Assembly (NCBI RefSeq): GCF_913773995.1
Contig: NZ_CAJYES010000091.1
Span: forward strand, 1 to 32,074
DNA: 32,074 nt
Direction: 5' to 3'
Source: an uncultured Pseudacidovorax sp.
GTDB taxonomy: Bacteria > Pseudomonadota > Gammaproteobacteria > Burkholderiales > Burkholderiaceae_C
In this document: piece after piece, positions 1 through 32,074 of the stretch
Layout of the letters: each line of letters begins with the position of its first letter
Position numbering within the stretch: the stretch's first letter is position 1
Notes under the pieces: generated by a model
Told to the model about the DNA's origin: nothing
What the model saw: the letters and a program-made list of their open reading frames with translations, nothing else
The model's database searches: none
Translations under genes and position numbers: made by a program

Positions 1-804
1 CAGGGTGCCCGCCACCATGCCGACGCCGAACAGGGCCAGCACCAGCGGCACCCGTTCCACCGACAGGCCGGCCACCTCGGTCAGCGTGGGCTTGACGTAG
101 CTGAATACGCAGAACATGCCGCCGAAACCGATGGCCGCGATGCCCAGGGTGAACCACACCTGGCGCCGGCGCAGGGCACCCAGCTCGCGCATGGGACTGG
201 CCCCGTGCGCCGCGGCCATGTCGGGCACCCACAGGCGGATCATCAGGACAGCGGCAGCCGCGATCAGGCCGACGAAGACGAAGGCCGCACGCCAGCCGAA
301 ATGCTGGCCCAGCCAGGCCGCGATGGGCACGCCGACCAAGGTGGCGCCGGTCAGCCCCAGCATCACCAGCCCCACCGCCCGCGCACGCTGACCGGGTGGG
401 GCCAACGCAGCCGCCACCAGCGCAGCCACGCCGAAATAGGTGCCATGCGGCAGGCCGGTGGCCAGGCGCAGCACCAGCAGCGACGCGTAATCGGGCGCCA
501 GCGCGCTGGCGATGTTGCCGACGGCATAGAAGGCCATCAGCGCCATCAGCAGCACACGGCGGCGCCAACCGGCGGCCAGCGCCGCCAGCACCGGCGCGCC
601 CACCACCACCCCCAGCGCATAGGCGCTGATCGCGTGGCCGGCCTGCGGAATGCTGGTGCCGATGTCGCGCGCCACCTCGGGCAGCAGGCCCATGATCACG
701 AACTCGCCCGTGCCGATGGAGAAACCGCCCAGCCCCAGGGCGAGCACGGCGCGCAGCAGCGTGCGTTCGGAATCGGCGTCGGTCTGTGAAATGGCGGAAG
801 TCAT
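1..804 (-). CDS. MFS efflux transporter, DHA1/AraJ-like (C-terminus outside window)
   Basis: The reading frame runs from an ATG at 804 down to the first base of the window without a stop, giving the first 268 residues of a membrane protein. The sequence starts MTSAISQTDADSERTLLRAV, followed by a first membrane helix with GTGEFVIMGLLPEVA, a signature of the DHA1 drug/sugar efflux proteins of the AraJ/YdhP type. A GWRRR cytoplasmic loop and LATGLPHGTYFGVA helix follow, then a helix ending GWRAAFVFVGL, which fits transmembrane segments 2 to 6. About 130 residues (the last four or five helices) are missing at the window edge. Proton-driven export of a small molecule at the inner membrane is the family role; the substrate cannot be told. 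No Shine-Dalgarno sequence stands out before the start. It is the first gene of a minus-strand transcript; nothing links it to phoD. Confidence 0.85.
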   Translation of the reverse strand, partial: MTSAISQTDADSERTLLRAVLALGLGGFSIGTGEFVIMGLLPEVARDIGTSIPQAGHAISAYALGVVVGAPVLAALAAGWRRRVLLMALMAFYAVGNIASALAPDYASLLVLRLATGLPHGTYFGVAALVAAALAPPGQRARAVGLVMLGLTGATLVGVPIAAWLGQHFGWRAAFVFVGLIAAAAVLMIRLWVPDMAAAHGASPMRELGALRRRQVWFTLGIAAIGFGGMFCVFSYVKPTLTEVAGLSVERVPLVLALFGVGMVAGTL

Positions 805-1106
805 GGGCAAGGCGGTGACGCAGCGGAAGGCGGAACAGCGGCCCGCGCTGGCAGGCAGCGCCGTGGGCCGGCGGTCAGGCAAAGATGAGGGAAAACCCGG
901 GAAGCGCCGACCCTAACAGCGTCCGCGGTCGGGGCCGCGACAGACTGGCGAATCCGGGTCGGCAGGCGGGGTCTTGTGGCCCGGCGCTTGCGGATGGGCA
1001 CGAATCGGCATGCGGCAGGTGCGGGCCATCCGGCAGAACCCGGCCGGCATGCCGCAGGAGGCCGGGCGCGCGGCCTCGAAGCCGGATGGCGGCCCCCGCC
1101 CCGGAC
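805..1106. other. gene-free spacer between the MFS gene and phoD
   Basis: This 302-bp GC-rich stretch holds the upstream region of the MFS gene and the downstream region of phoD. No convincing gene is seen. Two direct copies of a 14-mer (CGGCATGCGGCAGG at 1006-1019 and CGGCATGCCGCAGG at 1045-1058, one mismatch) are the only repeat I noticed. No terminator with a T-tract and no clear promoter hexamers are visible. Confidence 0.5.
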
Positions 1107-2654
1107 TCAGCCCGCCACCGTGTGCACGCCCGGCGCCCCGTGCTCCACCACGAAGCGCGCCAGCCGGCTCACACCGGAATCGGCCCGCCGGATGTCGTCC
1201 ACCGCGCGGAATTCGACGCGCGCCTCGGCCGGCGCCAGCGTGGCCAGCGCATAGCCGCGCACGTCGCCGCGGCCCCAGCGCAGCTGCGGGTTGCTGGCCT
1301 GCAGCGCCGCCACCGTGGCCATCGAGGGCCCCTGCGAGCTGATCGAGCCGCCCACGAACTCGGTGGCCAGCGGCGCCGCATCGCTGGCGCGCTGCAGGTC
1401 GGCGGCCCAGAAGCAGTGCACGTCTCCGCTCAGCACCAGCGCGTTGCGCTCGGGCCGGGCCGCCAGCGCGCCGTAAAGGCGCTCGCGGTTGGCGGCGTAG
1501 CCGTCCCAGCCATCGACCCAGTAGCCGCGCTCCTCGCCGCGGCTGCGCGGGGCGGTGGCCATCAGCGTCTGCTGGGCTATCAGCGTCCAGCGGCCCTGGG
1601 CGCGCGCCAGGCCCTGGTAGAGCCAGGCTTCCTGTTCGGCGCCCAGGTAGCTGCCGGCGGCCGTGCGCTCGTCACAGTCGACGAAGCCCTTGTTGCCGGT
1701 CACCGGCACGCAGGGATGGGCCGAGCGGTACTGGCGGCCGTCGAGCACGAAGAGCTCGGCCATGCCGCCCATCTGCCAGCGGCCATGGATGCGGGCCTGC
1801 GCGCCCTGCGGGCGCATCCAGGCCGGCACGGGCATGTGCTCGTACCAGGCCTGGTAGGCGGCTGCGCGCAGGGCCATGAACGGAGCAGGGTCGGGCGTCT
1901 GCGGCGAGCGGTCGTCGGCATAGTCGTTCTGCACCTCGTGGTCGTCCCAGGTGACGAACCACGGGAAGGCCGCATGCGCAGCCTGCAGGTCGGCGTCGCC
2001 CTTGTAGAGCGCGTAGCGGTTGCGATAGCCGGCCAGGTCCTGCGGCAGGCCGGCCTCGTGGCGCCGCACATGGTCGCGACCCCAGGAGGCTTCGTAGATG
2101 TAGTCGCCCAGGTGCACCACCGCATCCAGATCCTGCGCGGCCATGTCGCGGTAGGCGCTGTAGAAGCCCTGCTCGTACTGCTGGCAGGAGCCGAAAGCCA
2201 GACGCAGCGGCTGGGCGTCCTGCAGGGCACGCGCGGTGCGGGTGCGGCCGACCGGACTCTGGATGCCCTGCGCCATGAAGCGGTACCAGTAGTCACGGCC
2301 GGGGGCCAGGCCCGCCACCTCGACGTGCACCGAGTGCGCCAGCTCGGCCAAGGCGATGGCGCGGCCACGGGCGACGATGCGGGTGAAGCGCTCGTCCTCG
2401 GCCAGTTCCCAGTCCACCGGAACGGGTGCCTCGCCCATGCCGCCGCCGGTCAGCGGCTCGGGCGCGAGGCGGGTCCACAGCACCACGCCCTCGGCCGTGG
2501 GGCAGCCGGAGGCCACGCCCAGGCTGAACAGCGGCCGGCTGTCGCCACCCTGGGCATGCAAGCGAAAGAAGGGCGCGGCGAGCGCCGCGCCCGCCGCGCC
2601 TTGCAGCAGGCGGCGGCGGGAGAGACGAGACAAGGGCGGGACGGGCGACGACAT
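1107..2654 (-). CDS. phoD: PhoD-type alkaline phosphatase, Tat-exported
   Basis: This 515-residue protein begins with a twin-arginine signal: SRRRLLQGAAGAALAAPFF near residues 12-30, ending around an AQG cleavage area. PhoD enzymes are metal-dependent phosphomonoesterases/diesterases (Fe/Ca in Bacillus PhoD) acting in the periplasm. An N-terminal fibronectin-like PhoD_N region (about 40-145) is followed by the metallophosphatase core: LAFGSCQ at 152-158, HLGDYIYEASWG at 181-192, TWDDHEVQNDY at 235-245 and LVLSGDVHCF at 406-415. These carry the Asp, Cys, Asn and His metal ligands expected of the family. Length is normal for the family. The start at 2654 is chosen because it places the Arg-Arg motif correctly; its ribosome binding site is weak. 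It lies downstream of actP but with a hairpin between them (2754-2803), so it may have its own promoter. No Pho box was identified. Confidence 0.9.
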   Translation of the reverse strand: MSSPVPPLSRLSRRRLLQGAAGAALAAPFFRLHAQGGDSRPLFSLGVASGCPTAEGVVLWTRLAPEPLTGGGMGEAPVPVDWELAEDERFTRIVARGRAIALAELAHSVHVEVAGLAPGRDYWYRFMAQGIQSPVGRTRTARALQDAQPLRLAFGSCQQYEQGFYSAYRDMAAQDLDAVVHLGDYIYEASWGRDHVRRHEAGLPQDLAGYRNRYALYKGDADLQAAHAAFPWFVTWDDHEVQNDYADDRSPQTPDPAPFMALRAAAYQAWYEHMPVPAWMRPQGAQARIHGRWQMGGMAELFVLDGRQYRSAHPCVPVTGNKGFVDCDERTAAGSYLGAEQEAWLYQGLARAQGRWTLIAQQTLMATAPRSRGEERGYWVDGWDGYAANRERLYGALAARPERNALVLSGDVHCFWAADLQRASDAAPLATEFVGGSISSQGPSMATVAALQASNPQLRWGRGDVRGYALATLAPAEARVEFRAVDDIRRADSGVSRLARFVVEHGAPGVHTVAG

Positions 2655-2753
2655 GCCCCGATCATGCCCGCAGGCGCCTTGCCGCCAGCTGTCCTCGCCG
2701 GCGCGCCCTCGAAGCGGGCCGCGGCCGCACGAACGGCGCTGCTCGAAGGGTGT

Positions 2754-2803
2754 GAACGAATCCGGGGAAGACGGACGCGCTCCGACAAGCCCCGGATTCG
2801 TTC
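2754..2803 (-). terminator. 14-bp inverted repeat after actP, terminator-like hairpin
   Basis: GAACGAATCCGGGG (2754-2767) and CCCCGGATTCGTTC (2790-2803) are perfect reverse complements. The 22-nt loop contains a smaller stem, CGGA/TCCG. It begins 9 bp past the actP stop codon, which suits a transcript-end hairpin for the DUF485-actP transcript. A run of T after the stem is missing on either strand, so it may be a mRNA-stabilising or Rho-associated hairpin, or a protein-binding palindrome upstream of phoD. Confidence 0.6.
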
Positions 2804-2811
2804 TTGCCCTG

Positions 2812-4554
2812 TCAGTGCCCCGAGGCGCCGGCCGCGCCCAGCCCCGTCTCCGACCGCACCTGCTGCGCCGGGAAGGCGGCCCGCTCGGCGGCGGCCTGGC
2901 GGCTGCGGTCCATCAGGCTGAACAGCCAGATGCCCGCAAAGCCGATGGCCATGGAGAACAGCGCCGGCGAGGTATAGGGGAAAAGCGCCGAGCCCTTGGG
3001 ATAGCCCAGCGTCGCCTCCCACACCGAGGGCGAGACGATGGTCAGCCCCACCGAGGCCGCCAGGCCCAGCGTGCCGCCGATCACCGCGCCGCGCGTGGTG
3101 CAGTCCTTCCACAGCACGCTCATGAACAGCACCGGGAAGTTGGCCGAGGCCGCGATGGCGAAGGCCAGCGACACCATGAAGGCGATGTTCTGCTTCTCGA
3201 AGGCGATGCCCAGCAGCACCGCGATGATGCCCAGCGCCACCGTGGTGATGCGCGAGACGCGCAGCTCGTCGCGCGGCTCGGCGCGGCCCTGCTTGATCAG
3301 CGTGGCATAGAGGTCGTGCGACACCGCCGAGGCGCCCGACAGCGTCAGGCCGGCCACCACCGCCAGGATGGTGGCGAAGGCCACCGCCGAGATGAAGCCG
3401 TAGAACACGTTGCCGCCCACCGCCTTGGCCACCAGCACGGCCGCCATGTTGGTCGCGCCCGCACCGCCGTGGATCACGCCCGTGGCCACGTTGGCGAACT
3501 CCGGGTTGGTCAGCACCAGCGTGATGGCGCCGAAGCCGATGATGAAGATCAGCAGGTAGAAGTAGCCGATCCACACCGTGGCCCAGCCCACCGACTTGCG
3601 GGCCTCCTTGGCATCCGGCACGGTGAAGAAGCGCATCAGGATGTGCGGCAGCCCGGCCGTGCCGAACATCAGCGCCATGCCGAAGCTGATGGCCGAGATC
3701 GGGTCCTTGACGAAGCCGCCCGGGCCCATGATGGCCAGCCCGATGCTGCGTGCCTCTTCAGGCGACTTGCCGGCATTGGCGGCGATCTGCGTGCGCACCT
3801 CGACCGACCTGGCGAACAGCGCCTCGGGGCTGAAGTGGAAGGCCGCCAGCACCATCACCGCCATGAAGGTCACGCCGGCCAGCAGCATCACGGCCTTGAT
3901 GATCTGCACCCAGGTGGTGGCCGTCATGCCGCCGAAGAGCACGTAGACCATCATCAGCGCGCCCACGATCACCACCGCCACCCAGTAGTCCAGGCCGAAC
4001 AGCAGCTTGATGAGCTGGCCCGCGCCCACCATCTGGGCGATCAGGTAGAAGGCCACCACCACCAGCGTGCCGCTGGCCGCGAAGGCGCGGATGGGGCCGG
4101 GCCGGAAGCGGTAGCCGGCCACGTCGGCAAAGGTGAACTTGCCCAGGTTGCGCAGCCGCTCGGCCATCAGGAAGGTGAGCACCGGCCAGCCCACCAGGAA
4201 GCCGATGGAATAGATCAGCCCGTCATAGCCCGTGGCCATCACGGCGGCCGAGATGCCCAGGAAGGAGGCCGCCGACATGTAGTCGCCCGCGATGGCCAGG
4301 CCATTCTGGAAGCCGGTGATGCCACCGCCCGCGGTGTAGAAGTCTGCCGCCGAGCGCGTGCGCTTGGCCGCCCACTTGGTGATGTAGAGCGTGCCCGCCA
4401 CGAACACCATGAACATGCCGATGGCGATCCAGTTGGTGGGCTGCTTGGCCACCTGGCCGACATCGCCGCCCGCGGCCTGGGCCAGACTGGCCATCATCAG
4501 CAGCGAGGCCAGTGCAAGACGGGCCGCCGTGCTGGAGAAGGATGCGCGCGTCAT
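2812..4554 (-). CDS. actP: cation/acetate symporter (SSS family)
   Basis: This 580-residue protein matches the sodium:solute symporter ActP, which takes up acetate and other short monocarboxylates across the inner membrane. It starts with a cleavable-looking leader ending [11 protein letters not shown] (about 20-30), typical of ActP. Then come helices separated by [21 protein letters not shown] (in part) near 67-87 and [14 protein letters not shown] near 92-105, the classic SSS core motif, and [18 protein letters not shown] in the middle third. About 13 membrane segments can be counted. The ATG at 4554 shares ATGA with the stop of the DUF485 gene, so the two are translationally coupled, as yjcH-actP are in E. 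coli. The open frame continues far upstream through other genes; those extra residues are not real. The adjoining kinase/regulator and the divergent acetyl-CoA synthetase support the acetate assignment. Confidence 0.93.
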
Positions 4555-4859
4555 TGGCCGGCCTCCTTCAGGATCTCGGCCGTGAGCCGATCGAACTCGC
4601 CATTGGCGCGGCGGATGTAGGCCAGCGTGATGACGATGGTGAAGACGATCACGCCCAGGCCGATGGGAATGCCCAGCGTGGTCACGCCCTGGCCGATGGG
4701 CCGCGCGAGGAAGGGCTTGTCGAAAGCGATCAGCGCGACATAGCCGTAGTAGACGAGCAGCATGATCGCGGTGAGCCAGCCGCCCAGGCGGTTGCGGCGC
4801 CGCCGCAGTTCGATGTACTTGGGATGGGAGCGGATGCGCTCCGCGACCGGGTCTTTCAT
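4551..4859 (-). CDS. yjcH: DUF485 membrane protein (YjcH-like), partner of ActP
   Basis: This is a 102-residue DUF485 protein. A charged N-terminus ([20 protein letters not shown], residues 4-23) precedes two membrane helices: about 24-46 ([21 protein letters not shown]) and about 64-82 ([20 protein letters not shown]). The C-terminal end is [17 protein letters not shown]. Members are nearly always encoded just before actP; a role in symporter assembly or function is assumed but not settled in what I know. The start at 4859 is set by an AGGAGA seven bases upstream; longer in-frame starts lack one. Its stop overlaps the actP start by 4 nt. The 137-bp gap to the response regulator gene could hold a separate promoter. 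Confidence 0.9.
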
Positions 4860-4866
4860 GGGGTTG

Positions 4867-4872
4867 TCTCCT
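4867..4872 (-). promoter_or_regulatory. Shine-Dalgarno AGGAGA deciding the DUF485 start
   Basis: AGGAGA on the minus strand stands 7 nt before the ATG at 4859 and selects it over the upstream in-frame ATG at 4877 and the one at 4940. Confidence 0.75.
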
Positions 4873-4950
4873 GGCATCTGGAATGAGCCTGTGCTGCATT
4901 CTTCGATGCCGGTCGCTGCGCGCGGACCCGGCGCAATCATTCGTCACATT

Positions 4951-4978
4951 GCAAGCCAAGTCGCGCAATGAGGCTTGC
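4951..4978. promoter_or_regulatory. inverted repeat GCAAGCC-N14-GGCTTGC upstream of DUF485-actP
   Basis: GCAAGCC at 4951-4957 and GGCTTGC at 4972-4978 are perfect inverse copies 21 bp apart (start to start, two helical turns). They lie about 95 bp upstream of the DUF485 start and just past the end of the response regulator gene. Two-turn spacing is what a dimeric regulator would need, so a binding site is possible; a weak 3'-end hairpin for the regulator gene is the alternative. Confidence 0.3.
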
Positions 4979-4996
4979 GCGAGGCTGACGCCGGCG

Positions 4997-5770
4997 CTAA
5001 TCCCACTCCACGTTGGCCGCGAACAGGTAGCCCGCGCCGTAGACCGTCTTGATGACCTGCGGCGTCTCGGTGTCGCCCTCGATCTTCTTGCGCAGGCGCG
5101 AGATGCGCACGTCGATGCTGCGGTCGGTGGGCAGCAGATCGCGCGTGCCCAGCAGTTGCTCGCGCGTGAGGATCTGGTGGGGCCGCTCCATGAAGCTGCG
5201 CAGCACCTGTGCCTCGGCCGTGCCCAGCAGGTGTTCGGTGCCGTCGGGGGCGGTGAGCACATGCGAGCCCCAGTCGATGCGCCAGCCATTGAAGCGCGCC
5301 CGTCGGCGCTGGCCCTGCGCGGCGCCGACGGCCTGGCCGCGGCGGCGCAGGATGCTGCGCACGCGTGCCACCAGCTCGCGCGCCTCGAAGGGCTTGGTCA
5401 CGTAGTCGTCGCCACCCAGCTCCAGGCCCATCACGCGGTCGGCCGGATGGCCGCGGCCGGTGAGGATCAGCACGCCCGCGCTGCTGGCCGCGGTGATGCG
5501 CCGCATCAGGTCCAGCCCGTCCATGTCGGGCAGGCCCAGGTCGATGATGCAGAGGTCGGGCTTTTCGACCTGCAGCCGGCGCAGTGCCGCCGCGCCGCTG
5601 GCGAACACCTCGCAGGCGAAGCCGAAGTCCTGCAGCGTGGCGCGCACGATGCGGGCCACCTCGGGCTCGTCCTCGATCACGTAGATGAGGTCGGGCGCGG
5701 CCTCCTCGTCGTGCCTGCCGGGGCCGCGCACGCCGGTGCCGGCGGCGCCATGGCCAGGTGAATTCATCAT
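4997..5770 (-). CDS. OmpR-family response regulator
   Basis: The protein is 257 residues. After a 25-residue variable head, a receiver domain runs from [14 protein letters not shown] (28-41): acidic pocket at E33/D34/E35, phosphoacceptor D77 in [13 protein letters not shown], conserved Thr in LILTGRG near 104 and K126 in [10 protein letters not shown] winged-helix DNA-binding domain follows from about 158 ([10 protein letters not shown]) with [24 protein letters not shown]-type helices and the recognition region [17 protein letters not shown], ending with the beta-hairpin [11 protein letters not shown]. It is therefore a transcription factor. Its ATG overlaps the stop of the kinase gene (ATGA at 5767-5770), so the two form one system. 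A site preceding its start reads GGGAGA. Targets are probably the neighbouring actP and acyl-CoA synthetase genes, an inference from position only. Confidence 0.9.
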
Positions 5771-7764
5771 GGTGGTCGTCTCCCTTCCTCGATGGCCCGC
5801 GCGAGCTGCTCGGCGGTGAATGGCTTGGTGATCACGGGCACGCCGGCCGGCCGGGCAATGGCCTCCGGCGCGTGGCCGCTCATCAGCACCACGGCCGGTG
5901 CGGCGACGCCGGCCGGCAGCGCGCAGGCCGCTGTGGCGACGGCCACGCCGTCCACCGCGCCGTGCATCTGCACGTCCGACAGCACCAGCGCCAGGCCCGG
6001 CATGTGGGCCAGAAGCTGCACGGCCTCGGTGCCGCTCTCGGCCTCCAGCACCGAGTAGCCCAGCTCCAGCAGGCTGCGGCGGATCACGCGGCGCACCTGC
6101 GCGTCGTCGTCGGCCAGCAGCGCCAGGCCCTGCGAGGCAGGCGCGACCGTCTGCCCTGGCGGCAGTTCGTCCGCGGCGGGCGGCGGGGCCTCGGCGGCGG
6201 GCAGCCACAGGGTGACGGTGGTGCCCTGCCCGGGCGCGCTGCGCAGGTCGATGGCGCCGCCCGACTGGCGGATGAAGCCGTAGACCACGGCCATGCCCAG
6301 GCCGGTGCCGCTGCCCGGCGACTTGGTGGTGAAGAAGGGCTCGAACACCCGCGCCAGCGTCTGGGCGTCCATGCCGCAGCCATCGTCCTGCACCTCGATG
6401 CACACGCAGTCGCCGGCCGACATCTGCAGCGGCGCGGCCTGCGCGGCGTCCAGCCGGGCAGCGCGCGCCCGCAGCACGATGCGGCCCAGCGGGCCGGTCG
6501 CGTCGCGCGCATTCAGGATCAGGTTGACCAGCGCCTGTTCGAGCAGCGTCGCATCGATCCACGTCCACAAGGCGGCCGGGCCGGCATCCACCTCCAGCGC
6601 TAGCGTGTCGGGCAGCGCACGGCGTACCAGCCGGGCCACGGTCTCGATGAGCGCGCCCACGTGCACCGACGCGGCCTGCAGCGGCTGCCGGCGCGCAAAG
6701 CTCAGCAGCGCCCGCACCAGCTCGGCGCCACGACGCGCGGCGTCCAGCGCCGGCTGGGCGAATTCGCACGTGGCCTCGTCGGCGGCGCCGCGGCGCAGCA
6801 GCGCGTCGAGGTTACCGATCACCACCGTGAGGATGTTGTTGAAGTCGTGCGCCAGGCCGCCGGTGAGGTGGCCGAGCGATTCCAGCTTCTGCGCCCGCGC
6901 CACCAGTTCCTGGGCGCGGCGCTGCTCGGTGATGTCGAAGGTGAGCTCGAAGCAGCCCGCCACGCGGCCGTCGGCGGCGCGCTCGGGCGCGAGCGAGGTG
7001 CGCACCGTGCGGGTCTGGCCGTCCTGCGTGCGCAGGTCGTAGGCAAAGCTCTGCGGTTCGCCCGCCAGTGCGCGCATGACATGCGGGCGCACATGCGCAT
7101 AGACCGCCTCGCCGAGAAAGCGCCGCGCACTCACGACCTCGGGCCGAGCGGTGTCGACCCCGAACCAGTCCGCATAGCCGCGGTTGAGGTAGCGATAGAC
7201 GCGCCCGGCGTCGAAGTACGCCACCAGCGCCGGGATGGAGTCCATCACCAGCCGCACGCGCTGCTCGCTGCGCTGCAGTTCGGTGGTGCGGGCGGCGACT
7301 CGGCTTTCGAGCTCGGCGTTCTGGCGCCGGATGGTGGCCTCGGCGCGGTGGCGCTCGGTCACGTCGGAATACAGGGTGACGAAGCCCAGGCCCGGCACCG
7401 GCTGGCCGCGGATGCGCAGCACGCGGCCATCGGGCCGGACCCGCTCGACGTCGTGCGGCTCGAAGCGCCGGGCCAGTGCCATGCGTTCTTCGACCTGCTG
7501 TTCGGGGTTGCCCGGGCCATAGTCGCCGCGGCGGGCGTTGAATTCCATGAAGTCGCGGAACGGGGCACCCAGCCACACCAGCTCGGGCGGGAAGTCCAGC
7601 AGCCGCAGGTAGGCCTTGTTCCAGGCCACCAGGCGCAGTTCGGCATCGAAGATGGAGATGCCGTCGTCCAGCATGTCCAGTCCGGTCTGCAGCGTGACGT
7701 AGCGCTGCAGGGGCGCAGGGGCACCCTCTGCGGCGGCCGCATCGGGGCTGCAAACATTCGTCAT
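5767..7764 (-). CDS. hybrid PAS-PAS sensor histidine kinase with C-terminal receiver
   Basis: This 665-residue kinase has no membrane segment or signal peptide, so it is probably cytoplasmic. Order: PAS domain of the PAS_7 type (about 20-140, LQTGLDMLDDGISIFDAEL), a short coiled coil (141-170), a second PAS (about 170-285), HisKA with the phosphorylated His306 in TGGLAHDFNNIL, HATPase_c (N box ALVNLILNARDA at 411-422, G1 DDGCGMD, G2 GSGTGLGMAVV near 485) and a receiver domain from about 545 (ADDDAQVRRV, D597 in LVLSDVQM, K647 in VITKPF). The start at 7764 is supported by AGGAGA 11 nt upstream; an extension to 7839 is less likely. It is transcribed divergently from the acyl-CoA synthetase gene and is coupled to the regulator downstream. 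Soluble PAS kinases of this type sit next to actP in other Burkholderiales, as I recall; the signal is unknown. Confidence 0.9.
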   Translation of the reverse strand: MTNVCSPDAAAAEGAPAPLQRYVTLQTGLDMLDDGISIFDAELRLVAWNKAYLRLLDFPPELVWLGAPFRDFMEFNARRGDYGPGNPEQQVEERMALARRFEPHDVERVRPDGRVLRIRGQPVPGLGFVTLYSDVTERHRAEATIRRQNAELESRVAARTTELQRSEQRVRLVMDSIPALVAYFDAGRVYRYLNRGYADWFGVDTARPEVVSARRFLGEAVYAHVRPHVMRALAGEPQSFAYDLRTQDGQTRTVRTSLAPERAADGRVAGCFELTFDITEQRRAQELVARAQKLESLGHLTGGLAHDFNNILTVVIGNLDALLRRGAADEATCEFAQPALDAARRGAELVRALLSFARRQPLQAASVHVGALIETVARLVRRALPDTLALEVDAGPAALWTWIDATLLEQALVNLILNARDATGPLGRIVLRARAARLDAAQAAPLQMSAGDCVCIEVQDDGCGMDAQTLARVFEPFFTTKSPGSGTGLGMAVVYGFIRQSGGAIDLRSAPGQGTTVTLWLPAAEAPPPAADELPPGQTVAPASQGLALLADDDAQVRRVIRRSLLELGYSVLEAESGTEAVQLLAHMPGLALVLSDVQMHGAVDGVAVATAACALPAGVAAPAVVLMSGHAPEAIARPAGVPVITKPFTAEQLARAIEEGRRPP

Positions 7765-7890
7765 ATTCGGCGGCGTCTCCTGCAATCTTCGGGGTTCATC
7801 CTTGCGGCGGCGGAGTCTGCGGCATGTGGCTGACCCCAAGCCAACAAATCACCGCCATCGAACGATGGCACGACTGCGCAGGAGACAAGC
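7765..7890. promoter_or_regulatory. divergent promoter region with palindrome CCATCG-AA-CGATGG
   Basis: This 126-bp spacer must hold promoters for both the kinase-regulator and the acyl-CoA synthetase genes. It contains a perfect inverted repeat, CCATCG (7855-7860) and CGATGG (7863-7868) with a 2-bp centre, ending 11 bp before the plus-strand Shine-Dalgarno. Both outgoing genes have an AGGAGA (7776-7781 on the minus strand, 7880-7885 on the plus strand). I could not pick out convincing -35/-10 or sigma-54 elements. Confidence 0.5.
7880..7885 (+). promoter_or_regulatory. Shine-Dalgarno AGGAGA for a TTG start
   Basis: AGGAGA stands 5 nt before TTG at 7891. No ATG lies at a comparable position and the family N-terminus ([10 protein letters not shown]) begins right here, so the TTG is the likely initiation codon. 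Confidence 0.7.
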
Positions 7891-9534
7891 TTGACGCACA
7901 TCAATCCCTACGACCTGGGCCTGGACCGCAACGCGGCCAACTTCGTGGCGCTGACGCCGCTGTCCTTCCTGGCGCGGGCCGCGCATGTGTTTCCGCAGCG
8001 CACCGCGCTCATCTACGGCGAGCGCCGCCAGAGCTGGGCCACGACCTATGAACGCTGCCGCCGCCTGGCCAGCGCCCTCGCGCAGCGCGGCGTGGGCCCC
8101 GGCGACACGGTCGCCTGCATGCTGCCCAACGTGCCCGCCATGTACGAGGCCCACTTCGGCGTGCCGATGACGGGCGCCGTGCTCAACACGCTCAACACCC
8201 GGCTCGACGCGCAGGCCATCGCCTTCATGCTCCAGCATGGCGAGGCCAAGGTGCTGCTCACCGACCGCGAGTACGCCGGCGTGGTGGCCCAGGCCCTGAG
8301 CGCGCTGGGCCCGCACCGGCCGCTGGTGATCGAGGTGGACGACGACACGGCGCCGCCCGGCGCGCGGCTCGGCGAGATCGGCTACGAGGACTTCCTCGCC
8401 GCAGGCGATCCGGCCTTCGACTGGCAGCCACCCTCCGACGAATGGAATGCCATCGCGCTCAACTACACGAGCGGCACCACCGGCAACCCCAAGGGCGTGG
8501 TCACGCACCACCGCGGCGCCTACCTCAATGCCGCGAGCAATGCCCTGGCCTGGAACCTGCCCGAGGGTGCGGTCTACCTGTGGACGCTGCCGATGTTCCA
8601 CTGCAACGGCTGGTGCTTTCCGTGGACCACCGCGCTGATGGCCTGCACCAGCGTGTGCCTGCGGCGGGTCGAGCCGGCCGCGATCTTCGGGCTGATCCGC
8701 GAGCACCGCATCACGCACCTGTGCGGCGCACCCATCGTCTACAGCATGCTCATCGCCGCACCCGCCGCGCTGCGCGAGGGCATTGACCATCCCGTGAAGG
8801 GCCTGGTGGCCGGTGCCGCCCCGCCGGCCGCGGTGATCGAGGGCTGCGAGGCCGCGGGCATCGCCATCACCCATGTCTACGGCCTGACCGAGGTGTACGG
8901 CCCCTCCGCCGTGTGCGCGCAGAAGCCCGAATGGGCGCAGCTGCCGCCGGTCGAGCGCGCCCGCATGAACGGCCGCCAGGGCGTGCCCTATCCCTTGCAG
9001 GAGGCAGTGACGGTTCTGGACCCCGCCACGCTGCAGCCCGTGCCGGCCGACGGCGAGACCGTGGGCGAGATCTTCTTCCGCGGCAATGCGGTGATGAAGG
9101 GCTACCTCAAGAACCCGCGCGCCACCGAGGAAGCCTTTGCCGGCGGCTGGTTCCACACCGGCGACCTGGGCGTGCTGCATCCCGACGGCTACGTGAAGAT
9201 CACCGACCGGAGCAAGGACGTGATCATCTCCGGCGGCGAGAACATCTCGTCCATCGAGGTGGAGGACGCGCTGCACCACCACCCCGCCGTGCTCACCGCC
9301 GCCGTGGTGGCCATGCCCGATGCCAAGTGGGGCGAGGTGCCCTGCGCCTTCGTCGAGCTCAAGCCAGGCGCCACGGTGGACGAGGCCACGCTGCTGGACT
9401 TCTGCCGGCCGCTGCTGGCGCGCTTCAAGATGCCCAAGCGGATCGTCTTCGGCGAGCTGCCCAAGACCTCCACTGGCAAGACCCAGAAGTTCGTGCTGCG
9501 CGAGCGGGTGCACTCCGCCAGCGCCATCGAATGA
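7891..9534 (+). CDS. acyl-CoA synthetase (AMP-forming), medium/short-chain type
   Basis: A 547-residue member of the ANL superfamily, which joins a carboxylic acid to CoA through an acyl-adenylate. The AMP-binding P-loop [11 protein letters not shown] is at 192-202; the A5-type motif [12 protein letters not shown] lies near 330-341, the hinge region with [21 protein letters not shown] near 418-438, the A8 loop [13 protein letters not shown], and the catalytic lysine K530 in [10 protein letters not shown]. The overall style (NRxALxxLTPLSFLxRAA opening, [11 protein letters not shown] helix) resembles the AlkK/medium-chain and plant AAE-type ligases rather than acetyl-CoA synthetase. It starts with TTG and is followed 26 bp later by acsA, almost certainly in one transcript. 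The acid substrate cannot be read from sequence; a short-chain or branched acid would fit the neighbours. Confidence 0.88.
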
Positions 9535-9560
9535 CCCCCTTTTCCTCCATGGAGACGACC

Positions 9561-11528
9561 ATGAGCGACACCGCCGCCCTCTATCCCCCGCCCCTCGTCC
9601 TGGCCGCGAAGGCCCATGTCTCCGGCCGCGCCGCCTACGACCGCCTGGTGGCCGAGGCCGAGGCCGACCCCGAGGGTTACTGGGGCCGCCTGGCCCGCGA
9701 GTATGTGGGCTGGAAGACGCCCTTCACCCGCGTGCTGGATGACAGCCGGGCGCCCTTCTTCGAATGGTTCAACGACGGCACCCTCAACGCCAGCTGGAAC
9801 TGCCTGGAGCGCAACATCGAGCGCGGCCTGGGCGCCAAGACGGCACTGATCTTCGAGGCCGACGACGGTGCCGTCACGCACGTCAGCTACCGCCAGCTGC
9901 TGGTGCGGGTCAACCGCATCGCCAACGGGCTGCGCGCCCTGGGGGTCAAGAAGGGCGACCGCGTCGTCATCTATATGGCCATGTCCATCGACGGCGTGGC
10001 GGCCATGCAGGCCTGCGCGCGCATCGGCGCCATCCACTCGGTGGTGTTCGGCGGCTTTTCGGCCCATGCCCTGCGCGACCGCATCGCCGACACCGGCGCC
10101 TGCGTGGTCATCACGGCCGACCAGCAGGTGCGCGGCGGCAAGCAGCTGCCGCTCAAGGCCATCGTGGACGAGGCGCTGGCCCAGGGCGGCTGCGCCAGCG
10201 TGCGGCATGTGGTGGTGGCCCGGCGCACCGGTGCGGCCGTGCCCTTCCAGGCGCCGCGCGACCTGTGGCTGGACGAGCTGGTCGACGGCCAGAGCGAGCA
10301 TTGCGAGCCCGAATGGGTGGAGGCGGAGCATCCGCTCTTCCTGCTCTACACCTCGGGCTCCACCGGCACGCCCAAGGGCGTGCAGCACGCCACCGGCGGC
10401 TACCTGCTGCATGCGGCCCTGACCTGCCACTGGACCTTCGACATGAAGGCCGACGACATCTTCTGGTGCACCGCCGACATCGGCTGGGTGACGGGCCACA
10501 CCTACATCGCCTACGGGCCGCTGATGCTGGGCGCGACGCAGATCGTGTTCGAGGGCGTGCCGACGTACCCCGATGCGGGCCGCTTCTGGAAGATGATCGA
10601 GGCGCACCGCGCGACGATCTTCTACACGGCGCCGACGGCCATCCGCTCGCTCATCAAGGCGGCCGAGGCCAACGAGGCGGTGCACCCGGCCCGCTACGAT
10701 CTGTCGAGCCTGCGCATCCTGGGTTCGGTGGGCGAGCCGATCAACCCGGCCGCCTGGACCTGGTACCACCAGCATGTCGGCGGCGGGCGCTGCCCCATCG
10801 TCGACACCTTCTGGCAGACGGAGACGGGCGGGCACATGATCACGCCGCTGCCGGGCGCGACGGACCTGGTGCCGGGCTCGTGCACCCTGCCCTTCCCGGG
10901 CATCGCGGCGGCGGTGGTGGACGAGACGGGCAACGATCTGCCCTGGGGGCAGGGCGGCATCCTGGTGGTCAAGCGGCCCTGGCCGTCGATGATCCGCACG
11001 ATCTGGGGCAATCCGGAGCGTTTCCGCAAGGGCTACTTTCCGGAAGAATTCCAGGGCCGCTACTACCTGGCGGGCGATGGTGCGATCCGCGATGCGACGA
11101 CGGGCTACTTCACGATCACGGGCCGCATCGACGACGTGCTGAACGTGTCGGGCCACCGCATGGGCACGATGGAGATCGAGTCGGCCCTGGTGGCCAAGAC
11201 CGATTTGGTGGCCGAGGCCGCGGTGGTGGGGCGCCCGGACGACACCACGGGCGAGGCGATCTGTGCCTTCGTGGTGCTCAAGCGGCCGCGCCCGACGGGC
11301 GAGGAGGCGAAGGCGCTGGCGAACGAGCTGCGCAGCTGGGTGGCCAAGGAGATCGGGCCGATCGCCAAGCCCAAGGACATCCGCTTCGGCGACAACCTGC
11401 CGAAGACGCGCAGCGGCAAGATCATGCGCCGGCTGTTGCGCAGCATCGCCAAGGGTGAGGCGATCACGCAGGACACCTCGACGCTGGAGAACCCGGCGAT
11501 CCTGGAGCAGTTGGCGCAGGCGAACTGA
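9561..11528 (+). CDS. acsA: acetyl-CoA synthetase (AMP-forming)
   Basis: This 655-residue enzyme activates acetate to acetyl-CoA for central metabolism in the cytoplasm. It has the N-terminal ACAS cap ([20 protein letters not shown], about 41-60), the P-loop [11 protein letters not shown] at 263-273, [12 protein letters not shown] and the acetate-pocket motif [15 protein letters not shown], the hinge and [20 protein letters not shown], and the C-terminal [10 protein letters not shown] with K620, the lysine acetylated in Acs enzymes. Length is the usual 650. The start at 9561 is preceded by GGAGAC four bases upstream and matches the family N-terminus; the frame is open further upstream inside the previous gene. 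It closes the divergent half of the acetate module; the repeat region begins directly after its stop and I see no normal terminator. Confidence 0.95.
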
Positions 11529-11544
11529 GGGGGCTGGTCGGGCG

Positions 11545-11574
11545 GGTCGTTCCGGTTGCATCGGTCGCATCGGT
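11545..11574. repeat. degenerate 9-bp units outside the left arm
   Basis: GGTCGTTCC, GGTTGCATC and GGTCGCATC follow one another at 11545-11571 and lead into the 8-bp array. The reverse complement of the array right of the other arm has similar units (such as GGTCGCAAG), so the two flanks look related. Confidence 0.5.
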
Positions 11575-11630
11575 GCTTCGATGCTTCGATGCTTCGGTGC
11601 TTCGGTGCTTCGGTGCTTCGGTGCTTCGGT
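11575..11630. repeat. tandem 8-bp array, GCTTCGRT x7
   Basis: Seven exact-length units: two GCTTCGAT then five GCTTCGGT. The variant switch occurs once, as expected if the array grew by slippage of two founder units. Confidence 0.93.
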
Positions 11631-11631
11631 C

Positions 11632-11676
11632 GCACCAGGCGCACCAGGCGCACCAGGCGCACCAGACGCACCAGGC
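11632..11676. repeat. tandem 9-bp array, GCACCAGGC x5
   Basis: Five units, the fourth being GCACCAGAC. The last unit (11668-11676) is also the outermost 9 bp of the left 183-bp arm. Confidence 0.93.
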
Positions 11677-11850
11677 GTCGGAACGGTAACCCGGCAGAGG
11701 ACGTCGGCATGCGCGCTCCCGGTGCGCGCTCGCGCCGACCTGCTTGCCTCACTACACGGGTGCTCGCTCTCCACCGACGTGCCTGCCGCACTGCACGGCG
11801 CCGCGAATGGCACCTCCGCACGCACACCGCCATCCTCCACCTCGACGCCG
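11668..11850 (+). repeat. left arm of a 183-bp inverted repeat
   Basis: Aligned with the reverse complement of 12205-12387 it shows nine substitutions and no insertion or deletion in 183 positions, by hand count. The part running from CTCACTACACGGG (about 11747) to the CATCCTCC near 11837 is identical over about 91 bp. It contains GTAACCCGG near its outer end (GTTAACCCGG in the other arm). No coding capacity is recognised. Confidence 0.93.
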
Positions 11851-11890
11851 CGCGCGAGTCCTACCCTTTTCAGGTCGCGGGGCCGTGAAG

Positions 11891-11938
11891 CCCTCGAACC
11901 CTCGAGCCCTCGAGCCCTCGAGCCCTCGAGCCCTCGAA
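11891..11938. repeat. tandem 8-bp array, CCCTCGAG x6
   Basis: Six units; the first and last read CCCTCGAA, the four inner ones CCCTCGAG. Confidence 0.93.
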
Positions 11939-11974
11939 TCATGGAGTCATGGAGTCATGGAGTCATGGAGTCAT
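11939..11974. repeat. tandem 8-bp array, TCATGGAG x4.5
   Basis: Four perfect units followed by TCAT, directly joined to the arrays on both sides without any spacer. Confidence 0.93.
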
Positions 11975-12030
11975 GCGGCAATGCGGCAATGCGGCAATGT
12001 GGCAATGTGGCAATGTGGCAATGTGGCAAT
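11975..12030. repeat. tandem 8-bp array, GYGGCAAT x7
   Basis: Three GCGGCAAT units followed by four GTGGCAAT units, then GCGGGCC. As in the first array, a single variant boundary divides the block. Confidence 0.93.
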
Positions 12031-12050
12031 GCGGGCCAGTCAACCCCAGA

Positions 12051-12076
12051 CCGTTCGGGCTGAGCCTGTCGAAGCC
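12051..12076 (+). repeat. REP-like 26-mer, forward copy
   Basis: CCGTTCGGGCTGAGCCTGTC continues GAAGCC. It resembles, from memory, a short sequence scattered through intergenic regions of many proteobacteria (core TGAGCCTGTCGAAG). An inverted copy lies 65 bp further on. Confidence 0.65.
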
Positions 12077-12141
12077 TCGCCCATCAAGGTGGAGCCGAGT
12101 CGGGTGAGGACGGCCCGCCTTTGCGCCGCGCGCCGCTCTGC

Positions 12142-12165
12142 CCTTCGACAGGCTCAGGGCGAACG
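12142..12165 (-). repeat. REP-like element, inverted copy
   Basis: On the minus strand this reads CCGTTCGCCCTGAGCCTGTC then GAAG, matching the copy at 12051-12076 except at two bases (CC for GG after TTCG). Together the two could pair into a stem of about 24 bp in a transcript. Confidence 0.65.
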
Positions 12166-12204
12166 GAGTCAAGACCTGGACGGCTGAACCCGGCAGTTCA
12201 GGTG

Positions 12205-12387
12205 CAGCGTCGAGGCGGAGGATGGCGGTGTGCGTGCGGAGGTGCCATTCGCGGCGCCGTGCAGTGCGGCAGGCACGTCGGTGGAGAGCGAGCACCCGTG
12301 TAGTGAGACAAGCCGGTCAGCGCGAGCGTGCACCGGGAGCGCGCATGCCGACGTCCTCCGCCGGGTTAACGTTCCGACGACTGGTGC
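12205..12387 (-). repeat. right arm of the 183-bp inverted repeat
   Basis: Inverse copy of 11668-11850. The centre between the arms is 354 bp (11851-12204). The arm ends exactly where the flanking period-9 array begins, and the array keeps its 9-bp phase up to that point. Confidence 0.93.
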
Positions 12388-12495
12388 GACTCGTGCCGTC
12401 CTCGCCACTCATGCCACCCTTGTGACCCTTGCGACCCGCGTCATCCACATGATCCGTCCGACCGATGTGACCAGCGCAACCTGCGCAACCCTGAC
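12388..12495. repeat. degenerate period-9 array outside the right arm
   Basis: The 108 bp divide into twelve 9-mers of the form [GAC]A[CT][CT]NNNGC or close to it: GACTCGTGC, CGTCCTCGC, CACTCATGC, CACCCTTGT, GACCCTTGC, GACCCGCGT, CATCCACAT, GATCCGTCC, GACCGATGT, GACCAGCGC, AACCTGCGC, AACCCTGAC. The units have drifted but the register holds throughout. Confidence 0.7.
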
Positions 12496-12523
12496 GCAGG
12501 CACATGGCCGCCCCACGCAAGAC

Positions 12524-13423
12524 TCAGCGCCGCGCCGGCACCACCGCCGCCAGCTGCTCGCGCAACCACCGATGGGCCGCATCCTGCTGGTGCCGCAGAT
12601 GCCACACCATGTACATCGGCAGCGGCGGACAAGCGACCGGCACCGCCACGCTGGCAAATTCGCGCATCAGGCCTTCGCCTAACAACCCAGGCACCGTCGC
12701 CAGCATCGGCGTGCCCCGCAGGAAAGCCGGCAGGCCGGCGAAGCCCGGCACCGTCACCACGAAATGCCGCTCGATGCCGCGCGCCGCCAGCGCCTCGTCC
12801 AGCGCCATGCGCCGCTGCGGCGGGTAGACCACCGTCGCATGGTCCGCGGCCAGCCACTCTCGGCGCGTGGCCGGCGCCTCGCGCACGGCCGGGTCGTAGA
12901 AGACGCGCCATCGGTCCTCGAACAGACGCTTCTGCACGATGTCGCTGCCCTCGGGCGGGCGGGGACTGACCACCAGCTGGCACTGGCCGCTGCGCAGCAT
13001 CTCGGCCGTGGGCACGTCCGAGGGCAGCACGCGCAGCACCAGCCCCGGCGCCTGCGCGCGCAGCCGCGCGGCCAGGGGCACCAGCAACACCTCGCGCTGG
13101 AAATCGTTGGCGGCGATGGTGAGCACGCCGCGCCAGGCCGCGGGATCGAAGTGGGCATGCCGCGCAAAGGCCTGCAATTGCGCCAGCAGCTCGCGCGCCT
13201 GCGGCGCCAGGGCCTGCGCATGGGCCGTCGGCACGATGCCGCGGCCCGACTTGACGAACAACGGGTCACCCGTGATGGCGCGCAGCTTGTCCAGCAGATG
13301 GCTCACCGCCGACTGCGTGACACCCAGGCGCTGTGCAGCACCTGTGATGGAGCCCGTCTCCACCACCGCCACCAGCAGGCGCAGCAGCCGTGCGTCCAGA
13401 TCCGACCAATCGAGATCGCTCAT
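12524..13423 (-). CDS. LysR-family transcriptional regulator
   Basis: A 299-residue LysR-type regulator. The winged helix-turn-helix is at about 8-65 (LRLLVAVVETGSITGAAQRL, then VTQSAVSHLLDKLR and GDPLFVKSGRG), followed by the linker helix and a periplasmic-binding-protein-like effector domain from about 92 (GVLTIAANDFQREVLLVPLA). It is divergent from the dioxygenase genes with 90 bp between, the classic layout of a regulator acting on the neighbouring catabolic operon, so control of ligAB is the likely job; the inducer is unknown. The start at 13423 (MSDLDWSDLD) fits the usual spacing to the helix-turn-helix; alternatives at 13432 and 13459 exist and none has a good Shine-Dalgarno. Its 3' end faces the composite repeat region. 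Confidence 0.88.
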   Translation of the reverse strand: MSDLDWSDLDARLLRLLVAVVETGSITGAAQRLGVTQSAVSHLLDKLRAITGDPLFVKSGRGIVPTAHAQALAPQARELLAQLQAFARHAHFDPAAWRGVLTIAANDFQREVLLVPLAARLRAQAPGLVLRVLPSDVPTAEMLRSGQCQLVVSPRPPEGSDIVQKRLFEDRWRVFYDPAVREAPATRREWLAADHATVVYPPQRRMALDEALAARGIERHFVVTVPGFAGLPAFLRGTPMLATVPGLLGEGLMREFASVAVPVACPPLPMYMVWHLRHQQDAAHRWLREQLAAVVPARR

Positions 13424-13433
13424 GCAATGCATG

Positions 13434-13450
13434 ATGATCCATCGGTTTAT
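13434..13450. promoter_or_regulatory. imperfect dyad between lysR and ligA, possible LysR site
   Basis: ATGATCC-ATC-GGTTTAT pairs at five of seven positions. It sits in the divergent spacer next to a TTGACA (13453-13458) that could be a plus-strand -35 hexamer, though no -10 lies at 16-18 bp from it. Weak evidence. Confidence 0.25.
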
Positions 13451-13513
13451 CTTTGACAACGGCCCGCGAATACTGGTGGCCTTCCTTCACCACGGGATCG
13501 ACGAGGAGACCGC

Positions 13514-13870
13514 ATGACCACCCCCACACCAGCCACGCCCATCGAGGGCACCACCCTGTTCGACGGCGATCAGGCCCGCAAGGGCTATGCGCTCAACAAG
13601 ATGTGCTTCTCCTTCAACGAAGAAGCCAATCGCCAGGCCTTCCTGGCCGACGAGGAGGGCTACATGCGCCGCTACGGCCTCAATGCCGAGCAGGCCGCGG
13701 CCATCCGCGCGCGCAACGTGCTGCAGCTCATTGCTGCGGGCGGCAATGCCTACTACCTGGCCAAGTTCGCGGACATCTTCAAGCTGGACATGCAGGACAT
13801 CGGCGCCCAGCAGACGGGCCTCTCCAAGGACGAATTCAAGGCCCGGCTCGTCGCGGCCAACTTCCAGTAA
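13514..13870 (+). CDS. LigA-type small subunit of an extradiol dioxygenase
   Basis: This 118-residue protein matches the LigA fold, the alpha subunit of protocatechuate 4,5-dioxygenase: RKGYALNKMCFSFNEEANRQ at about 22-41, EEGYMRRYGLNAEQAAAIRARN, and LLAAGGNAYYLAKFADI-like region near 73-90. LigA covers the active site of LigB and shapes the substrate pocket. It is about 20-30 residues shorter than the well-studied LigA and PmdA, mainly at the ends. A strong AGGAGA at 13504-13509 precedes the ATG. The LigB-type partner begins 20 bp downstream. The short length leaves open a substrate other than protocatechuate, for example gallate or another catechol. Confidence 0.85.
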   Translation: MTTPTPATPIEGTTLFDGDQARKGYALNKMCFSFNEEANRQAFLADEEGYMRRYGLNAEQAAAIRARNVLQLIAAGGNAYYLAKFADIFKLDMQDIGAQQTGLSKDEFKARLVAANFQ

Positions 13871-13890
13871 AGCCACAGAGGAGAAAAGCC

Positions 13891-14736
13891 ATGGCCAAGA
13901 TCATCGGCGGCGTCGGCACCTCGCACATTCCCGCCATCGGCAACGCGATCCACAAGGGCCTGCAGGCCGAGCCCTACTGGAAGCCCTTCTTCGACGGCTA
14001 TCCGCCCGTGCACGACTGGCTGGCGACGGCCCGGCCCGACGTGGTGGTCCTGTTCTACAACGACCATGGCCTCAACTTCTTCCTCGACAAGATGCCCACC
14101 TTCGCCGTCGGCGCGGCGTCGCAGTACGCCTCGGCCGACGAGGGCTGGGGCATTCCGGCGCAGCCGCCGGTGGGGGGCGAGCCGGCGCTGTCGTGGCAGC
14201 TGATCAACACGCTCATCGAGCGCGAGTTCGACATCGTCAGCTGCCAGGAGATGCTGGTTGACCATGCCTGCACCCTGCCGCTCAAGCTGCTGTGGCCCAG
14301 CGGCGACTGGCCGGTAACCCTCGTGCCGGTGTGCATCAACACGGTGCAGTTCCCGCTGCCCAAGGCCAGCCGCGTCTATGCGCTGGGCAAGGCCGTCGGC
14401 GAGGCCGTGGCGGCCTGGGGCGAGGACCGGCGCGTGCTCTTCGTCGCCTCGGGCGGGCTGTCGCACCAGCTCGACGGCACGCGCGCCGGCCACATCAACA
14501 AGCGCTTCGACCTGCAGTTCATGGACAGCCTGCTCACCAACCCGGAATGGGCCACGCAGTTCTCGGTGCACGAGATCGTCGAGAAGGCCGGCACCCAGGG
14601 CGTGGAACTGCTCATGTGGCTGGCGATGCGCGCGGCGCTGACGGCGGCGGGCCCGTCGGTGCGCAAGGTGCACGCCAATTACCACCTGCCGATCTCGAAC
14701 ACCGCGACGGCGCTGCTGGCGCTGGAGACGGCCTGA
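13891..14736 (+). CDS. LigB-type catalytic subunit of a class III extradiol dioxygenase
   Basis: This 281-residue protein is the beta subunit, which binds Fe(II) and opens the aromatic ring next to the hydroxyl groups. Ligands line up well with LigB: H12 (GVGTSHIPAIG), H59 (FYNDHGLNFF) and E239 (GTQGVEL); the catalytic histidine is H192 in ASGGLSHQLDG. PmdB/LigB are about 285-300 residues, so length is near normal. The start at 13891 has AGAGGAGA at 13877-13884; the open frame extending back to 13453 overlaps ligA and is not used. No other genes of the 4,5-cleavage route (dehydrogenase, hydrolase, hydratase, aldolase) are in the window, unlike the pmd and lig operons, so protocatechuate 4,5-dioxygenase is the best family name but the substrate is not proven. 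Confidence 0.87.
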   Translation: MAKIIGGVGTSHIPAIGNAIHKGLQAEPYWKPFFDGYPPVHDWLATARPDVVVLFYNDHGLNFFLDKMPTFAVGAASQYASADEGWGIPAQPPVGGEPALSWQLINTLIEREFDIVSCQEMLVDHACTLPLKLLWPSGDWPVTLVPVCINTVQFPLPKASRVYALGKAVGEAVAAWGEDRRVLFVASGGLSHQLDGTRAGHINKRFDLQFMDSLLTNPEWATQFSVHEIVEKAGTQGVELLMWLAMRAALTAAGPSVRKVHANYHLPISNTATALLALETA

Positions 14737-14787
14737 AGCGCGCGGCCCCGTCACCGGGGCCGCCACAAAGCAGCAGTCCCATGAACG

Positions 14788-14821
14788 AAGGCCTGCGGGC
14801 AGTCGCCTCGCAGGCCTTTTT
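14788..14821 (+). terminator. Rho-independent terminator after ligAB
   Basis: AAGGCCTGCG (14788-14797) pairs with CGCAGGCCTT (14809-14818), the loop adds a GGC/GCC pair, and TTTTT follows (14817-14821). It lies 51 bp past the dioxygenase stop. A second perfect 9-bp hairpin without T-tract, GCGGCCCCG/CGGGGCCGC with loop TCAC, is at 14742-14763 directly after the stop codon. For the converging cytochrome gene the T-tract is on the wrong side. Confidence 0.85.
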
Positions 14822-14845
14822 GGTTGGCCGAGCCCGCTAACTGGA

Positions 14846-15529
14846 TTACTTGCTGGCCGTGCGGTGCAGCTCGGATTCCGGCACCGTCTTGAGCTCGCCC
14901 GGCAACGAGGCGATGTACTGGGCCAGCTGCTTGAGCTCGGCGTTGCTGTAGGGCTTGACCTGGGTGCTCATCACCGCATTGGAGCGGCCGACCATCGGGT
15001 GGCTGGTCTTGTAGGCCTTGAGTGCCACGAAGAGGTAGTCGCCGTACTGGCCGGCGAGCTTGGGCACCGTAGCGTCGTTGGGGGTGTTGAAGTTGGCGCC
15101 GTGGCACTTGGTGCAGCTGTTGTCGGCGTTGCGGGCGATCAGGGCCTGGACCTTGTCGCTGGGCGCCTTGGCAGTGGCCGGCGGGGCGGCACCGTCGTTC
15201 ATGCCGAGGGCCGAGTAGTAGGCGGCCAGGTCGGCGATGTCCTGCTCGGTGAGGGTGTCGGCAATGGCCCGCATGGTGGGGTGCTTGCGGTCGCCCCCCT
15301 TGTAAGCCGTCAGCGCCGCCGTGATGTAGCCGGCGCTCTGGCCCGCGATCTTGGGCACCTTGTGCACTTCGGGGAAGCTGGCCTGGTAGCCCACGATGCC
15401 GTGGCAGCCCACGCACATGGCCACCTTCTTCGCGCCGTTGTCGGCATTGCCCGTCACCTTCTGCGCGGAGGCCACGCTGGTCACGCAAGCGACAGCGAGG
15501 GCAAACATCGTGGTCAACAGCTTGTTCAT
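14846..15529 (-). CDS. dihaem cytochrome c4
   Basis: A 227-residue periplasmic electron carrier. A Sec signal peptide covers residues 1-22 (MNKLLTTMFALAVACVTSVASA, here given only as evidence of a hydrophobic core with an SVASAQ cleavage site). Two haem c sites follow: C39VGCH43 and C139TKCH143, each followed by the c4-type PKIAGQ / PKLAGQ loop and an aligned Met (HPTM near 86 and the VM near 175-180) as sixth ligand. The two halves are internal duplicates. Cytochrome c4 passes electrons to terminal oxidases or other periplasmic acceptors. The start at 15529 is required by the signal peptide; the open frame upstream to 15694 runs through the divergent promoter. No strong Shine-Dalgarno is visible. 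Confidence 0.9.
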   Translation of the reverse strand: MNKLLTTMFALAVACVTSVASAQKVTGNADNGAKKVAMCVGCHGIVGYQASFPEVHKVPKIAGQSAGYITAALTAYKGGDRKHPTMRAIADTLTEQDIADLAAYYSALGMNDGAAPPATAKAPSDKVQALIARNADNSCTKCHGANFNTPNDATVPKLAGQYGDYLFVALKAYKTSHPMVGRSNAVMSTQVKPYSNAELKQLAQYIASLPGELKTVPESELHRTASK

Positions 15530-15542
15530 TTTGCGCGCAAAA
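15529..15542. promoter_or_regulatory. perfect palindrome TTTTGCGCGCAAAA at the cytochrome start codon
   Basis: This 14-bp perfect palindrome includes the first base of the cytochrome c4 start codon and takes the place where its Shine-Dalgarno should be. It could be a repressor site or a hairpin in the leader, or could be chance. Confidence 0.4.
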
Positions 15543-15572
15543 TCTCGTGAGGACTTGGGGGATCGGCGGGCG

Positions 15573-15578
15573 ATTATA
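15573..15578 (-). promoter_or_regulatory. -10 hexamer TATAAT for cytochrome c4
   Basis: A consensus TATAAT on the minus strand, 43 bp before the start codon, stands out in otherwise very GC-rich DNA. No good -35 is found 16-18 bp upstream. Confidence 0.4.
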
Positions 15579-15671
15579 GGAAGCCGACCCTTCCTCCCAC
15601 CCGCTGGAAAGCCCTGATCGCCGATGCATCGGGCGCCCCTCCCTCCCCGCTCTTCCCACTGCAAGCCATCC

Positions 15672-16514
15672 ATGAAATTCAAGGGTTCCGACAACTACGT
15701 CGCCACGCAGGACCTGATGCTGGCGGTCAATGCCTCCATCACCCTCAAGCGCCCGCTGCTGGTCAAGGGCGAGCCGGGCACCGGCAAGACCATGCTGGCC
15801 GAGGAAGTCGCCAGCGCGCTGGGCCTGCCGCTGCTGCAGTGGCACATCAAGTCCACCACCAAGGCGCAGCAGGGCCTGTACGAGTACGACGCCGTCAGCC
15901 GCCTGCGCGATTCGCAGCTGGGCGACGAGCGGGTCAAGGACATCCACAACTACATCGTCAAGGGCGTGCTGTGGCAGGCCTTCACCGCCGACGAACCGGT
16001 GGCCCTGCTGATCGATGAGATCGACAAGGCCGACATCGAATTCCCCAACGACCTGCTGCGCGAGCTGGACCGGATGGAGTTCTACTGCTACGAGACGCGC
16101 GAGCTGGTCAAGGCCAAGCACCGGCCGGTGGTGTTCATCACCTCCAACAACGAGAAGGAGTTGCCCGACGCCTTCCTGCGCCGCTGTTTCTTCCACTACA
16201 TCAAGTTCCCCGACGCCGAAACGATGCGCCGCATCGTCGAGGTGCATTTCCCCGACCTCAAGCAGGAACTGCTGGCCGCGGCGATGAAGACCTTCTACGA
16301 CGTGCGCGGCCTGCCCGGCCTCAAGAAGAAGCCGTCGACGTCGGAGCTGCTGGACTGGCTCAAGCTGCTGGTGGCCGAGGACATTCCGCTGCAGGCCTTG
16401 CAGAGCAAGGACGAGAAGGTGGCCGTGCCCCCGCTGGTGGGCGCGCTGCTCAAGAACGAACAGGACGTGACCCTGTTCGAGAAGCTGGTCTTCATGCAGC
16501 GCAACAACCGCTGA
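15672..16514 (+). CDS. MoxR-family AAA+ ATPase
   Basis: A 280-residue AAA+ ATPase. Walker A GEPGTGKT is at 33-40, Walker B ALLIDEIDKAD at 111-121, sensor 1 VVFITSNNEKELPDAFLRRC follows with the arginine finger region RRC, and a helical lid covers the last 100 residues. MoxR proteins work as chaperones that mature or insert cofactors into partner enzymes and pair with a von Willebrand factor A protein, in the CoxD/CoxE case for CO dehydrogenase. The matching VWA protein lies four genes downstream at 17687. The start at 15672 is chosen because the family begins MKFxGxxxYVA; the open frame extends 16 codons further without a ribosome site. It is divergent from cytochrome c4. Confidence 0.9.
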   Translation: MKFKGSDNYVATQDLMLAVNASITLKRPLLVKGEPGTGKTMLAEEVASALGLPLLQWHIKSTTKAQQGLYEYDAVSRLRDSQLGDERVKDIHNYIVKGVLWQAFTADEPVALLIDEIDKADIEFPNDLLRELDRMEFYCYETRELVKAKHRPVVFITSNNEKELPDAFLRRCFFHYIKFPDAETMRRIVEVHFPDLKQELLAAAMKTFYDVRGLPGLKKKPSTSELLDWLKLLVAEDIPLQALQSKDEKVAVPPLVGALLKNEQDVTLFEKLVFMQRNNR

Positions 16515-16559
16515 GCCGTCGCCGCACGTCCACGCCCCTCCTGATCGCGCCGAGTTGCC

Positions 16560-17168
16560 ATGGCCTTCGTCGAACCCGTTGAACTGAGCGAACGCGGCGT
16601 GCGCCTGGTGCCGCTCGCGTCCGAGCACGAGGCAGGGCTTGCGGCCGCCGCCGCCGACGGCGCGCTGTGGAACATCCGCGTGACCTCGGTGCCCGAGCCC
16701 GAGAACACCGCCACCTACATCGCCCAGGCGCTGAAGATGCGCGAGGACGGCAGCCGCCTGGCCTTCGCCGTGCTCGACGAGGCCAGCGGCACGGTGCTGG
16801 GCACCACCAGCTACCACGACATCGTGCCCGCCATCCGGCGGGTGGAGATCGGCTACACGTGGTACGCGCAACGGGTTCAGCGCACGCACGTCAACACCAC
16901 CTGCAAGTTCCTGCTGCTGCGCCATGCCTTCGAGACGCTGCAGTGCCATGTGGTGGGCTGGCGTACCGACAACTTCAACTTCGCGAGCCAGCGCGCCATC
17001 GAGCGCCTGGGCGCGAAGAAGGACGGCGTGATCCGCGGCCATGCCCTGCGCCGCGACGGCACCATCCGCGACACCGTGATGTACAGCCTGCGCGCCGGCG
17101 AGTGGCCGGAGGTGAAGGCGCAACTGCTGCATCTGCTGGACAAACCCCGCCCTGACTCAGGAGGCTGA
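16560..17168 (+). CDS. GNAT acetyltransferase, RimJ/RimL type
   Basis: A 202-residue GNAT-fold protein of the Acetyltransf_3 (RimJ/RimL-like) class. The order is a N-terminal strand (GVRLVPLASEHEAGLAAAAA, about 12-31), central strands with LAFAVLDEASGTVLGTTSYHDI (about 67-88), the ValGluIleGlyTyrThrTrp strand (VEIGYTWYAQ, about 96-105), an acetyl-CoA region in which the usual Q/RxxGxG/A is replaced by RVQRTHVNTT, and the C-terminal NFASQRAIERLGAKKDGVIRGH, a family hallmark. It probably acetylates the N-terminus or a side chain of a protein or a small molecule. It sits 45 bp behind moxR and one base ahead of the antitoxin gene. The substrate cannot be inferred; the loss of a clear pyrophosphate loop motif is common in this branch. 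Confidence 0.82.
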   Translation: MAFVEPVELSERGVRLVPLASEHEAGLAAAAADGALWNIRVTSVPEPENTATYIAQALKMREDGSRLAFAVLDEASGTVLGTTSYHDIVPAIRRVEIGYTWYAQRVQRTHVNTTCKFLLLRHAFETLQCHVVGWRTDNFNFASQRAIERLGAKKDGVIRGHALRRDGTIRDTVMYSLRAGEWPEVKAQLLHLLDKPRPDSGG

Positions 17169-17169
17169 C

Positions 17170-17385
17170 ATGAGCGCACTCCCGAAAGAAATCGCCCAAC
17201 TCGGTGTGCACGAGAAGCTGCAACTCGTCGAGGATCTGTGGGACAGCATCGACCAGGACCTCATGCCGCCGCTGAGCGAAGAACTCAAGGCAGAGCTCGA
17301 CCGTCGCTGGGCGTGGGTTCAGGCAAATCCCGGCACCGCATGCACGCCCGCCGAACTCGCCGCATCACTGGGCGTCCGGCTCTGA
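17170..17385 (+). CDS. antitoxin, addiction module (PF09720-like)
   Basis: A 71-residue acidic protein of the putative addiction module antitoxin family: it opens ALPKEIAQLGVHEKLQLVED, with the hallmark LWDSI (24-28) and LSEELKAELDRRWAWVQANPG (36-56). Such proteins bind and neutralise a ParE/RelE toxin encoded next and repress their own promoter. AGGAGG (about 17159-17164) precedes the ATG. The gene starts one base after the acetyltransferase stop and ends 4 bp before the toxin start, so the pair is embedded in the moxR transcript instead of standing alone. No separate promoter is seen. Confidence 0.85.
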   Translation: MSALPKEIAQLGVHEKLQLVEDLWDSIDQDLMPPLSEELKAELDRRWAWVQANPGTACTPAELAASLGVRL

Positions 17386-17389
17386 ATCG

Positions 17390-17683
17390 ATGCAGTTCGA
17401 AGTGCATCTCGAGAAGCCTGCGCAACATGACCTGCGCATGGCCTTCGAGTGGTACGAAACGAAGCAAACGGGCCTTGGCGCCGAACTCCTGCGCAGCGTC
17501 GCCGCTTTGGTGGAATTGCTTTCGCGCGATCCGCAGCGTTTCCGCCACGGGCCTGGCGCCTATCGCAGCGCCAAGCTGCGCCGCTTTCCCTACGCCATGC
17601 ACTATCGGATCGAAGGCCAGCATGTCCATGTGCTGGCGTGCGTCCATTTCCGCCAGAGTCCCGAGCGCTGGCCAGGAGCCTGA
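17390..17683 (+). CDS. ParE/RelE-superfamily toxin
   Basis: A 97-residue basic protein with the ParE/RelE fold: an N-terminal beta strand and helix (VHLEKPAQHDLRMAFEWYET), helix two (GLGAELLRSVAALVELLSRDPQRF) and a C-terminal sheet containing AKLRRFPYAMHYRIEGQHVHVLACVHFRQSPERW (in part: KLRRFPYAMHYRI), the most conserved ParE stretch. ParE toxins poison DNA gyrase while RelE toxins cut mRNA on the ribosome; the Tyr-His-Arg pattern here fits the ParE side better, but the target is not provable. It is 4 bp behind the antitoxin and 3 bp before the VWA gene. Confidence 0.87.
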   Translation: MQFEVHLEKPAQHDLRMAFEWYETKQTGLGAELLRSVAALVELLSRDPQRFRHGPGAYRSAKLRRFPYAMHYRIEGQHVHVLACVHFRQSPERWPGA

Positions 17684-17686
17684 CCC

Positions 17687-18874
17687 ATGCTGATCGACTT
17701 CTTCTACACCCTGCGCGCGGCCAAGCTGCCCGTGTCGGTCAAGGAATACCTCACGCTGCTGGAGGCTCTGCAGGCCGACGTGGTGGGCCCGAACTCGGAC
17801 GATGCCTTCGGCATGGACGACTTCTACTACCTCAGCCGCACCGCGCTGGTGAAGGACGAGAAGCACTACGACAAGTTCGACCGTGCCTTCGCCGCCTATT
17901 TCAAGGGCGTGGAGATGCTCACCGACTTCACCAAGGAGGTGCCGCTCGACTGGCTGCGCCAGGTGCTGGAGAACGAGCTCACGCCCGAGCAGAAGGCCGC
18001 CATCGAGAAGATGGGCTGGGACGAGCTGATGGAGACGCTCAAGAAGCGCCTGGAGGAGCAGAAAGAGCGCCACGAGGGCGGCAACAAGTGGATCGGCACC
18101 GGCGGCACCTCGCCCTTCGGCAACGGGGGCTACAACCCCCAGGGCATCCGCATCGGCGGCGTCGGCAAGAACAAGAGCGCCGTCAAGGTGTGGGAGCAGC
18201 GCGCCTACAAGGACTACGACGACACCCAGGAACTGGGCACGCGCAACATCAAGATGGCGCTGCGCCGGCTGCGCCGCTTCGCGCGCGAGGGCCACGAGGA
18301 CGAGCTGGACCTGGACCAGACCATCAGCCGCACCGCCGCCAATGCGGGTTACCTCGACATCAAGATGCGGCCCGAGCGCCACAACAACGTCAAGGTGCTG
18401 CTGCTGATGGATGTGGGCGGCACCATGGACGAGCACGTCGCCCGGGTGGAAGAACTCTTCTCGGCCGTCAAGACCGAGTTCAAGCACCTGGAGTTCTATT
18501 ACTTCCACAACTGCGTCTACGACTTCATGTGGAAGAACAACCGCCGCCGCTTCAGCGAGAAGTTCGCGACCTGGGACATCATCCGCAAGTACAACAAGGA
18601 CTACAAGCTGGTGTTCGTGGGCGACGCCACCATGAGCCCCTACGAGATCCTGCAGCCCGGCGGCAGCGTGGAATACAACAACGAAGAGCCCGGCGCCGAG
18701 TGGCTGCAGCGCCTGACGCACGCCTTCCCCAAGTTCGCCTGGATCAACCCCGAGCCGCAGGGCGTGTGGCAGTACCGCCAGAGCATCTCGGTGATCCAGC
18801 AGCTGATGTCGCAGCGCATGTTCCCGCTGACGCTCAAGGGGCTGGAAGACGCGATGCGGCTGCTGTCGAAGTAG
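17687..18874 (+). CDS. VWA-domain protein, CoxE-like partner of MoxR
   Basis: A 395-residue protein. The N-terminal half (1-130) is helical with FYTLRAAKLPVSVKEYLTLL and DDFYYLSRTALVKDEKHYDKF, typical of the CoxE-like family. A glycine-rich linker (131-160) leads to a segment with LGTRNIKMALRRLRRFARE and a von Willebrand factor A domain from about 235. The metal-ion site reads D242-V-G-G-T-M, where the canonical form is DxSxS, so the first Ser is Gly and the second Thr. Such proteins act with a MoxR ATPase as chaperone or activator of another complex. The gene follows the toxin gene by 3 bp. The client enzyme is not encoded in the window. Confidence 0.88.
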   Translation: MLIDFFYTLRAAKLPVSVKEYLTLLEALQADVVGPNSDDAFGMDDFYYLSRTALVKDEKHYDKFDRAFAAYFKGVEMLTDFTKEVPLDWLRQVLENELTPEQKAAIEKMGWDELMETLKKRLEEQKERHEGGNKWIGTGGTSPFGNGGYNPQGIRIGGVGKNKSAVKVWEQRAYKDYDDTQELGTRNIKMALRRLRRFAREGHEDELDLDQTISRTAANAGYLDIKMRPERHNNVKVLLLMDVGGTMDEHVARVEELFSAVKTEFKHLEFYYFHNCVYDFMWKNNRRRFSEKFATWDIIRKYNKDYKLVFVGDATMSPYEILQPGGSVEYNNEEPGAEWLQRLTHAFPKFAWINPEPQGVWQYRQSISVIQQLMSQRMFPLTLKGLEDAMRLLSK

Positions 18875-18966
18875 CACAAGGCCGCCGACCCCGCATCGGC
18901 AAGCCCCCGCAGGACGGGCGGCATTCCGACAAGCCGGCCCGGGGCCCGATGCCAGAATGGCGCCCC

Positions 18967-20898
18967 ATGCCCAGGGTGGATTCCCGTCGACCGACGCCGG
19001 CACGCACGCCGGCGTTTCTTTTTGTGCTGCTGCTTCTCGGGGCCCTGCTGCTGCAGGGCTGCAGCCTGCTGCCCGGCCGCCACAAGGACGCCAAGGCGGG
19101 CGCCGACGACGCGCCGTCAGCCCTCACGAGCAACGGCACAGACGCCGCGGGCGGGCGGCACGGCTTCAACGTGCGCGTCGAAGGCCCGGACGAAGCCCGC
19201 GAACTGCTGGAGCAGCATCTGGAGCTGCAGCGCTACCGCCGCCTGGACGACCTGCAGCTGGCCGAAATCTCCCGCCTGATGGTGGCCGCCGACGCCAATG
19301 CGCGCGAGCTGCTGGGCACGCTGGGCTATTTCACGCCCACGCTCAAGATGGAACTGGTGGACCTGCCGGCCGACGCCGCCGTGCCCTACGAAGTCCGCAT
19401 CCAGGTCGACCCGGGCCCGCGCACCAAGGTGACGGCAGCCCAGGTGGACTTCGCCGGCCCCATCGCCACCGCCACCGACGAGAAGACCGCGGCGCAGCGC
19501 AAGGCCATCCGCGACGGCTGGACCTTGTCGCCCGGCCAGGATTTCACCCAGTCGACCTGGGACGGCGCCAAGAACACCGGCCTGCGCAAACTGGTGGCCC
19601 AGCGCTTTCCCACCGGCAGCATCTCCCTGAGCCGCGCCGACATCGACGCCGATGCCGGCACCGCACGGCTGTCGGTCACCTACCAGTCGGGCCCCGCCTA
19701 CCGCTTCGGCCCCCTGGAAGTGCGCGGCGCCGAGCGCTACAGCGTGGACGGCGCGCGGCGCATTGCACGCGTGCCCTCCGGCCAGCCCTACGACCAGCAG
19801 GAACTGCTCGATGCCCAGGCCCGCATGGCCAGCAGCGGCTACTACGACTCGGTCTTCCTCACGCTGGACACCGACGCCGACCCGCAGGCCGCCACCGTGA
19901 TCGCCCAGGTGCGCGAGGCCAAGCTCCAGAAGATCGTGCTGGGGGCGGGCTTCACCTCCGACTCCGGGCCGCGGCTGTCGGCCGACCACATCCACAACCA
20001 GATGCCGCTGCTGGGCTGGCGTGCGGTGACCAAGCTCTCGGTGGACCGCGACACCCGCTCGCTCAACAGCGAATGGAGCGCAATCCCGGGCGACGACGGC
20101 TGGCGCTGGATCACTTCGGGCGAACTCAAGCAGGACCTGTCGGGCGACTACGAGGTCGACAGCGGCCGAGCCCGCTTCGGCCGCAGCAAGTCCGACCCGA
20201 AGATCGACCGCGCCTACTACCTGCAGTACGACTACGCCCTCAACCGCGGCCTGGGTGCGCCACCCTCGGCCTCGGCATTGAGCGCCAACTGGTCGTGGAC
20301 CGGCCGCTACTTCGACGACGCCGGCGCGCCGCGTCGCGGCTGGGGCCTGGGGCTGGAACTGGGGGCCGGCTACACCCTGAGCGGCGCGCAGCGCCCCTTC
20401 ACGCGCGCCGACGTGCGCTCGCTCTACATCCTGCCGCTGGGCAGCGTGTCCGAGGGCGACGCCCCCGGTCTGGCGCGCCAGTCGCGCCTGGCGCTGCGGG
20501 CACAGGTCGGCGCCGTGACGGCCAAGGACGATGCGCAGATCCCGTCCACCCTGCTCTTCCTGACCGGCGGCGACACCAGCGTGCGCGGCTATGCCTACCG
20601 CTCCATCGGCACCACCAATGCCAGCGGCGCCACCGTGGCCGGCCGCTACCTTGCCGTGCTCAGCGCCGAATGGCAGAAGCCGCTGGTCTTCAACAACAAG
20701 GTCTCGGCGTGGGAGAGCGTGGTCTTCGTCGATGCCGGCAGCGTGGCCGACCAGGTGAGCCAGCTCAACAAGCCGCAGGTGGGCGTGGGCGTGGGCGCCC
20801 GCTGGCGCAGCCCCGTGGGGCCGGTGCAGGCCGATCTGGGCTATGGCGTGGAGACGCGCAAGTTCCGGCTGCACCTGCGCCTGGGATTCAGCTTCTGA
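18967..20898 (+). CDS. tamA: TamA, outer membrane subunit of the TamAB assembly complex
   Basis: A 643-residue Omp85-family protein. After an N-terminal leader come POTRA domains (about 60-350; recognisable parts are YEVRIQVDPGPRTKVTAAQV near 140 and YRFGPLEVRGAERYSVDGAR near 245), then a 16-strand barrel (about 350-643) with the surface-loop motif GGDTSVRGYAYRS (near 538-550), the VRGY/F box of Omp85 proteins, and a C-terminal aromatic end LRLGFSF. Its leader carries FLFVLLLLGALLLQGCSLL, a lipobox with Cys at residue 32, so the mature protein may be lipid-anchored. The start at 18967 is one of two options (18949 adds six residues). tamB follows after 7 bp. The partners insert or transport outer-membrane material. 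Confidence 0.92.
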   Translation: MPRVDSRRPTPARTPAFLFVLLLLGALLLQGCSLLPGRHKDAKAGADDAPSALTSNGTDAAGGRHGFNVRVEGPDEARELLEQHLELQRYRRLDDLQLAEISRLMVAADANARELLGTLGYFTPTLKMELVDLPADAAVPYEVRIQVDPGPRTKVTAAQVDFAGPIATATDEKTAAQRKAIRDGWTLSPGQDFTQSTWDGAKNTGLRKLVAQRFPTGSISLSRADIDADAGTARLSVTYQSGPAYRFGPLEVRGAERYSVDGARRIARVPSGQPYDQQELLDAQARMASSGYYDSVFLTLDTDADPQAATVIAQVREAKLQKIVLGAGFTSDSGPRLSADHIHNQMPLLGWRAVTKLSVDRDTRSLNSEWSAIPGDDGWRWITSGELKQDLSGDYEVDSGRARFGRSKSDPKIDRAYYLQYDYALNRGLGAPPSASALSANWSWTGRYFDDAGAPRRGWGLGLELGAGYTLSGAQRPFTRADVRSLYILPLGSVSEGDAPGLARQSRLALRAQVGAVTAKDDAQIPSTLLFLTGGDTSVRGYAYRSIGTTNASGATVAGRYLAVLSAEWQKPLVFNNKVSAWESVVFVDAGSVADQVSQLNKPQVGVGVGARWRSPVGPVQADLGYGVETRKFRLHLRLGFSF

Positions 20899-20905
20899 CG
20901 ACATC

Positions 20906-23900
20906 GTGAGCACCGACACGCCGCCCTCCCCGACGCAGGAGCGTCCGACGCTCACGCCGGGCGCGTCGAAGCCCCGCGCCCGTTCCCGCACGCGCCGCGT
21001 GCTGCGCGGCCTGGCCTGGACCGTTGTCGGCCTGCTCGCCCTCGTGCTGGTGCTGCTGGGCGGCGCCTGGTGGTGGGCCGGCAGCGACAGCTCGCTGGCC
21101 ACCGTGCTCGCCCGCGCCGCCCGTTACCTGCCCGCCGGCCAGACGCTGGAGACGCAGGCGGTGACCGGCTCGCTGCGCAAGGGCGGCCGCATCGGCCTGC
21201 TGCGCTACCGCACGCCCGATCTCACGGTCGAGGTGCATCAGGCCGAGATCGGATGGCAGCTGCGCCCGCTGTTCGACCGCCGGGTGCAGCTGGGCGAGGT
21301 TCGCGCCACACAGGTGCTCATCGAGGCCAAACCTGCCCCCGCAGATGCGCCCAAGAAGCCGCACCAGCCGCTCGAACGACTGGTGCTGCCGGTGGAAGTG
21401 GACGTGCCCTTCCGCATCGGCGAGGTCCGCTGGGCCGGCCCGCCGCCGCTGGTGGCCCAGCAGCTGGCCGGCCGCTACCGCTATGAGAAGGCCGAGCACC
21501 GGCTCGACCTGGAGGGCGTGGACATCGAAGGCGGCCACTACAGCGGCCAGGTGCAGTTGCAGGGCGATGGACCCATGGCGCTGAATGCCGCGCTCCAGGG
21601 CCGCCTGCAGGCCCCGCTGGGCGATGGCCGAACGATCCCCGTGCAAGCCACTGCCACGGCCAAGGGCAACCTGGCGGGCGCCGAAGCACGGCTGGTCGTG
21701 CAGGCCGAGGCCCGCGCCGAGCAGGCCGACGACAAGGCCGGCGCGCTGTATGCCAAGGTCGATGCGCATCTCGCGCCCTGGGCGCCGCAGCCCGTCATCG
21801 ACGCCCTGGCCGCGCTGCGCGACGTCAATGTCGCCACCTTCTGGAAGGCCGGGCCCTTGACCCGCCTGAGCGGCGAGGTCGCCGTGCAGCCCGACGCCCA
21901 GACCGGCGAGCAGGCCTGGCGACTGCGCGCCGACCTTCGCAATGCCATGCCCGGGCCCTGGGACAAACAGCGCCTGCCGGTGGAGCGCCTGCGCGCCCGC
22001 ATCGGCTACGCCGGTCCGGCGGACGGCACATGGACGGTGGACGAAGCCCATGTCGAGGCGGGCCATGGCCGTATCGACGCCCAGGGCAGCTGGAAACCCG
22101 CGCCGGCCCCCTGGCAGGTGCAGGCCCGCATCGACGGCGTGCGGCCTGGCGAACTGCACACCGCGCTCGAAGGCGGTGCCATCAGCGGCCCGGTGACCGC
22201 GCGGCAGGAAGGCGATGTGCTGCGCTTCGACACCGACCTGCGCGCCCAGGGCGGTCGTGCCAGTGCCCAGGGCCTCCAGGGCTTCGGCCTGGAACGTCTG
22301 TTGGCCAAGGGCCAGTACAACCTGCGCACGCAGCTGGCCGAGCTGCCGACCCTGCGTGTGGAGGCCGAGGGCGCCAGCATCGAGGGGCAGGTGCGCGCCC
22401 GTGTCGCCGAGCAGGCCGGCAGCGGCGATCTGCGCCTGGTGCTGCCCGGCGTCAACGCAAGGCTGCAGGCCGACATGGCGCCGACCCGCGGCACCGGCCA
22501 AGCCGAGGTGCAGCTGCAGGATGCCGCCCGACTGCAAGCCTGGCTGCAGAAGCTGCCCGGCCTGGCCAACATCAACAAGGCGATGGGTGCCGAAGGCGCT
22601 GCGCGGCTGGATGCCCGCTGGAGCGGTGGGTGGCGCAGCTTCCAGGAACGGCTCGCCAAGCCGACGGCGCCGCTGCCCCGCGGGAGCGCTGAACCCACGG
22701 TCAACGCCAGGCTGAGCACGCCGCAATTGCTGCTCAAGCCCGGTCCGGGCGCGGACGGCACGCGACCTGCCCCCATACAGCTGACGACCTTCGCCGCCAC
22801 GGTCGACGGCAGCCTGGCCCGCGCCAACCTCGCGCTGTCGGGCGAGGTGCGCCAGGGCGAACGCCGGGCACGGCTCGACACCACCGCGAACGGTGGCCTC
22901 GAAGCCGCCGGCCAATGGCGCCTGGCGCTGGCCCGCCTGCGCGCCGATGTGGACGACGGCGGCCGCGGCGACACGCCCTGGGTGCTGGAATTCGGCCAGG
23001 GCTTCGAGACCCGCGTGCGCCAGTCCGGCGACCGCCTGCAGGTGGAGACCACCGCCGGCAGCGCCACCGTGCGCGGCCCGGTGCCCGGCACCGTGCGGCT
23101 GTCGTGGGAACCGATCCGCCTCAGCTCAGGCAATAACGGCGTGCAACTGCAGACCAAGGGCCGGCTGCAGGGCCTGCCCATGACGTGGAGCCGCGCCTTC
23201 GGCGGCGACACCAGCCTGCGCGAGCTGGGCATCAGCGGCGACCTGGTCTTCGACGGCGACTGGGACATCGCCGCGCTCGACCAGCTGCGCGCCCGCGTGC
23301 GCCTGGGCCGCGCCAGCGGCGACCTGCGGGTGCAGGCGGGCGAAGCCGCGCTGGTGCGCAAGCTCGAAAGCCACGGCACCGGCGCACCCGGCGAGGTCAA
23401 GACCGACTCCAGCGACACCGCACCCTCCACGCCCGCGGGCCTTCGCCAGGCCGAGCTGCGGCTGGATGCCGAAGGCGACACCGTGCGCGCCAGCCTGGAC
23501 TGGGACAGCCAGCGTGCCGGCCGCATCCAGGCCAATGCCTCTACCCGCCTGCAGCGCCAGGGCGAAGGCTGGCAGTGGCCAACCGACGCGCCGTTGGCCG
23601 GCCGCCTGCAGGCCAGCCTGCCGCAGCTGGGCGTGTGGTCCATGCTCGCGCCCCCGGGCTGGCGCATCGCCGGCACGCTGGAGGCCGACGCCACGCTGGG
23701 TGGCCAGCGCAACGACCCGCGTTGGAACGGCACCGTCCGCGCCGACCAACTGGCGCTGAAGGCCGCGGTCGAGGGCCTGGACCTGCGCGACGGCCGCCTG
23801 CGCGCCACGCTCGCGGGCAACCGGGTGGTGATCGATGAATTCCGCCTGCAGGGCGGCCCCGGCAGCCGGGTGCGCATTCCCGGCCGCAGCGGCAACCTGA

Positions 23901-24985
23901 GCACCGCCTCCAGCCAGGCCGCGCAGGACGGCGGCAGCCTGACGATGAGTGGCGAGCTGGGCTGGGGGCCCGCCAGCGCCGGCCGCTCGGGGCTGTCGAT
24001 GTCGATGCGTGGCGAGATCCGCAGCCTGCGCGCGCTGGTGCGCTCCGACCGTCAGCTCACGCTGTCGGGCCAGCTGCAGGCCGGCCTGCAGGATGGCCAG
24101 ATCCGCCTGCGCGGCGACCTCACGGCCGACCGCGCCGTGATCATCCTGCCCGATGAGAGCGCGCCCGGCCTGGGCAGCGACGTGGTTCTGCATTCCGCCG
24201 CCCGCGACGCGCAGGAGCGCAAAAAGGCCGAGGCGGCCGAGGTGTCGCCGCAGCAGCCGACCACGGCCAGGCCGCCGGACATCCAGGTGAGCTTCGACCT
24301 GGGCCGCGACTTCGCGGTGCAGGGCCGCGGCATCACCACCCGGCTGGAAGGCAAGCTGGACATCCGCGCCACCAGCACCACGGCGCCGCCGCGTGTGACG
24401 GGCGAAATCCGCACCGTGCAAGGCCAGTACCGTGCCTATGGCCAGGCGCTGGACGTGGAAAGCGGCATCGTCCGCTTCAACGGTCCCGTGGACAACCCGC
24501 AGCTGGACATCCTGGCCCTGCGGCCCAACATCAGCCAGCGCGCTGGCGTGCAGATCACCGGTTCGGCGCAGGCCCCGCGGGTCAAGCTGTACTCCGATCC
24601 GCCGCTGTCGGATGCCGAGGTGCTGTCGTGGGTGGTGCTGGGCCGGGCCTCGGCCGCCAGCGGCGGCGAGGCACAGCTGATGCAGCAGGCGGCGCTGGCG
24701 CTGCTGGGCCGCCTGGGCGCGGGCGGCGAAGGCGGCAGCCTGGCCAGCCGCTTCGGCCTGGACGAGATCGGCTTCAAGGGCGGCGGCAACGGCGACGTGG
24801 CCGGCTCGGCCATCACGCTGGGCAAGCGGCTCTCGGACGACTTCTACGTCACCTACGAACGCAGCCTGGCGGGCACGCTGGGCACGATCTACTTCTTCTA
24901 CGACCTCACGCGCAACCTCACGCTGCGGGGGCAAGCGGGGATCCAAAGCGGGATCGACCTGATCTACACGGTGCAATACGACTAG
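20906..24985 (+). CDS. tamB: TamB, inner-membrane-anchored lipid/assembly bridge protein
   Basis: A 1359-residue AsmA-like protein. A proline/arginine-rich cytoplasmic tail of about 32 residues precedes one membrane anchor (RGLAWTVVGLLALVLVLLGG, about 34-53). The rest is a long repetitive beta-taco region that spans the periplasm, ending in the DUF490/TamB domain: QGQYRAYGQALDVESGIVRF, VDNPQLDILALR, VKLYSDPPLSDAEVLSWVVLGR and a terminal ITLGKRLSDDFYVTYERSL, with the last residues DLIYTVQYD. Length is normal for the family. TamB is thought to move phospholipids to the outer membrane and helps TamA. The start is GTG at 20906, without a clear Shine-Dalgarno, 7 bp after tamA, so coupling to tamA translation is likely. 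Confidence 0.93.
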   Translation: MSTDTPPSPTQERPTLTPGASKPRARSRTRRVLRGLAWTVVGLLALVLVLLGGAWWWAGSDSSLATVLARAARYLPAGQTLETQAVTGSLRKGGRIGLLRYRTPDLTVEVHQAEIGWQLRPLFDRRVQLGEVRATQVLIEAKPAPADAPKKPHQPLERLVLPVEVDVPFRIGEVRWAGPPPLVAQQLAGRYRYEKAEHRLDLEGVDIEGGHYSGQVQLQGDGPMALNAALQGRLQAPLGDGRTIPVQATATAKGNLAGAEARLVVQAEARAEQADDKAGALYAKVDAHLAPWAPQPVIDALAALRDVNVATFWKAGPLTRLSGEVAVQPDAQTGEQAWRLRADLRNAMPGPWDKQRLPVERLRARIGYAGPADGTWTVDEAHVEAGHGRIDAQGSWKPAPAPWQVQARIDGVRPGELHTALEGGAISGPVTARQEGDVLRFDTDLRAQGGRASAQGLQGFGLERLLAKGQYNLRTQLAELPTLRVEAEGASIEGQVRARVAEQAGSGDLRLVLPGVNARLQADMAPTRGTGQAEVQLQDAARLQAWLQKLPGLANINKAMGAEGAARLDARWSGGWRSFQERLAKPTAPLPRGSAEPTVNARLSTPQLLLKPGPGADGTRPAPIQLTTFAATVDGSLARANLALSGEVRQGERRARLDTTANGGLEAAGQWRLALARLRADVDDGGRGDTPWVLEFGQGFETRVRQSGDRLQVETTAGSATVRGPVPGTVRLSWEPIRLSSGNNGVQLQTKGRLQGLPMTWSRAFGGDTSLRELGISGDLVFDGDWDIAALDQLRARVRLGRASGDLRVQAGEAALVRKLESHGTGAPGEVKTDSSDTAPSTPAGLRQAELRLDAEGDTVRASLDWDSQRAGRIQANASTRLQRQGEGWQWPTDAPLAGRLQASLPQLGVWSMLAPPGWRIAGTLEADATLGGQRNDPRWNGTVRADQLALKAAVEGLDLRDGRLRATLAGNRVVIDEFRLQGGPGSRVRIPGRSGNLSTASSQAAQDGGSLTMSGELGWGPASAGRSGLSMSMRGEIRSLRALVRSDRQLTLSGQLQAGLQDGQIRLRGDLTADRAVIILPDESAPGLGSDVVLHSAARDAQERKKAEAAEVSPQQPTTARPPDIQVSFDLGRDFAVQGRGITTRLEGKLDIRATSTTAPPRVTGEIRTVQGQYRAYGQALDVESGIVRFNGPVDNPQLDILALRPNISQRAGVQITGSAQAPRVKLYSDPPLSDAEVLSWVVLGRASAASGGEAQLMQQAALALLGRLGAGGEGGSLASRFGLDEIGFKGGGNGDVAGSAITLGKRLSDDFYVTYERSLAGTLGTIYFFYDLTRNLTLRGQAGIQSGIDLIYTVQYD

Positions 24986-24989
24986 CACC

Positions 24990-25165
24990 CCCCATGCCGC
25001 TTCGCGGCTTGGGGCGGCCGCCAGAGGCGGCTGCTCTTCGGGCACGTCCAAGCCTGCACTGGCAGGCTTGGAGCCGCGGCCCTCAGCCCCTCTCTAGCGC
25101 CTTCGGCTTGGAGGGGGGCGCACCCAGCGGCCCGGCAGAGCCAGTTTCGCGCGTGCCCTGGCACG
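24990..25165. repeat. cluster of five hairpins after tamB
   Basis: Within 176 bp there are: CCCCA-T-GCCGC / GCGGC-T-TGGGG (24990-25014, TTC loop, one T-T mismatch), GCCGCC-AGA-GGCGGC (25017-25031), CCAAGCCTGC-ACTG-GCAGGCTTGG (25048-25071, perfect), CCCCTC...GAGGGG (25087-25116, TTC at the tip) and CGTGCC-CT-GGCACG (25152-25165). The first starts 4 bp past the tamB stop and may act as the transcript end. None has a T-tract. The run looks like a REP/BIME-type intergenic element; I recall similar sequence in Comamonadaceae spacers but cannot confirm it. Confidence 0.65.
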
Positions 25166-25243
25166 GCCTGCTCCGCGGCAGTTGATCTTTGAGCCTGGTG
25201 TTTTGCGGGCACGTTTGCTCCATGGGCACATCCAACGCTCCCT

Positions 25244-25260
25244 GCGCTTCGTAGAAGCGC
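25244..25260 (+). promoter_or_regulatory. hairpin directly before the DUF2878 start codon
   Basis: GCGCTTC-GTA-GAAGCGC is a perfect 7-bp stem ending one base before the ATG at 25262. It occupies the position of the Shine-Dalgarno, and no AG-rich site is found, so translation initiation may depend on melting this stem. Confidence 0.5.
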
Positions 25261-25261
25261 C

Positions 25262-25873
25262 ATGGCTGCCAAAGCGCCCTCTTCTTCTTCGAGCCCCGAC
25301 GCCCTGGGGCGTGCCGTCGCCCCGCTGCCGCCGCGCCGGCTGTTGTGGGCCAACTTCGCCTGGACGCAGATCGCCTGGTTCGCCGCCGTGCTGGGCGCGG
25401 CGCACGGCTGGCCGGTGCTGGGCTGCCTGCCGTTGGTGGCGGGGTTGGCCTGGCACCTTCGCACGGTCCGGCGCGCGCAGCCGGAGGCGCGGCTGGTGCT
25501 GTATGCCGTGCTGCTGGGCACGCTGGCCGATGCCGGACCGGTGCTGCTGGGCGCCGTGGCCTATCCCAGCGGCCAGTGGACGGCGGCGCTGCCGCCCTTC
25601 TGGCTGAGCGGACTGTGGGCGGCCTTCGCGACCTCGATCAACCTCACGCTGCGCTGGCTGCATGGACGGCCCGTGCTGGCCGCACTGCTGGGCGCCGTCG
25701 CCGGGCCGCTGGCCTTCTCGTCGGGCGTGCGGCTGGGCGGCGCGCAGTTTGTCGATGCGCCGCTGGCGCTGGGCTGGCTGGCCGTCGAATGGGCGCTCAT
25801 GCTGCCGCTGCTGTGCTGGCTGGGACAGCGCCATGACGGCGCCGCGGGCCCAGCTAAAGCGGCCGAACCATGA
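25262..25873 (+). CDS. DUF2878 membrane protein
   Basis: A 203-residue inner-membrane protein matching the DUF2878 family. A 25-residue hydrophilic, Ser/Pro-rich head is followed by about six helices: LLWANFAWTQIAWFAAVLGA (27-46), the WPVLGCLPLVAGLAWHL segment (50-66), LVLYAVLLGTLADAGPVLLG (79-98), then FWLSGLWAAFATSINLTLRW (113-132), VLAALLGAVAGPLAFSSGVRLG (137-158) and LALGWLAVEWALMLPLLCWL (168-187). The GTLADAG and W.A.FAT..N.tL.W motifs are the conserved family parts. The function is unknown to me. The only in-frame ATG is 25262; its 3' end overlaps the converging acetyltransferase gene by 20 bp. Confidence 0.8.
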   Translation: MAAKAPSSSSSPDALGRAVAPLPPRRLLWANFAWTQIAWFAAVLGAAHGWPVLGCLPLVAGLAWHLRTVRRAQPEARLVLYAVLLGTLADAGPVLLGAVAYPSGQWTAALPPFWLSGLWAAFATSINLTLRWLHGRPVLAALLGAVAGPLAFSSGVRLGGAQFVDAPLALGWLAVEWALMLPLLCWLGQRHDGAAGPAKAAEP

Positions 25874-26384
25874 AGCGGGCCTGCGCGTCGTAGCTGGCCA
25901 GCTTCGGGGACAGCGCCGGCACTTCGCGCACTGCAAAGCCCTGACGCGCCCAGAAGCCGGCCGAGCCGTTGACGGCCACCAGCGCCATCTCGCGGCAGCC
26001 GGCCGCCACGGCCTGCGCGGCCAATAGCGGCATGGCGCGCCCGGCCGCCCCCAGGCCGCGGGCGGTGGGGAGCAGCGCCATGTCGTGCAGGTAGTAGGCC
26101 GGTGCGGGCACCGGCAGGCGCTGCAGCAGCGTGTCCAGCGCGGGCGGCGCATCGGCCTGCCAGGGATGGCTCAGCACATAGCCGGCGAGCACACCGTCTC
26201 GCGTGGCGAGGCACAGGCAGCCGCCGGCGAAGAGGACCAGGCGCTCGGCGAAGACGGCCTCGCCCTCCGGATAGTCGGGATGGACCTCGGCCGCGATCTG
26301 CAGCACGGCGGGCAGGTCCTGGCGCTGCATCGGCCGCCAGTGGACGGCCTGTGACGAAGAAGGCGAAGCAGAAGCATCGGACAT
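25854..26384 (-). CDS. GNAT acetyltransferase
   Basis: A 176-residue GNAT protein. After a 15-residue Ser-rich head, the fold starts VHWRPMQRQDLPAVLQIAAE (14-33), with central strand LCLATRDGVLAGYVLSHPW (57-75), the strand YYLHDMALLPTARGLGAAGR (97-116), in which ARGLGAA is the acetyl-CoA pyrophosphate loop (consensus RxxGxG/A), and the final region VNGSAGFWARQGFAVRE (138-154), the typical NxxAxxFYxxxGF motif. Substrate unknown. It is transcribed towards DUF2878 and away from the lplT-like gene, with a 91-bp divergent spacer (26385-26475) that shows no obvious promoter to my eye. Gene ends overlap with DUF2878 by 20 bp. Confidence 0.85.
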   Translation of the reverse strand: MSDASASPSSSQAVHWRPMQRQDLPAVLQIAAEVHPDYPEGEAVFAERLVLFAGGCLCLATRDGVLAGYVLSHPWQADAPPALDTLLQRLPVPAPAYYLHDMALLPTARGLGAAGRAMPLLAAQAVAAGCREMALVAVNGSAGFWARQGFAVREVPALSPKLASYDAQARFMVRPL

Positions 26385-26475
26385 GCCCCGAGCATAGACA
26401 GCGCGCCACCGTCACCGGAGCGACACGTTCGCGCCCTCCAATGCCGGCCATGCACAACCCAAGCCGGAACCACGC

Positions 26476-27720
26476 GTGAGCCGCGGCATGTGCTGGCTGC
26501 TGGCCACGCAGTTCTTTTCGGGCCTGGCCGACAACGCGCTGCTGGTCATCGCCATCGCGCAGCTGATGGCGATGGGCGCGCCGGTGTGGATGGCGCCGAT
26601 GCTCAAGTTCTGCTTCACGCTGTCCTATGTGCTGCTCGCGCCCTGGGTGGGCGCGCTGGCCGACCGCTGGCCCAAGGCGCTGGTGATGCTGGCCGCCAAC
26701 CTGCTCAAGGCGGCCGCCGCCTGCGGAATGCTGCTGGGTCTGCATCCGCTGGTGGCATTCGCGCTGGCCGGCCTGGGCGCGGCGGTCTATTCGCCGGCCA
26801 AGTACGGGCTGATCACCGAGCAGGTGCCGCCAGCGATGCTGGTGCGTGCCAATGGCTGGATCGAGGTGAGCACCGTCTGCGCCATCGTGCTGGGCACCGG
26901 CTTCGGCGGCCTGCTCGTCAGCGCGCGCATGCCGGGCGTGGACACGGCCCTGGCAGTGGTACTGGCCACCTACGCGCTGGCAGGCCTGCTCAACTTGCTG
27001 ATTCCCCGCGGTGTGTCGCACGGCAGCGGCATGGGCTGGGCACCGGCCGCGCTGGTGGGCCGCTTCGCCACGGCTAACGCGACGCTATGGCGCGATCCGC
27101 AGGGCGGGCTGTCGCTGGCCATCACCACGCTGTTCTGGGGCGCGGGCGCCACGCTACAACTGGTGGTGCTGGCCTGGGCGCAGGACGCGCTGGACCTCGG
27201 CCTCGATGAGGCGGCCTATCTGCAGGCGGTGGTGGCCCTGGGCATCGTGGCGGGCGCGGCGCTGGCCGGGCGCCTCGTTCGTCTGCACCAAGCCACCCAC
27301 GTGCTTCCGCTGGGCGTGCTGATGGGCGCCAGCGTGCCGCTGATGGTGGGCGTGGACACGCTGCCCGTGGCCGTCGTCCTGCTCACGCTGATCGGCGCCC
27401 TGGCCGGCCTGCTGGTGGTGCCGATGAACGCGCTGCTGCAACACCGCGGCCATGTGCTGCTGCGGCCGGGCGAATCCATCGCCGTGCAGAACTTCAACGA
27501 GAACCTGGGCGTGCTGCTGATGCTGGGCGTCTACGCCGCCCTGCTGAGCCTGGACCAGCCCATCGCCCTGCTCACGGGCGCACTGGGCGCCTGCGTGGCG
27601 CTGGGCACGCTGCTGGCCGCAGGCCTGTATGCGCGGCGCAGCGCAACACCCGCTCGATGCGCAGGCGCTTCCTGTGCGCCCTCTCTGCCCTCCACCTCTT
27701 CCACCAGGGACCTGCCATGA
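26476..27720 (+). CDS. lplT: LplT-like lysophospholipid transporter (MFS)
   Basis: A 414-residue, 12-helix MFS protein resembling LplT, which flips lysophospholipids to the cytoplasmic face of the inner membrane for re-acylation by Aas. Family marks include the first-helix stretch TQFFSGLADNALLVIAIAQL (11-30), LAPWVGALADRWPKALVM (about 54-71), GAAVYSPAKYGLITEQVP (98-115) with ANGWIEVSTVCAIVLGTGFG (125-144), and AVQNFNENLGVLLML near the end. The start is GTG at 26476; nothing upstream fits better. The usual acyltransferase partner Aas is not adjacent; a GT4 glycosyltransferase follows instead, with an ATGA overlap. The last 28 residues (after the twelfth helix) are a Ser/Cys/Pro-rich tail without family similarity that I can see. 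Confidence 0.85.
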   Translation: MSRGMCWLLATQFFSGLADNALLVIAIAQLMAMGAPVWMAPMLKFCFTLSYVLLAPWVGALADRWPKALVMLAANLLKAAAACGMLLGLHPLVAFALAGLGAAVYSPAKYGLITEQVPPAMLVRANGWIEVSTVCAIVLGTGFGGLLVSARMPGVDTALAVVLATYALAGLLNLLIPRGVSHGSGMGWAPAALVGRFATANATLWRDPQGGLSLAITTLFWGAGATLQLVVLAWAQDALDLGLDEAAYLQAVVALGIVAGAALAGRLVRLHQATHVLPLGVLMGASVPLMVGVDTLPVAVVLLTLIGALAGLLVVPMNALLQHRGHVLLRPGESIAVQNFNENLGVLLMLGVYAALLSLDQPIALLTGALGACVALGTLLAAGLYARRSATPARCAGASCAPSLPSTSSTRDLP

Positions 27721-28853
27721 AACTGCTGATCGTCTCGGATGCCTGGGAACCCCAGGTCAACGGCGTCGTGCGCACGCTCAAGATGACGCGCCGCGAGCTG
27801 CAGCGCCTGGGCGTGGAGGTGCATGTGCTGTCGCCGCTGGACTTCCGCTCGGTGCCCTGCCCCACCTATCCGGAGATCTCACTGGCGCTGACCTCGCGCG
27901 CCGGTGTGGCCCGCCGCATCGACGCCATCGACCCCGACTGCCTGCACATCGCCACCGAAGGCCCGCTGGGCTGGGCCGCGCGCAGCATCGCCCTGTCGCG
28001 CGGCTGGCCCTTCACCACGGCCTACCACAGCCGCTTTCCGGAATACGTGCATGCCCGCGTGCGGCTGCCGCTGGCCTGGAGCTATGCGGTGCTGCGTCGC
28101 TTCCACAACGCGGCGCGTGCCACGCTGGCGCCCACACCGGCGATCGTGGACGACCTGAAGCAGCGCGGCTTCACGCAGGCGCGGCTGTGGTCGCGCGGCG
28201 TCAACCTGGCGGCCATGCATCCCGAGGGCCCGCGCATGGCGCGGCCCGCCGAGCCCGTCTTCCTGTACGTGGGCCGCATCGCGGTGGAAAAGCAGGTGCA
28301 CAGGTTCCTCGAACTCGACCTGCCCGGCCAGAAATGGGTGGCGGGCGAAGGCCCGGCGCTGGCCAGGCTGAAGGCCCGCTTCCCCGAGGCCCGCTGGCTG
28401 GGCCTGCTGGATGTGGAGGCGCTGGCCAGCCTCTACCGGACGGCCGACGTGACCGTCTTTCCCAGCGTCACCGACACCTTCGGGCTGGTGATGGCCGAGT
28501 CGATGGCCTGCGGCACGCCCGTGGCTGCCTACCCGGTGCCCGGCCCCATCGACGTGGTGGGCACGGATTCGCCTGGCGGCGTGCTCGACCAGGACCTGCG
28601 CGCCGCCTGCCTGGCCGCCCTGCACAAGCCCCGCGACGGCGTGCGCCGCTTCGCCGAGCGCTACAGCTGGCCGGCCGCCACGCGGCAGATGCTGCAGGCG
28701 CTGGCGCCCCGGCGCGGCGACAAGTCCGCCGCGCTGGCCGCCGCCGAACACATCGCCGCCGAGGGCACGGTCGCCGTCGATGATGATCGCGCAGGCAACG
28801 GCGGGGCCGCGCAGGGCAGCGGGCCCACCGCCGTGGCCGCTGCTGCTGCCTGA
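27717..28853 (+). CDS. GT4-family glycosyltransferase
   Basis: A 378-residue GT-B fold enzyme. The acceptor-binding half opens [20 protein letters not shown] (4-23), the hallmark of the MgtA/SqdX/DGDG-type GT4 group, with [16 protein letters not shown] and [16 protein letters not shown]. The donor-binding half has [19 protein letters not shown] (about 181-199), [13 protein letters not shown], and the E-x7-E-like region [27 protein letters not shown] (partly, about 258-284). Members move a sugar to a lipid (diacylglycerol or phosphatidylinositol) or to an exopolysaccharide unit. AGGGA lies six bases before the ATG at 27717, which shares ATGA with the previous stop. The final 50 residues are Ala/Gly-rich and probably disordered. 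The next gene makes UDP-glucuronate, a possible donor. Confidence 0.85.
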
Positions 28854-28875
28854 TCGTCACCGCGGAGCCACCGCC

Positions 28876-30051
28876 ATGAAGATCGCCGTCGCCGGCGCCG
28901 GCTACGTCGGCCTGGCCAATGCCGTGATGCTGGCGCGTCATCACCATGTGGTGGTGCTGGACACCGATGCGCGCAAGGTCGAGGCCCTGCGCGCCGGCCA
29001 GAGCCCCATCGTCGACGCCGAGCTGCAGGCGCAGCTGGCCGGGGGCGGACTGGACCTCACGGCCACGCTGGACCGCAACCTGGCCTACGACGGTGCCGAG
29101 CTGGTGATCGTGGCCACGCCCACCGACTACGACCCGGTGGCCAACCACTTCGACACCCGCAGCGTGGACGCCGTGACGGCCGATGCGCTGGCCTGGTCGC
29201 CCGATGCGCTGGTGGTCATCCGCTCGACCGTTCCCGTGGGCCACACGCAGGCGCTGCGCGCCCGCCTGGGCAGCGAAGCCATCGTCTTCGCGCCAGAGTT
29301 CCTGCGCGAGGGCCGCGCCCTGCATGACAGCCTGCATCCCAGCCGCATCGTGGTGGGCGACACCGGCCCGCGCGGCCGGCGCGTGGCCGCGCTGCTGCGA
29401 GAGGGCGCGCTGGCCGACGAGGTGCCACTGCTGCTCACCGGCAGCACCGAGGCCGAAGCCATCAAGCTCTTCGCCAACACCTACCTGGCCATGCGCGTGG
29501 CCTACTTCAACGAGCTGGACACCTATGCCCTGAGCCATGGTCTGGACCCGCGGCAGATCATCACCGGCGTGGGGCTCGACCCGCGCATCGGCCTGCACTA
29601 CAACAACCCCAGCTTCGGCTACGGCGGCTACTGCCTGCCCAAGGACACGCAGCAGTTGCTGGCCAACTACGCCGACGTGCCGCAGAACCTGATCCAGGCC
29701 ATCGTCACCGCCAACACCACGCGCAAGGACTTCCTGGCGCGCGACATCCTGGCCCGCATGGACGGCGCCACGCGCACGGTGGGCATCTACCGGCTGACCA
29801 TGAAGGCGGGCTCGGACAACTTCCGCACCAGCAGCGTGCAGGGCATCATGAAGCGCATCAAGGCCAAGGGCGTGCCGGTGATCGTGTACGAGCCCACGCT
29901 GGCCGATGACCAGTTCTTCGGCTCGCCGGTGGTGCGCGACCTGGTGCGGTTCAAGCGCGGGGCTGCGCTGATCGTGGCCAATCGCGCGACACCCGAGCTG
30001 GACGATGTGCAGGACCGCGTCTACACCCGCGACCTCTTCGGTGGGGACTGA
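28876..30051 (+). CDS. ugd: UDP-glucose 6-dehydrogenase
   Basis: A 391-residue NAD-dependent enzyme oxidising UDP-glucose to UDP-glucuronate. The Rossmann start [20 protein letters not shown] has GxGYVG at 7-12; VATPTDYDP (about 77-85), [11 protein letters not shown] and [20 protein letters not shown] follow; the central helix has [19 protein letters not shown]; and the catalytic cysteine C253 is in [15 protein letters not shown]. It is of the shorter, E. coli type (388 residues). The start at 28876 is required by the Rossmann motif; the open frame runs 32 codons further upstream into the previous gene. It lies 22 bp after the GT4 gene, likely in the same transcript, and its end is 9 bp from the end of the converging oxygenase gene, with no terminator between. 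Confidence 0.94.
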
Positions 30052-30060
30052 CGCAAGCGC

Positions 30061-30963
30061 TCAGACTCCCAGCGCTTCGCCCGCACTCACGAAGCGGCGC
30101 TCGCGCATCCACTTGGTGACGACCCACTTCTCGCCCTGCTCTACCGGGCTGCTGGCATGCAGGCAGCGCGGGTCCACGCCGCCCTGGTCGTCGCCGTACT
30201 CGAAGTAGCAGGCATGACCCTGGACAGGCGAGAAGGCCAGTCCCAGGTGGGGAAACACGGTCTGGCCGCCCGCCGGCACGTCGTTGAGGTAGGTCACCAG
30301 CGTGCTCACGCGCTGGCCGCTGCGCGCCACGGACTCGCGGTTGGCGGCATTGGTGGGTGCCAGGTAGTCGTGGTGCGGTTCGCTGCCCGCACCGGCGGGA
30401 TAGCGCAGCACCTGGAGGCCCTCGCCGTTCTCCAGCGGCAGGTTCATCAGCGCCGACAGGCGACGGTCGAGCCGCGCCACCAGGTCGTTCTCGCCCAGGC
30501 GGAAGAACATGCCCCAGCTGGTGCGGTGCTGGCTGACCACGTCCCGGCCGCTCATCGGATCGACCAGGGTGGACGGTTGCAGCCGCGGGCGCGCCATGTC
30601 GATGAGCGCCTGGCATTCGGCCGCGTCCAGCACCGGGCCCAGCGCGGCCCACACAGGACCGTGGCCGCGTGCATGCACCGTCACCTCACGATCGGCCGCG
30701 GCGATGCGGTGGCCCGGCGCCAGCCGCGGCCGGGGGATGAAGGGACGTGCCGCTTCGTCATCCGGCAGCGCCACGCCGTCCGCCGGCGGTGCGACGCCGC
30801 GGCGGCGGGCCTCCACGAAGGCCCCGACGATGGCCTGCGCCGAATGCGCCGCCATGCCCTTACCGGCTATCGCGTCGACGAGGCCTTCGGGCGGCGCGCC
30901 GGCATCGAGGTTGTGGGTGATCCAGTGGCCCAGCTCGGGCAGTAAACGAAGGACGGTGCTCAT
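30061..30963 (-). CDS. prolyl-4-hydroxylase-like 2OG-Fe(II) oxygenase
   Basis: A 300-residue protein. Residues 1-95 are a helical N-terminal extension. The oxygenase domain follows from about 100: iron ligands H187 and D189 (EPHHDYL) and H259 (RCLHASSPV), and the 2-oxoglutarate lysine K269 (GEKW), ten residues beyond the last His exactly as in prolyl 4-hydroxylases. Further family marks are RTSWGMFFRLGEND near 137-150, STLVTYLNDVPAGGQTVFP near 220-238 and VVTKWMRER. It may hydroxylate proline or another residue in a protein; the target is unknown. The start at 30963 overlaps the PAP2 stop by ATGA, so it is the last gene of a coupled run. No signal peptide, so cytoplasmic. Confidence 0.87.
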   Translation of the reverse strand: MSTVLRLLPELGHWITHNLDAGAPPEGLVDAIAGKGMAAHSAQAIVGAFVEARRRGVAPPADGVALPDDEAARPFIPRPRLAPGHRIAAADREVTVHARGHGPVWAALGPVLDAAECQALIDMARPRLQPSTLVDPMSGRDVVSQHRTSWGMFFRLGENDLVARLDRRLSALMNLPLENGEGLQVLRYPAGAGSEPHHDYLAPTNAANRESVARSGQRVSTLVTYLNDVPAGGQTVFPHLGLAFSPVQGHACYFEYGDDQGGVDPRCLHASSPVEQGEKWVVTKWMRERRFVSAGEALGV

Positions 30964-31745
30964 GGCTGCGCAATGATCGACCGGCCCGCCATCCCGGAGC
31001 CTGACGCGAGCCCGTCCCGTGGGTCCGTCCCCGTCCGCAGCGCCCGCTGCCGCCCGTAGCGCCGCCGCAGGCTGCGCACCTGGACCATGGCCGAACGCAT
31101 GGCCATCGCCACGCCGGTCATCACCAGCAGGCTGAAGACCACGTCGCTGGCAAAGTGCCCGCCCTGGGCCACGCGCGCCGCGCCCACGAGCAGGCACAGG
31201 AGCGCACCGGCCGCCCACCAGCGTCGGCGCACCCGACGCACGCCCCACAGGCCGAAGCCCGCGATCACGAACCCGGTGGCCGCATGGCCGCTGACGAAAG
31301 AGCAGTTGCGCTCACAGGCGTGCGACAGGCTGCCCACCGGCACATAGTCGGTCGGCCCGCCGAAGGGCTTGACCTGCTGCGGCCGGGGACGACCCACATG
31401 CTCCTTGAGGCCCTGGTTGACGACCAGGCACACGCCCAGCAGCAGCAACGCCACGGCGGCCAGCAGCCGGCCCCGCCAGCGCCGCGCCGCGCCGCAGGGA
31501 ATGCGGCGCGCAGGCACCAGCAGCACCAGCAGGCCCACCACGCCGAGCACGCGACCGACCTGCGGCACCAGTCGCCAGAGGTCCAGCACCCCGTGGTACA
31601 GGTTGCCGATGAAGCCGGTGGGAATCTGCGGCAGGTAGAAGGGCGCGGACGCGGCCAGGTCCAGCGCCGGCCAAGTGCGAAAGACCAGGCCGCACAGCAG
31701 CACGGCGGCCAGCCAGCCCAGCCAGGCGGCCTGACGCGTACTCAT
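30960..31745 (-). CDS. PAP2-family membrane phosphatase
   Basis: A 261-residue protein with about six membrane helices and the three PAP2 motifs: KEHVGRPRP (114-122, KX6RP), CSFVSGHAATGF (148-159, SGH with His154) and RVAQGGHFASDV (181-192, with R181, H187, D191). The hydrophobic first helix WLAAVLLCGLVF starts at 11. Such enzymes remove phosphate from lipid phosphates: undecaprenyl pyrophosphate, phosphatidate or lipid A. The start at 31745 is fixed by the ATGA overlap with the preceding GT39-like gene. Coupling with a glycosyltransferase that uses undecaprenyl-phosphate sugars suggests recycling of that carrier or lipid A dephosphorylation; both are guesses from context. Confidence 0.88.
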   Translation of the reverse strand: MSTRQAAWLGWLAAVLLCGLVFRTWPALDLAASAPFYLPQIPTGFIGNLYHGVLDLWRLVPQVGRVLGVVGLLVLLVPARRIPCGAARRWRGRLLAAVALLLLGVCLVVNQGLKEHVGRPRPQQVKPFGGPTDYVPVGSLSHACERNCSFVSGHAATGFVIAGFGLWGVRRVRRRWWAAGALLCLLVGAARVAQGGHFASDVVFSLLVMTGVAMAMRSAMVQVRSLRRRYGRQRALRTGTDPRDGLASGSGMAGRSIIAQP

Positions 31746-32074
31746 GGCGCACCGTTCCATCGCAGCAGCACCAGGCCGCCCATGCGCATCAGCGGCTGCC
31801 AGGTGGGCAGCGTGCCGTCCGCACCGGGCGGTCGGCGGCCCGCCGGCAAGGCGGCAAGCTGTGAGGCCAGGCTGTCGATCTGGTCCTCGCGCACCAGCGC
31901 CAGGTCGCCCGGCCGGGGCGGACGCCGCGGCGCCTCGCGCCGGGCATAGACGGCCACGCTGGGCAGGTGCAGGCCCCACTGCACCAGCGTCGCGCCAGCG
32001 GGCGGCGCGGTCTGCGCCAGCACGGCGGCGGCCCGCTGGCCGGCCTCGCGCACCGGTGCCTGCAGTTGCCGGCC
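31742..32074 (-). CDS. C-terminus of a GT39/ArnT-like membrane glycosyltransferase (truncated by window)
   Basis: The frame is open to the window edge; only the last 110 residues are visible. They form a soluble C-terminal domain: VQWGLHLPSVAVYARREAP (near the middle), GDLALVREDQIDSL and LMRMGGLVLLRW before the end. The order (hydrophobic strand with a Trp, PSVxxYxxR, then VRED and a Leu-rich strand) resembles the periplasmic tail of GT39-type enzymes such as ArnT, which move a sugar from a polyprenyl phosphate to lipid A or another acceptor. The membrane part and the catalytic DE/DD loop are out of view, so the call is tentative. Its stop overlaps the PAP2 start by ATGA. Confidence 0.55.
   Translation of the reverse strand, partial: GRQLQAPVREAGQRAAAVLAQTAPPAGATLVQWGLHLPSVAVYARREAPRRPPRPGDLALVREDQIDSLASQLAALPAGRRPPGADGTLPTWQPLMRMGGLVLLRWNGAP

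Follow-up and report, generated by a model that had tools for sequence, protein, structure and literature searches.

The window, by which we mean the whole 32,074-nucleotide stretch of Pseudacidovorax DNA that was analysed, carries an inverted repeat between two converging genes, one for an acetate--CoA ligase on the forward strand and one for a LysR-type regulator on the reverse strand. An earlier note on this DNA had described this arrangement, and its geometry is confirmed to the base: complementary arms of 183 bp (11668-11850 and 12205-12387) differ by nine substitutions and no gaps and flank a centre of 354 bp. The longest identical run between the arms is 91 bp (11748-11838); it lies within the folded unit described below and includes a near-invariant core. 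A repeat search extends the arms to 193 bp at 94% identity. The features of the locus are collected in Table 1.

Table 1. Features at the inverted repeat and its borders (positions in the window; for the arms and folded units, the strand is the one that folds).
Feature	Position	Strand	Basis or remark
Acetate--CoA ligase (AcsA)	9549..11528	+	3' end towards element
8- and 9-bp tandem arrays	11557..11677	.	outside left folded unit, into left arm's outer end
Left arm	11659..11851	-	repeat search; folding strand runs from centre outward
Left folded unit, ~149 nt	11693..11841	-	model R2, 93.8 bits (unit in training set), and stem counts
Left unit closing stem, 24 bp	11818-11841 with 11693-11716		
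Near-invariant core CTGCACGGCGCCGCGAATGGC, left arm	11791..11811	+	core search
Three 8-bp tandem arrays in centre	11889..12034	.	
REP-like repeat (CCGTTCGGGCTGAGCCTGTCGAAG), first half of inverted pair in centre	12051..12074	+	
REP-like repeat, second half of inverted pair in centre	12143..12166	-	
Right arm	12204..12396	+	repeat search; folding strand runs from centre outward
Right folded unit, ~149 nt	12214..12362	+	model R2, 101.9 bits (unit in training set)
Right unit closing stem, 24 bp	12214-12237 with 12339-12362		
Near-invariant core CTGCACGGCGCCGCGAATGGC, right arm	12244..12264	-	core search
LysR-type regulator	12524..13459	-	3' end towards element

The earlier note had called for a search of each arm against its own genome and relatives, on the reasoning that a repeat with no other copies might be an artefact or a one-off rearrangement. 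Other copies were found in both. The arms have 19 matches on 12 contigs of the source genome and matches in 13 of 15 genus genomes, the source included; this sample takes in Pseudacidovorax, placed in the Comamonadaceae by NCBI, and Xenophilus. No arm match was found in genomes G002 and G003, the match in G014 is a single weak one of 35 bases (E 2.6e-4), and that in G011 is a single one near a contig end. The 21-base core, with at most one mismatch, is present in 6 of 299 family genomes: four of this genus with many copies, and two others with one mismatched hit each.

Sixty fetched stretches and the window make up 61 loci, of which 46 have two full-length arms; in every listed pair the plus-strand arm comes first and the minus-strand arm second. 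By grouping of flanks, 12 loci are common to different Pseudacidovorax species, with 2-6 stretches each (drawn from G000, G004, G009, G012 and G013, with G005 at one locus), and the other four close genomes have it at the window locus too. Among those listed, the Xenophilus elements are mostly at other loci, one 15-member cluster mixing both on weak grounds. The halves of one shared locus are sometimes split over two contigs, and several draft contigs begin or stop inside elements, as an assembly artefact would have it. Draft contigs of G009 and G000 do so, which means that draft copy numbers are probably too low, and the elements may be the reason for breaks at these sites in some drafts from these bacteria. 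We give an artefact almost no credence as the origin of the elements, since orthologous copies occur in separate genomes and pairs lie inside long contigs and in a single-contig genome of 5.40 Mb (G104).

What is conserved in this family is the fold of each arm, and not a long hairpin joining left to right. Each arm folds back on itself, outer end against inner end, and the differences in sequence are paired inside the arm. A stem of 20-24 bp closes each unit; it is followed by a purine-rich internal loop, a stem of about 5 bp, the near-invariant UCGCG/CGCGA stem and a head that varies. Of the hairpin RNA that the earlier note had envisaged, the RNA role is still plausible, but conservation does not extend to a long hairpin between left and right arm.

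The fold is specific to one strand. We counted the pairs of the 24-bp closing stem in 164 distinct arms, 105 from Pseudacidovorax and 29 and 30 of two Xenophilus kinds, after excluding 10 of 174 rows as truncated, chimeric or unrelated. On the strand that reads outward from the centre there are 3128 Watson-Crick pairs, 621 G-U pairs, 4 A-C oppositions and 175 other mismatches, 117 of which fall at stem pairs 22-23, unpaired in nearly all Xenophilus arms. Since G-U on the outward strand is A-C on the opposite one, the ratio of 621 to 4 means that only the outward-reading strand folds under constraint. The arms behind this count within the genus were retrieved by BLAST, so that no reward for pairing enters into it. 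In Pseudacidovorax the mean fold energy is -103.5 kcal/mol on the outward strand and -84.7 kcal/mol on the other, the outward strand being better in 105 of 106 arms; in Xenophilus the proposed strand is favoured weakly, in 15 of 29 and 21 of 30 arms of the two kinds. Three of five covariation measures exceed all shuffles within the genus alone, while the pairs with changes on both sides and the further pair types are not above the shuffles. For the right unit of the window, the z-score of the fold is -4.39 on the proposed strand and -2.72 on the opposite strand with RNA parameters, and -2.69 and -0.63, respectively, with DNA parameters. These scores tilt towards RNA rather than prove it, and the fold is probably that of an RNA.

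A second arm is not needed for the fold to be kept. Six of eight solo arms have no broken stem pair, as have 59 of 83 paired arms (p = 0.53), and we therefore rejected the idea that conservation requires the pair. Solo arms of five species at one locus lie at a distance of 0.072 from one another and 0.141 from other arms, with one of the five having its nearest neighbours at other loci.

A covariance model of the folding strand (R1), trained on 48 arms of the genus, finds matches in at least 28 of 399 family genomes and at least 20 of 141 genera, the source genus included; in every case the best E is 3.6e-5 or lower. In an order-wide search at least 3 of 399 genomes match, all three of the same family, the non-family share of these 399 having been seen in part. 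Both counts are lower bounds, seven candidates per genome having been scored. A deeper R1 search of 12 matching genomes returned 134 matches, with a maximum of 34 per genome. Matches within 1.5 kb of each other form 34 pairs in nine of the 12 genomes, and all 34 are divergent; because R1 carried no information on the pairing of units, this confirms the architecture independently. Another 66 matches are single at the R1 threshold, and G340, G041 and G131 have only singles. A second model, whose training set included some of the G104 and G340 units, detects pairs at 14 of 18 G104 loci and 5 of 6 G340 loci, all divergent, with five single. The centre measures 48-179 bp in 32 of the 34 distant pairs: 48-53 bp in those of G104, G114, G073 and G342, 67-116 bp in G291, G111 and G145, and 127-179 bp in 13 of 14 pairs of G015. 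The two outliers have centres of 503 bp (G143) and 1279 bp (G015).

For the cross-genus comparison, 59 of 69 model matches were aligned by sequence alone, 10 similar ones having been dropped by hand, and a consensus structure of 32 pairs was derived from the alignment itself. Compensatory changes, on both sides of a pair, occur at 24 of the 32. Paired cells amount to 98.0% (83.2% when shuffled), cells with changes on both sides to 220 (51 shuffled) and covariation to 0.418 (0.141 shuffled); none of 500 shuffles reaches any of the five values computed, although these figures are partly favoured, since the covariance model that selected the rows gives credit for pairing. When the partner is slid by 1-3 columns, pairing falls to 29-48%. 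In 50 units of other genera there are 140 G-U pairs, 8 A-C oppositions and 28 other mismatches, and the proposed strand folds better in 43 of the 50. Covariation above controls on one strand, as expected of a structured RNA, is thus what these units display.

Units that covary, fold in an RNA-like, strand-specific manner and point away from the centre could also be two divergent small-RNA genes expressed from that centre and multiplied by duplication. We regard this as unlikely. The centres of G104 (48-49 bp in five pairs) are G+C-rich and, by eye, leave little room for two promoters, and those of the printed Pseudacidovorax copies vary widely, many containing REP pairs and tandem arrays.

The relationships among arms bear on how the inverted symmetry arose. 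Between Pseudacidovorax species, one and the same arm of a shared locus lies at a mean distance of 0.083 and the opposite arm of that locus at 0.104, the orientation of loci having been set by hand. Two arms of one element differ by 0.090 and arms of different loci in one genome by 0.1145. The G005 copy at the shared locus is 0.21 from its orthologues and 0.10 from other G005 arms. Arms evolve, then, partly in concert, so the earlier note was partly right in its guess of conversion, and right more broadly in that conversion or selection acts on the arms. The closeness of the arms of one Pseudacidovorax element, together with a deletion derivative that retains only the outer arm ends, is what a local inverted duplication would leave, if it formed hairpin or cruciform DNA, underwent arm-to-arm conversion and had no function in the single unit. 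Most Xenophilus elements, on the other hand, combine one arm of each of two kinds, and the arms of one element are about 30% different (five elements measured). In 14 of 16 elements with both units aligned, the two are 57-78% alike, or 22-43% different, and yet each folds. With these cross-genus data contradicting it, we hold local duplication to be very improbable, and the recent, one-off event proposed earlier does not agree with matches in 13 of 15 genus genomes. The exceptions are the window element, with units 96% alike, and locus L336 (92%); the long inverted repeat arises in the window because the two units there belong to the same subtype. In a tree, units from several genera cluster by kind, a sign that both kinds are perhaps old.

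The elements sit at the 3' ends of genes. We called the neighbouring genes with a codon model at 55 of the 61 loci, six contig-end loci being left out. At the 50 genus loci with both neighbours called, 26 gene pairs are convergent, 24 tandem and none divergent; with orthologues collapsed by hand, seven of 13 Pseudacidovorax loci are convergent and six tandem, one of four species disagreeing on gene orientation at one of them. At 18 loci of G104 the numbers are 12, 6 and 0, respectively. Among 45 distant loci, 38 had calls for both neighbours; of these, 21 are convergent, 15 tandem and two divergent, gene calls in G015 being poor.

This location raises the main rival to the reading that we prefer, namely an element at gene 3' ends that is useful to the host. 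The distal unit would fold in the read-through transcript of either convergent gene and either halt the polymerase or guard the end of the transcript before it enters the neighbour in antisense, and the mirror symmetry would serve action in both directions. Such a two-way barrier or transcript-end protector accounts just as well for the location and the symmetry. It is consistent with the strong 3'-end bias (divergent neighbours at 0 of 50 and 0 of 18 loci), with the RNA-type G-U bias, with a fold retained in solo arms as well as at the orthologous loci that species share, and with the folding strand being that of the distal arm for the transcript of each neighbour. Against it, harmless insertion would give the same 3'-end bias, divergent genes flank two of 38 distant elements, no U-tract was noticed after the units of the printed copies by eye, and no match was found in G002, G003 or 371 of 399 family genomes, presence being a lower bound. 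We consider this explanation possible but not probable.

Dispersed copies speak for mobility, as do the mostly different loci at which different subclades carry the element. From the single-contig genome G104 we fetched 18 copies, 14 of which can be aligned along most of a 453-bp element, and most full-length copies have near-constant ends, CGGCCC...GGGCCG. Terminal inverted repeats, as expected of a MITE, are present, and the units are inverted. Two copies in unrelated flanks, L313 and L314, match a third, L315, at 99.6% and 98.7% identity; gene conversion can also explain such near-identity. In G340, the sister genome, the L315 site still has a partial element. A single comparison of a filled and an empty site is available (L092 in G005 against five species), with ragged borders, and one G009 site is a deletion derivative with both outer arm ends retained. 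No element was seen to move in the genomes compared, and the sharing of Pseudacidovorax loci between species also speaks against mobility. No target-site duplication was found in 19 elements of G104 and G340 (longest shared string 4.42 against 4.31 in controls), and no palindromic target or target preference (7.03 against 6.81); insertion into palindromes, hinted at by the flanks of L315, was ruled out by controls with swapped flanks.

We saw no transposase at the elements examined, in line with the earlier reading of the repeat as a MITE-like, non-autonomous element. A RAYT-like gene (PF01797) is present, with one match each, in 14 of 15 genus genomes; G002, the sole genome lacking it, has one match to the REP-like pattern. 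We scanned 10 of the 14 RAYT-like loci, each of about 3.3 kb, and found no arm core; one REP-like site lies in one of the 10. The gene also occurs in the arm-less G003, and a RAYT as the mover of these elements is unsupported.

On balance we lean towards these being interspersed, non-autonomous, REPIN-like miniature elements with far larger ends that fold strand-specifically, moved in trans and by now mostly fixed. Their building block is the unit of about 150 nt, which folds as a single strand. Two units are placed back to back around a short centre, each folding on the strand that runs from the centre outward, and in the window the centre is enlarged by the REP pair and the tandem arrays. 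The element would spread as one unit when an enzyme supplied in trans acts on the two folded ends, much as is proposed for RAYT proteins and REPINs, the ends here being much larger. Most copies would now be fixed, and selection together with gene conversion between copies would maintain their folds.

Several known systems resemble this element in part. RIB/RIP and other 3'-end mosaic repeats of enterobacteria consist of two inverted palindromes round a centre; the element here differs from them in size, sequence and taxon. MITEs such as Correia/NEMIS and ERIC are small and intergenic, lack a transposase and have a predicted RNA fold. The present elements differ in that no target duplication was found and in having folded units, not short terminal repeats, as ends. 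A general description of MITEs is given in PMC2267715. REPINs and BIMEs are described in PMC3116915 as two inverted palindromic units with a spacer, dispersed between genes and non-autonomous, and REPs in PMC3733652 as 20-40 bp long. The inverted doublet of palindromic units is shared with them (34 of 34 close pairs are divergent). However, the units here are about 149 nt long, are closed by a stem of some 20 bp or more and fold in an RNA-like manner; no arm lies beside the RAYT-like genes scanned; unit matches number at most 34 per genome searched in depth; and true REP-like repeats lie inside the centre of the window element. A single REP unit, too, has strand polarity. The betaproteobacterial repeat element BRE is outlined by Hot et al. 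2011 (PMC3110155) as about 90 bp, mostly intergenic and often in tandem, occurring in Comamonadaceae and also in Alcaligenaceae and Rhodocyclaceae. That outline of BRE describes no inverted pairs (PMC3110155), which sets it apart by description, not by sequence. Burkholderiales-1 is tabulated as a candidate RNA motif in Burkholderiales with no Rfam accession listed (Weinberg et al. 2010, PMC2864571), and from that table entry it could possibly be the same as the 150-nt unit.

In Rfam 15 (E up to 1), positions 9000-14500 of the window gave three hits below the gathering threshold, none on a unit and one on the central REP, and 13 other loci gave one hit, off the unit. Within the literature searched and Rfam, to which we confine the statement, the unit of about 150 nt was not found in print. 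Open reading frames span the arms, but the fold accounts for the substitution pattern, and we rejected a coding role. A phage or plasmid origin was likewise rejected, as neither a window arm nor a G104 element has a match in plasmids or phages; the exact 22-base core is absent from IMG/VR, and one viral contig matched by a looser pattern scores only 18 bits with R2, which we take as chance.

A covarying structure in 20 of 141 sampled genera with no Rfam match is either an unnoticed gene-end RNA or a mobile element, in the latter case with end structures unlike those known to us. We would go further only tentatively and suggest, as a speculation that may well be wrong, a new class of miniature mobile elements in Comamonadaceae and their relatives, whose ends are folds of about 150 nt on the outward strand and which are moved in trans by an enzyme that recognises the fold. 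The domains of such a class might be RNA or single-stranded DNA, and movement might pass through an RNA intermediate, a proposal that we make with the same reserve. If it is true, a copy of either strand bears one folded domain at its 3' end. G104, with 14 paired elements among 18 fetched, offers a system for direct tests of movement, transcription and function.

Some side observations concern the sequences around and between the units. The REP-like repeat of the window centre (CTTCGACARGCTCAG..CGAACGG) is itself abundant: with two mismatches or fewer the pattern has 1 to 203 matches per genome in the 15 genus genomes, 39 to 203 in 13 of them, two in G014 and one in G002. At locus L336 (1575-2453; G015), which has the 1279-bp centre, an open reading frame of 292 amino acids lies between the two units; it has no Pfam or NCBIfam match, and its start is, by eye, lipoprotein-like. 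Tandem arrays occur beside and inside the window element and differ at related loci, and at L048 and L081 the outermost arm bases are repeated in tandem, as if replication had slipped at the element. What is more, the centre of L074 (within 3850-4415) has a different palindrome, of the type CCCTCTCCCC...GGGGAGAGGG, in place of the REP pair, and L081 holds a sequence like it.
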